From positions 1 to 46,280 of the forward strand of contig MWYZ01000091.1 of NCBI GenBank assembly GCA_002050365.1: DNA of 46,280 bases, in the 5' to 3' direction. Source of the DNA: Acidobacteria bacterium 28-1 (GTDB lineage Bacteria; Acidobacteriota; Blastocatellia; Pyrinomonadales; Pyrinomonadaceae). The translations under genes were made by a program, and so were the position numbers. Below, piece by piece: positions 1-46,280 of this stretch. The first letter of the stretch is position 1. Each line of letters starts with the position of its first letter. The notes under the pieces were generated by a model that was not told the DNA's origin, did no database searches, and saw only the letters and a list, made by a program, of their open reading frames with translations.

Positions 1-85
1 ACAGACATTGAAACTCTTCATCAGTCAAACCGGTGGCGGCAAGAAACTCTTTCGGCTTTTCTTTTAACTCCGCATATTTTAACAT
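1..85 (-). CDS. Probable IS transposase, N-terminus (cut by window edge)
   Basis: An ATG at 83-85 on the minus strand opens a frame that stays open to the window edge, giving 28 residues that begin MLKYAELKEKPKEFLAATG. This short helical start, with the pattern ELKxKPKEFLAATGLTxEEF, resembles the N-terminal region of IS5-like/DDE transposases as I remember them; the catalytic domain lies outside the window. The start codon is only 20 bp past the stop of the neighbouring secreted-protein gene on the same strand, as expected if an insertion sequence had landed at the end of that gene. The family is a recollection from a short fragment, so confidence is moderate. Confidence 0.5.
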   Translation of the reverse strand, partial: MLKYAELKEKPKEFLAATGLTDEEFQCL

Positions 86-104
86 TTACATAGATTAACC
101 GATT

Positions 105-896
105 TTACTTATTTCCAATAATGTCTAATATACGAGACAGGTAATAAAATCCATCGGGTTTTGAAGAATCCGATTTCAATTTAGAAACAATATCTTCCGC
201 AAAAGACGCGCCTTTTTCTTCATCCTTTTCATAAACTTTCTTTAACAAACTAATAAGTTCGTAGTTAAAACCTTTCGCCAAAGTTTTGCGACCTAATTTC
301 AAAGCCGTATCAACATTTTTTTCGGCAATAGCATTCAACAGCCGAGTTTCAAAATAAATGTCGTTGCCTTCTATCTGCTTGCGAAAAGTCGGATTAGAGA
401 TTGCGGTCGCCGTGTCTGTGAAAAACTCGAAGGCAAGCTGCGGGTCGTGTTCGGCGATTGCTTTGGCAATCTGTTGGCGAACATTAATGGCTTTGAAAAA
501 CTTCCGGGTAATTTGCGTTTTCGAGCTTGTATCAGTCGAATAAACGTCAGCCATTTCGGGCGCAACTCCAAGCGAAGTTAGCTGTGCATCATATTCGGTT
601 AACAATTGCCGAAAATCGTTGATGACGGTTTGAAACATCGTCCGCGCTTCTTTTTCATCGTTGAACCACATCAAACTCGCTAATTCCGCCGAAAAACTTA
701 TACGATTTTCAAGCGTCCGCAAACTGTTCACTTCAAGGGAAGTCTCGCGCAAAAACGCGACGCTTTCCTTACGCAATTCGGCGGAAATTTCGTCCTTTTT
801 AACGGTTTCGACTCGGTTAATTTCGATTGTTTGCGAAAAGTTTAGCTGAACAAGAAATAAAAATAAAACTGGCGATAAAAATAAATTCCGAAACAT
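105..896 (-). CDS. Secreted protein, short paralogue of the 621-aa neighbour
   Basis: A 263-aa protein with an N-terminal hydrophobic signal peptide (about residues 1-21, ending LNFSQ). It is mostly helical and charged. It aligns with the first ~250 residues of the protein encoded at 1146-3011: both have LNRIS or ENRIS followed by a (A/V)xLxW motif near residue 70, an EHDP or AHDP motif, a GxNYxL motif and a SKLK or SKIK segment. The homology stops soon after these blocks and the shorter protein ends with IIGNK, 20 bp before a probable transposase start. It may therefore be truncated by an insertion. No enzymatic motif is visible and the function is unknown. The two genes look like a tandem duplication, separated by a MITE-like element. 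Confidence 0.75.
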   Translation of the reverse strand: MFRNLFLSPVLFLFLVQLNFSQTIEINRVETVKKDEISAELRKESVAFLRETSLEVNSLRTLENRISFSAELASLMWFNDEKEARTMFQTVINDFRQLLTEYDAQLTSLGVAPEMADVYSTDTSSKTQITRKFFKAINVRQQIAKAIAEHDPQLAFEFFTDTATAISNPTFRKQIEGNDIYFETRLLNAIAEKNVDTALKLGRKTLAKGFNYELISLLKKVYEKDEEKGASFAEDIVSKLKSDSSKPDGFYYLSRILDIIGNK

Positions 897-934
897 TTTA
901 TTGACTCCTTTAAAACAGCATTTGCCAATTAACT

Positions 935-1086
935 GAAGCCTGTGCGTAATTCATTTTTGCTAACTAAAACTTATTGTATCGTTAAGAGGCGGTCTTTGAC
1001 CGCCGTTGTCAAGAGTTTGTGGAACGGCGGTCAAAGACCGCCTCTAAACGATTGGAAACATTGATGTTTAATTACGCACAGGTTTC
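935..1086. mobile_element. MITE-like element with nested hairpin
   Basis: A 152-bp non-coding element. Its ends are 17-bp terminal inverted repeats, GAAGCCTGTGCGTAATT at 935-951 and its inverse at 1070-1086 with one mismatch. Just outside is an 8-bp direct repeat, AATTAACT, at 927-934 and 1087-1094, which looks like a target-site duplication. Inside lies a second inverted repeat, 981-1007 against 1023-1049 (26 of 27 bases paired, 15-bp loop), and each arm is itself a palindrome (GGCGGTC-TTT-GACCGCC). There is no ORF. The structure fits a non-autonomous element mobilised in trans, or a REP-like hairpin carried by one. It separates two paralogous genes. Confidence 0.7.
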
Positions 1087-1145
1087 AATTAACTACCAGA
1101 TTTTTTATCCGATTGCCGACCATTAAATTCAATTATCTTTAAAAT

Positions 1146-3011
1146 CTAATGGTCATATTGTTCTTCGCTCAAATTAGATTGAAAATTTTTCTCATTCTCT
1201 TCAGCGTTTGGGTCGAGTAATGCTTCGGCGATGCGATAGCGCGAAAAAAATCCAACTTCAGAACGGGAAAATTTTCCAGCTAATCCGACTGTTTTTTCAA
1301 AATCGGCGGCAGCCAGATTTTTTATCAATTGTACAGCTTTCGGAGCATTCCGGTAGGATTCCGCTTCAACGGTGTCGAGCCGCAATTCGTCATCTTTGAC
1401 CGTGCCGTAATCGTTAAATTCACTGAGCAAAATCGCTGCGCTGATTATGTCGTTAAAATAATTAATATTTGATTCCAAAAACGAAAAACTTTGGTCTGGC
1501 GTAAGAACGGCGGATGCCTGCGCGAGTTGCAGAATCGAAGCGAGATTCTTTCGATTTTTCATTCTGCCCGAATACGTCGAACGGGCTTCGTCCAGCAAAT
1601 TTGAAGCGGTTTTCCTGTCGCCGCCTTTGGCAACCGTCAAAGCCAACGCCGTTAAAATTTCGATGCGTTCTTCCGGTGATTTTAGTTTGGCGAGCGTTTG
1701 CCGGACTTCACTCAAATCGCCTTTTTCCGCCAGCGCAAGCGGAAGTGCCGTGTCAATTTGTTTATCTAGATAATCATACTCGCGCTTTGTTTTAATCCTG
1801 CCGTAAAATTTTTTAGCGTCTTGAACCGCGCCGTCAGTGAAGGCTTTCTGGGCGGCTTCCCGATAAAGTTCATCTCTTTCGGCGACAGGTTTCTTTTCAA
1901 TAATCTGCAAAATTTCATCGGCTGATTTGTCTTCGATTTCAATTTGAAATGCTTGTCCATTCATCAAATTATTTAATGTCGTCATTTCAGCCTGTCCTAT
2001 TTTGTTTTTTATAGCTTGGGCTTGGACGGGAAAATACTTGGTGATTTCAGGCATTATTTTCGATACTTCATAAGATGACAGGTATGGCTGACGAACATAT
2101 TTTTGCGCCAGTATTCCAATCAACTCCTTGATTTCGTTATCAGTTAATAAATTTGGTTTTTTGTCTTTCGCGGCTTGCCGATTAAGTTTTTTAATTGTAT
2201 CGAGAAACGATTGAACTTCCCAAACGTTGATAACGGAACCAGCGCGTTGACTACCGACTGTCGCCGTATTCATTGCCGAGGAATTCATCATTTTATTACT
2301 GTTGGACGTATAATCATACGGCGAACTGATAGCCGAATCCTTATTTTTGATTTTGCTTGAAATATCTTGAGCGAGTTTTGTGCCGAGTTCCGTATCTTTT
2401 TTATAAATATCTTCAAGAGCGGAAAAAAGATTGTAGTTAAGCCCATTTTCAAGATTTTTTTTGGCGATTTCGTAAGCCTGTTTCGGGTCTTTAGCGGCAA
2501 TTTCTGCGGCTAGGCTAAGTTCGAGGGCTTGGTCATCCTCAAAAAAATTCAAACCGTCAGCATTTTTTCGACTAAGTGCTTGCAATGCTTCAAGCGCAAA
2601 TTTCGGGTCATGAGCGGCAAGCGTGACAAGAAGTTCATTACGCAAATTTTTTACATCATTGAGTATTGCGTATCTTTCATAATTTTCCTCTTCGGCTTCT
2701 GGAACTTCCGAAGGGATTTGTCCGAGCATCGTGTTCAATTCGGCAACTGCGTTTTGAAACAACGTTCGAGCTTGTTTCTCGTTGCTCTCCCAAAGCAAAT
2801 CCGCCACATTTATTCGCGCTGATATACGGTTGAGGGGCAATGAAAATTGCTCGCTTTCACGAACTAAATTATTCAATAAACTCAAAGCCTTTTCTTTTAG
2901 TTCAGGCGAAACGTCGCGGGTCGAAGCAGGATTTTTTGGCGTGGTTTGGGCAAACGCGTTTCCAAATAATCCAAAACAAATCACAAGTACAAAAAACTTC
3001 TTTATAATCAT
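1146..3011 (-). CDS. Large secreted helical-repeat protein, unknown function
   Basis: A 621-aa protein with a clear signal peptide (positively charged start, hydrophobic core, cleavage expected after FAQ near residue 22). The rest is rich in Ala, Lys, Glu and Leu and looks like helical-repeat (TPR or HEAT-like) architecture: recurring segments such as AAKDPKQAYEIAKKN, AEKGDLSEVRQTLAKL and VAKGGDRKTASNLLDEA suggest paired helices. A Ser/Asn/Met-rich linker lies at about residues 215-255. No catalytic motif is seen. The N-terminal third is paralogous to the 263-aa protein downstream. Both are expected to be exported. Secreted helical-repeat proteins of this type are common hypotheticals in Acidobacteriota; the role is unknown. 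Confidence 0.8.
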   Translation of the reverse strand: MIIKKFFVLVICFGLFGNAFAQTTPKNPASTRDVSPELKEKALSLLNNLVRESEQFSLPLNRISARINVADLLWESNEKQARTLFQNAVAELNTMLGQIPSEVPEAEEENYERYAILNDVKNLRNELLVTLAAHDPKFALEALQALSRKNADGLNFFEDDQALELSLAAEIAAKDPKQAYEIAKKNLENGLNYNLFSALEDIYKKDTELGTKLAQDISSKIKNKDSAISSPYDYTSNSNKMMNSSAMNTATVGSQRAGSVINVWEVQSFLDTIKKLNRQAAKDKKPNLLTDNEIKELIGILAQKYVRQPYLSSYEVSKIMPEITKYFPVQAQAIKNKIGQAEMTTLNNLMNGQAFQIEIEDKSADEILQIIEKKPVAERDELYREAAQKAFTDGAVQDAKKFYGRIKTKREYDYLDKQIDTALPLALAEKGDLSEVRQTLAKLKSPEERIEILTALALTVAKGGDRKTASNLLDEARSTYSGRMKNRKNLASILQLAQASAVLTPDQSFSFLESNINYFNDIISAAILLSEFNDYGTVKDDELRLDTVEAESYRNAPKAVQLIKNLAAADFEKTVGLAGKFSRSEVGFFSRYRIAEALLDPNAEENEKNFQSNLSEEQYDH

Positions 3012-3335
3012 TTGAAATCTCCAAAATATTCTGTCTATAGATAATAATCCGTTAAAGAAAATTAGTAAATAAATCTAATAATTTATGTTAAATATAAAAA
3101 GAAATTTAAAATCATTTAACGATTCTTGGGTATTTCGCAGATGACGCAAAAAAGAAAACGATTTTCAAAAACTTATCTATTCTTGGTTCGCACAATTTAA
3201 AGATTTTAGATTATTAAATTCTTGTGTGCGGATTTAATACATTCACTAGAAACACAATTAGACTTTAATTAATGGATTTGAGTATAAATCAATCAAAATA
3301 AGGATATTTATAAGAAAAGAGAGTAAAATATTTTT
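3012..3335. other. AT-rich intergenic region
   Basis: Part of the ~400-bp gap between the divergent genes at 3011 and 3419. It is AT-rich and holds no credible ORF, RNA gene or repeat that I can see. It must carry the promoter of the minus-strand gene at 3011. The only specific signal in the gap is the -24/-12 element that follows at 3336-3351. Confidence 0.5.
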
Positions 3336-3351
3336 TGGCATACCGGTTGCT
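3336..3351 (+). promoter_or_regulatory. Sigma-54 (-24/-12) promoter for GlsB-like gene
   Basis: The site TGGCATACCGGTTGCT matches the RpoN consensus TGGCAC-N5-TTGCW, with the GG and GC doublets exactly 12 bp apart. It lies on the correct strand, about 67 bp before the ATG at 3419, leaving a leader of about 55 nt. Two near-identical sites precede the minus-strand genes ending upstream at 12580 and 31434. Spacing and sequence are seen directly; recognition by RpoN is inferred. Confidence 0.65.
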
Positions 3352-3418
3352 AAATACTATGCAAAGGTGAAAAAGCCTTAGGGAAATAAAAATAAAAAGG
3401 GCGACAGGAGATGAGATT

Positions 3419-3703
3419 ATGATTTCTTTAATTATTTGGATTATTTTAGGATTCTTGGCTGGTTTTATTGCAAAATCAATTATGCCGGGTCCTGATGGCG
3501 GCGGTTTTATTTTAACGACTATTCTTGGTATAGTCGGGGCAGTTGTTGGAGGTTACATTGGCGGATTACTGTTTAATACTCCAATGGTTAGTTCCTTCGA
3601 TAACATTGGCAATTCGCTACTCAGCTTTGTTTTTTCAGTTATCGGCGCGATTGTCGTTTTAGCGATTTATCGTTTGATAACGGGAAGAAGTTTGAGCAAC
3701 TAA
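3419..3703 (+). CDS. GlsB/YeaQ/YmgE-family stress membrane protein
   Basis: A 94-aa very hydrophobic protein with three predicted membrane helices (about residues 3-20, 28-52 and 63-87). The pattern ISLIIWIILGFLAGFIAKSI, then MPGPDGGGF and a glycine-rich second helix (GIVGAVVGGYIGGLLF), is the signature of the transglycosylase-associated protein family (YeaQ, YmgE, GlsB). These small inner-membrane proteins are generally linked to envelope stress; their biochemistry is unclear. A ribosome-binding site, AGGAG, sits a few bases before ATG. A sigma-54-type promoter lies upstream and a strong terminator follows, so it is probably a single-gene stress-induced transcript. Confidence 0.9.
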   Translation: MISLIIWIILGFLAGFIAKSIMPGPDGGGFILTTILGIVGAVVGGYIGGLLFNTPMVSSFDNIGNSLLSFVFSVIGAIVVLAIYRLITGRSLSN

Positions 3704-3722
3704 CAAATTATTTATCTAAAAT

Positions 3723-3755
3723 AAAAGAGTGGTCGAAATTTTCGACCACTCTTTT
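3723..3755. terminator. Bidirectional intrinsic terminator
   Basis: A perfect inverted repeat with 16-bp arms (AAAAGAGTGGTCGAAA at 3723-3738, its inverse at 3740-3755) and almost no loop, A-rich on one side and T-rich on the other. It lies between the convergent genes ending at 3703 (plus) and 3754 (minus); the stop codon of the latter overlaps its edge. It can terminate both. Confidence 0.85.
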
Positions 3756-4713
3756 ATTTTAATGCTGAAAGAAATTTGTGCATCGCAATAGCAACTAACT
3801 TTGCAGTTCGATTATCAGTATCAAAATTTGGATTGACTTCGGTAAATTCGATAATTTTTGTTTGCGGCAAAATGCCTGCTAAAACGGATAAGTTTATAAA
3901 TTCATTTGCCGTCAGACCAATCGGGCTTGGCGCAGATACGCCCGGCGCATCTGACGCTCGAACCGAATCAACATCGAAACCCCAAAAAGTTGAGAGTTGA
4001 GAGTTGAAAGTGGAGAGTTTGTCCTGTATTTGAGATTTAAGATTTGAGATTTGAAATTCTTCTAGACTAATTAGATTAACGCCTAGTTTTTTTAGGTAAT
4101 CAAAATAAGCAGGTGAAGCCGTCTGAGATTGATAACCAATTTCATAAAAATTTTCAGGCTTTAGATGTTGTTCATCAAGAAGTTGACGATAAGGTGTTCC
4201 GCTATTGCGCGGCTGGTCAGCGCGAACATCGAAATGAGCGTCTATATTAAGTGCCAGCCAGTTTCTTCTCCCAAAAACATTTGCTACTGCACAACCGTCC
4301 GCATAGGAAACATCGTTTCCGCCGCCTAAAACGATAATTTTCTTCCCGTCGCGTAAAACTTGTTCGACAATTTTTGTATGCAAATCGTGAGTTTCCTCTA
4401 AAGTTTCTTGGATAAGTGTATCGCCTAAATCAAAAATCTTTGCGGAGATTCCGAAAGGCGTAAGTTTATAAAATTGGGAGCGAATTGCATCGGGTGCAAG
4501 CTCCGCGCCCAATCTTCCATTGTTTCGCCTCACACCTTCAGCCTGCGGACAGCCTAAAATTACGACTGCCGCCCTCTCAAAGTTTTCAAACGACGAAGAC
4601 ACAATTTCGCCAAGCCGCACATCATTTACATCATTTTTACAGAAAAACGAATCTTGCTTTGGTCGTGTAGTATTTAAGAAAAGATCAAACATAGTAAACA
4701 ACGGCTGATTCAT
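3754..4713 (-). CDS. Arginase/formiminoglutamase-family hydrolase
   Basis: A 319-aa protein of the ureohydrolase (arginase/agmatinase/HutG) superfamily. Metal-binding motifs are seen in order: GGGND (130-134), NIDAHFD (156-162) and FDVDS (246-250) followed by ASDAP. It is divergent from urocanate hydratase, so the likely job is hydrolysis of N-formimino-L-glutamate to glutamate and formamide, the last step of histidine degradation. The first motif normally reads GG[DG]H; here the His is Asn133, so one Mn ligand is changed. An in-frame low-complexity insert at about residues 222-243 comes from heptanucleotide repeats. Starts also possible are TTG at 4722 and ATG at 4692; none has a well-placed ribosome-binding site. 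Confidence 0.8.
   Translation of the reverse strand: MNQPLFTMFDLFLNTTRPKQDSFFCKNDVNDVRLGEIVSSSFENFERAAVVILGCPQAEGVRRNNGRLGAELAPDAIRSQFYKLTPFGISAKIFDLGDTLIQETLEETHDLHTKIVEQVLRDGKKIIVLGGGNDVSYADGCAVANVFGRRNWLALNIDAHFDVRADQPRNSGTPYRQLLDEQHLKPENFYEIGYQSQTASPAYFDYLKKLGVNLISLEEFQISNLKSQIQDKLSTFNSQLSTFWGFDVDSVRASDAPGVSAPSPIGLTANEFINLSVLAGILPQTKIIEFTEVNPNFDTDNRTAKLVAIAMHKFLSALK
3989..4058. repeat. Heptanucleotide tandem repeats inside hydrolase gene
   Basis: Two adjoining degenerate arrays with a 7-bp period: four units like GTTGAGA (3989-4020) and four to five units like GATTTGA (about 4025-4058). They are in frame in the arginase-family gene and encode a linker reading QISNLKSQIQ then LSTFNSQLSTF. 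The unit length, degeneracy and low complexity match the short tandemly repeated repetitive sequences known from cyanobacteria. Confidence 0.8.
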
Positions 4714-4741
4714 CGTCTTCAAGTATACTTTTTGCTATCAT
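4685..4741 (-). CDS. Possible 18-aa leader ORF upstream of hydrolase
   Basis: The only strong ribosome-binding site before the arginase-family gene, AAAAGGAG, is placed correctly not for that gene but for an ATG at 4739-4741 in another frame. The short ORF reads MIAKSILEDDESAVVYYV and ends at a TGA that overlaps the downstream ATG at 4690-4692 (ATGTTTGA). This arrangement would allow translational coupling into MFDLF of the hydrolase. It could also be chance, or a sequence error that shifted the frame of the true N-terminus. Confidence 0.35.
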   Translation of the reverse strand: MIAKSILEDDESAVVYYV

Positions 4742-4836
4742 AACATCTCCTTTTTAAGATTGCTTTTACTGCCAAAGCCAACAACGGTTTAGCATTGTCA
4801 AAAAATATTAATCAGCACTTTTTAGAAACGTAAACT

Positions 4837-6486
4837 ATGGTAAGAATTGTAAAATCTCCAACCGGAACGAAATTAACTTGTAAAAATTGGCTTATCGAAG
4901 CTGCTTATCGAATGATTCAAAACAATCTCGACGCAGAAGTAGCGTTCGACCCCGATAACTTAATCGTTTACGGCGGACGCGGGCGAGCGGCGCGAAATTG
5001 GAAATCGTTCGACCAAATTTTAGAGAGTTTGAAGAATCTTGAAGCAGACGAAACTTTGCTTGTTCAATCGGGCAAACCGGTTGCCGTTTTTAAAACCCAC
5101 ACCGATGCCCCGCGTGTTTTGCTTGCCAACTCCAACATCGTGCCGCATTGGGCGACGCAGGAAAATTTCGACCGATACGAGCGGGAAGGCTTGACGATGT
5201 ATGGACAAATGACGGCGGGAAGTTGGATTTATATTGGCACGCAGGGAATTTTGCAGGGAACTTATGAAACTTTTGGAAGCCTTGCCAGACAGCACGGTTG
5301 GGGAACGCTCGCGGGTAAATTTGTTCTCACGGCAGGTCTGGGCGAAATGGGCGGAGCGCAAGCGCAAGCGATTACATTTAACGGCGGAGTCGGATTGCTG
5401 GTTGAAGTTGACCGTTGGCGGATTGATAGACGTTTGCAGTTAAAACAAATTGATTTAGCGACTGAAAACCTTGAAGAAGCGTTAGAAATGGTAAAAGAAT
5501 TTACCGACAAAAAAGAAGCAAAATCAATTGCGCTTTTGGGAAACGCGGCGGAAGTTCATTGGCAGGTTTTAGAAAAAAATATCATTCCCGATGTCGTTAC
5601 CGACCAAACTTCAGCGCACGATGTTTTATACGGTTATATTCCGCAAGGATTATCAATCCAGCAAGCAAACGAATTACGCCAATCAAATCAAACAGAATAC
5701 GAAAAACGCGCGATGGATTCGATGGCGCGGCACGTCGAAGCAATGCTTGAATATCAACGGCGCGGCGCAATTGTCTTTGATTACGGCAACAACTTAAGAC
5801 AACGAGCAAAAGACAACGGCGTGGCAGACGCATTTGATTATCCGGGTTTTGTTCCCGCCTACATTCGCCCGCTTTTTTGCGAAGGCAAAGGTCCGTTTCG
5901 CTGGGTCGCATTGTCCGGCGACAAAGAAGACATCTACAAAACCGACGAAGCGATAATGAATCTTTTCCCCGACAATGACCATCTTTCGCGCTGGCTGACA
6001 ATGGCGCAGGAGAATGTCGAATTTCAAGGCTTACCTGCGCGAATCTGCTGGCTCGGTTACGGCGAACGCGCCAAAGCCGGATTAAAATTAAATGAAATGG
6101 TAGCGAGCGGCGAACTCAAAGCACCGATAGTCATCGGGCGCGACCATCTCGATTGTGGTTCGGTAGCAAGCCCGAACCGCGAAACCGAAGCGATGAAAGA
6201 CGGCTCGGACGCAATCGCCGATTGGGTATATCTGAACGCGATGATAAACGCTGTCGGCGGCGCAACGTGGGTTTCTCTGCATCACGGCGGCGGAGTCGGC
6301 ATCGGTTACAGCCTACACGCCGGACAAGTCATCGTCGCCGATGGCACGCCCGAAGCCGCCAAACGCATCGAAAGAGTCTTAACAACCGATCCGGGAATGG
6401 GCGTTGTCCGTCACGCCGACGCGGGTTATGAGGAAGCGATTAAATTTGCCGAAAAGAATGATGTGAAAGTGCCAATGAAAAGGTGA
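4837..6486 (+). CDS. hutU: Urocanate hydratase
   Basis: A 549-aa protein of full family length. Urocanase adds water to urocanate to form imidazolone propionate, the second step of histidine degradation, using tightly bound NAD+ as an electrophile. The NAD-binding segment [15 protein letters not shown] is at about 161-175. The family signature [12 protein letters not shown] is at 399-410 and contains Cys404, the conserved cysteine of the NAD pocket. A glycine-rich end segment ([17 protein letters not shown]) is present. It starts at ATG 4837 and is divergent from the arginase/HutG-family gene, with about 120 bp between that must hold both promoters. Histidine ammonia-lyase and imidazolonepropionase are not in this window. 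Confidence 0.97.
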
Positions 6487-6505
6487 AATTTATTGAAATC
6501 TGTTT

Positions 6506-6631
6506 TTGGTTGACAGAATAATAGACAGCGACCCGATACAAAATGAATTGATAAAAGTCATTGAAAAAATTGACGAAAAAGCAAAAGAATTTGATCAGAC
6601 TTCGGAGAATTCAGATTCTGGAAAAGAATAA
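6506..6631 (+). CDS. Possible 41-aa acidic ORF before the CHAT block
   Basis: An open frame between urocanate hydratase and the next long gene encodes a hydrophilic, helical, acidic peptide (SDPIQNELIKVIEKIDEK and a Ser/Glu-rich tail ending SDSGKE). The composition is protein-like, but the only available starts after the preceding in-frame stop are TTG 6506 or CTG 6500, with no ribosome-binding site. It could be a small first gene of the downstream pair, or a remnant of a longer gene that lost its 5' end. Confidence 0.3.
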   Translation: MVDRIIDSDPIQNELIKVIEKIDEKAKEFDQTSENSDSGKE

Positions 6632-6653
6632 TTTTTGAGAAACCGGATTCGGG

Positions 6654-8063
6654 ATGAAATTAAACGACATTGAAATTACTCGATTTTGCAGTTATGCAAG
6701 CCAAACTGTATTGCAAGACCAAACGAATCTTTGGCAAAGTTTTACCGATATTCTCGAAACCTCCGTAGCATATCTTTCAGACGGTAAAAGTGATGGTTTC
6801 GCAAATACTGAAGAAGGAAAAATCGAAAAAAAATTCGGCAAAGAAGGTCATTTTGTCCGCATTCTGAAATCGAAAGGGAAAACGGATTCATACGTCAAGT
6901 TTGATGATTTTGAAAGAAAACTTGCGGCTGGAATTTATCTTGACGCTTATTTGTTGAAGGAAAGTGTTTATAAAAAAATTAAACCCGGCACGGATGCGGA
7001 TAAATTAATTGGTATCGCCAACGAACTGAAAGATTTGCTGCCAAAGCATATCCGGGAAAGCAAACTGCCAGCCGATTGTTTTTGTTATTTTGTTGAATCG
7101 GAACAACCCGAAGCCGACAAGAATGAAATTTTTGAAAAATTACTGAATTCAACCTTCGTCGAAGTAGATTTAGAGCATTCGTATTTTGCCGCCAACTTGC
7201 AAGGTGAACAGGCGGTTGCCGTCATTATTCCGAAGGACGCGGTTAAAACTCAAAAACATACATTGGCAACGAGGTTATACGGCGAAATGCTTCAAGAGTA
7301 TTTCTTGTCATACGCCAAAGTTGCAAACGAAACAGCATCAATCAAAAGTTTAAAAGCAAAGGAAACGAGAACGATTCTGATTGATTTTTTGGACTGGTTA
7401 GAAATCAACCCGTTGAAAACACTTTCGCAAATTGAATATGCCAATCATGAATTGTCAAAATACAGAGCGGATTTAGCAGACAAAATAATTATGATTGAAA
7501 CGCATATACATACGATTGAAATAAATATCCGCAATGCCGATGATGTTTTGAATCATAACCTCTGGAAACATAAAAAAAACGAACTAAATGAGATTTTGAT
7601 TAAGCCGTTGCAACACAAAATCGAGCAGGCAAAAGCGGATTTAGCCTACCTCAAATTGTATGATGATAAAGCCAAAATACAAGGCGAGGAGATTGCCAAC
7701 CTGTCAAATTTGCAGGTAAGTATTTACGGCAGAAAGCTGGCTTGGTTTTTCGGTCTGTTGACGCTAATCGGAGCGTTTCAGCTATTTAAAGGTTTTACCG
7801 ATTGGGATGACACGACAGCCAAGATACTCATTCTCGGTGCGATCATCATAATTCCGTGCTGGATACTTTTTGTGAATGACATCAAAGATTATATTTATGG
7901 AATAATTGAATTTAAATCACCGTCATCTGAAACAACCCAAACCGAGGTTAAAACGGACACAAAATCCGCCGTCAGCAATCATCCTATTACCGAACTTCCG
8001 CCAAGTCCTGCCCAAGTAGAAATAACAACAGCAAAAAGAGCGGCTCGGAAACAAAGGCGATAA
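6654..8063 (+). CDS. Coiled-coil protein with two C-terminal membrane helices
   Basis: A 469-aa protein that I do not recognise. Residues 1-220 look like a mixed, globular domain without a visible catalytic signature. Residues about 260-350 are strongly helical and charged, consistent with a coiled coil. Two membrane helices follow, about 361-380 and 389-408, separated by a short polar turn (DWDDTT). The tail of about 60 residues is Ser/Thr/Pro-rich and ends in a basic cluster (KRAARKQRR). Both ends are expected in the cytoplasm. It lies 45 bp before the TPR-CHAT gene on the same strand, so the two are probably co-transcribed. By analogy with protease-associated immune modules it could be the membrane effector or the cleavage target of the CHAT protein; this is inference only. 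Confidence 0.75.
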   Translation: MKLNDIEITRFCSYASQTVLQDQTNLWQSFTDILETSVAYLSDGKSDGFANTEEGKIEKKFGKEGHFVRILKSKGKTDSYVKFDDFERKLAAGIYLDAYLLKESVYKKIKPGTDADKLIGIANELKDLLPKHIRESKLPADCFCYFVESEQPEADKNEIFEKLLNSTFVEVDLEHSYFAANLQGEQAVAVIIPKDAVKTQKHTLATRLYGEMLQEYFLSYAKVANETASIKSLKAKETRTILIDFLDWLEINPLKTLSQIEYANHELSKYRADLADKIIMIETHIHTIEINIRNADDVLNHNLWKHKKNELNEILIKPLQHKIEQAKADLAYLKLYDDKAKIQGEEIANLSNLQVSIYGRKLAWFFGLLTLIGAFQLFKGFTDWDDTTAKILILGAIIIIPCWILFVNDIKDYIYGIIEFKSPSSETTQTEVKTDTKSAVSNHPITELPPSPAQVEITTAKRAARKQRR

Positions 8064-8108
8064 TTTAAGTCTGATTGATTAAAACAACAAAAAGAAAATA
8101 CGAATATT

Positions 8109-11100
8109 ATGAACTATTCCGAAATCATATTGGCAATAAATGAGGTGTTGCAGGCTCAGTCCGAGCAGGAATTGAAATCGGTATTAAGCCGTCATCCCGA
8201 ATTATTGAAAGAAGAAACGCTGATGACAATAATGTCAATGACGGAACACGCAAAGCAATCGGGTCAAACAGAAATTGCAGAAGCATTGCAGGTATCCTTG
8301 AATAAAATTGCCGCATTCATTCAATCTACGCTAACTCAACAAATTCCGCCAATTGAGCCGAAAGTTGTGTGGGCAATCAAAGCGAGGCGTCATCTTGCCC
8401 TGCGGAAACCTGAACTGCTTGACCAAGCGATTGCCGAAGCAGGAAATGAACATGAAATCGTCCGTTTACTCGAAGCATTCAAGCAAAGCGATTTTGAAAA
8501 GATAGCCCAATTAACTGAACAAATTGTTCCTAGATTGAAACAAGCGAACCGCGATGAAGAAGTCTTGACTATCAAGTTAATTAATGTTGATACACTAGCT
8601 GCTTTTGTCGAACTATTTAATCAGTTTCCTCTAGAAGAACAACGCCACCTCCGTGAAATAGGTATTCAAGCATGTCAAAAAGCATTGCAAATCGCGGAGA
8701 TTTTGCAAGACAAACCTTGTCAAGCATTTTATCTTAGAGGATTAGCATTCGGATTTGACAGCTCTCGTCAACTACGTGAAGCCGAGTATTTTTATAAAGA
8801 GGCATTACAAATTTATCTAAAGCTAATAGAAACAGAGTCGCATATTTTTATTAAAAACGTTGCTGGAGTTCTCGACAATTTAAGTGCGGTGCTGAAAAAC
8901 CAAAGAAAGTTTGCAGAGGCGGAAGAATTTTGTAGGGAAGCCTTGAAAATACATCAAGAGTTAGCAGAAAAACAGCCGCATATTTTCAATCGTGATCTTG
9001 CTATTAACTTTCTCAATTTGGGAAATGTTCAAAGCAGACAAAGAAAATTGGAAGATGCAGAGAATTCTTACAAAGAAGCGTTGAAAATTTATCAAATGTT
9101 AGCGGAGAAAGAGCCGCATATTTTCCTTGAATCTATTGCTGCTACGCATGAGAATTTAGGGTCTACTCAAAGTAGGCAAAGTAATTTCGCGGATGCGGAA
9201 AAATCTTGCAAGGAGTCTTTAAGAATTTATCGAAAGTTGGTTGAAACAGAACCACATATTTTTCTGGAAAAAGTGGCAAAATCGCTTCAAACTCTAGGAA
9301 CTATCCAAGTTTATCAAGTAAATTCTGCGAAGGATTCAGAAGTTTATCTTACTGAAGCGTTACAAATTTATCGAAAATTAGCGGAAACTGAACCACATCT
9401 TTTCCTGCAAAATGTGGCAGGAACGCTGCACAATTTAGGCGTTGCTCAACTTTGGCAAAGAAATTTGGTAGTAGCGGAAATTTTTTTCACCGAATCTCTG
9501 CAAATCAGCAGAGAGTTAGCGAAAACCGAGCCGCATCTTTTTTTGCGAGATGTGGCTGCTACGCTAAATAATTTAGGGTATTTGCAATTAGAAACTAATG
9601 TCGAAAAAGCCGAAAAGTATTATGAAGAAGCGAGAAAATTAGTTGATGAATTAAGGGAAAAAACTGTGATGTTTGACGAAAGAAATCAAATAATGCAAGA
9701 AAATATCAACGTCTATGATGGCTTATTGGCTTGTTATATCAAAAAGGAAGAATGGCAGAAGGTTTTGGAAATTGCCGAACTCGGTAAAAGCCGTTCGCTG
9801 GTGGATTTGCTTAATCTGAAATCTGAAGATTTGCAGCCGAAAGCTCCAACGCCCGATACTTTAGCAACCGTCAAAGATTTGGGGAAGCGGTATTCGGACG
9901 CTATCAGGGAATTGCAGCAGCTTGAAAGCATCGAAAGATATTTGAGCCAAGAACTTCACCAAATTGAAGCTGATAAAAAACAAATTGAAGACGATGATTC
10001 TAATGATGACGAAACAAAACTCGGTTTGTTCACGCAAATTGCCGAACGAAAACAACCATTGGCTCATCAAAAAGAGGAAGCGGAACAAAAACGCTTTAAT
10101 TTGCAATCCGAACTCAAAACCGTTTTGGCTGAAATCAAAAAATATGATCCTGATTTCCCGCCGAAAGCCATCGCCATCAAACCCGAAAACATTTTTGGTA
10201 TTGCCGAAAATCTCAATCGGACAATCGTAATGTTTCGTGTTCTCCGCCAATCAACCGCCATTATCTTTGTTTTTCCCGACGGCAAATTGCAGGTTGAAGA
10301 AGTTTTAAACTTCGGGCAAAAAGAATTGCTTGATTTGTATATTGATAAGTGGCTGAAGCCTTATAAAGAATCTGGAAATGACTTACATAGGTGGCTGAGA
10401 GCAATTGTCGAAGTTTTATACGAGATTGACGGGAAACTAATTTTCAAAGTCCGCGAAGTTTTGAATGATAAAACCGATGTCAAAGACGTTTTGTTTGTCC
10501 CGAATCAAAGCCTTGCTCTGTTGCCTTTGCACGTTGCGTGTCGTGAGGAAAACTGCAAAACCCGTTATTTTCTCGAAGATTACAATGTTTCATATTGTCC
10601 GAGCGTGTCCGTTTTCAAACGCTGTCTGGAAAACGAAAAGCCGCGCTCTGAGAAAACCCTCGGCATTATCACTCCAACCAAGGATTTGGCTAGATTTAAT
10701 GAAAGACAACTTAAATTGCTCGATGATTTTAATATCGAAGCGACAAAACTTTCCAATGATGTCGCAACCTTGCATAACGTCCAAACAGCATTGAAAGATG
10801 ATTACGGATTTATCCATTTCTATTGTCACGGGAAATACGATGAGGGAAATCAGTTTGATTCGGGTTTGAAGATGGCTGATAAAGTTTTGAAGTTAAGTGA
10901 GATAATGAACAATGATTTGCAAACAAATTGGCTGACGGTTCTCTCGGCTTGCGAAACCGGAATGGTTAATGCTTGGTCGGCAACTGACGAACATTTCGGT
11001 TTGCCGTTGGGATTTGTCTTTGCAGGAAGTCCTTCGGTGTGGGCTTCGCTGTGGTCGGTAAGCGCCGATACGACTTCAGATTTAATGCAGAGAGCATACC

Positions 11101-11231
11101 AAAATCTAAACAAAGCAGATTACAAGAACAATAAATCGGAAGCCTTACGACAAGCCCAGTTGGAGATGTCGCAACACGAAAATTTCTCACATCCTTTTTA
11201 TTGGGCGGGTTTTCAGCATTTTGGAGTTTGA
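8109..11231 (+). CDS. TPR-CHAT protein (caspase-like peptidase)
   Basis: A 1040-aa cytoplasmic protein. The N-terminal ~190 residues are helical. A tandem array of six or seven TPR-type repeats follows (about 200-530) with an unusually regular 46-residue period: each unit begins PH[IL]F, then VAxTLxNLGxxQ and EALxIYRKLAETE. A coiled-coil region spans about 590-690. The C-terminal ~340 residues form a CHAT domain, the clan CD (caspase/separase-like) peptidase fold: the catalytic pair is His907 in HFYCHG and Cys948 in VLSACETG, followed by the GLPLGFVFAGSPSVWASLW segment typical of the fold. TPR-CHAT proteins serve as proteases in several bacterial immune systems, such as CRISPR-associated Csx29 and gasdermin-linked proteases. 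The neighbours are a two-TM protein upstream and a VapBC pair downstream. Substrate and trigger are unknown. Confidence 0.9.
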   Translation: MNYSEIILAINEVLQAQSEQELKSVLSRHPELLKEETLMTIMSMTEHAKQSGQTEIAEALQVSLNKIAAFIQSTLTQQIPPIEPKVVWAIKARRHLALRKPELLDQAIAEAGNEHEIVRLLEAFKQSDFEKIAQLTEQIVPRLKQANRDEEVLTIKLINVDTLAAFVELFNQFPLEEQRHLREIGIQACQKALQIAEILQDKPCQAFYLRGLAFGFDSSRQLREAEYFYKEALQIYLKLIETESHIFIKNVAGVLDNLSAVLKNQRKFAEAEEFCREALKIHQELAEKQPHIFNRDLAINFLNLGNVQSRQRKLEDAENSYKEALKIYQMLAEKEPHIFLESIAATHENLGSTQSRQSNFADAEKSCKESLRIYRKLVETEPHIFLEKVAKSLQTLGTIQVYQVNSAKDSEVYLTEALQIYRKLAETEPHLFLQNVAGTLHNLGVAQLWQRNLVVAEIFFTESLQISRELAKTEPHLFLRDVAATLNNLGYLQLETNVEKAEKYYEEARKLVDELREKTVMFDERNQIMQENINVYDGLLACYIKKEEWQKVLEIAELGKSRSLVDLLNLKSEDLQPKAPTPDTLATVKDLGKRYSDAIRELQQLESIERYLSQELHQIEADKKQIEDDDSNDDETKLGLFTQIAERKQPLAHQKEEAEQKRFNLQSELKTVLAEIKKYDPDFPPKAIAIKPENIFGIAENLNRTIVMFRVLRQSTAIIFVFPDGKLQVEEVLNFGQKELLDLYIDKWLKPYKESGNDLHRWLRAIVEVLYEIDGKLIFKVREVLNDKTDVKDVLFVPNQSLALLPLHVACREENCKTRYFLEDYNVSYCPSVSVFKRCLENEKPRSEKTLGIITPTKDLARFNERQLKLLDDFNIEATKLSNDVATLHNVQTALKDDYGFIHFYCHGKYDEGNQFDSGLKMADKVLKLSEIMNNDLQTNWLTVLSACETGMVNAWSATDEHFGLPLGFVFAGSPSVWASLWSVSADTTSDLMQRAYQNLNKADYKNNKSEALRQAQLEMSQHENFSHPFYWAGFQHFGV

Positions 11232-11348
11232 TAATTGCTGCCTTTCATTGCAAACAGCATTACTGGTTATGCGATAAAATCTCGATAAATCAAACCAAAT
11301 ATTTGAGATAATTTATGAAACATATTTTAGGATAAGAATATTGTTAAA

Positions 11349-11456
11349 ATGATTACGATGAGTAATTTAGCCGAAAGCATTCCCGAAAATCTGTTCTCGC
11401 TTCTCGCAGGTCTGGCAAACGATTTTCTGGCGATTCGGCGGAAGTTTATGCGTTGA
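11349..11456 (+). CDS. Possible 35-aa ORF or remnant
   Basis: ATG 11349 opens a 35-aa frame (MITMSNLAESIPENLFSLLA...) that ends TGA at 11456. From about 11408 another frame continues with a protein-like sequence (SGDSAEVYALRDMLKSQTR) and stops at 11485 just before the antitoxin gene. The two pieces may be one small gene broken by a frameshift, but I cannot identify a family. Low confidence. Confidence 0.25.
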   Translation: MITMSNLAESIPENLFSLLAGLANDFLAIRRKFMR

Positions 11457-11489
11457 GAGATATGTTAAAATCGCAAACGAGGTGAAATT

Positions 11490-11735
11490 ATGACATCGGA
11501 AGAAGTTTTGTTAGAAAAAATTAAGGTTTTACCGCCGGATTTGAAGCAAGAAGCCATACATTTTGTTGAGTTTTTGCAGACTAAGATTCAGAAAAAAACT
11601 CCGCGTGTGAGTCTTGAAGGAATCTGGGCGGATTTGGATGTGAATATCACCGAAGAAGACATTACCGAAGCCCGCAAAGAAATGTGGGGCAATTTTCCGC
11701 GCGAACATTTTTTTGATAATGAGAAAAATAAATGA
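11490..11735 (+). CDS. Antitoxin of VapBC-type module (DUF2281-like)
   Basis: An 81-aa acidic protein. The N-terminal half (EEVLLEKIKVLPPDLKQEAIHFVEFLQTK) matches the pattern of DUF2281-like VapB antitoxins: a short helix with LPxxxxxEaxxFIxFL. The C-terminal part (ITEEDITEARKEMWGNFPRE) is the expected toxin-wrapping tail. A ribosome-binding site (GAGGTG) precedes ATG. Its stop overlaps the start of the PIN-domain gene by 4 bp (ATGA), the usual coupling for antitoxin and toxin. It should neutralise the toxin and autoregulate the operon. Confidence 0.8.
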   Translation: MTSEEVLLEKIKVLPPDLKQEAIHFVEFLQTKIQKKTPRVSLEGIWADLDVNITEEDITEARKEMWGNFPREHFFDNEKNK

Positions 11736-12136
11736 GTGATTTGGTGATTGATACTCACGCGGCGGTTTGGTATTTTTCAAAATCGCCCAAAATGTCGGAA
11801 ACCGCCAGAACTGCCGTGAACAATGCGGTGGCAAACGGAAATTTGATAATTTTGCCGACAATCTCAATTGTCGAAATCGTTTATTTGATTGAAAAAGGTC
11901 GGCTCATTCCGCAGACACTCTCAAGTTTGAGGCAGTATTTAAAATTACCTAACAGCAGTTTTACTACACAAGATTTAACCGCCGGAATTACTCAAACTCT
12001 CGCACAAATCCCGCGCACAATCGTCCCCGATATGCCCGACCGAATTATCGCCGCGACCGCTTTGCATTTAAGTTTGCCGCTTGTTACCAAAGACCGTAAA
12101 ATTCAGGCTCTGCAATCAATCCAAATAATATGGTAA
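11732..12136 (+). CDS. vapC: VapC-type PIN-domain ribonuclease toxin
   Basis: A 134-aa PIN-domain protein, the usual VapC length. The acidic metal-binding residues are visible: Asp7 in LVIDTHAAVW, Glu48 in ISIVEIVYL, Asp100 or Asp103 in PDMPDRIIAATAL, and Asp121 in VTKDRKI. VapC toxins are Mg-dependent endoribonucleases that cut tRNA or rRNA and stop translation. It is coupled by an ATGA overlap to the antitoxin gene and followed by a perfect palindromic terminator. The position directly after the TPR-CHAT gene suggests a defence-type accessory block, although such modules are also common outside such blocks. Confidence 0.9.
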   Translation: MSDLVIDTHAAVWYFSKSPKMSETARTAVNNAVANGNLIILPTISIVEIVYLIEKGRLIPQTLSSLRQYLKLPNSSFTTQDLTAGITQTLAQIPRTIVPDMPDRIIAATALHLSLPLVTKDRKIQALQSIQIIW

Positions 12137-12167
12137 AAATCACATCGCGTTTTGCCTCTTTACTATG

Positions 12168-12215
12168 AAAATAAAAAAGACTTGAGAATTTAAATTCTCA
12201 AGTCTTTTTTATTTT
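12168..12215. terminator. 48-bp perfect palindrome, bidirectional terminator
   Basis: Two 24-bp arms with no mismatch and no loop, centred on AATTTAAATT; the GACTTGAGAA core is flanked by A6 and T6 tracts. It lies between the convergent vapC and glycine-zipper genes and should terminate both. Confidence 0.9.
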
Positions 12216-12232
12216 AAGTTGATGCCTGCCGA

Positions 12233-12580
12233 TTATGGACGACGGACTTTGTAATATTTTCTTTTCTTTTTATTGAGTTTGTATGTGTAAAGCGCGGAAC
12301 TGCCCGCGCCGACGCCCGCGCCGATTAACGCGCCCTTTTCGCCGCCCGCCAACGCGCCGATTAACGCGCCGCCGCCTGTTCCGATGGCTAAATTAGATCG
12401 GTTACGGTGACGACGATAGAAACTCGGTTTGGCGACGCGCCGGTAACGGACGCGACCGTTGCGATCAACATAGCGTTGAGCATAGCGTTTTTGTGCTTCG
12501 GCGGTCACCGGCATCAGTATTGTTAATCCGCCGGCAAATACAAACATCATTATCAATGCAGCTAGATATTTTTTAATCAT
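12233..12580 (-). CDS. Exported glycine-zipper protein
   Basis: A 115-aa small protein with an N-terminal signal peptide (MIKKYLAALIMMFVFAGG..., cleavage expected after AEA near residue 29). A basic, Tyr/Arg-rich segment (YVDRNGRVRYRRVAKP) is followed by a glycine zipper at about 67-95 (GTGGGALIGALAGGEKGALIGAGVGAG), which should form a tight membrane-associated helical hairpin. The tail is Lys-rich. Glycine-zipper proteins of this kind are envelope proteins often induced by stress; the function is unknown. A ribosome-binding site (GAGGAG) lies upstream and a sigma-54-type promoter sits about 80 bp before the start. Confidence 0.85.
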   Translation of the reverse strand: MIKKYLAALIMMFVFAGGLTILMPVTAEAQKRYAQRYVDRNGRVRYRRVAKPSFYRRHRNRSNLAIGTGGGALIGALAGGEKGALIGAGVGAGSSALYTYKLNKKKRKYYKVRRP

Positions 12581-12660
12581 TTCTTTTTACTCCTCTCGAA
12601 TTTATTTTTATGTCGCAAAAACTAATATGTTCTGCGGGGAGATAATTTCAAATATCTGTT

Positions 12661-12676
12661 AGCAATTACCAAGCCA
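12661..12676 (-). promoter_or_regulatory. Sigma-54 (-24/-12) promoter for glycine-zipper gene
   Basis: Read on the minus strand the site is TGGCTTGGTAATTGCT, with GG and GC doublets 12 bp apart as RpoN requires. Transcription would start near 12650, giving a leader of about 70 nt to the ATG at 12580. It matches the sites at 3336-3351 and 31497-31512 in form and position. Confidence 0.6.
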
Positions 12677-12831
12677 CAGGGATTTCGGCGGAAAACGGAA
12701 TGGTTTTGTATTTTTCTAATGCAGGGAATGTTCTGATTTAACTAATCTCGATGATTTTAATGCAAAGTTTAATCGGTTGCGGCAGCGGGAAAAATGAATA
12801 TGCTAAAATTCTTATTGTAAAATAAAAGGCT

Positions 12832-14037
12832 ATGAAAACTCTTTATTTCGATTGTTTCGCGGGCGCGAGCGGCAATATGATTCTCGGCGCGCTCGTCGCG
12901 CTCGGCGTGGAGGAAAACGAGTTAATCGAGCAAATAAAATTGCTCGGCGCGGCGGATTTTGAAATCGAATTCAAAACCGTTGACAAATCCGGCATCGCCG
13001 CCGTTCACGCCGATGTAAAAGTTCCGCACGAACACGCGCACCGACATCTTTCGACGATTGAAAAAATCATTAACGATTCGCGGTTGTCCGACAAAATCAA
13101 GCGTCGGGCGATAGAAATTTTCACGCGGCTTGCCGAAGCCGAAGCGAAAGTTCACGGCATTTCCGTCGAAAAAGTTCACTTTCACGAAGTCGGCGCGATG
13201 GACGCGATTATTGATGTCGTCGGGGCGTGCGTCGGCTTTGAGATTTTAGGTGTTGAAAAATTTGTTTGCTCGCGCATTCACGTCGGAAGCGGTTTTGCGA
13301 GAATGGCGCACGGCACTTTTCCCGTTCCGCCGCCTGCCGTCGCCGAATTATTAAAAGACATTCCGATTTATTCGACGGAAATTGAAGGCGAGCTTATTAC
13401 ACCGACCGGCGCAGCGATTATATCAACCGTTTGCAATTCTTACGGACCGATTCCCGAAATGCGGACTAAGCAAATTGCTTACGGCGCGGGAACTCGTGAA
13501 TATCAAGATTTTCCAAATGTCTTGAGGTTGATGATTGGAGAAGTTCAAAGTTCAAAGTTCAAAGTTCAAGGTAGTTTGCAAACTGACAACCAACAACTGA
13601 TAACCGACAACTTGCTTTTAATTGAAACGAATATTGATGACCTTTCGCCGGAAATTCTTGGACTTATCTTGGAAAAAGCGTTTGAAATCGGTGCGCTCGA
13701 TTGTTGGTTCACGGCTATTCAAATGAAGAAAAATCGTCCGGCAACAAAACTTTCGATTTTGTGCAAATCCGATGAGAAAGAGAAGTTTCTCGAATTGATT
13801 TTTAAGGAAACGACCACGCTCGGGGTGCGCGTGTCCTTTGTTGAAAGAAATTGTCTGCCGCGTGAAATCGTTCGAGTCGAAACCAAATTCGGTGCTATTG
13901 ATGTTAAAGTTGCAAAGTCGGGCGAGAAAATTATGAATGCGAAACCGGAATTTGAGCAAGTGAAAGAAATCGCCAACAAAGCGGGCGTTTCAGTTCGCCG
14001 AATAGTTGAAGAAATTGAAAGAAGTTTTTCTCAATAA
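12832..14037 (+). CDS. larC: Nickel-pincer cofactor biosynthesis protein LarC
   Basis: A 401-aa protein of the DUF111/LarC family. LarC is a CTP-dependent cyclometallase that inserts nickel into the pyridinium-dithiocarboxylate cofactor used by lactate racemase and relatives. The family start MKTLYFDCFAGASGNMILGAL is seen, followed by HEHAHRHL, FHEVGAMDAIIDVVG and PTGAAI. The LarC2 part (DDLSPEILG, MKKNRPATKLSILC) follows in the same frame, so no frameshift is needed here, unlike the split larC1/larC2 of Lactobacillus. A linker at about residues 237-260 is made of heptanucleotide repeats and separates the two halves. LarB, LarE and a racemase are not in this window. Confidence 0.93.
   Translation: MKTLYFDCFAGASGNMILGALVALGVEENELIEQIKLLGAADFEIEFKTVDKSGIAAVHADVKVPHEHAHRHLSTIEKIINDSRLSDKIKRRAIEIFTRLAEAEAKVHGISVEKVHFHEVGAMDAIIDVVGACVGFEILGVEKFVCSRIHVGSGFARMAHGTFPVPPPAVAELLKDIPIYSTEIEGELITPTGAAIISTVCNSYGPIPEMRTKQIAYGAGTREYQDFPNVLRLMIGEVQSSKFKVQGSLQTDNQQLITDNLLLIETNIDDLSPEILGLILEKAFEIGALDCWFTAIQMKKNRPATKLSILCKSDEKEKFLELIFKETTTLGVRVSFVERNCLPREIVRVETKFGAIDVKVAKSGEKIMNAKPEFEQVKEIANKAGVSVRRIVEEIERSFSQ
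13541..13611. repeat. Heptanucleotide repeats inside larC
   Basis: Four units of AAGTTCA (13541-13571), then four degenerate units like TGACAAC (13584-13611). In frame they encode a linker reading VQSSKFKVQG and LQTDNQQLITDN between the two LarC domains. They are of the same class as the arrays at 3989-4058 and 19632-19659. Confidence 0.85.
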
Positions 14038-14047
14038 TAATTTGTCA

Positions 14048-14746
14048 ATGAGTCCAATCGTTAAAATTTTCAAGAATTTTTCCGGCAATTCGCGAAACAA
14101 GCGGGCGAAAATTTTCAGAGAAAGTTTTTCGATTAATCAAGACACAAAAATTTTGGATTTAGGTTCGGAAGACGGTGAGAACATTTCAAGTATATTGAAT
14201 GAAACCGATGCCAATCCGAAAAATGTCTACATCGCGGATATTGAAGCAAACGCCGTCCAGGAAGGAAATAGAAATTTCGGTTATCACGCAGTTTTAATCG
14301 GCGAGTCGGGAAAACTGCCGTTTCCCGACAAATTTTTCGACGTTGTGTTTTGCTCGTCGGTGATTGAACATACGACCGTTGCAAAAGCGGAAGTTTGGAA
14401 TTGGAAGTCGGGCAAACGATTCAGAGAAGCCGCCTTTTCCAGACAAAAAATGTTCGCCGATGAAATAGTCAGGCTCGGACGACAGTATTTTGTGCAAACG
14501 CCGTGCAAAACTTTTCCAATCGAAAGCCATTCGTGGCTGCCGCTGGTCGGATATTTTCCGAGAGAATTACTAGTTTCAACCCTAAAATTAAGCAATCGTT
14601 TCTGGGTGAAACAAACGCCGCCTGACTTTAATCTTTTAGGCAAAGCCGATATGCAAAAGCTGTTTCCGGAAGCTAAAATAATTTGCGAAAAAAAATACGG
14701 TTTGACAAAATCGGTGATGGCTTTGAAAACGGACGAATTACATTAA
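14048..14746 (+). CDS. SAM-dependent class I methyltransferase
   Basis: A protein of 232 aa from ATG 14048; an in-frame ATG at 14006 would overlap the end of larC by 32 bp and adds 14 residues. Motif I is ILDLGSEDGEN, somewhat divergent from the usual D-x-G-x-G-x-G. An acidic residue follows at the end of strand 2 (YIADIEANAV), and the post-motif PFPDKFFDVVFCSSVIEHT is typical of Methyltransf_11 enzymes. The substrate cannot be told; membrane-glycan or lipid-linked methyltransferases have a similar look (DEIVRLGRQYFVQTPCKTFPIESHSW). It is followed 12 bp later by folE, probably in one transcript. Confidence 0.8.
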   Translation: MSPIVKIFKNFSGNSRNKRAKIFRESFSINQDTKILDLGSEDGENISSILNETDANPKNVYIADIEANAVQEGNRNFGYHAVLIGESGKLPFPDKFFDVVFCSSVIEHTTVAKAEVWNWKSGKRFREAAFSRQKMFADEIVRLGRQYFVQTPCKTFPIESHSWLPLVGYFPRELLVSTLKLSNRFWVKQTPPDFNLLGKADMQKLFPEAKIICEKKYGLTKSVMALKTDELH

Positions 14747-14758
14747 AAGGAGTTTATT

Positions 14759-15334
14759 TTGTCGAAGAGAAAAAACGTTGATTTGAAAAAAATTGCCGAT
14801 GGCGTAAGGTTGATTTTAGAAGGCATCGGCGAAGACCCAAACCGTGAAGGTTTGCAGAAAACTCCCGAACGAGTGGCAGACTTTTACGCTGAATTGACTG
14901 AAGGAATGTGGGAAGACGCGCGTGAACACATCGTTCCGTTGCCGGGCGATTCGCACGACGAAATGGTCATCGTCAAAGATATTTCCATCGCTTCGGTCTG
15001 CGAACACCATCTCGCGCCGTTCGTCGGCAAATGTCATATTGCTTATATTCCGAAAGGCGGACGGATTGTCGGTTTGTCTAAATTAGCAAGAATTGCAGAG
15101 ATTTTTGCCCGTCGTTTGCAAGTGCAAGAACGCTTGACGCAGCAAATCGCGCAGACGCTTTTCGACGAACTCAATCCAATCGGCGTGATGGTCGTCGTGG
15201 AAGCCGAACATACTTGTATGACTTTGCGTGGTGTAAAAAAGCCGGGGGCGAAAACGATTACGTCAAGCGTTCTCGGTGGTTTTCGCAAAGATGCGCGGAC
15301 GCGGGCGGAAGCGATGAGTCTAATTAAAGGTTAA
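14759..15334 (+). CDS. folE: GTP cyclohydrolase I
   Basis: A 191-aa enzyme that converts GTP to 7,8-dihydroneopterin triphosphate, the entry step of folate and biopterin synthesis. The zinc ligands are visible as Cys81 and His84 in VCEHHLAPF and Cys153 in HTCMTLRGVKKPGA. Conserved PERVADFYAEL and GLSKLARI segments are present and the length is usual. The start is TTG 14759, supported by AAAAGGAG 8 bp upstream; no better ATG exists. It follows the methyltransferase gene closely. Confidence 0.97.
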   Translation: MSKRKNVDLKKIADGVRLILEGIGEDPNREGLQKTPERVADFYAELTEGMWEDAREHIVPLPGDSHDEMVIVKDISIASVCEHHLAPFVGKCHIAYIPKGGRIVGLSKLARIAEIFARRLQVQERLTQQIAQTLFDELNPIGVMVVVEAEHTCMTLRGVKKPGAKTITSSVLGGFRKDARTRAEAMSLIKG

Positions 15335-15382
15335 TCGTTTATAATTTAAATGAGATTACTATGGATGCTTTAGTAAAATTTA

Positions 15383-15580
15383 GTGAACGTGAAGGAAACT
15401 ACCAACAAAAATTTTGAAGAGAAAAAGATTAAAATTTCACAATCTGATTTGCAAGTCCAAATGAACTTAAAGGAATTCGGAAAGTTTTCCGTTCGCAGTC
15501 GTGAACTCGGCGTAAATAAAAACCTGGATTATGACAATATTGGCGAACTTGTCGAGCAAATCGAAAAAATTCAAAAGTGA
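15383..15580 (+). CDS. Small hypothetical protein, doubtful start
   Basis: A GTG-started frame of 65 aa, hydrophilic and helical (KIKISQSDLQVQMNLKEFG, then LDYDNIGELVEQIEKIQK). A competing ATG at 15361 in another frame runs 18 residues (MDALVKFSEREGNYQQKF) and stops inside, so the true N-terminus may have been lost by a frameshift. No family is recognised. It lies after folE and before an array of degenerate heptads. Confidence 0.4.
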   Translation: MNVKETTNKNFEEKKIKISQSDLQVQMNLKEFGKFSVRSRELGVNKNLDYDNIGELVEQIEKIQK

Positions 15581-15631
15581 AAAGAAACGTAACGTAATGC
15601 TGGCAATAATCGATTGTGTTTTGTGCGCTTT

Positions 15632-15670
15632 TCAAAACTCAAAACTATCAATCCTCCAACTGTCCAATTG
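15632..15670. repeat. Degenerate heptad repeats, intergenic
   Basis: Low-complexity run of units like TCAAAAC and CCTCCAAC/TGTCCAATTG with a 7-8-bp step, outside any convincing gene. It belongs to the same repeat class as the arrays inside larC and metG. Confidence 0.5.
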
Positions 15671-15715
15671 GAAAAAGCCACGTCTGTCGAAAGAAAGTAT
15701 GATTTTGGTTAAAGG

Positions 15716-16201
15716 ATGAAAGAAAGAGACAAAGAAATACTCAAATTTTTAGCTCCCTTATCAATTCCATTTTTAGCAATTGCAGGTTTAATTGTTATTG
15801 TAATAAATGCTGACCCCGATTTGACTAATTACGCTCGTACCGAAGCAATTCACGCTGCGTTTGAAAGAGATTTGAAAAGTATTCAATTACCAAATCAATT
15901 TACCATTAAATACTTTAGGAAGGATGGAAAGCCTCGTTCCAGCATCTTGGATTCTATTACTTATCGAACAAGATTATTCAAGACAGAGGCAATAAGCCAT
16001 GCTAATTCCGAATTAAAAAGGTTAGGTTGGCATTTTTGGATGACAGAGGATAAAGCGATAGTTTATTGTAAAGGAAAGTTTAAGGGAAGTATTTATTTCA
16101 CTGACGTTCCGCAGGAAAATTCGACGGACGTAACTTTTTACTTTAGTTTGGGACTTGAGCCGGTCTTCGGCACAAAACGACCGCAAGAATGTCAACAATA
16201 G
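15716..16201 (+). CDS. Membrane-anchored hypothetical protein
   Basis: A 161-aa protein with one N-terminal membrane helix (about residues 13-31, APLSIPFLAIAGLIVIVIN) and a 130-residue soluble part, probably outside the membrane, with alternating alpha/beta character (FKGSIYFTDVPQENSTDVTFYFSLGLEP). No recognisable motif. A weak ribosome-binding site (AAAGGATG) overlaps the start. Function unknown. Confidence 0.6.
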   Translation: MKERDKEILKFLAPLSIPFLAIAGLIVIVINADPDLTNYARTEAIHAAFERDLKSIQLPNQFTIKYFRKDGKPRSSILDSITYRTRLFKTEAISHANSELKRLGWHFWMTEDKAIVYCKGKFKGSIYFTDVPQENSTDVTFYFSLGLEPVFGTKRPQECQQ

Positions 16202-16224
16202 TTTCGAGTTTAGGAGAAAAGGTT

Positions 16225-17874
16225 ATGAAAAAGAAATTTATAGTTTCGAGCATTTTTTATTGTTTATGTTTCTCGTCTGTTTTCGCGCAAACGAGCGGCA
16301 AATACACAAATCTTTTTAGTGAAGAAAAACTGAAATCAACCATAAAGTTTTTGTCCGACGACGGATTTGAAGGACGTGCGCCGGGCAGTCGCGGCGGCGA
16401 ACTCGCGGCGAAATATATCGCCAATCAATTGGAAATGATAGGCATCAAGCCCGGCAATAAAGGCTCTTATTTTCAGCCGGTTTCGCTGGTCGCCGTCAAA
16501 GCCGACCCGAGTACGACATTGAACGTCGGGAACGCTGCATATAAATTCGGCGATGATTTCGTCGCGTTTACCGGAGCGCAAACCGACGCGGTTAATCTCG
16601 ATGCCGAACTCGTTTTCGTCGGATACGGTATTGATGCGTCCGAACAGAAATGGAACGATTACAAGGGAAGCGCGGAAGATTATCGCGGCAAAATTCTCGT
16701 GATGATGGTTAATGACCCGCCTGCAACATCGGCTGAACCGAATCTTTTCGGCGCGAAAGCATTAACGTATTACGGACGTTGGACGTATAAATTTGAAGAA
16801 GCGGCGCGAAAAGGTGCGGCGGGCGTGATTTTGATTCACACGACCGATTCGGCTGGCTACGGCTGGAATGTCGTGCGAACTTCAAACGGCAGTTGGCGTT
16901 TTGATATTGCCCGAACTGCGACAGATAAAACACCGTTTTTACAGATGCGTTCGTGGATGACGGAAGACGCGGCGCGAAAAATGTTCACTCAAGCCGGGAA
17001 AAATCTTGATGAGTTGCGCGAACAAGCCAAAACGAGAAATTTTCAGCCCATAAAATTGGGATTGACGGCGAAAATTGATTTGAAAAGTGAGTTGAAAAAA
17101 CTCGATTCAAACAACGTCGTCGGCGTCTGGGAAGGAAGCGACGCGAAATTAAAAGACGAGTATGTTGTCTATACGGCACATTGGGATCATCTTGGCATCG
17201 GTATTCCGAACGCCAAAGGCGATACGATTTACAACGGCGCACTTGATAACGCGACGGGTTGTGCTTCAATTCTTTCAATCGCCGAAGCCTTGACCAAATT
17301 GCCCGCTGCCGAACGACCCAGGCGTTCGACCGTTTTTTTGTTTACGACTGCCGAAGAACAAGGACTTTTGGGAGCGGAATGGTATTCAAAATTTCCGGTT
17401 TTCGCCCCTGATAAAACGGTGGCAAACGTCAACATAGACGGCGGGAATCTTTATGGTTTAACTAGTGATTACGGCGCGCTTGGCGCGGAGCGCTCTGACA
17501 TTATGCCCATTGTTCGAACGATTTTAGAAGAGCGTAAAATGACATTTGCCTCTGACGCGCATCCGGAGCAAGGTTCTTTTTTTCGTTCCGATCATTTTCC
17601 GTTTGCCAAAGCCGGTATTCCGGCGATAAGCGTTAGAAACGGCACGGATTACGTCGGACAACCAAAGGATTTTGCACAGAAAACTTTTGATGAGTTTAAC
17701 AAAAATCATTATCATCAACCGTCCGATGAATTCCGCAGCAATTGGCGATTTGACGGTTTGGTGCAAATGGTTGAAGTTTCTTTTGCCATCGGTTTAAAAG
17801 TCGCCGACGCGCCGACGATGCTGCGTTATAATTCGACTGATGAATTTTCCAAAGCGCAGCCTAATCGAAAATAA
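16225..17874 (+). CDS. Secreted M28-family metallopeptidase with PA domain
   Basis: A 549-aa protein from ATG 16225, chosen because AGGAGAAAA lies just before it and the signal peptide then starts at once (MKKKFIVSSIF..., cleavage after VFAQ). An upstream in-frame ATG at 16189 overlaps the preceding gene. A PA (protease-associated) domain occupies about residues 120-270, and the M28 zinc peptidase domain follows. Its co-catalytic zinc ligands are visible in order: HWDHLG, GALDNATG, TTAEEQGLLG, NIDGGN and RSDHFPFAKAG. These enzymes are aminopeptidases or glutaminyl-cyclase-like hydrolases acting on peptides outside the cytoplasm. Confidence 0.92.
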   Translation: MKKKFIVSSIFYCLCFSSVFAQTSGKYTNLFSEEKLKSTIKFLSDDGFEGRAPGSRGGELAAKYIANQLEMIGIKPGNKGSYFQPVSLVAVKADPSTTLNVGNAAYKFGDDFVAFTGAQTDAVNLDAELVFVGYGIDASEQKWNDYKGSAEDYRGKILVMMVNDPPATSAEPNLFGAKALTYYGRWTYKFEEAARKGAAGVILIHTTDSAGYGWNVVRTSNGSWRFDIARTATDKTPFLQMRSWMTEDAARKMFTQAGKNLDELREQAKTRNFQPIKLGLTAKIDLKSELKKLDSNNVVGVWEGSDAKLKDEYVVYTAHWDHLGIGIPNAKGDTIYNGALDNATGCASILSIAEALTKLPAAERPRRSTVFLFTTAEEQGLLGAEWYSKFPVFAPDKTVANVNIDGGNLYGLTSDYGALGAERSDIMPIVRTILEERKMTFASDAHPEQGSFFRSDHFPFAKAGIPAISVRNGTDYVGQPKDFAQKTFDEFNKNHYHQPSDEFRSNWRFDGLVQMVEVSFAIGLKVADAPTMLRYNSTDEFSKAQPNRK

Positions 17875-17896
17875 TTTCTAGGGCGTAGAAAATTTA

Positions 17897-17966
17897 GCCA
17901 CGAATTACACAAATCACACGAGTAAAATTTAGGTTTTTAATTCGTGTAATTCGTGTAATTCGTGGC
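17897..17966. repeat. Inverted array of 9-bp repeats before metG
   Basis: Left arm 17897-17922 (GCCACGAATTACACAAATCA...) pairs with 17941-17966 (TTCGTGTAATTCGTGTAATT...) at 23 of 26 positions. The right arm consists of repeated AATTCGTGT nonamers. It forms a long hairpin about 20 bp before metG and may act as a terminator for the preceding gene. Confidence 0.8.
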
Positions 17967-17984
17967 AAAATCTTTTTTATTTAT

Positions 17985-20105
17985 ATGAACGAAACTTTTT
18001 ACATTACAACGCCGATTTATTACGCTAACAGTTTGCCGCATCTCGGACATCTCTACACGACGATAATTGCCGATGTTTTGACAAAATATAAAAAGCAGCG
18101 CGGTTTTGATACTTATTTTCTTACGGGAACCGATGAACACGGCGTAAATATCCAGCGTATTGCCGAGAAAAATAATCAAACGCCAAAGGAATATGTAGAT
18201 TATATTTCAGGCGAATTGAAAAAGATTTTCGCGCAGTTCAACTTAGACAGTTACGATATTTTTATGCGGACGACCGAACCGTTTCATTACGAAGCCGTTC
18301 AAAATCTTTGGAGAAAAATCTCCGAAAACAAAACGCCGAAGGGAAACGAGACAATATACAAAGGTTTTTACGAGGGTTGGTTTTGTCCGAATTGCGCCGA
18401 ATTTAAAACCGAAACCGAATATGAATTAAAAGAAGGCGAAGATGTGCCGCTTTGTCTGATTCACGAAAGACCGCTCGATAAAGTTTCCGAAGAAAGCTAT
18501 TTTTTTCGGCTGTCCGATTACGATGAATTCCTGCTCGAAACAATCGGAAACAATCCGAATCTCGTTCGTCCCGAATCGCGTCAAAATGAAGTTTTATCTT
18601 TTATTCGCAGCGGTTTGCAGGACTTATCAATCAGCCGCGAGAAAAAATCGGTCAGTTGGGGCGTTCCTGTTCCGGATGATGAAAACCACGTGATTTATCT
18701 TTGGGTTGACGCGCTTTCCAACTATATTACGGCAATTGGCTACGGCAATGAGGAGAGGAAAAACGTCGGTTTTGAAAAGTATTGGCAAAACGTAACGCAT
18801 CTCGTCGGGAAAGACATTTCGCGTCAACATACCGTTTATTGGTTCTCAATTCTTAAAGCGGCTAAATTGGAATTACCGAAAACCGTTTTCGCGCACGGTT
18901 TGTGGCTCGACGTACAGGGCAGAAAAATGTCGAAAACAATCGGCAACGTGATTGATTTGCAATTTTTGTACAGTAATTTTTCGATTGATGCAATTCGCTA
19001 TTTTCTGCTGCGCGATATGGTTTTCGGACAAGACGGGAAATTCGGTTATGAAAATCTGATTGACCGAACGAACGCGGATTTGGCGAGCGGTTTGGGCAAT
19101 CTTTCATCGCGGACGCTTTCGATGATCAACAAATACCGCGACGGTTTGATTCCGAGCGGGAAAATTCAGGAACATAATTATCTCTATGGTAAGCGTGCCG
19201 GAATCAATCCCGACGAGCAGGAATTGGTTTCGGTTCTCGAACACGCCCGCGATGAATACTTGCGGAAATTTGATAATTTTGAATTCAGTTTGGCACTCGA
19301 AACGCTTTGGTCGGTTATCGCGCGAATTGATAAAATGATTTCCGACGCGAAGCCTTGGGAATTAATTAAAGACGAGAATCAAGCCGAAACTTTGAATGCA
19401 GTTTTATACCGCGCCACCGAAACTTTGCGCTGGCTGTGCGTTTTGCTTTATCCGGTTATGCCGAAAGCAACCAGAGAAATTTACGCGCAAATCGGTTTGA
19501 GCGAAGACGTTTCACAAATAAATCCTGAAAATTTAACATACGGAGAATTACTGCCGGGAACAAAAATCGGCGAAACTCAAGCCGTTTTCCCACGCGTCGA
19601 TAAAACGAAAATTATGAATGAAATAAATGAGCAGTCGGCAGTCAACAGTCAACAGTCAGGCGAAGAATCAAACGAAAGCCGTGGCGGAAACGAAACCGTC
19701 GAAAAAACTACAACGGAATCTGCAAATAACGGCGAACAACAAATAAATGAAGAAATAAATGAAGAAAAGAACTTTATCGCCATTGAAGATTTTCTGAAAG
19801 TCGAATTGCGAGTCGGTGAAATCAAAGTTGCCGAACGCATTCCGAAAGCCGATAAACTCCTTCGTTTTGAAATTGATTTAGGCGAAGAAAAGCCGCGTCA
19901 AATTCTGGCGGGTTTAGCCGAATACTACGAGCCCGAAAAACTTATCGGTCGCAAAGTCGTCGTCGTCGTCAATTTAAAGCCTAGAAAAATGCGCGGACTC
20001 GAATCGCAGGGAATGATTTGCGCCGCGAGTTTGGAAAACAGCGACGACACGCCCGCACTCGCTTCGTTTTTGGAAGACGTGAAAATTGGCGCGAGATTGA
20101 AATAA
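17985..20105 (+). CDS. metG: Methionyl-tRNA synthetase
   Basis: A 706-aa class I synthetase that charges tRNA-Met. The HIGH motif appears as HLGH (19-22) and the KMSKS motif as KMSKT (314-318). A zinc knuckle is visible as Cys134/Cys137 (CPNC) and Cys157/His160 (CLIH). The anticodon-binding helical domain follows. The C-terminal ~110 residues (from FLKVELRVGEI) are the Trbp111/EMAP-like OB-fold tRNA-binding and dimerisation domain. Between them a Ser/Gln/Glu-rich linker at about 545-590 includes residues encoded by a CAGTCAA heptad array. The start ATG lacks a clear ribosome-binding site because the repeat hairpin ends 18 bp upstream. Confidence 0.97.
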   Translation: MNETFYITTPIYYANSLPHLGHLYTTIIADVLTKYKKQRGFDTYFLTGTDEHGVNIQRIAEKNNQTPKEYVDYISGELKKIFAQFNLDSYDIFMRTTEPFHYEAVQNLWRKISENKTPKGNETIYKGFYEGWFCPNCAEFKTETEYELKEGEDVPLCLIHERPLDKVSEESYFFRLSDYDEFLLETIGNNPNLVRPESRQNEVLSFIRSGLQDLSISREKKSVSWGVPVPDDENHVIYLWVDALSNYITAIGYGNEERKNVGFEKYWQNVTHLVGKDISRQHTVYWFSILKAAKLELPKTVFAHGLWLDVQGRKMSKTIGNVIDLQFLYSNFSIDAIRYFLLRDMVFGQDGKFGYENLIDRTNADLASGLGNLSSRTLSMINKYRDGLIPSGKIQEHNYLYGKRAGINPDEQELVSVLEHARDEYLRKFDNFEFSLALETLWSVIARIDKMISDAKPWELIKDENQAETLNAVLYRATETLRWLCVLLYPVMPKATREIYAQIGLSEDVSQINPENLTYGELLPGTKIGETQAVFPRVDKTKIMNEINEQSAVNSQQSGEESNESRGGNETVEKTTTESANNGEQQINEEINEEKNFIAIEDFLKVELRVGEIKVAERIPKADKLLRFEIDLGEEKPRQILAGLAEYYEPEKLIGRKVVVVVNLKPRKMRGLESQGMICAASLENSDDTPALASFLEDVKIGARLK
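19632..19659. repeat. CAGTCAA heptad array inside metG
   Basis: Four consecutive 7-bp units, CAGTCGG, CAGTCAA, CAGTCAA and CAGTCAG, in frame in the linker before the tRNA-binding domain (encoding QSAVNSQQSG). The unit is a circular permutation of CAACAGT, a short tandem repeat class described in cyanobacteria. Confidence 0.85.
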
Positions 20106-20131
20106 AAAGGAAAAATACTTAGGAGAAAACT

Positions 20132-21301
20132 ATGCGCTTGGCCACTTTAACAATCTGCACAATTTTATTAAGCATCAACATTTACCCTCAAAGAAACGAA
20201 TCGCCGCGGCGTGAAATTACAGTCGCCGCAGAGCGTGTTGATGTTCTGAAAACGGACGGTTTCAAAATTGATTTTCCTTCCCGACCGACGCGCACCGTTT
20301 CCACGATTGATACGGCTTTTGGTAAAACGAATATGGTCAATTACCAGTTGGCAACCAACCTCGTCTACTACGGCGTTACCTTTATAGATTTTCCGACTGT
20401 CATTAGCGATAAAGCGGAAATTGATTTGCGTTTCGATGGAGTGAAGGCGGCTCTTCTTAAAAATGCAGAAAGTCGTTTGATAAGCGAGACAGAAATTTTC
20501 TTTGGCGATAATCCGGGCAGAGAATACGTTATCGAAGATAAACTTACTACTGCAACGATTCGCGGCTTGTTCATCAAACAAAGATTTTTTCAATTAACCG
20601 TTGTTACAAAAGGCAAATTGAGTAGAGCAACCCAACGATTGCGAGATTTTAATCACAAAACGGTCGAAAAATTTATCAATTCGTTTTCCGTCACCGAATT
20701 GCCGACTCCGAAAACAACGGCGGTCGAATTGCCCAAGGATTTTGGAATCAAAATTGACGGCTCATTATTTACCAGCGATTTTTTTAGATTTTCCGTTCGC
20801 CTGCCTGAGAATTGGAACATCGTCAAAGAAGAACAAGCCGACCTTATTAAAGACTTGTCAGTCCAAGATACCGAAGATTCAACGGAAAAATTAAGAAAAT
20901 CTCTTGATTTATCATTAAATAACACGGAAATTTTATTGTTTATGACTAAATCGAATTTAGAAACTTCAGCAGCCAACAATGCGGTATTTGCAATCGCTGC
21001 AGAAAAGGTTAGCTTCCCAAATTTTCTGCCGTTAAGAATTGCTGAAAATTACTTGAAAACTTTTCTTGATAATGGCGAGAAGATTTTGAAAACTCCAAGC
21101 TCGATAAAATTAGGCGGAGCGGATTTTGTATGGGTCGAAACTGAGAACGTCGAAAAGAAATTCAAACAAAGGTTGTATGTTGCAAATCGAAAGGGTATTG
21201 CATTTCAATTATTGTTGAATTATCGAAACGATGTCGAATTGAAAATCATGCTCGATTGTCTGCAAACGATAAGGTTTTCCGAAGATAAGTTAGAAAAATG
21301 A
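20132..21301 (+). CDS. Exported protein of unknown function
   Basis: A 389-aa protein with a signal peptide (MRLATLTICTILLSINIYPQ). The body has two similar-looking alpha/beta parts; segments such as FKIDFPSRPTRT...GKTNMVNYQLATN and FRFSVRLPENWNIVKEEQ resemble domains seen in hypothetical lipid- or metal-binding exported proteins. No catalytic motif is visible. A good ribosome-binding site (AGGAG) precedes ATG. Its stop overlaps the tatD start by 4 bp (ATGA), so the two are co-translated, although a functional link is not obvious. Confidence 0.7.
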   Translation: MRLATLTICTILLSINIYPQRNESPRREITVAAERVDVLKTDGFKIDFPSRPTRTVSTIDTAFGKTNMVNYQLATNLVYYGVTFIDFPTVISDKAEIDLRFDGVKAALLKNAESRLISETEIFFGDNPGREYVIEDKLTTATIRGLFIKQRFFQLTVVTKGKLSRATQRLRDFNHKTVEKFINSFSVTELPTPKTTAVELPKDFGIKIDGSLFTSDFFRFSVRLPENWNIVKEEQADLIKDLSVQDTEDSTEKLRKSLDLSLNNTEILLFMTKSNLETSAANNAVFAIAAEKVSFPNFLPLRIAENYLKTFLDNGEKILKTPSSIKLGGADFVWVETENVEKKFKQRLYVANRKGIAFQLLLNYRNDVELKIMLDCLQTIRFSEDKLEK

Positions 21302-22095
21302 TTTTTATTGATTCGCATTGTCATATTGACGGCGAAGCGTTTGATGCCGACCGCGACGTAGTTATTAAACGCGCTCGTGAAGCGGGCGTGAAAATGATGC
21401 TCGTCGTCGGCACGGGCGATGCGACGGATTTTGAAAATTTTTCACGGGTGGTTCGATTAGCCGAAAAGCACGAAAATATTTTCGCATCAGTCGGCGTTCA
21501 TCCGCACGACGCAAAGACTTTTGATGCGGAAAGTGAGCGGCGTTTGATTGAATTGGCAAAGTCGAGCGAGAAAGTGATTGCTTGGGGCGAAATCGGACTT
21601 GATTTCTATTATGACCATTCGCCGCCCGAAGTGCAGAAAGAAATTTTTAGAAGGCAAATTAAAATTGCCAATGAACTAAATTTGCCAATAATTATCCATT
21701 CGCGCGATGCGGACGACGAAACGGTAGAAATTTTAACCGAAGAATGTGCGCACGAAAATTTTCGCGGCGGAATTATGCACTGTTTCGGCGGAAATCCGCA
21801 GATGGCGGAAAGCTTGATGAACATCGGTTTTCTAATTTCATTTGCGGGAAATGTAACTTTCAAAAAAGCCGATAATTTGCGCGATTCGGCGCGAGTCGTA
21901 CCGCTAAACAAACTCTTAATCGAAACTGACTCCCCGTATCTCGCACCAATACCATTTCGCGGAAAACGGAACGAGCCTATGTTTGTGGTGGAAACGGCAA
22001 AGTTTTTAGCGGATTTTTATAATGTTGATTTAAAAGTTTTAGCCAAGGCGACAACGCAAAATTTTCGACAATTATTCAAGATTGAAATGGAATAA
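21298..22095 (+). CDS. tatD: TatD-family metal-dependent hydrolase/DNase
   Basis: A 265-aa TIM-barrel hydrolase of the TatD family, usual length. Metal ligands are seen in the canonical motifs: FIDSHCHID (HxH), WGEIGLDFYYD, IIHSRDADDE, MHCFGGN and ETDSPYLAP. TatD proteins are Mg-dependent 3'-5' exonucleases acting on DNA or RNA. It is often found next to metG in bacteria, as here with one gene between. Confidence 0.95.
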   Translation: MIFIDSHCHIDGEAFDADRDVVIKRAREAGVKMMLVVGTGDATDFENFSRVVRLAEKHENIFASVGVHPHDAKTFDAESERRLIELAKSSEKVIAWGEIGLDFYYDHSPPEVQKEIFRRQIKIANELNLPIIIHSRDADDETVEILTEECAHENFRGGIMHCFGGNPQMAESLMNIGFLISFAGNVTFKKADNLRDSARVVPLNKLLIETDSPYLAPIPFRGKRNEPMFVVETAKFLADFYNVDLKVLAKATTQNFRQLFKIEME

Positions 22096-22232
22096 GACTT
22101 CCTCAGTGGATTTGACGGATTGGGCTAATATGGACGGTTTATTTTTAAATCAATCGTGGTCAGACATTTTCTATCGGCGAAATTCGGTAAACATATTCAA
22201 TCCGCGTCCAAAAAATAAAATAGCTTTTTTAT

Positions 22233-22270
22233 AAATAAAAGGTGAGCATAATTTCGCTCACCTTTTATTT
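22233..22270. terminator. Bidirectional intrinsic terminator
   Basis: Perfect 15-bp arms (AAATAAAAGGTGAGC and its inverse) with an 8-bp loop, between the convergent tatD and M23-peptidase genes. Confidence 0.9.
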
Positions 22271-22280
22271 ACATTTGTTT

Positions 22281-24284
22281 TCAAGGAACAAAAGCGTTTG
22301 GAACAGGCTTGTCAGTCGGAGTACCAAATCCTACACTCGCAAAGCCCGCCCTGCTTCTTTGTAAATACCACGTCCCGCTTCTGAAGACCGTCACATCCGC
22401 ACGACCGTCGCCGTCATAATCCGCCGCAGTCGGCAAATCCGTCCCTATTCCAAACCGGATGCCTGTGAACCCGGCGGTACTTTGCTGCAAATACCACACG
22501 CCGTTCGACACCCGGAACACCGCGACATCCGTCTTGCCGTCTCCGTCGTAATCCGCCGGAACTGCTTTGTCCGTCGCTTCGCCAAACTGGATGCCGGTGA
22601 ACCCGGTAGTGCTGCGCTGCAGATACCACACGCCGTTCGACGGACGGAACACAGCATAATCAGCTTTGCCGTCGCCGTCGTAATCAGCGGCAACGGGTTT
22701 ATCCTCGCCCGCTCCAAATTGGAAGGCGTTGAACTGATTATTCACTAAATTCAAAACATACCAAGTGCCGTTCGACGGTCGCCACACGGCGAGCTCAGTA
22801 CGTCCGTCGCCGTCAAAGTCCGCCGGTTGCGGAATGGCGCTTTCGTCACCAAAGGCAACGCTGGTGAAGCCGACACTGCTGCGCTGCAGATACCAGGTGC
22901 CGGAGCGATACACGGCGACATCGGTTTTGCCGTCGCCGTCGTAATCGGCGGGAACGAGTTTGTCAGTTGCTAAACCTAACTGCAAGCCGGTGAAACCGTT
23001 GGTTGATTGTTGGAGATACCACGCGCCGGTATCGGGACGAAAGACGGAAACGTCCGCTTTGCCGTCGCCGTCAAAATCAAACCGCGTAGGTTGAACAAAA
23101 AAAGTATGTTCGTAAGTTTGGGTTTGATAAACCACTCGAAATTTCCAAGTTCCGGTCGGCACGGTGGCTGGTAAATTAAAAGTCCAAAACCAGTAAGAAG
23201 CGTTATAAGTATTCGGGCTGTTGTGCGTCCAACTTTGATAAATCGAGCCGTTTGGCTGAATCAAAGAAAGCTGACTTTGTTGTCCGGCTACTTGGTCGCG
23301 GTAATAAGCGGCGACAATCAATTGATTGCCCGGAGCAAAAGTGTTTTTAGCGTTGATAACGTCCGGGTTCGGGCAAGTTTGAAAAGCCGGCGGCGCGGAA
23401 TGCGTCATTAACTTATTGATTTTTGAATCACGATACGCGGGCTGATTAAGCCAAAAGCCGGTTGAGTTCATCGTGTTGCAAGAGCCTTGATACGGGTCTT
23501 GCAATATGTTTGAAGCGTTATAGATTTCAAAATGCAGATGTGGGCCGGTCGAGTTGCCCGAACTACCAATCACGCCCAAATACTCGCCTTGGACGACTTG
23601 TGCGCCAACCGCTTTAGCCGTTAAAGAATTACGTTTGAGATGTCCATACCACGAAACCGTGCCGTCGACGTGGCGCAGGTAAACCGCGTTCCAATTGCTG
23701 CTGTTAAAAGAACAATTGCGGTCAAAATTACCATCTGATTTAAAAATTATCTGACCGCTCGCCCCCGCAACCGCAATCGCTTCGTCGTTGTCCAATTTAT
23801 TGATACCGAAAGGCCATGTGAACATATCAACACCTTTGTGATTATAACCGGCGGCTGTGTCATAAGTTCTCGCGCCGCAATTATAATCGAGCAGTTGGTT
23901 CGGGAAATTTAAGTTTTGGTCAACAAAGTTGGAAATGCCGTGAACGCCGAAATCATTCGTTACGACGGCATTTCCCGCAATCGGAAAAGCGAATAGCGGC
24001 GGTAAAAAAGTATTTACCTCGGTAAGTTCGCCTTCCGCCCGCAATTGATTAATGCTTTCCTGCAAATTGATTTTTATTTCGTCGCGGGCTTCTTCCGTCA
24101 GACAAATGTTGTCGGGAAATTTATGTTCGCCGCCGCCGATTTGCGGTGCGTTAGCGGAATTCTCGATTGTTTCCGCTTGAACTCCCAATAAATTCAAGCC
24201 GAAAACGACGGAAACTGAAAACACCAAGACGAAAATTAAAGAATAATAATTTTTGATTTGAATTTTAGAATGATTGGTTTTCAT
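22281..24284 (-). CDS. Secreted M23 peptidase fused to FG-GAP/VCBS-like repeats
   Basis: A 667-aa exported protein. After a long signal peptide (to about residue 38) comes a LytM/M23 domain, about 115-275, with the zinc motifs NHKGVDMF (HxxxD) and GPHLHFEIY (HxH); these lysostaphin-like enzymes cut peptidoglycan cross-bridges. A beta-rich linker domain (about 300-400) is followed by some six repeats of about 45 residues carrying the calcium-binding-like motif DxDGDGKxDxxV and RPxxGxWYLQxS. Such FG-GAP-like repeats form beta-propellers in secreted or surface proteins. The repeat DNA is more GC-rich than its surroundings and nearly identical between units, so unit number may vary between strains. 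Confidence 0.9.
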   Translation of the reverse strand: MKTNHSKIQIKNYYSLIFVLVFSVSVVFGLNLLGVQAETIENSANAPQIGGGEHKFPDNICLTEEARDEIKINLQESINQLRAEGELTEVNTFLPPLFAFPIAGNAVVTNDFGVHGISNFVDQNLNFPNQLLDYNCGARTYDTAAGYNHKGVDMFTWPFGINKLDNDEAIAVAGASGQIIFKSDGNFDRNCSFNSSNWNAVYLRHVDGTVSWYGHLKRNSLTAKAVGAQVVQGEYLGVIGSSGNSTGPHLHFEIYNASNILQDPYQGSCNTMNSTGFWLNQPAYRDSKINKLMTHSAPPAFQTCPNPDVINAKNTFAPGNQLIVAAYYRDQVAGQQSQLSLIQPNGSIYQSWTHNSPNTYNASYWFWTFNLPATVPTGTWKFRVVYQTQTYEHTFFVQPTRFDFDGDGKADVSVFRPDTGAWYLQQSTNGFTGLQLGLATDKLVPADYDGDGKTDVAVYRSGTWYLQRSSVGFTSVAFGDESAIPQPADFDGDGRTELAVWRPSNGTWYVLNLVNNQFNAFQFGAGEDKPVAADYDGDGKADYAVFRPSNGVWYLQRSTTGFTGIQFGEATDKAVPADYDGDGKTDVAVFRVSNGVWYLQQSTAGFTGIRFGIGTDLPTAADYDGDGRADVTVFRSGTWYLQRSRAGFASVGFGTPTDKPVPNAFVP

Positions 24285-24628
24285 AGTATTATTGTCCTTT
24301 CGAGATTTTATATGCCGTTTCTGAAACTTGGCAAAAACGGGAAACTAAACTGAAATTCGGGCTAAGTTGTTGGAGACTTTTTTCGAGTGATAAAAATAAT
24401 CAGAATTTTGGACAAAACTTATAATAAATACATCACCCGAAATTGTAATAAAGCTGATTTGCCGCTTCCATTTATATTAAAAAGGCAGCATTTTTATCCT
24501 CACATACCATCAGTGCGAAATTTGGAGGTAAAGATAAGACAAAAATTTTTCAGTTGGCGAATAAAAATATATTTCAATTTCGGAAGGAATTCAAGAAAAA
24601 ATTCAATAAAACTCGAACTTAATAAAAT
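24285..24628. other. AT-rich intergenic region
   Basis: A gap of about 340 bp between divergent genes. It is AT-rich. A long frame from 24387 overlaps yajQ but has a Lys/Arg/Ile-biased composition and no ribosome-binding site, so I do not call it. Both promoters must lie here, but I see no specific one; no RNA gene or repeat is visible. Confidence 0.5.
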
Positions 24629-25126
24629 ATGGCAAAGGAAAATTCATTCGACATCGTATCGAAAACCGATTACGCGGAGATTGACAACGCGCTCAACCAA
24701 ACGACCAAGGAAGTTTCGCAACGCTTTGATTTTAAGGGAAGTAAGGCAACCGTCGAACTCGCCGATAAAGATTTGATAATGTCTGCCGAAGACGAAACTA
24801 GGTTAAGAAATATGAACGATATTCTGCAATCGAAATTTATCAAACGCGGCATTTCCCTGAAGGCGCTCGATTATCAAAAAATCGAATCGGCGGCGGGCGG
24901 AACAGTTCGCCAAACAGTGAAAATTCAACAGGGAATTCCGATTGAAAAGGCAAAGGAAATCGTTAAATTTATCAAAGACGAGAAACTTAAAGTGCAGGCT
25001 TCGATTCAAGGCGAAACCGTGCGCGTTTCGGGCAAAGACCGTGATACGCTGCAAGATACAATTGCCAAGTTGAAAGCTAAGGATTTTGGGATTGATATGC
25101 AGTTTGATAATTACCGAAGTAATTAA
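24629..25126 (+). CDS. yajQ: YajQ-family nucleotide/c-di-GMP-binding protein
   Basis: A 165-aa protein of usual length. The family start (NSFDIVSKTDYAEIDNALNQ), the RFDFKGSK segment and the C-terminal KVQASIQGETVRVSGKDRDTLQ are all seen. YajQ proteins have two RRM-like folds, bind nucleotides, and in Xanthomonas bind cyclic di-GMP and act as a transcription co-regulator. It starts the run yajQ, signal-peptidase-like gene, polyprenyl synthase with very small gaps. Confidence 0.96.
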   Translation: MAKENSFDIVSKTDYAEIDNALNQTTKEVSQRFDFKGSKATVELADKDLIMSAEDETRLRNMNDILQSKFIKRGISLKALDYQKIESAAGGTVRQTVKIQQGIPIEKAKEIVKFIKDEKLKVQASIQGETVRVSGKDRDTLQDTIAKLKAKDFGIDMQFDNYRSN

Positions 25127-25134
25127 ATGCCAAG

Positions 25135-25611
25135 ATGAAAAAATATTTGTCAGCCTTAGTATTTGCTTTAATCGCTGTTTTTTTTTCAGCTTGTTTACCT
25201 CAACCGGTTCTTGTTGAAGGAGCGGCAATGATGCCTGCCTTTAATAACGGCGACAGAATACTAATGGACAAAAATTTGGGCGAATTGAAACGAGGCGAAA
25301 TTATTTGGTTTCTTTATCCGAAAGACCGTTCAAAGTCATATTTTAAAAGAATTATCGGCTTGCCAGGCGAAACGATTGAGATTCGTGAAGGCAAGGGTTA
25401 TATTAACGGGCAAGTTTTAGACGAGCCGTATGTTGATGAGTCATATAATCAAGCCAAAGCTAATTATCCGCCGCGAAAAGTGCCGGAATATCAATACTTT
25501 GTAATGGGTGATAACCGTGATAATTCTTCGGATTCGAGATATTGGGGAACGGTTGATAAAGAATTGGTTAAGGGTAAATATTATATGACTTATGCAAAAG
25601 AGAAAGAATAA
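25135..25611 (+). CDS. Signal-peptidase-I-like lipoprotein lacking catalytic Ser
   Basis: A 158-aa protein of the S26/LepB family. The N-terminus is a hydrophobic segment ending FFSAC, so Cys20 could be lipidated. Box B, normally GxSMxPT, reads GAAMMPA: Ala31 replaces the nucleophile serine (codon GCA). Box D with the general-base lysine is intact (YFKRIIGLPGE, Lys71), as is box E (MGDNRDNSSDSRYWG). It lacks the second membrane helix and extra domain of E. coli LepB. Without Ser it cannot work by the Ser/Lys mechanism, so it may be a regulatory or substrate-binding paralogue; a true LepB should exist elsewhere. Its stop abuts the next start. Confidence 0.88.
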   Translation: MKKYLSALVFALIAVFFSACLPQPVLVEGAAMMPAFNNGDRILMDKNLGELKRGEIIWFLYPKDRSKSYFKRIIGLPGETIEIREGKGYINGQVLDEPYVDESYNQAKANYPPRKVPEYQYFVMGDNRDNSSDSRYWGTVDKELVKGKYYMTYAKEKE

Positions 25612-26631
25612 ATGCAGACATTTGCACCAATTAGGGAAAAATTAAATCCGAATATCGCGGCGCAAAGAATTTTTAGTTTGATAAAGACTGAGATGAATTT
25701 AGTCGAAGCCGAGTTTGTGCGGCAAGCGAGTTCAAACATTCAAGTCATAAATTATTTGGGAGATTATTTGCGTGCTTCGGGCGGCAAGCGCGTTCGTCCG
25801 GCACTTCTGATTTTGTCCAATTGTGTGACGGGCGGAACGGCTTCAAGCGAAAACGTTATTAGTCTGGCGACCGTGATGGAAATGCTTCACACGGCGACGC
25901 TTGTTCACGACGATATTATTGACAATGCCGACACGCGCCGCAATCGCAATTCGGTTAATGCTCGTTTTGGCAATCAAGCGGCTGTTTTAATGGGCGATTG
26001 GCTTTATATGTCGGCGTTTGAAACTTCTTTGAAAGAGAGAAGGCTGGATATTCTTGATATTTTAACCAGGCTGACTCGGAAAATGACCGAAGGTGAATTA
26101 ATTCAACTGACGACACTCGGCAAATCCGATATTTCCGAAACTGAATACTTTGATATTTTGGAACGCAAGACTGCATTTTTATTTAGCGCGTGTTGTGAAA
26201 TTGGCGCGATTTTGGGTAATGCCGAAAAAGACCAACAAATTGCTTTGCGAAATTTCGGAATGAATCTCGGTACAGCGTTTCAACTCGCCGATGATTTGCT
26301 CGATTTTACGGCGGAAGAAAAAGTTTTAGGCAAGGCTTCGGGCGCGGATTTGTTGGAAGGAAAATTGACTCTGCCGTTGATTTTACTGGTGAAAAAAGAA
26401 CCTAAATGGCGAACTGAATTAGAAGCAATAATCCGCGACGGTAATTACAGCAAAGTTTCGCGGCAGATGCTGCTCGAAAAACTCGAAAATTACGGCTTGT
26501 TGGAAGAAACGAGGAAAATGGCGTATACTTTTGCCAGCCGTTCGATAAAAAACCTTGAAGTTTTGCCGAAATCAGAGTATCGTTCTGCATTGGAAGAAAT
26601 TCCGAGTTATATGATTAAACGAACGAAGTAA
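25612..26631 (+). CDS. Long-chain polyprenyl diphosphate synthase
   Basis: A 339-aa trans-prenyltransferase (IspA/IspB superfamily) that elongates isoprenoid chains with isopentenyl diphosphate. The first Asp-rich motif DDIID is at 100-104 and the second DDLLD at 227-231; GGKRVRP near 58 binds the diphosphate. Small residues (Ala95, Thr96) at positions -5 and -4 before the first motif suggest a long product, such as the side chain of menaquinone or ubiquinone. ATG directly follows the stop of the signal-peptidase-like gene, so the two are translationally coupled. Confidence 0.95.
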   Translation: MQTFAPIREKLNPNIAAQRIFSLIKTEMNLVEAEFVRQASSNIQVINYLGDYLRASGGKRVRPALLILSNCVTGGTASSENVISLATVMEMLHTATLVHDDIIDNADTRRNRNSVNARFGNQAAVLMGDWLYMSAFETSLKERRLDILDILTRLTRKMTEGELIQLTTLGKSDISETEYFDILERKTAFLFSACCEIGAILGNAEKDQQIALRNFGMNLGTAFQLADDLLDFTAEEKVLGKASGADLLEGKLTLPLILLVKKEPKWRTELEAIIRDGNYSKVSRQMLLEKLENYGLLEETRKMAYTFASRSIKNLEVLPKSEYRSALEEIPSYMIKRTK

Positions 26632-26689
26632 ATGGAAAATGGATAATGGATAATGCAAATCCCATTTATCCGTTTTCCATTATCCATTA
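26631..26689. repeat. Inverted heptad repeat array, intergenic
   Basis: Units like GGATAAT and GGAAAAT repeat with a 7-bp step from 26631 to 26655, and an inverted copy runs 26665-26689; about 20 of 23 bases pair. It starts at the stop codon of the polyprenyl synthase gene and ends 8 bp before the next ATG, so it may serve as a terminator and also occupies the place of the ribosome-binding site. Confidence 0.75.
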
Positions 26690-26696
26690 AAAACTT

Positions 26697-27356
26697 ATGC
26701 TAAACGAAGAAAATCTAGTTGCCACTTTAGAGCAAAGTTTGCGGCAGACAAAAAATGCGCAAGGTCGCCTTTTGGGACGACTGCGTGAAGCCGAAGCCGA
26801 AGCCGATAATCTGCGAAATGAAATTGATGCTTTGGAAAACAGCGCGCAAAAAACAAAAGAAGCAATTGACAGTATTTTAGCCAGTATGGGTTCGTCAAAT
26901 TCTTCCTGGAAGGTCAGCAAAAAACCGCAGTATGAAGAAGATGATTATGAGTTAGAGAAGGAATCGAGAAGGCACAATCAGGTAAATTTGAGAAATCAAA
27001 ATTCTTCAAGTAATAACAAATATCGAAACAATCCAGTTACCTATCTAAATAATTCTCGAAATAACAATAGCCGAAATGTTAACTCGATTGCCTCGAATTA
27101 CGAGCCGAAAAGTAATCGGTTTGTCGACCGCACAATCACGCAGGCTTGCACTTTGTTGCTGCGTGACGCGAGTTCGCCGCTTCACGTTAACGAACTTTAC
27201 AATCTTCTGCGCGAAGGCGGATTTGAATTCAAAGGCAATAATCCGACAATTTCAATTGCCGTATCTTTAAATCGTAACCGTCGGTTTCGTAAAGTCGCGC
27301 CCGGAACTTTCGATTTAGTAATGCGCGACGCATCGCAATCTCAAGCGGCTTCTTAA
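26697..27356 (+). CDS. Coiled-coil protein with C-terminal HARE-HTH domain
   Basis: A 219-aa protein. Residues 1-65 are a coiled coil (EQSLRQTKNAQGRLLGRLREAEAEADNLRNEI...). The middle (about 75-140) is disordered and Asn/Ser/Arg-rich. The C-terminal ~70 residues match the HARE-HTH winged-helix pattern: LLRDASSPLHVNELYNLLREGG, FKGNNPTISIAVSLNRNRRF and KVAPGTFDLV. That domain is found in RNA polymerase delta, Asxl proteins and restriction endonucleases and is thought to bind modified or distorted DNA. The protein may be a nucleoid or transcription factor. No ribosome-binding site is seen because a repeat hairpin ends just upstream. Confidence 0.8.
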   Translation: MLNEENLVATLEQSLRQTKNAQGRLLGRLREAEAEADNLRNEIDALENSAQKTKEAIDSILASMGSSNSSWKVSKKPQYEEDDYELEKESRRHNQVNLRNQNSSSNNKYRNNPVTYLNNSRNNNSRNVNSIASNYEPKSNRFVDRTITQACTLLLRDASSPLHVNELYNLLREGGFEFKGNNPTISIAVSLNRNRRFRKVAPGTFDLVMRDASQSQAAS

Positions 27357-27457
27357 ATTATTTACAACAGATTGTTTAACTCCATTTACGCTTGTTTTTT
27401 ATAGGGAAATAAGTAAAAATACAAGTTCGTCTTAGCATTATTTTTGTTGGAGAAATT

Positions 27458-29527
27458 ATGAATCATCCACCCACATCTTTTTCTAAAAATCTTATTTTTG
27501 TATTGAGCCTTTTAGTGTTAGTTTTTGGCTTGAACGAAAATTCATCTGCTCAAAAATTACGCCTTCGTTCGCAGATTACGCCGACTTGCGGAACAAATTC
27601 GATAGCAAAATTCGCCGACATTTACGCGGATGGCAACATTGCGGTGCAGGGAAGTTATGATTGCCGCGGAGTTTTTATTTACGACGTTTCAAACCCGGAC
27701 TCGCCGCGCCTTGCGTCCTGGTATAATCCGGGAAACAATCAACGATTTCTCGAAGCAGTCGTCATTGGCAATCGCGGTTATTTCGGCAGCGGCAACGGGG
27801 GCGGCGTTCACATCGTTGATTTGACGGATGTGAATAACCCGCAGCTTCTCGGTATTGTCAATTCAACGAACGGCAACGCTTTTAATTCGATTCACGAGAT
27901 GGTTGTTTTCGGCAATTATCTGATTGAAAATTTCAACGGTTTTTCCAACAAAATTCTAAAAGTAATAAACATCAGCAATCCAGCCAATCCGGTTTTTGTC
28001 CGTGATATAAATCCGACGGAAGTTACATGGGTTCACGCAATGCACATTCGCGGCAATCGGATGTTCACCTCCGGCTGGGGAAATTCTACGGTGCGCGGCA
28101 GAACGGAAATTTACGACGTTTCAAATATCGGAATGCAAGCACCGACGCTGCTTGGATTTATCCAAGATGCGACTAGCGTAACGGCTGGAAACAGTATGCA
28201 TAGCAGTTGGTCGAGCGAAGACGGAAATTATTTGTATAGCTGCCGGGAAACCAATGACGGCAACGCCGATCTTCGCACTTATGATATTTCCAATCCGGCG
28301 CAGCCGCTTCTGGTTAATCGGCAATCAATGAACGATTTAGGATTAAATGCCGTTTCGCCCCACAATCCGGTGGTGATGGGAAATTATCTCTACGTTTCGT
28401 GGTATCAAGCCGGGCTGCAGGTTTTCGATTTAACCAATCCAGCCGTGCCGCGTCGAGTCGCACAATTCGACACTTATCCTACGCAATTTAAAAGAATTGA
28501 AACTCCGGACTCGATTGCCGATGAACCGTGGGATGTCGTTTGCGGTGCCAACAGCCTGCAAAACAATTTACCGACAGATTTTGACGGAAATTGGGCGGTC
28601 TATCCTTTTCTCGGACAAAACAAAATTTTATTGGGCGATTTGAAAAACGGCTTATTCGTGGTGGACGCAACCGGCTTAAACGCCGCTCCGAAAAATAACG
28701 TGTCGGATTTCGACGGCGACGGCAAAACCGATTTTTCTACTTTCAATCCAACAACCGGTTTATGGAAAATCGAAACGAGTTCGAATAATGCTTCAAACTC
28801 AACCTATTTCGGGGCAACCAATGATAAAAATGTCGCCGGCGATTATGACGGCGACGGCAAATCCGACATCGCCGTTTTTCGCCCGAATGACGGAACTTGG
28901 TATATTTTAGGAAGCACGAGTGGTTTTCGCGCCCAACAATTCGGCACAAACGGCGACGTTCCGGTGGCGGCTGATTATGATTCAGACGGTAAAACCGACA
29001 TTGCTGTTTGGCGACCGTCAAGCGGCTCTTGGTATATCCAGCAAAGTACGCTCGGATTTCGCGCCCAACAATTCGGAATTTCCTCCGATAAGGTTTTGAC
29101 GGGCGATTTTGATAATGACGGCAAATCGGATTTAATCGCTTGGCGACCGTCAAGCGGTGTTTGGTATATTTTGCAAAGTACTTCTAATTCTCTGCTTGCC
29201 CGTCAATTTGGAATCAGCACGGATAAACCGCTTGCAGGCGATTTTGACGGCGACGGCAAATCCGATTTTGCCGTTTATCGTTCCAGCGAAGGAATTTGGT
29301 ATATATTAAATTCAGCGAACAATTCATTGACGGTGAGCCGATTCGGAAACTCTGCCGACGTTCCGGTTCCAGCCGATTACGACGGCGACGGCAAAACTGA
29401 TATTGCTGTTTTTAGACCGAGTAACAACGCGTGGTATCAGCTTGGCAGCGCAAGCGGAGCATTTAACGCAAAAGTTTTCGGAGAAAATGGCGATGTGCCT
29501 TCGCCCTCATCTGTGCAGGCGCAATAA
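27458..29527 (+). CDS. Secreted LVIVD-propeller plus FG-GAP-like repeat protein
   Basis: A 689-aa exported protein with a signal peptide (cleavage near SSAQ, about residue 32). The first ~400 residues carry LVIVD-type repeats of a putative beta-propeller (FIYDVSNPDSPRLASW, HIVDLTDVNNPQLLGI, VINISNPANPVFVRDI, TYDISNPAQPLLVNRQ, VFDLTNPAVPRRVAQF). The C-terminal ~270 residues hold five or six FG-GAP-like repeats with DFDGDGKxDxAVxRPSxGxWYIL, homologous to those of the protein at 22281-24284. It has GGAG before ATG. Probably surface or secreted; adhesion or matrix role is inferred. Confidence 0.85.
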   Translation: MNHPPTSFSKNLIFVLSLLVLVFGLNENSSAQKLRLRSQITPTCGTNSIAKFADIYADGNIAVQGSYDCRGVFIYDVSNPDSPRLASWYNPGNNQRFLEAVVIGNRGYFGSGNGGGVHIVDLTDVNNPQLLGIVNSTNGNAFNSIHEMVVFGNYLIENFNGFSNKILKVINISNPANPVFVRDINPTEVTWVHAMHIRGNRMFTSGWGNSTVRGRTEIYDVSNIGMQAPTLLGFIQDATSVTAGNSMHSSWSSEDGNYLYSCRETNDGNADLRTYDISNPAQPLLVNRQSMNDLGLNAVSPHNPVVMGNYLYVSWYQAGLQVFDLTNPAVPRRVAQFDTYPTQFKRIETPDSIADEPWDVVCGANSLQNNLPTDFDGNWAVYPFLGQNKILLGDLKNGLFVVDATGLNAAPKNNVSDFDGDGKTDFSTFNPTTGLWKIETSSNNASNSTYFGATNDKNVAGDYDGDGKSDIAVFRPNDGTWYILGSTSGFRAQQFGTNGDVPVAADYDSDGKTDIAVWRPSSGSWYIQQSTLGFRAQQFGISSDKVLTGDFDNDGKSDLIAWRPSSGVWYILQSTSNSLLARQFGISTDKPLAGDFDGDGKSDFAVYRSSEGIWYILNSANNSLTVSRFGNSADVPVPADYDGDGKTDIAVFRPSNNAWYQLGSASGAFNAKVFGENGDVPSPSSVQAQ

Positions 29528-29550
29528 TTTTTTAATATAACTTTGAGAAA

Positions 29551-29580
29551 AACCGTAATCGTCAACTGATGATTACGGTT
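29551..29580 (+). terminator. Stem-loop terminator
   Basis: A 10-bp perfect stem (AACCGTAATC / GATTACGGTT) with a 10-nt loop, preceded by A-rich and followed by T-containing sequence, 23 bp after the stop of the LVIVD protein gene. Confidence 0.7.
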
Positions 29581-29675
29581 CTTTAAATTAAAAGTTTATA
29601 ACCGTTTTTATTATTTTAATTGTTCACTTATTTTTGAACGAGTTCCTTATCCTAACCAATAAAAGAATTAAAATT

Positions 29676-29713
29676 AAAGCCGAAAATGTTTTATAAACTT
29701 TTAGGCTTTTTTT
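29676..29713 (+). terminator. Second stem-loop with U-tract before FHA-PrsW gene
   Basis: AAAGCC and GGCTTT arms (29676-29681, 29704-29709), extended past one mismatch by AAAA/TTTT, followed by a T-run. It lies 37 bp before the FHA-PrsW start on the same strand, so it is either a back-up terminator or an attenuator of that gene. Confidence 0.4.
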
Positions 29714-29749
29714 ATTGCCGAAAATTAATTTGCCGAATAATATAGGTTA

Positions 29750-31279
29750 ATGAAATTAACGCTTAACATCCGATTCGGCTCGCTGGCGGGCAGAAATTTC
29801 GAATTGACGGAAGGTGTTTTAACCGTTGGGCGCGGCGAAAATTGCGCTGTTAGATTTGACCCGTTGAACGAAAGAATCGCTTCTAAAGAACACGCTTATA
29901 TCGAAGCGAAAACCGACGGGTTCTACCTGTTTGATAACCAAAGCAGCAACGGAACTTTTTTAAATGGTGAAAAAATTCAAAACGCCAAATTGAAACACGG
30001 CGACTTGGTTCAGTTCGGTAGAAACGGCATTGAAGCAACCGTTAAAATTGAAGGCGATTCTTACCGGAGCGAGCCGACGTTTCTCAAGCCGGCATTTCAA
30101 GTTCCGAGTAATTTCCAATCTGCTCCTGCCAATCAATTTACTCAACAACAATCGGACAATTGGCGAAATTCGATTGCCGGATTGGGCGCGGGACACATCC
30201 TGGAACAAGTTCAAACAAACCAGACCGGCAAATATATCGGTGTCGCCGTTGCTATATTTTCCACAGTTTTTTTATCGCTGATTATAATTCTGCTGATGTT
30301 TGCCAGCGTTGGCATCGGCGCGGCATTGATTGCTTCGGTGGTTGCGTTTGTGCCGGCGATGGTTTACCTTTTGCCGCTCGTTTGGCTTGACCGATACGAT
30401 CCGGAACCACTCTGGCTTTTATCTATGGCGTTTGCCTGGGGCGCGCTTGTCGCGGTAATTGTTTCGTTTATTGTCAATACAATCCTCGGTTCATTTTTAG
30501 GAGAGGCTTTCGGTGCAGTCGTTTCCGCGCCGATTTTTGAAGAAGGCTCGAAAGGTTTAGGATTAGTTTTGCTGCTTGTCTTTTTTCGCCGGTATTTCGA
30601 TGATATTTTAGACGGGATCGTCTTTGCCGGCGTAATTGCGCTCGGTTTCTCAACGGTTGAAAATGTGCTTTATTACGGACGCGGAATTTTAGAAGGCGGC
30701 TCGGACGCACTGGTCGTGTTATTCGTTTTGCGCGGTATTATGTCGCCGTTCGCACACGTTTCTTTTACGGCGATGACGGGAATCGGTTGCGGAATTGCGC
30801 GTGAATCGCACAACCAAGTTGTTCGCATAATTATGCCGATTATCGGTTACGGGGCGGCGGTTTTGCTTCACGCTTTTTGGAACGGAATGGCGACGCTCGG
30901 CGGACTAGGCGGATTTATTCTCGGCTACATAGTTTTAGAAGTGCCTTTTTTCTTAATTTTCGTCGGCTTTGCGTTTTATACGATGTATCGCCAAAACAAA
31001 ATCTTAAAAGAGATGTTGGCGATTGATGTGGTGCGCGGATTGATTCCGAAAGAACATCTGGAAATTGCGACGTCGGCTGTTCGCAGTTCGTTTTGGATTT
31101 TGGGAAGTGTTTTTAGCGGAAAATTCAAAGCCCGTAACAAATATATGCAGGCAATCGGCAAACTCGGATTAACTTATTGGCACATTCAACGTGCAACTGC
31201 TGCGCAAGGTCAGACGGGAAGTTTTCAGCAAAATCCAGTTCTTCGGCAAGAGGTATTAAAATGGCGCGAACAAGTATAA
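29750..31279 (+). CDS. FHA-domain PrsW-type intramembrane protease
   Basis: A 509-aa fusion. Residues 1-105 are an FHA phosphothreonine-binding domain with GRG (27-29), SKEH (45-48) and SSNGTFLNG (65-73). After a Gln/Asn-rich linker, about eight membrane helices (from residue 163) form a PrsW/PrsW-like glutamic-type membrane protease of the CPBP clan: EEGSK (264-268), DDILDGIVFAGVIALGFSTVEN (284-305), FAHVSF with His336 and LLHAFWN with His374. PrsW in Bacillus cuts the anti-sigma factor RsiW. The FHA part suggests that a Ser/Thr kinase signal controls or targets the protease. A cytoplasmic tail of about 90 residues follows. Confidence 0.9.
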   Translation: MKLTLNIRFGSLAGRNFELTEGVLTVGRGENCAVRFDPLNERIASKEHAYIEAKTDGFYLFDNQSSNGTFLNGEKIQNAKLKHGDLVQFGRNGIEATVKIEGDSYRSEPTFLKPAFQVPSNFQSAPANQFTQQQSDNWRNSIAGLGAGHILEQVQTNQTGKYIGVAVAIFSTVFLSLIIILLMFASVGIGAALIASVVAFVPAMVYLLPLVWLDRYDPEPLWLLSMAFAWGALVAVIVSFIVNTILGSFLGEAFGAVVSAPIFEEGSKGLGLVLLLVFFRRYFDDILDGIVFAGVIALGFSTVENVLYYGRGILEGGSDALVVLFVLRGIMSPFAHVSFTAMTGIGCGIARESHNQVVRIIMPIIGYGAAVLLHAFWNGMATLGGLGGFILGYIVLEVPFFLIFVGFAFYTMYRQNKILKEMLAIDVVRGLIPKEHLEIATSAVRSSFWILGSVFSGKFKARNKYMQAIGKLGLTYWHIQRATAAQGQTGSFQQNPVLRQEVLKWREQV

Positions 31280-31317
31280 AAACTGCCGCGCCATATAAAA
31301 AGTTAATTTCTATTCAA

Positions 31318-31434
31318 TTAGCATTTACCTAACAACCAAAATACGAGAACAAAAATTATAATCGTCGAAATAAGCCCGCCACCTAATTTCCAAGCTGCCG
31401 CTCCGGCAACCGCTCCGCGAAGTAAATCTCCCAT
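31318..31434 (-). CDS. 38-aa single-span membrane protein
   Basis: A short gene with an ideal ribosome-binding site (AAAAGGAG, 8 bp before ATG). The protein begins MGDLLRGAVAGAAAWKLGGG and continues with one membrane helix (LISTIIIFVLVFWLLG) ending KC. The Gly/Ala-rich start is like a glycine zipper. It has its own sigma-54-type promoter about 63 bp upstream. Both the ribosome-binding site and the promoter make a real gene likely in spite of its size. Function unknown; by regulation and composition it groups with the GlsB-like and glycine-zipper genes of this window. Confidence 0.75.
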   Translation of the reverse strand: MGDLLRGAVAGAAAWKLGGGLISTIIIFVLVFWLLGKC

Positions 31435-31496
31435 TTTGAATTCTCCTTTTAGTGTGAATCAAAAACATACATTGATGTTTATGTAATTCGTGTTTG

Positions 31497-31512
31497 AGCA
31501 AATGATATGCCA
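31497..31512 (-). promoter_or_regulatory. Sigma-54 (-24/-12) promoter for 38-aa gene
   Basis: On the minus strand it reads TGGCATATCATTTGCT, identical to the site at 3336-3351 in TGGCATA and TTGCT, with the 12-bp GG-GC spacing. The predicted start is near 31485, about 50 nt before the ATG. Confidence 0.65.
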
Positions 31513-31590
31513 TCTAAAAAGCAGTAAATTTTCGGTTTGTTTTATAATTTCCAGCCCGTTAAACTCTTGAAAACTGTTAAAGTAAAATTT

Positions 31591-32736
31591 ATGAATTTCG
31601 ATTTAAGTGAAGAACAACAAATGGTGCAAAACGCCGTGCGCGAATTTGCCCAAAATGAAATTGCGCCGGTCGCACGCGAATATGACGAACAGGAAAAATT
31701 TCCGCGCGAGCAATTAAAAGGTCTATCCGAGCTAGGACTTTTAGGAATGATAATTCCCGAAGAATATGGCGGCGCGGGTTTCGATTCGGTTTCCTACGCG
31801 CTCGCGCTTGAAGAAATAGCGAAAGCGGATTCGTCCGTCGCCGTGATTGTCAGCGTTACAAATTCGGTTTGCTGCTATCCGATTTTAAGTTTCGGGACAG
31901 AAGAACAAAAGCAAAAATTCCTCGTGCCGTTAGCCAAAGGCGAACAACTCGGCGCGTTTTGTTTATCTGAACCGCAAGCCGGCTCAGACGCGACGAATCA
32001 AAAAACTCGCGCTGTCGAAGATGGCGATTCTTTTATATTGAACGGCACAAAATCCTGGGTAACAAACGGCGGCGAAGCTGATGTTTATTTAACAATGGCG
32101 GTTACCGGCGAAAAGGACGGGCGCAAAGAAATCACCGCGTTTTTGGTTGAAGGCGGCACGGAAGGTTTAACGGTTTCGTCCGTCGAACATAAAATGGGAC
32201 AACGCGCTTCGCAAACTTGCGAGATGAGTTTAACTGATGTCAAAGTTCCGAAAGCAAACGTTTTAGGCGAACGCGGCGGCGGAATGAAAGTCGCTTTCAG
32301 CAGCCTCGACAACGGCAGAATCGGCATTGCGGCATTATCAGTCGGCATCGCCCAAGCCGCGCTCGATGAAGCGAAGAATTATGCGAAAGACCGTACCGCA
32401 TTTGGACAACCAATTGCCGAATTTCAAGCGATTCAACACAAACTCGCAGATATGGCGACTGAAATCGAAGCCGCTAGACTTTTAACTTTACGCGCCGCCT
32501 CAATGAAAGACGCGGGCAACAAACAAACGAGAACTTACGCTTCGATGGCGAAACTTTTTGCGTCGGAAACTGCAAACAAAGTCTGCGCCGAAGCCGTCCA
32601 GATTCACGGCGGCAACGGTTTTTCGCGTCATTACAACGTCGAAAAATACTACCGCGATGCGCGGATTACGACGATTTACGAAGGTACGAGCGAGATTCAG
32701 CGAATTGTCATCTCAAGAGGAATTTTAAAATTATGA
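31591..32736 (+). CDS. Acyl-CoA dehydrogenase
   Basis: A flavoenzyme of 381 aa from ATG 31591 (MNFDLSEEQQMVQ), where family members begin; an in-frame TTG at 31537 would add 18 residues without support. Acyl-CoA dehydrogenases oxidise acyl-CoA to enoyl-CoA and pass electrons to ETF. Signatures are seen: CLSEPQAGSDA, NGTKSWVTNGG, DRTAFGQPIAEFQAIQH and, near the end, IYEGTSEIQR with the catalytic Glu. Short-chain/butyryl-type is most likely. The stop overlaps the next start (ATGA). Confidence 0.95.
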   Translation: MNFDLSEEQQMVQNAVREFAQNEIAPVAREYDEQEKFPREQLKGLSELGLLGMIIPEEYGGAGFDSVSYALALEEIAKADSSVAVIVSVTNSVCCYPILSFGTEEQKQKFLVPLAKGEQLGAFCLSEPQAGSDATNQKTRAVEDGDSFILNGTKSWVTNGGEADVYLTMAVTGEKDGRKEITAFLVEGGTEGLTVSSVEHKMGQRASQTCEMSLTDVKVPKANVLGERGGGMKVAFSSLDNGRIGIAALSVGIAQAALDEAKNYAKDRTAFGQPIAEFQAIQHKLADMATEIEAARLLTLRAASMKDAGNKQTRTYASMAKLFASETANKVCAEAVQIHGGNGFSRHYNVEKYYRDARITTIYEGTSEIQRIVISRGILKL

Positions 32737-33869
32737 GAAAAATTATTAGAACTGCGATTTTATTCTTTTCTTTATTTTTCATTGGGTTGATGACCGATGT
32801 TTTATCGCATCCGGCTTGGGGAATAGTCGTTGACACAAACGGGCAAATTTATTTCAGCGACCTTGAAACGATTTACAAAATTGATTCGCAAGGGAAGTTG
32901 TCAATTTTTCGAGCGGGCGTGAGCGGCAGGCACGTTCACGATTTGTCCATTGATGCGGGCGGAAACATTTACGGTTGGGAGAATGTCTACGAGCCGCAAA
33001 CAGAAAAGCATTTACGTGCATTTTGGAAAATGTCGCCGAAAGGAGAATACACCGAGATTGTTTCTTTGACCGAAAATCCACCTTTGGGAACAAGCATCTG
33101 GCGAGATTCGGACGGAAATACTTATTCTGTTGAACCGTGGAATAATGAAAAGAAAGAAACGAAAATCATCAAACGCACTACTGACGGCAAAACAAGCGTT
33201 TTTGCGGGTGGAAAATATGGTTATCTTGACGGACAAAAAGAAAAAGCCGAGTTCAATGTAATTACGGATATGGCTTTTGGGAAAGACAATACGATTTATT
33301 TAACTAACGACGATAAAGTTAGAAAAATAGACAGATTTGGAATGGTAACGACAATTTACCGCAACGAGACTACAAACCAAAAGCAGAATAACCCCGAACC
33401 TTTTTCACGACTTTACGGTTTAGATGTTGACAAAGAAAACAATGTGGTGGCGGCTGATTTTGCTAATAATCGGCTCTTGAAAATAAGTTCTGACGGTAAA
33501 ATTTCAACGTTTTTAAAATCGGAAAAAGATTGGTCGCCGATTGGCGTTGCGACATTTGGCGACGAGGTTTATGTTTTGGAAGTCAGACCTTATACAGCGT
33601 CAATACACACCGGAAATCGTGTTTTGAAAATCTCCTCGACTGGCAAATCAACGATTATCGCAAATTTGGAAAATAGAAATAAGTCGGTCGAGAATCCGAA
33701 ACTAAACAGCGCTAATTTATTACCTCAGACCGAAGAAGAAAAGAATTTGGTTGCAAATGCCAATATCAATAGCGTTAAAGCTACCGATTCTCCGCTAGCT
33801 TTTTACGGCATTGTTGGCGCGGTGAGTGTCGCTTTCTTTGCCTTAATAGTTTTATTCAGGAAAAAATAA
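32733..33869 (+). CDS. NHL-like propeller protein with C-terminal membrane anchor
   Basis: A 378-aa protein. It has an N-terminal signal sequence (MRKIIRTAILFFSLFFIGL), then repeats with the beta-propeller pattern of NHL/SMP-30 proteins (WGIVVDTNGQIYFSDLETIYKID, LSIDAGGNIYGWENVY, LDVDKENNVVAADFANNRLLKIS). A C-terminal membrane helix (YGIVGAVSVAFFALIVLF) is followed by RKK, so the propeller faces the outside. ATGA overlap with the acyl-CoA dehydrogenase gene. No enzymatic residues are obvious. Confidence 0.8.
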   Translation: MRKIIRTAILFFSLFFIGLMTDVLSHPAWGIVVDTNGQIYFSDLETIYKIDSQGKLSIFRAGVSGRHVHDLSIDAGGNIYGWENVYEPQTEKHLRAFWKMSPKGEYTEIVSLTENPPLGTSIWRDSDGNTYSVEPWNNEKKETKIIKRTTDGKTSVFAGGKYGYLDGQKEKAEFNVITDMAFGKDNTIYLTNDDKVRKIDRFGMVTTIYRNETTNQKQNNPEPFSRLYGLDVDKENNVVAADFANNRLLKISSDGKISTFLKSEKDWSPIGVATFGDEVYVLEVRPYTASIHTGNRVLKISSTGKSTIIANLENRNKSVENPKLNSANLLPQTEEEKNLVANANINSVKATDSPLAFYGIVGAVSVAFFALIVLFRKK

Positions 33870-33887
33870 CAACTGCCTACTCTGTAT

Positions 33888-34925
33888 ATGCGACTTATTA
33901 AACCGACCGAACGAGGTCTTTATGTCGAACCCGGCGATTTTTACATTGATCCGTGGCTGCCCGTCGAGCGAGCAGTTTTAACTCACGCGCACGCCGACCA
34001 TACTTATCGCGGCTCGAAAAATTATTTGGTCAGCAAAGAAGGCGAGCGTCTTTTTCGCACTCGTTTGTGGAATGAAGGTAACATCGAAACCGCTTCTTAC
34101 GGCGAAACAAAAAAACTCAACGGCGTGAAAGTTTCTCTTCATCCGGCTGGTCACGTTTTGGGTTCGGCACAGGTTCGCGTCGAATATAAAGGCGAAGTTT
34201 GGGTGGCGAGCGGCGATTATAAATTGACTTACGACCCGACCTGCGCCGCCTTCGAACCGGTCAAATGTCACGCATTTATTACCGAAGCCACTTTCGGATT
34301 GCCGATTTATCGCTGGACTAAACCGGAGATTTTATTTGAAGAAGTTAACGAATGGTGGCGCGGCAATGTTGAAAAGGGAAAAGCAACGGTGATTTTCGCT
34401 TATTCTTTGGGTAAAGCGCAGCGAATTATGAAAAGCGTTGACGCTTCGATTGGCAAAATTTTCACGCACGGCGCAGTTGAAAGATTGACGAGAGATTACC
34501 GAGAAATGGGCGTTGAACTTCCGCCGACAAGATATGTCGGCGAAGTTGAGAATAGGAAAGACTTTGCCGGCTCGCTGATAATAGCGCCGCCTTCAGCGCA
34601 GGACACGCCTTGGACTCGCCGATTCGGAGCGCATTCGACGGGCTTCGCTTCCGGTTGGATGAGAATTCGCGGAGCCAGGCGGCGACGCGCCGTTGACCGC
34701 GGAATTATTTTGTCCGACCACGCAGATTGGGACGAACTCTTAACGGCAATTAACGCAACTGAAGCCGAACAGATTTGGGTAACGCACGGCAGTATTGAGA
34801 CGGTCGTAAAATATCTCAAAAGTATTGGCAAAGAGGCACGACCGCTCGAAACAAAATTTGTTGGCGATGCGCCTGAAGCGGAAATTAGCGACGAAAAAGA
34901 ACCGGATAATCACAATTTGCAATGA
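33888..34925 (+). CDS. Ligase-associated DNA exonuclease (metallo-beta-lactamase fold)
   Basis: A 345-aa MBL-fold/beta-CASP-like nuclease. The zinc motif THAHADHT (HxHxDH) lies near residue 32; HPAGHVLGSAQV, ASGDYKL, FITEATFG and ILSDHADW continue the conserved series. It overlaps the ATP-dependent ligase gene by 4 bp. The pair is the known ligase-associated cluster, which in many bacteria also has a DEXH helicase (Lhr-like) and a metallophosphatase; those two are not adjacent here. The likely role is DNA end processing before ligation. Confidence 0.92.
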   Translation: MRLIKPTERGLYVEPGDFYIDPWLPVERAVLTHAHADHTYRGSKNYLVSKEGERLFRTRLWNEGNIETASYGETKKLNGVKVSLHPAGHVLGSAQVRVEYKGEVWVASGDYKLTYDPTCAAFEPVKCHAFITEATFGLPIYRWTKPEILFEEVNEWWRGNVEKGKATVIFAYSLGKAQRIMKSVDASIGKIFTHGAVERLTRDYREMGVELPPTRYVGEVENRKDFAGSLIIAPPSAQDTPWTRRFGAHSTGFASGWMRIRGARRRRAVDRGIILSDHADWDELLTAINATEAEQIWVTHGSIETVVKYLKSIGKEARPLETKFVGDAPEAEISDEKEPDNHNLQ

Positions 34926-36523
34926 AAAATTTTTCCGATTTATACCTCGCTCTTGACCAGACGAACAAGACCAACGAAAAGGTTGAAGCGATTGTTAAAT
35001 ACTTTCAAACGGCGGACGCGGCGGACGCGGCGTGGGCGATTTATTTCCTCAGCGGACGCAAGCCGCGCCAAATTATTAAAACGGCGAAACTTCGGGAATG
35101 GGCGGCGGAAATCTCGGAAGTTCCAGATTGGTTATTTGAAGTATCTTACGATGCGGTCGGCGATTTAGCTGAAACAATTGCTTTACTTCTGCCTGACACA
35201 AATGCCGAAGGCAGCAATTTGCCGCTCGCATTTTGGGTGGAAAATCGAACTATGCCGCTCCGCGAAATGACGGAGGATGACCAGCGCGAAGCCGTCGTGC
35301 AGGCGTGGAACGAACTTGACGCGAACGAGCGTTTTATCTGGAATAAATTGGTGACGGGCAGTTTTCGCGTCGGCGTTTCGCAATCTTTAGTCGTTCGCGC
35401 ACTCGCCCAGGTTTCTGGAATCGAAAAGGAAATTATCGCACATCGGTTAATGGGAACTTGGTCGCCGAATACGGATTTTTATTTGAATCTGCTTGAAGCA
35501 TCCGCCGAAGACGCAGATTTGTCGCGCCCCTTTCCGTTTCATCTCGCGCACCAATTAGATTTTCCACTCGAAGAATTGGGCGAAATTTCCGATTGGCAAG
35601 CCGAATGGAAATGGGACGGAATTCGCGCTCAACTAATTCGGCGCGGCGGGGAAAGTTTTCTTTGGTCGCGCGGCGAAGATTTAGTTTCCGAAAGATTCCC
35701 CGAAATTACAGAGGCAAGTTTCAGCTTGCCCGACGGAACAGTTTTAGACGGTGAAATTCTACCTTGGAAAGATTCGAAAGTATTGCCGTTCGCGCAGCTT
35801 CAAAGACGCATCGGACGCAAAACCATCGGCAAAAAGTTATTGGAAGAAGTTCCCGTTGTGCTTCTCTGTTACGATTTGTTGGAATTAGGCGGCGAAGATT
35901 TTCGGCAGAAGGAACTACAGATTCGGCGGGCTGAATTGATTAAAATTTTAGAAAAACTGCCGGGTGAAGCGCAGAAAACTCTTCAATTTTCGCCCGTCGT
36001 GAAAGCCGCAAGCTGGGAAGAGTTAACTAAAATCCGAGACGAAAGCCGCAGCCGAAAAGTTGAAGGCTTTATGCTCAAACGACTTGCCTCGCCGTTTCGC
36101 GTCGGACGACCACGCGGCGATTGGTGGAAATGGAAAATCGAACCGCTGACAGTTGACGCGGTGATGATTTACGCGCGCGGCACAGGCAAACGCGCCAGCC
36201 TTTACACCGATTACACTTTCGCCGTTTGGAATAACGGCGAGCTTGTGCCGTTTGCCAAAGCCTATTCGGGTTTGACCGACAAGGAAATTCGCCGAGTTGA
36301 CCGCTTTGTGCGCGATAATACGATTGAAACTTTTGGACCGGTCAGAAGTGTTAAGGCGAAACTCGTTTTTGAACTCGGCTTTGAAGGCATCCAAAAATCT
36401 TCGCGGCACAAATCCGGCGTTGCCGTGCGTTTTCCGCGTATTCTAAGATGGCGCGACGATAAAAAAATTGAAGATGCCGACACCCTCGATGCAATTCACA
36501 GGATGCTGGAAGCGGAGAACTAG
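34922..36523 (+). CDS. ATP-dependent DNA ligase (exonuclease-associated)
   Basis: A 533-aa ligase. An N-terminal helical domain (about 1-200) resembles that of LigI-type bacterial ATP ligases. The nucleotidyltransferase motif I is EWKWDGIR with Lys230, the adenylated residue. Further motifs are SRGEDL, DGEILPWK and EGFMLKR, with WWKWKIEP before the OB-fold (VDAVMIYARGTGKRASLYTDYTFAVW). It is translationally coupled to the exonuclease gene and probably seals ends prepared by it. A hairpin array of short repeats follows the stop. Confidence 0.95.
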   Translation: MKNFSDLYLALDQTNKTNEKVEAIVKYFQTADAADAAWAIYFLSGRKPRQIIKTAKLREWAAEISEVPDWLFEVSYDAVGDLAETIALLLPDTNAEGSNLPLAFWVENRTMPLREMTEDDQREAVVQAWNELDANERFIWNKLVTGSFRVGVSQSLVVRALAQVSGIEKEIIAHRLMGTWSPNTDFYLNLLEASAEDADLSRPFPFHLAHQLDFPLEELGEISDWQAEWKWDGIRAQLIRRGGESFLWSRGEDLVSERFPEITEASFSLPDGTVLDGEILPWKDSKVLPFAQLQRRIGRKTIGKKLLEEVPVVLLCYDLLELGGEDFRQKELQIRRAELIKILEKLPGEAQKTLQFSPVVKAASWEELTKIRDESRSRKVEGFMLKRLASPFRVGRPRGDWWKWKIEPLTVDAVMIYARGTGKRASLYTDYTFAVWNNGELVPFAKAYSGLTDKEIRRVDRFVRDNTIETFGPVRSVKAKLVFELGFEGIQKSSRHKSGVAVRFPRILRWRDDKKIEDADTLDAIHRMLEAEN

Positions 36524-36531
36524 AAAAATTA

Positions 36532-36583
36532 TCCACGAAGGACACGAAGAAATACTAAAAAAAACTTTGTGTTCCTTCGTGGA
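36532..36583. repeat. Inverted repeat of CACGAAGGA units
   Basis: Left arm TCCACGAAGGACACGAAG (36532-36549) pairs with CTTTGTGTTCCTTCGTGGA (36565-36583). It sits between the ligase and the UvrC-like gene, and is of the same kind as the arrays at 17897-17966 and 39680-39810. It can fold into a hairpin that may end ligase transcription. Confidence 0.8.
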
Positions 36584-36603
36584 TGTTCTTATTTAAATTT
36601 CCG

Positions 36604-38106
36604 ATGGAAAATCCGAATTATCCTTTTCTGAAACTCACGCTCGACGAAAAATTCCCGCGCCTTTTAATCACGCGCCGACCTGAAAACAAATCGCCCGAAC
36701 AAAACATCTACGGCGCATTTCTTCCAAACGGAATGGTGCGCCGTTGGCTGGATTTATTACAAAAAAAATTTCGCTTGCACCCATGCGAACTCGACATCAA
36801 AGGCGACTTTGACGCGCCGTGTCCTGAATATTTTCTGCATCGCTGTCTCGCCCCGTGCGTCGAAAAAATCTGCGACCGCGCGACTTATCTTGAAGCAGTG
36901 GAAATCGTTCATTTGATTTTATCCGGTCAAAACGAAGCGGCGTTGAAAAAAATTGACCGGAAAATCGAACTGCTCGCGGAAGATTTGGAATTTGAACGGG
37001 CTGCTGAGTGGCGTGATGTGCGTTTGACGATTGAAGAAACTACAAATAATGCCAAATGGCAGATTGACGCGTCGGCGATGAACGATGTTATTACCTTGAT
37101 CGAAGAAAATAATTTCACGCGGATTAATCTGACGACGCTGCGGCGCGGGAAAGTCGTCGGTAAATTAGATTTTCAAGTTGAGAAGAAATTGCCCGAACAA
37201 ATTCTGCCGGATTTTATCAATGGTTTTTATCAATTTTACGCGCCGAAACAGATTTTCGTGCCATCTGATTTTCCGCAGAGAAAATCGCTCGAAGAAAAAC
37301 TAACGCTCGATTTCGGACACCGCGTAAAAATCGTCGCGCAGATGCTGGAAAAACTGCCGCCGTCCGTTTTCAAAACGCACAAACTCGCTCCGCATTCTTT
37401 CAAACATAAAAATTATCAAACGCCCGTTGAAATATCCGCCACGATTGAAGAAATCAAGACTTTATTTAATTTAAAAAAGATTCCGCGCCGCATCGAATGC
37501 TTCGATGTCGCGCATTTAGCGGGCAAAGAAATCGTCGCCGCCCGCGTCGTGGCGATTGACGGCGTTTTGCAAAGAGAAGACAGTTTGGTTTGGGAATTTG
37601 AGAATCTTTCTGAAACCGACGCGCTTGCCGCCGCCGTTCATGAACGCTTGCGGCTGTTGCCGTCAAAAAAAGAAACGCCCGATTTGTTGATGGTTGACGG
37701 CGCGAAACCGCAAATCAACGCGGTAAAAAAAATACTGGAAGAATTCAATTTAAAAAACCTCATTGTTATCGGCGCGGTCAAACCTTTGAGGGCGCACAAT
37801 CAAATCAGCCATTTTCTGACGATGAAAAATACGCGCCTCGAATTTGATAAGCGTTCGAGAGCGATGAACTTTCTGCAAACCCTGCGCGACGCATCGCATA
37901 ACCTAGCCAATGAAACACACCGGCGACTGCATTCGCTCGTGCAGATTTTCAAGAATAATGATAATGCGCCGCGCGTTCAATATTTACTTGTGCCAACCAG
38001 ATTTGCGGAACGCGGCGGCAATGCCGAAGATTTGTCGCCGATTCGTTCAATGACGCAGGCGGGCGAAGTGATTTTGAAAACAAAGAGTAAACCTGAAAAG
38101 ATTTGA
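36604..38106 (+). CDS. UvrC-like nuclease lacking the GIY-YIG and HhH domains
   Basis: A 500-aa protein from ATG 36604; an in-frame ATG at 36583 is inside the repeat hairpin. It starts exactly where full UvrC leaves its GIY-YIG domain (YPFLKLTLDEKFPRLLITR). The Cys cluster of UvrC is present (LHPCELD, APCPEYFLHRCLAPCVEKIC), then a UVR motif (KIELLAEDLEFERAAEWRDV). The RNase-H-like nuclease domain keeps its catalytic residues: Asp301 (CFDVAHLAG), Asp365 (MVDGAKPQ) and His432 (RDASHNLANETHRR). The C-terminal helix-hairpin-helix pair is missing. It therefore keeps the 5'-incision centre but not the 3'-incision domain. It could be a genuine short paralogue or a 5'-truncated gene. Confidence 0.85.
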   Translation: MENPNYPFLKLTLDEKFPRLLITRRPENKSPEQNIYGAFLPNGMVRRWLDLLQKKFRLHPCELDIKGDFDAPCPEYFLHRCLAPCVEKICDRATYLEAVEIVHLILSGQNEAALKKIDRKIELLAEDLEFERAAEWRDVRLTIEETTNNAKWQIDASAMNDVITLIEENNFTRINLTTLRRGKVVGKLDFQVEKKLPEQILPDFINGFYQFYAPKQIFVPSDFPQRKSLEEKLTLDFGHRVKIVAQMLEKLPPSVFKTHKLAPHSFKHKNYQTPVEISATIEEIKTLFNLKKIPRRIECFDVAHLAGKEIVAARVVAIDGVLQREDSLVWEFENLSETDALAAAVHERLRLLPSKKETPDLLMVDGAKPQINAVKKILEEFNLKNLIVIGAVKPLRAHNQISHFLTMKNTRLEFDKRSRAMNFLQTLRDASHNLANETHRRLHSLVQIFKNNDNAPRVQYLLVPTRFAERGGNAEDLSPIRSMTQAGEVILKTKSKPEKI

Positions 38107-38197
38107 GCCTTTCCTTTATTTTTATCTTTCTAAAATGGTGTTTAAATTGAATATTGCTGTTTTGCTAAACTCGCAATTCTCAATCTAATTTTGAAGT

Positions 38198-39670
38198 TTA
38201 ATAAGACCGCGCAAACACGACTCTTTTCTGTGACGGTTCGCCCGAATAGACGCACGTGCCCGATTCTTCCGCCGCGCCGATTGGAATGCAGCGAATCGTC
38301 GCTTTTGTTTCAGCCTTTATTTTTTCTTCCGTATCATCCGTGCCGTTCCAATGTGCGAGGATGAATCCGCCTTTTTCAATTTGCTCTTGAAATTCTTCCC
38401 AAGTATCAACCCGGAAAGTGTTTTCTTCGCGGAATTTCAACGCTTTTTGATAAATGTTCGTTTGTATCTCGTCTAATAGAGCGACGATTTTGTCTTCGAT
38501 GCCGTCCAGCGCAAGCGTTTCTTTTGACAGCGTATCGCGCCTGGCAACTTCGACCGTTCCATTTTCGAGGTCGCGCATCCCGATTGCCAAACGAACGGGA
38601 ACGCCGCGCAATTCGTATTCGGCGAATTTATAACCCGGTTTAAATTTGTCGTCAAAATCGTATTTGACTGAAACGCCGAGCGATTTAAGTTTTTCAATTA
38701 TCGGATTCGCCCGCTCGCTAATCTTTGCCAAATCTTCTTCATTTCGATAAATCGGAACGATGACGACTTGAATCGGCGCCAGGCGCGGCGGCAAAACTAA
38801 ACCGTTATCGTCAGAGTGCGCCATAATCAGCGCGCCCATTAAACGTGTGGAAACGCCCCACGAAGTCGCCCAAGGAAATTCTGTTTGATTTTCCTTGTTG
38901 ACGAATTTAACGTCGAAAGATTTAGCAAAATTCTGTCCGAGAAAATGCGAAGTTCCCGATTGCAGAGCCTTTCCGTCCTGCATTAAAGCCTCGATGCAAT
39001 AAGTGTCAACTGCGCCGGCAAAGCGTTCGGACGGAGTTTTTACGCCTTTTAAAACCGGCATTGCCATCCATTCTTCGGCGAATGTCGCATAAACGCCGAG
39101 CATCTTTTCGGTTTCTTCAATCGCTTCCTCGCTCGTCGCGTGCGCTGTATGACCTTCCTGCCAAAGAAATTCCGCCGTTCGCAAAAAGATGCGGGTTCGC
39201 ATTTCCCAACGGACGACGTTTGCCCATTGATTGATAAGCAGAGGCAAATCGCGCCAGGATTGAATCCAGCCTTTATAGGTGTTCCAGATAACGGCTTCAG
39301 AAGTCGGTCGAACAATCAATTCCTCTTCGAGTTTGGCATCGGGGTCAACAATTAAGCCTTTACCGTCAGGATTAGCCTTAAGGCGATAATGCGTTACGAC
39401 GGCGCACTCCTTGGCAAAGCCTTCAGCGTGTTCCTCTTCTTTTTCGAGAAAACTTTTTGGCACGAAAAGTGGAAAATATGCGTTTTGGTGTCCGGTCGCC
39501 TTAAACATATCGTCGAGCGCGCGCTGCATCTTTTCCCAAATCGCAAATCCGTAGGGCTTGATGACCATACAGCCTTTGACAGCCGAGTGTTCAGCTAAAT
39601 CAGCGCGTTTGACGAGTTCGTTATACCACTCGGAGTAATTTTCCGAACGCTTTGGAAGTGCTTTGCTCAT
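38198..39670 (-). CDS. proS: Prolyl-tRNA synthetase, eukaryote/archaeon-like type
   Basis: A 490-aa class II synthetase that charges tRNA-Pro. Motif 2 ([28 protein letters not shown]) and motif 3 ([28 protein letters not shown]) are seen. The editing insertion domain of the usual bacterial ProRS is absent. Instead there is the extra C-terminal zinc-like domain and the final Tyr (FARSY) typical of the eukaryote/archaeon-like type, also found in some bacteria. It is divergent from the Uma2 gene, and an inverted repeat array lies 10 bp before its start codon. Confidence 0.96.
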
Positions 39671-39679
39671 AAATTTTTC

Positions 39680-39810
39680 TTACCACAGAGACACGGAGAC
39701 ACAGAGATAATCAATAAAAATAAAAATGATACGGCAAAACAATTTTAGAAACAATTCGAAAAATGTGAATTTAATTTTCTTTTCTCCGTGTCTCCGTGTC
39801 TCTGTGGTAA
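39680..39810. repeat. Long inverted repeat of CACGGAGA-type units
   Basis: Arms 39680-39707 (TTACCACAGAGACACGGAGA...) and 39783-39810 pair at 27 of 28 positions, around a 75-bp AT-rich spacer. Each arm is a tandem of degenerate 8-bp units. It fills the gap between divergent proS and the Uma2 gene, so the promoters of both must lie within the spacer. Confidence 0.9.
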
Positions 39811-39822
39811 AATTTGCAAGGT

Positions 39823-40482
39823 ATGGCACTTGCAAAATTAAAACAGGAAACCGAAAGACTTTACACGGTTGACGAATACTTGGAGTTAGACCGCACGAGC
39901 GAAGAACGCTGGCAGTATCTCGACGGCGAAGTTTGGATGATGGCGGGCGAATCAGACGAACACGGCGATATTTCCGTGAATCTGATTGCAGAGCTTCGTT
40001 TTCAATTAAAAGGCAAAGACTGTCGCGTGCGGGCGAAAGATTCCAAAATAAAAAGCGGGGGCTTTACTCGAAAAGTCGGGCAATCGAAGAAAGGAATGTT
40101 TTCTTATCCCGACGTGGTTGTAATTTGCGACGATGTAAAATATCACGACAAGAAGAAGGATATAATTCTCAATCCGCACGTCGTCATTGAAGTCCTCTCG
40201 GAATCAACCGCCGACTTCGACCGCGGCGATAAATTTACGCGCTACCGAATGTTCAATCCGACGCTGACCGATTATATTTTAGTTTCACAGGATAAACCCC
40301 TTGTCGAGCATTTCATACGGCAAGACGATGACAACTGGAAGCTGTTTGTTTATATCGGGCTGGACAAATCCTTTAAAATCGAATCAATCGAATGTGAATT
40401 AAAGTTGTCGGAAATCTACGACCGCGTGAAGTTTTCCAAAAAAGCACTCGAATTTCTTGAAGAAATTGCCAATATCAAATGA
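39823..40482 (+). CDS. Uma2-family (DUF820) endonuclease-like protein
   Basis: A 219-aa protein from ATG 39823 (an in-frame TTG at 39814 gives 222). The Uma2/DUF820 fold belongs to the PD-(D/E)XK nuclease superfamily. Typical segments are LYTVDEYLELDRTSEERWQYLDGEVW, then YPDVVVICDD (the Asp), VVIEVLSESTADFDRGDKFTRYR (Glu-x-Leu-Ser and the conserved DRxxKxxxY) and LTDYILVSQDKP. The cellular role of these abundant proteins is not known. It overlaps the proline dehydrogenase start by 4 bp, an odd pairing. Confidence 0.9.
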   Translation: MALAKLKQETERLYTVDEYLELDRTSEERWQYLDGEVWMMAGESDEHGDISVNLIAELRFQLKGKDCRVRAKDSKIKSGGFTRKVGQSKKGMFSYPDVVVICDDVKYHDKKKDIILNPHVVIEVLSESTADFDRGDKFTRYRMFNPTLTDYILVSQDKPLVEHFIRQDDDNWKLFVYIGLDKSFKIESIECELKLSEIYDRVKFSKKALEFLEEIANIK

Positions 40483-41657
40483 GCGAATTTAAAATAAATT
40501 TTCAAGACACGGCAACGGCGTTTGCCGACAAAACCGACGACGAACTCAAGCGTAAATTCAGAATGTTTAAGCTGATGAGCTCGCCTTTGTTGACCAATTT
40601 TGGAACGAAGTTCACGGCATTGTTATTAAAACTTCGGATGCCGGTCAGAGGTTTGATAAAACGCACGGTTTTCAGGCAATTCTGCGGCGGTGAAACAATC
40701 GAAGAATCTCAGACGACGATTGAGAAATTAGGCGAATCGAAGATTGGAACGATTCTCGATTATTCGGTTGAAGGCAAATCTTCGAACACGGTTTTCGACA
40801 GCACGAAAAATGAAATCGTCCGCACCGTTACCCGCGCAAAAGAAGACGAAGATGTTCCGTTTGCCGTGTTCAAAATAACGGGTATGGCAAGTTTCGATGT
40901 TCTCGAAAAAGTCAGCCAGGGAAAAGAGTTGTTAAAAAGTGAAGCGACCGATTGGGAACGGGCGAAAGAGCGCGTCAATGAAATTTGCGAATACGCGCAT
41001 TCACTCGGTCAGCCGGTATTTATTGATGCGGAAGAATCCTGGATACAAGACCCGATTGATAACATAGCGGCAGAAATGATGGAAAAATACAACCGAGAGC
41101 GACCGATAATCTATAACACAATTCAACTCTACCGCCACGACCGTTTGAAATTTTTGAAGGAATCACACACAAAAGCGAAAGAAAACGGCTATCATTTAGC
41201 GGTCAAATTAGTGCGCGGCGCGTATATGGAAAAAGAACGCGTCCGCGCAGAAGAGATGGATTATCCATCACCGATTCAGCCCGATAAAGCCGCGACCGAC
41301 CGAGATTTTAACGCAGCAATTGATTATTGTTTGGAAAATCTTGAAGAAATCGCATTCGTCGCCGGAACACACAACGAGGACAGCGTTTGTATGTTGGCGG
41401 AAAAACTCCACGAAAAAGGCGTATCACACGCTCATCCGCACGTTTTCTTTTCACAGCTTTACGGAATGAGCGACAATCTTTCCTACGTTTTGGCAAAGCA
41501 CGAATATAACGTATCGAAATACGTGCCTTACGGCGCGGTCAAAGATGTCATTCCGTATTTAATTCGGCGGGCGCAGGAAAATACGAGCGTTACGGGACAG
41601 GTCAGCCGCGAACTTGATTTGATAAAAAAAGAATTGAAAAGAAGAAAGTTAAAGTAA
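40479..41657 (+). CDS. Proline dehydrogenase
   Basis: A 392-aa FAD enzyme (PRODH, TIM barrel) that oxidises L-proline to pyrroline-5-carboxylate, first step of proline catabolism. Family signatures are visible: FCGGETIEES, AVKLVRGAYMEKER, GTHNEDSV and, near the end, QLYGMSDNLSYVLAK and KYVPYGAVKDVIPYLIRRAQENT. It is a monofunctional enzyme without the P5C dehydrogenase part of PutA. Its ATG overlaps the Uma2 stop (ATGA), so translation is coupled. Confidence 0.95.
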   Translation: MSEFKINFQDTATAFADKTDDELKRKFRMFKLMSSPLLTNFGTKFTALLLKLRMPVRGLIKRTVFRQFCGGETIEESQTTIEKLGESKIGTILDYSVEGKSSNTVFDSTKNEIVRTVTRAKEDEDVPFAVFKITGMASFDVLEKVSQGKELLKSEATDWERAKERVNEICEYAHSLGQPVFIDAEESWIQDPIDNIAAEMMEKYNRERPIIYNTIQLYRHDRLKFLKESHTKAKENGYHLAVKLVRGAYMEKERVRAEEMDYPSPIQPDKAATDRDFNAAIDYCLENLEEIAFVAGTHNEDSVCMLAEKLHEKGVSHAHPHVFFSQLYGMSDNLSYVLAKHEYNVSKYVPYGAVKDVIPYLIRRAQENTSVTGQVSRELDLIKKELKRRKLK

Positions 41658-41661
41658 AAAT

Positions 41662-42021
41662 TTATCTCAAACCGAGAAGTAATCGCACGGAAAGGTCGGA
41701 AACTTTTCGATGCAAATTGTCTTGCCATTCTACAAACGCCTTTAAATCTTCATTTTCTAGCGGCTCATTTTTCATTCGCGCTACCTGCGTGCTTTCAAAA
41801 GCGCGGTTCGTCAAAGCCAGATGCGGGTAACTTATCGTTAAATTATTAAAATTTTCGATTGCTGCGTCCGCCGAATCTATATCCATAAACATTTCATTAT
41901 AAGCGGCGAGATGCCAAATCGTTCCGTCTTCGGTTTCGTCAACCGCCAAAATTCGAAGCAGCCCATAACCGCTTTCAATTTGAAAAATTAAAAAATCTCC
42001 TGCCTGAAAATTTTGCGACAC
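41662..42021 (-). CDS. Hypothetical protein, SH3-like start
   Basis: A 119-aa protein read from GTG 42019-42021, which has a good ribosome-binding site (AAAGGGAG). The N-terminal half (FQAGDFLIFQIESGYGLLRILAVDE) looks like a small beta-barrel as in Imm26-like or agenet-like proteins. No family is certain. It converges with the proline dehydrogenase gene with only 4 bp between the two stops, and is divergent from the nucleotidyltransferase gene. Confidence 0.65.
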   Translation of the reverse strand: MSQNFQAGDFLIFQIESGYGLLRILAVDETEDGTIWHLAAYNEMFMDIDSADAAIENFNNLTISYPHLALTNRAFESTQVARMKNEPLENEDLKAFVEWQDNLHRKVSDLSVRLLLGLR

Positions 42022-42071
42022 AATAAATCTCCCTTTTTCTAAATTAGCACAAACAATCCTTTATCATTAAA

Positions 42072-43013
42072 ATGGAATTAATGAAAACAACGCAAGACAT
42101 TGACTTCAATCTAGTTGTTCCAAAGGGAACGCAGATTGTCTTGCTCAATGAAACAAAAATTCTAAACGAGAATTTTTTTCACGCCAAAGGAGCGGTAGGA
42201 AAAATCATCGGCTTGCCGAGCGACGCTTTTCACGCTTATAAAATAGAGTTTTCGGACGGAAGTCTCGGAATGGCAAATCGCAAGGATTTTTCGATTCGCA
42301 AACATTTTCAAAACGAGCAGAGCGGTTTGGTTGATTCATTAGAAGAATTTCAACTTTATGATTTTGTGATTTATCGATGCATTGTCGGCTCGCGCGCTTT
42401 TGGTTTGGACGATGAAAATTCCGATGTTGACAGGCGCGGAATTTACTTGCCGCCTGCCGAGATTCAATGGTCAATGTTTGGCGTTCCCGAACAACTCGAA
42501 AATAAGGAAACAGAAGAATGTTATTGGGAACTGCGAAAGTTTTTAATTCTTGCGCTTAAGGCGAATCCGAATATTTTAGAATGTCTTTTTACACCGCTTG
42601 TCGAATACTCGGACAAACTCGCCGAAGAACTTCTTTCAAAGCGCCGGATGTTTTTATCGAAACTGATTTATCAAACTTACAACGGTTATGTGATGTCGCA
42701 ATTCAAAAAACTCGAACAAGATTTACGCTCGTCAGGATTAATCAAGTGGAAACACGCGATGCACTTGATAAGATTGCTTTTGCAAGGCATCGAAATTTTA
42801 CGCGAAGAAAATCTAATCGTGCGCGTGTCGGAAAATCGTGCGAAACTTCTTTCCATCAAAAGAAGCGAACTCGAATGGGCGGAAGTCAACGAATGGCGCG
42901 TAGAATTGCACAAAGAATTTGATGAAGCGTTTGCCAAAACAAATTTGCCTGAAAGACCGAATTACGAATCGGCAAATAATTTTTTGATTAAAGCCAGACG
43001 GATAATGGTTTGA
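42072..43013 (+). CDS. Nucleotidyltransferase (COG3541-like) with N-terminal barrel
   Basis: A 313-aa protein. Residues 1-85 form a beta-rich domain (KGTQIVLLNETKI...GKIIGLPSDAFHAYKIEFSDGS). Then comes a minimal nucleotidyltransferase of the pol-beta superfamily, COG3541-like: IVGSRAFGLDDENSDVDRRGI with Gly106-Ser107 and the metal-binding Asp118/Asp120, followed by the helical region FLILALKANPNILECLFTPL and a long C-terminal helix bundle. Substrate unknown. It forms an operon with a second such enzyme (2-bp gap) and a deaminase. Confidence 0.8.
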   Translation: MELMKTTQDIDFNLVVPKGTQIVLLNETKILNENFFHAKGAVGKIIGLPSDAFHAYKIEFSDGSLGMANRKDFSIRKHFQNEQSGLVDSLEEFQLYDFVIYRCIVGSRAFGLDDENSDVDRRGIYLPPAEIQWSMFGVPEQLENKETEECYWELRKFLILALKANPNILECLFTPLVEYSDKLAEELLSKRRMFLSKLIYQTYNGYVMSQFKKLEQDLRSSGLIKWKHAMHLIRLLLQGIEILREENLIVRVSENRAKLLSIKRSELEWAEVNEWRVELHKEFDEAFAKTNLPERPNYESANNFLIKARRIMV

Positions 43014-43015
43014 AA

Positions 43016-43768
43016 ATGAAAGACGAAAGACTAGAAAAAATTGCTTCCGAACATCCGTTTCCGCTTGTTTTTGCGACGATTAGCGGAGCGCATCTTTACG
43101 GCTTTCCTTCGCCCGATTCGGACTTCGATTTGCGAGGCGTTCACGTTTTACCGTTGCGCGATGTGGTCGGTTTGGAGGTCGGGCGCGAAACAGTGCAAGT
43201 CGAAGAGATTCGGGAAAGTTTAGACCTTGATTTGGTAACGCACGACGCGAAAAAGTTTTTCGGTTTAATGCTTAAGAAAAACGGTTATGTTTTGGAGCAG
43301 CTTTTCTCGCCTCTGATTGTCCAGACTTCGCCCGAACACGAAGAATTAAAAGAGATCGGAAAAAGATGCGTTACCAAACATCACGCGCATCATTATTTTG
43401 GGTTTGCGAAAACGGAATGGAAACTTTTTGAGAAGGAAACGCCGCCGCGTGTGAAGCCTTTACTTTATATTTTTCGGATTTTGCTGACGGGAATAAACTT
43501 AATGCAAACAGGCGAAGTCGAAGCAAATCTGACTGTTCTGAATAAGAAATTAAGATTGTCATATTTACCCGAATTGATTCAGCGAAAAATCGTCGGCACG
43601 GAAAAGGGAATTTTGCCTGATACGAATATAGGATTTTACCGGGAAGAATATGAGCGGCTGGTTTTAGAATTAGAAAAAGAATACAAACGAAGTAATTTAC
43701 CCGAAACTTCAAATGCGAAAGCGGATTTAAATGATTTGCTGATACGGTTAAGATTAAAGCAACAATGA
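43016..43768 (+). CDS. Second nucleotidyltransferase (COG3541-like)
   Basis: A 250-aa protein from ATG 43016; an in-frame TTG at 43010 overlaps the previous stop. The motif ISGAHLYGFPSPDSDFDLRGV is of the same COG3541-like type, with Ser23-Gly24 and metal-binding Asp36/Asp38, and a third carboxylate probably in ESLDLDLVTHD. The helical part (VLEQLFSPLIV, KHHAHHYFGFAKTEW, ILLTGINLMQTGEVEANL) is shared with the upstream paralogue. It lacks the N-terminal barrel. The stop overlaps the deaminase start (ATGA). Confidence 0.8.
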   Translation: MKDERLEKIASEHPFPLVFATISGAHLYGFPSPDSDFDLRGVHVLPLRDVVGLEVGRETVQVEEIRESLDLDLVTHDAKKFFGLMLKKNGYVLEQLFSPLIVQTSPEHEELKEIGKRCVTKHHAHHYFGFAKTEWKLFEKETPPRVKPLLYIFRILLTGINLMQTGEVEANLTVLNKKLRLSYLPELIQRKIVGTEKGILPDTNIGFYREEYERLVLELEKEYKRSNLPETSNAKADLNDLLIRLRLKQQ

Positions 43769-44217
43769 AAGAAACAATTAATTATGAAGCAATGTTAGCC
43801 ATAGCGATAGAAGAAGCGCGAATCGGATTAGCCGAAGGCGGAATACCAATCGGCGCGGCTTTATTCGACGCACAAGGAAATCTGCTTGGGCGCGGACACA
43901 ATCGGCGCGTGCAGGAAAACGACCCTTCAATTCACGGCGAAACCGATGCGTTTCGCAAATCTGGCAGGCAGAAAAATTATCGTGAAACGATTATGATAAC
44001 GACGCTCGCGCCCTGTTGGTATTGTTCGGGTTTGATTCGGCAATTCAAAATCGGAACGGTCGTGGTTGGCGAAACGGTAAATTTCGACGGCGGAATCGAA
44101 TGGCTCAAGGAAAACGGTGTGAAAGTTATTAATCTTAATTCGCAAGAATGTATCGAGATGCTCGGCGACTATATTGCTGAAAATCCAGAAGTTTGGAATG
44201 AGGACATCGGAGAATAA
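43765..44217 (+). CDS. Yeast-type (Fcy1-like) cytosine/nucleoside deaminase
   Basis: A 150-aa zinc deaminase. The catalytic HGE is His57-Gly58-Glu59 and the other ligands are Cys84 and Cys87 in PCWYC. The C-terminal segment NFDGGIEWLKENGVKV and the end PEVWNEDIGE strongly resemble yeast cytosine deaminase Fcy1, whose length is 158. The reaction is probably cytosine to uracil or a related base. It is coupled to two nucleotidyltransferase genes upstream, which is an unusual setting for a pyrimidine-salvage enzyme. Confidence 0.88.
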   Translation: MKETINYEAMLAIAIEEARIGLAEGGIPIGAALFDAQGNLLGRGHNRRVQENDPSIHGETDAFRKSGRQKNYRETIMITTLAPCWYCSGLIRQFKIGTVVVGETVNFDGGIEWLKENGVKVINLNSQECIEMLGDYIAENPEVWNEDIGE

Positions 44218-44296
44218 ATAAGTCTTGTGATTGTTCAAAGTTAATTTGTTATAATTAAACAATAATCTATCGAAACAAAAGGGAATATATAAAAAT

Positions 44297-45481
44297 ATGA
44301 GAGATGCAGTTATTATCAGCGCAATGAGAACGCCAACGGGCAAATTTCAAGGCGCATTGAAAAGTTTTACCGCGCCTGAATTAGGTGCTATCGCTATCAA
44401 AGCGGCGGTTGAAAAAGCGGGCATTAAGCCGGAAGATGTGGACGAAGTAATTATGGGTTGCGTCGTGCAGGCGGGAATCGGACAAGCTCCAGCCAGACAA
44501 GCGGCTTTGAAAGCCGGACTACCGCCGGAAGTTTCCGCATTGACTGTAAATATGGTTTGCGGTTCGGGACTTCGAGCCGTCGCGCTTGCCGCGCAAAGCG
44601 TGATGTTGGGTGATGCGGAGTTTGTCGTCGCGGGCGGAATGGAATCAATGTCAAACATTCCTTACGCTCTGCCGACGGCGCGAGACGGAATGCGAATGGG
44701 CAATCAAACGGCGGTTGATTTGATGGTTCACGACGGTCTGTGGTGTCCGTTCGAGAATTGGCATATGGGAAATACGGGCGAAGTCGTGTCTGAAAAACAT
44801 CAGATTACGCGCGAGCAACAAGACGATTACGCTTACAATTCGCACCGCAAAGCCAACGAAGCGCACACGGCGGGACGATTCAAAGACGAAATCATTCCCG
44901 TTGAAATTCCGCAGAAAAAAGGCGACCCCGTTATTCTCGACCACGACGAAACCGTCCGCGCCGACACGACGGTCGAAATGCTCGGCAGATTAAAAGCGGC
45001 GTTTAAGAAAGAAGGCGGCACGGTAACGGCGGGAAATGCGCCGGGCGTGAACGACGGCGCGTCGGCGTTAGTCGTAACATCAGCCGAAAAAGCTAAGGAA
45101 CTCGGCATCGAACCGCTTGCCAGAATTGTCGCATCGGCGCAATCGGGAATTGAGCCTAAATTCATAATGCTCGCGCCGGTCGAAGGCGTGAAACGAGTTT
45201 TGAAAAAAGCTAACTGGAAAATGTCGGACGTTGATTTATTTGAACTCAACGAAGCGTTTTCCGTGCAGGCTTTGGGCCTGATGAAGGAACTCGGAATGGG
45301 AACCGATAACGTCAACGTCAACGGCGGTGCAGTCGCGCTTGGACACGCTATCGGCAATTCCGGCGGACGAATTTTGACGACTCTGCTTCACGAATTAAAA
45401 CGTCGCAATCAGAAAAAAGGTGTTGCCGCGCTGTGTTTGGGCGGCGGCAATTCGGTGGCGATGGCGGTCGAAAGAGATTAA
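44297..45481 (+). CDS. Acetyl-CoA acetyltransferase (thiolase)
   Basis: A 394-aa thiolase of full length. The acyl-carrying Cys88 is in NMVCGSG; the His of [17 protein letters not shown] and the Cys of [11 protein letters not shown] complete the active site, with [10 protein letters not shown] between. It catalyses condensation or cleavage of acetoacetyl-CoA in fatty-acid breakdown or ketone and polyhydroxyalkanoate metabolism. The GHAIG motif departs from the usual GHPIG. It is a single gene after an 80-bp gap. Confidence 0.96.
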
Positions 45482-45617
45482 AAGTGAAAAGATGAAAAAG
45501 TGGAAAAGTGGAAAAGATTTATTGAGTTTTTCAAAGGAATTTTTCTTTTCCCGATTCAAAAAACTTTTGATTGCTAGTGGCGTATTAAATTCAAATATTT
45601 TATTTTGAGGTGACACG

Positions 45618-46055
45618 ATGACGGGAAAAGAGCATAACAAACTTGTCAGTATATTTTTGCTGGTTCACGCCGGATTACAAATATTTGGAGTAGTCATCGC
45701 CATGCTCATTTACGGCGGACTCGGAATGGCGATGCTTGTCAATGCGCGGCGCAACAAAGAACAAATGATAGGCGGCATTTTTATCGCGCTGATGTTTGTC
45801 GTCGTGTTGGTTTCTTTGATATTCGTCGTTCCGCAAATTGTCGGCGGTTGGAAATTGCTCAAAGAAAAATCGAGCGCGAGAATTTGGGGAATTATCGCCA
45901 GCTTTGTTTGCTTGATAAGCATTCCGTTTGGAACGGCAGTCGGTATTTACGGCTTGTGGTTTTTATTAGGCGAAGAAGGAAAAAGATTTTATCTTTCGGG
46001 CGGAAATGCGGCGAATAATTATCCACCGCCGCCGCCGCCCAATAATTGGCAATGA
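45618..46055 (+). CDS. Small multi-span membrane protein
   Basis: A 145-aa protein with about four predicted membrane helices (residues 8-34, 52-76, 91-113 and a hairpin near 105-120) and a proline-rich C-terminus (YPPPPPPNNW). It has a ribosome-binding site (TGAGGTGA) before ATG. The function is unknown. It is followed by a terminator. Confidence 0.75.
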   Translation: MTGKEHNKLVSIFLLVHAGLQIFGVVIAMLIYGGLGMAMLVNARRNKEQMIGGIFIALMFVVVLVSLIFVVPQIVGGWKLLKEKSSARIWGIIASFVCLISIPFGTAVGIYGLWFLLGEEGKRFYLSGGNAANNYPPPPPPNNWQ

Positions 46056-46076
46056 GTTTTGGTTAATTTAACCGAT

Positions 46077-46114
46077 AAACGAGCGACAAGAAAATTAAAT
46101 CTTGCCGCTCGTTT
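46077..46114 (+). terminator. Intrinsic terminator
   Basis: Arms AAACGAGCGACAAGA and TCTTGCCGCTCGTTT (one mismatch) around an AT-rich loop, then GTTTGTT, 22 bp after the membrane protein gene. Confidence 0.8.
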
Positions 46115-46176
46115 GTTTGTTACGGCAAAGATAGTTTATTTTTAGAGAAAGGTTTTAATCGTTCCTTAAAGGTTTA

Positions 46177-46270
46177 ATTCCTCGTAGCTCTGCTACGGAA
46201 TATACTGTGTGAATGAGCGAGTTCATTCATAAGAAGCACAATGTCAGCGTGTTGCTGTATCACATAGTAT
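46177..46270. repeat. Compact multi-hairpin structure near the window end
   Basis: Several overlapping inverted repeats without an ORF: ATTCC..GTAGC with GCTAC.GGAAT (46177-46201), TGAATGA with TCATTCA (46210-46229), an AGCA-CA type hairpin (46235-46255), and an outer pair ATACTGTGTGA/TCACATAGTAT (46202-46212 and 46260-46270). The imperfect stems resemble ends of IS200/IS605 or REP elements. The continuation is outside the window. Confidence 0.4.
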
Positions 46271-46280
46271 GTCCGGCAAA

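Follow-up and report, generated by a model that had tools for sequence, protein, structure and literature searches.

What does a gene cluster do in which a TPR-CHAT protease is encoded 45 bp downstream of an unrecognised membrane protein? The cluster lies just past hutU in the stretch analyzed here (the window: the whole 46,280 nucleotides of contig MWYZ01000091.1 of Acidobacteria bacterium 28-1), and a sequence-only reading had taken it for a two-gene module, perhaps a protease/membrane-effector pair acting in defence or cell death. The reading that we favour, tentatively and with slightly more doubt than trust, is that of a mobile three-gene conflict module, composed of a small acidic protein, a helical membrane protein with two membrane helices (2TM) and a TPR-CHAT protease, and working as a protease-gated membrane switch. 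The gene anatomy, the intact catalytic dyad, the conserved linkage of the genes and their variable location are observed; by inference, the module would also be mobile, and would be activated, cleave its partner, damage the membrane and serve in defence. The coordinates given before for the three open reading frames, and the 45-bp gap, were recovered exactly, and the region contains the following features:

4837..6486, + strand: hutU (urocanase), left border, outside the module
6506..6631, + strand: 41-aa acidic ORF with a TTG start, most likely a 3' remnant, by local alignment with the C-terminus of a 138-aa ORF of a related locus (L006)
6654..8063, + strand: 469-aa protein (ATG start), with long helices, two predicted C-terminal membrane helices and a disordered basic tail
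7737..7793, + strand: predicted membrane helix 1, residues about 362-380 (hydropathy and structure model)
7818..7874, + strand: predicted membrane helix 2, residues about 389-407 (hydropathy and structure model)
8109..11231, + strand: TPR-CHAT cysteine peptidase, 1040 aa (ATG start; Pfam and CHAT profile)
8835..9665, + strand: TPR array, six repeats of 46-47 residues (Pfam TPR families and repeat analysis)
10425..11225, + strand: CHAT domain, with His907 (codon 10827-10829) and Cys948 (codon 10950-10952)
11490..12136, + strand: VapBC-type pair (DUF2281 antitoxin, PIN toxin; Pfam), probably a separate neighbour
12233..12580, - strand: glycine-zipper protein, 115 aa, right border

The 1040-aa protein is a CHAT peptidase by its domain score and dyad residues, proteolysis itself being predicted. 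Pfam places the CHAT domain at residues 773-1039 with 161.5 bits against a cut-off of 24, and also matches TPR families. The dyad consists of His907 (FYCHGKY) and Cys948 (SACETG), which the CHAT profile aligns with the CHG and ACE motifs of one solved TPR-CHAT chain. The TPR repeats start at residues 243-474 (n = 6) in steps of 46 or 47; the self-identity of the protein is highest at offset 46 (0.365, the runner-up being 0.21 at 92), and the DNA of the array has the same period of 138 bp, with one step of 141. Both the 46-residue period and the intact dyad reported earlier are therefore real. The solved structures that best match the CHAT profile are TPR-CHAT (Csx29-type) chains (E 1.5e-18). 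In PADLOC, the sole match of the window protease is a generic TPR model (E 6e-6) and no model names this gene set as a system; the protease of the distant locus L009 (genome G127) shows a weak match to BovA (E 3.7e-4).

Its neighbour, the 469-aa protein, remains without an accepted match in Pfam, NCBIfam or PADLOC, in agreement with its first description as unrecognised. Pfam returns sub-cut-off matches only, PADLOC and NCBIfam nothing at E<=0.1, and PHROGs nothing at E<=0.1 for the window protein, its relatives giving E values of 0.04-0.08, at chance level. A profile of the two-TM proteins, run against the sequences of solved structures, found keratin and transporter matches, likewise at chance level (E 0.048 or more). 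The two membrane helices and the basic tail had also been described correctly: by hydropathy, helix 2 is strong (2.59 at residue 389) and helix 1 is borderline in the window (1.48 at 362), both helices are clear in L009 (1.72 and 2.32), and the last 54 residues carry a charge of +3. In the structure model, helix 1 is the end of a helix that is continuous from residue 305, and the N-terminal domain is mixed and of low confidence; Pfam recognises no sensor domain in this N-terminal half.

The structure model gives the 469-aa protein long helices, two membrane helices and a CorA/MRS2-like topology. Among the 20 best rows obtained by Foldseek with the complete model, 16 are CorA, MRS2 or CmaX chains, several of them from one entry, with E values of at least 0.027 and TM-scores by query length of 0.13-0.28; nothing was found at E<=0.001. 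With the C-terminal half, designed bundles top the ranking. VIA-align against CtMrs2 gives Z values of 10.7 and 11.6, not exceeding those of generic helical bundles. The L006 protein has a single weak Pfam match to CorA (E 0.024, below the cut-off). The GMN motif that follows membrane helix 1 in CorA and MRS2 proteins is missing from all three family sequences. When the family was compared by hhalign with 21 CorA rows, chosen for the presence of GMN, the probability was 1.2% for the whole protein and 0.8% for the C-terminal half, against 1.5% for the same half with the reversed CorA alignment. By these tests, sequence kinship with CorA was looked for and not found: hhalign stays at the level of the reversed control and GMN is missing. 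CorA-type two-TM proteins are described as membrane effectors of type III CRISPR (PMC10600005, PMC11229360). According to the model, the 469-aa protein shares with these effectors an N-terminal domain of its own and two C-terminal membrane helices; unlike them, it shows no CorA sequence kinship, has no GMN and is paired with a protease.

The relatives were found by searches with the 469-aa family and not with CHAT. A two-row profile finds the family in 3/162 genomes of the class: that of the window, that of Acidobacteria bacterium SZAS-13 (G062), which has a 494-aa homologue (L006) with 48% identity to the window protein, and G127, from another family of the class, which has a 472-aa homologue (L009) with 18% identity. 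Again counting the window's own genome, the family is present in 2/145 near genomes and in 1/396 genomes of the phylum sample. It was not found in IMG/VR, plasmids or phages, and a scan of genome contigs, using patterns from two N-terminal stretches that distant members could escape, found L006 alone. At all three loci, a TPR-CHAT gene belongs to the same co-oriented cluster, and in the alignment of the three CHATs neither the CHG His nor the ACE Cys varies. The gene order is small gene, 2TM gene and CHAT gene in the window, and likewise 138-aa small ORF, 494-aa protein and TPR-CHAT in L006 (gaps of 12 and 7 bp), where the two large genes are 48% and about 50% identical to those of the window; in L009 it is TPR-CHAT, 89-aa ORF and 472-aa protein, with overlapping neighbours. 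Because L009 has a different order with overlaps, and all three clusters are co-oriented, the linkage between the 469-aa family and TPR-CHAT is conserved and not due to chance. Homologues of the 469-aa protein are not, then, found mostly apart from CHAT, and the pairing put forward at the outset is upheld; the number of genes is not, as the system looks like three genes rather than two, with the first truncated in the window.

The sequence match of L009 (profile E 8.5e-4; hhalign probability 64%) is insufficient alone, but its CHAT neighbour makes a chance match unlikely, because with 30 first-look CHAT candidates per 7.8 Mb of G127 a random place would fall within 3 kb of one in an estimated ~2% of cases, and because weaker places show no CHAT. 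Moreover, L009 is consistent with the family in protein length, in its two terminal helices and in the core HT...NA...RPL...EQA..DL.Y. A three-row profile at E<=0.1 reaches 6/247 genomes of the phylum and 7/162 of the class, weak places and the window's own genome included. The weak places (L010-L014, with L012 in G093, and L082-L085, in G045, G105, G116 and at a second place in G127) show no CHAT within stretches of ~3.2 kb, in which the control L009 does, and they are rejected as chance matches. A hydropathy rule that looks beside each CHAT gene for a protein ending in two membrane helices selects only the window and L009 among 28 CHAT ORFs at 26 loci; since it fails on the clear homologue L006, whose first helix is weak, the rule is imperfect.

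The third gene is the small one. A 41-aa ORF does precede the two large genes, as reported, but most likely not as a free-standing gene. It begins 20 bases past the hutU stop, which ends at 6486, its frame is open only from 6497, and it aligns with the C-terminus of the L006 138-aa ORF (9572-9988) with a local score of 54, reached by 1/2000 shuffles. The frame that opens just past the hutU stop and this alignment make it most likely that the ORF is the surviving 3' end of a small first gene cut at the hutU junction, where the window would have lost about the first two thirds of that gene. The small ORF of L009 is not supported as a homologue of that of L006 (11/500 shuffles score as high) or of the window ORF (227/500).

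How exclusive the pairing is can be judged from the protease. Against 161 class genomes, a profile of the three CHATs scores 707, 683 and 597 bits with its own training members, 458 with G485, 285 with G083, and 167 or below with all others. In a quick tree of 32 CHAT rows, these five form a group (SH-aLRT 95%) set apart from the other CHATs sampled and including all three 2TM-partnered ones, that of L009 on a long end branch; the common CHATs of the class are under-sampled in this tree, which holds 3/30 of the class-wide loci (L015-L044), the rest matching fewer than 150 profile positions at E<=1e-3. The CHATs with a 2TM partner do not form one clade, since G485 and G083 fall among them: the label needs two changes, and 34/500 shuffles do as well. 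The CHAT of G485, close to that of the window, has a caspase-domain gene (Peptidase_C14) upstream and no detectable homologue of the 469-aa protein, in an assembly that has NN joins both within the protease gene and ahead of it; G485 thus counts against a fixed CHAT/2TM pairing, though not cleanly. The CHAT locus of G083 is interrupted by a contig end. With at most 4 candidates scored per genome, a CHAT-profile search of 396 phylum genomes gave no new member of the group.

The location of the module was compared with the hutU region of nine genomes of the same genus, including the window's; three have no hutU match, which leaves six loci in five other genomes. In G003 and G004, a glycine-zipper homologue directly adjoins hutU (an empty site), and in G002 the two are separated by an IS66 transposase. 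Downstream of another hutU in the same genome are an AAA gene, a gene with AAA plus OLD-TOPRIM and a vapBC-like sequence, with no glycine-zipper gene in the stretch examined. In G006, hutU is followed by an AbiEii-like nucleotidyltransferase (Pfam, just below cut-off), in G008 by a pentapeptide protein; at these last three loci the right border is outside the view, those of G006 and G008 being seen near or up to the contig end. In this small sample, the stretch after hutU has the pattern of an insertion hotspot with accessory and partly defence-like genes, a location that fits a defence or conflict role of the module. VapBC does follow, as reported (DUF2281 and PIN, 258 bp downstream of the CHAT gene). 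It is probably a separate neighbour, because vapBC-like sequence also occurs near hutU without the module (L076, L077).

Several known systems resemble the module in part. Bacterial gasdermin operons place a protease beside a membrane-acting protein, as the module places one next to a predicted membrane-acting protein; unlike a gasdermin, the 469-aa protein models all-helical in its membrane half, and it has no gasdermin match in Pfam or PADLOC, which may lack a bacterial gasdermin model. CATRA ternary systems comprise a CHAT or caspase protein, CATRA and a small protein, and the module likewise has three parts, among them a caspase-type protease and a small protein. CATRA is mentioned as a caspase-dependent ternary system in PMC8195603. 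CATRA membership is rejected, as CATRA-N (PF20269) is unmatched at E<=10 in the window's whole own genome, and the CATRA families of Pfam at E<=1 (469-aa and 494-aa proteins) or E<=10 (472-aa protein). The EACC1/EACC2-caspase systems, two-gene systems of multicellular bacteria, also join a caspase-superfamily protein to a second protein as partner (PMC7159879 and PMC8195603). In contrast to the 2TM protein, EACC1 carries only one membrane helix and is fused to effector-associated domains, and the caspase domain of these systems is N-terminal (PMC7159879). Closest in the protease is Csx29 of type III-E CRISPR (Craspase), which likewise has TPR and CHAT, a His/Cys dyad and a partner gene beside it. 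Csx29 becomes active once its complex has bound target RNA, and cleaves its partner Csx30 at one place, via H615/C658 (PMC10028731). The window protease differs in that its partner is a 2TM membrane protein, in the absence of any CRISPR-like repeat family in 6400-12700 and of cas genes among the Pfam-scanned window genes up to 20105, and in scoring 98.3 bits with the NCBIfam Csx29 model, under its cut-off of 300; membership in this family is rejected. Among the open-licence papers listed by the literature searches, no title or abstract opening describes such a pairing. Judged by its genes, the module would be a CHAT-protease conflict system, of a known type, with an undescribed membrane partner and three members.

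The protease-gated membrane switch joins two of these precedents by analogy, since Csx29 cuts its partner and CorA-type effectors act at membranes. In the resting cell, the TPR-CHAT protein would be kept inactive, probably alongside the other two proteins. A trigger, perhaps a phage component or cell damage, would be sensed via the TPR array, and sensing would realign the CHAT dyad. The protease would then cut the membrane protein or release it conformationally, and the long helix leading into the two membrane helices would open or disrupt the inner membrane. The outcome may be growth stop or cell death, possibly self-sacrifice during infection. A narrower version, in which TPR-CHAT activates a helical, CorA-like 2TM channel by cleavage and the small acidic protein is the brake, we consider doubtful; if true, the 2TM channel and CHAT would be a functional parallel of caspase and gasdermin with an unrelated membrane effector. 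The defence pair first proposed keeps its pairing, and gains a location that fits conflict, at which other genomes of the genus have genes partly of defence type.

The same genes could be read with the 469-aa protein on the sensor side, where it would anchor TPR-CHAT at the membrane or act as its receptor, placing and switching it there, the substrate being elsewhere (for example the small protein, a protein of a phage or a transcription regulator). The long helical stalk modelled ahead of the membrane helices suits such an anchor, TPR arrays usually bind partners and the small protein is a third component and possible substrate. Moreover, the type III-E CHAT targets an inhibitor of a sigma factor, and not a membrane protein (PMC10028731). 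An anchor would, however, need less than two membrane helices and a tail, and the lack of a recognised sensor domain in the N-terminal half, modelled at low confidence, also speaks against this reading, which we regard as possible but rather improbable. CHAT is abundant (150/162 class genomes), with many CHAT genes in regular sigma-factor operons; at other loci, the gene lists, with a Pfam check of genes of L051, L059 and L064, give the order sigma factor, ~200-aa protein, TPR-CHAT and subtilase or other secreted-type protein, as might be expected of housekeeping or stress proteolysis. That the present module serves such a purpose, and not defence, is unlikely, given that it is rare (3/162), that it sits in a variable stretch of the window with no adjoining sigma factor, and that in the quick tree the window CHAT is outside the group holding the sigma-linked CHATs. 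Finally, with its first gene truncated, the window copy may be inactive. That it is a decaying remnant, no longer working, is very unlikely: no more of the small gene seems to be left than its final 41 codons, but both large genes are full length, and this, with their identity to L006 and the intact dyad, suggests selection until recently.

In animal and bacterial cell death alike, it is a central theme that a protease sets off a partner acting on membranes. If the protease-gated switch is correct, a helical 2TM partner of CHAT would add a further type of membrane effector beside gasdermin, Acidobacteriota would offer a compact and testable module, and the roles of some of the many CHAT proteins of the class would be easier to explain.

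At the nucleotide level, Rfam has no family at cut-off in 3000-15000. The G+C content of the module (0.38-0.40) is slightly under that of its right-hand neighbours, which argues neither way. A promoter-like site lies 5' of the module, at 6493-6522; the region has 15 such sites, against a shuffled mean of 11.9 (sd 3.6).

Many of the common TPR-CHATs of the class lie in a recurring operon, found in class relatives (L050-L067), in which the gene for a sigma-70-type factor is followed by those for a ~200-aa protein, a TPR-CHAT of about 950 aa and, often in last position, a subtilase. Examples of the sigma-70, ~200-aa protein and TPR-CHAT arrangement are:

L051, 4460-10766
L059, 3393-8980

A Pfam check of the operon genes confirmed the sigma factor at three loci (L051, L059 and L064). 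Two of these, L051 and L059, also have a Pfam-confirmed subtilase, whereas in L064 a PAP2 protein takes its place. The arrangement is reminiscent of the link between type III-E Csx29 and a sigma factor. The close relative of the window's CHAT in G485 is preceded by the gene for a 698-aa caspase-domain (Peptidase_C14) protein (L048, 4403-10463), with assembly joins (NN) between the two genes and within the protease gene. Downstream of the distantly related module of G127 lies a gene pair with a likeness to a toxin-antitoxin pair:

L009, 7428-8835: small ORF and HTH plus M78 (IrrE-type) peptidase gene

G002, of the same genus as the window, carries two copies of hutU, the gene that borders the window's variable stretch on the left (on C110 and C51; 95% and 91% identity to that of the window); the accessory genes that follow differ from one copy to the other. 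The hutU copy of G004, also of this genus, is broken or misassembled, because it aligns in two pieces (L079, 7209-8706), with a gap between them in which some 136 bases present in the window's hutU are lacking. A stretch 3' of hutU in G002 holds an IS66 transposase (L075, 1883-3325), with an apparent 8-bp duplication on its flanks, as judged by eye, and adjoined by the start of another gene, the rest of which is missing.

The right side of the window's variable stretch, between vapC and the glycine-zipper gene, contains:

12168-12215: perfect palindrome with 28-nt overlapping arms

The palindrome is probably a two-way terminator, and a similar sequence is found at the same place in G002.
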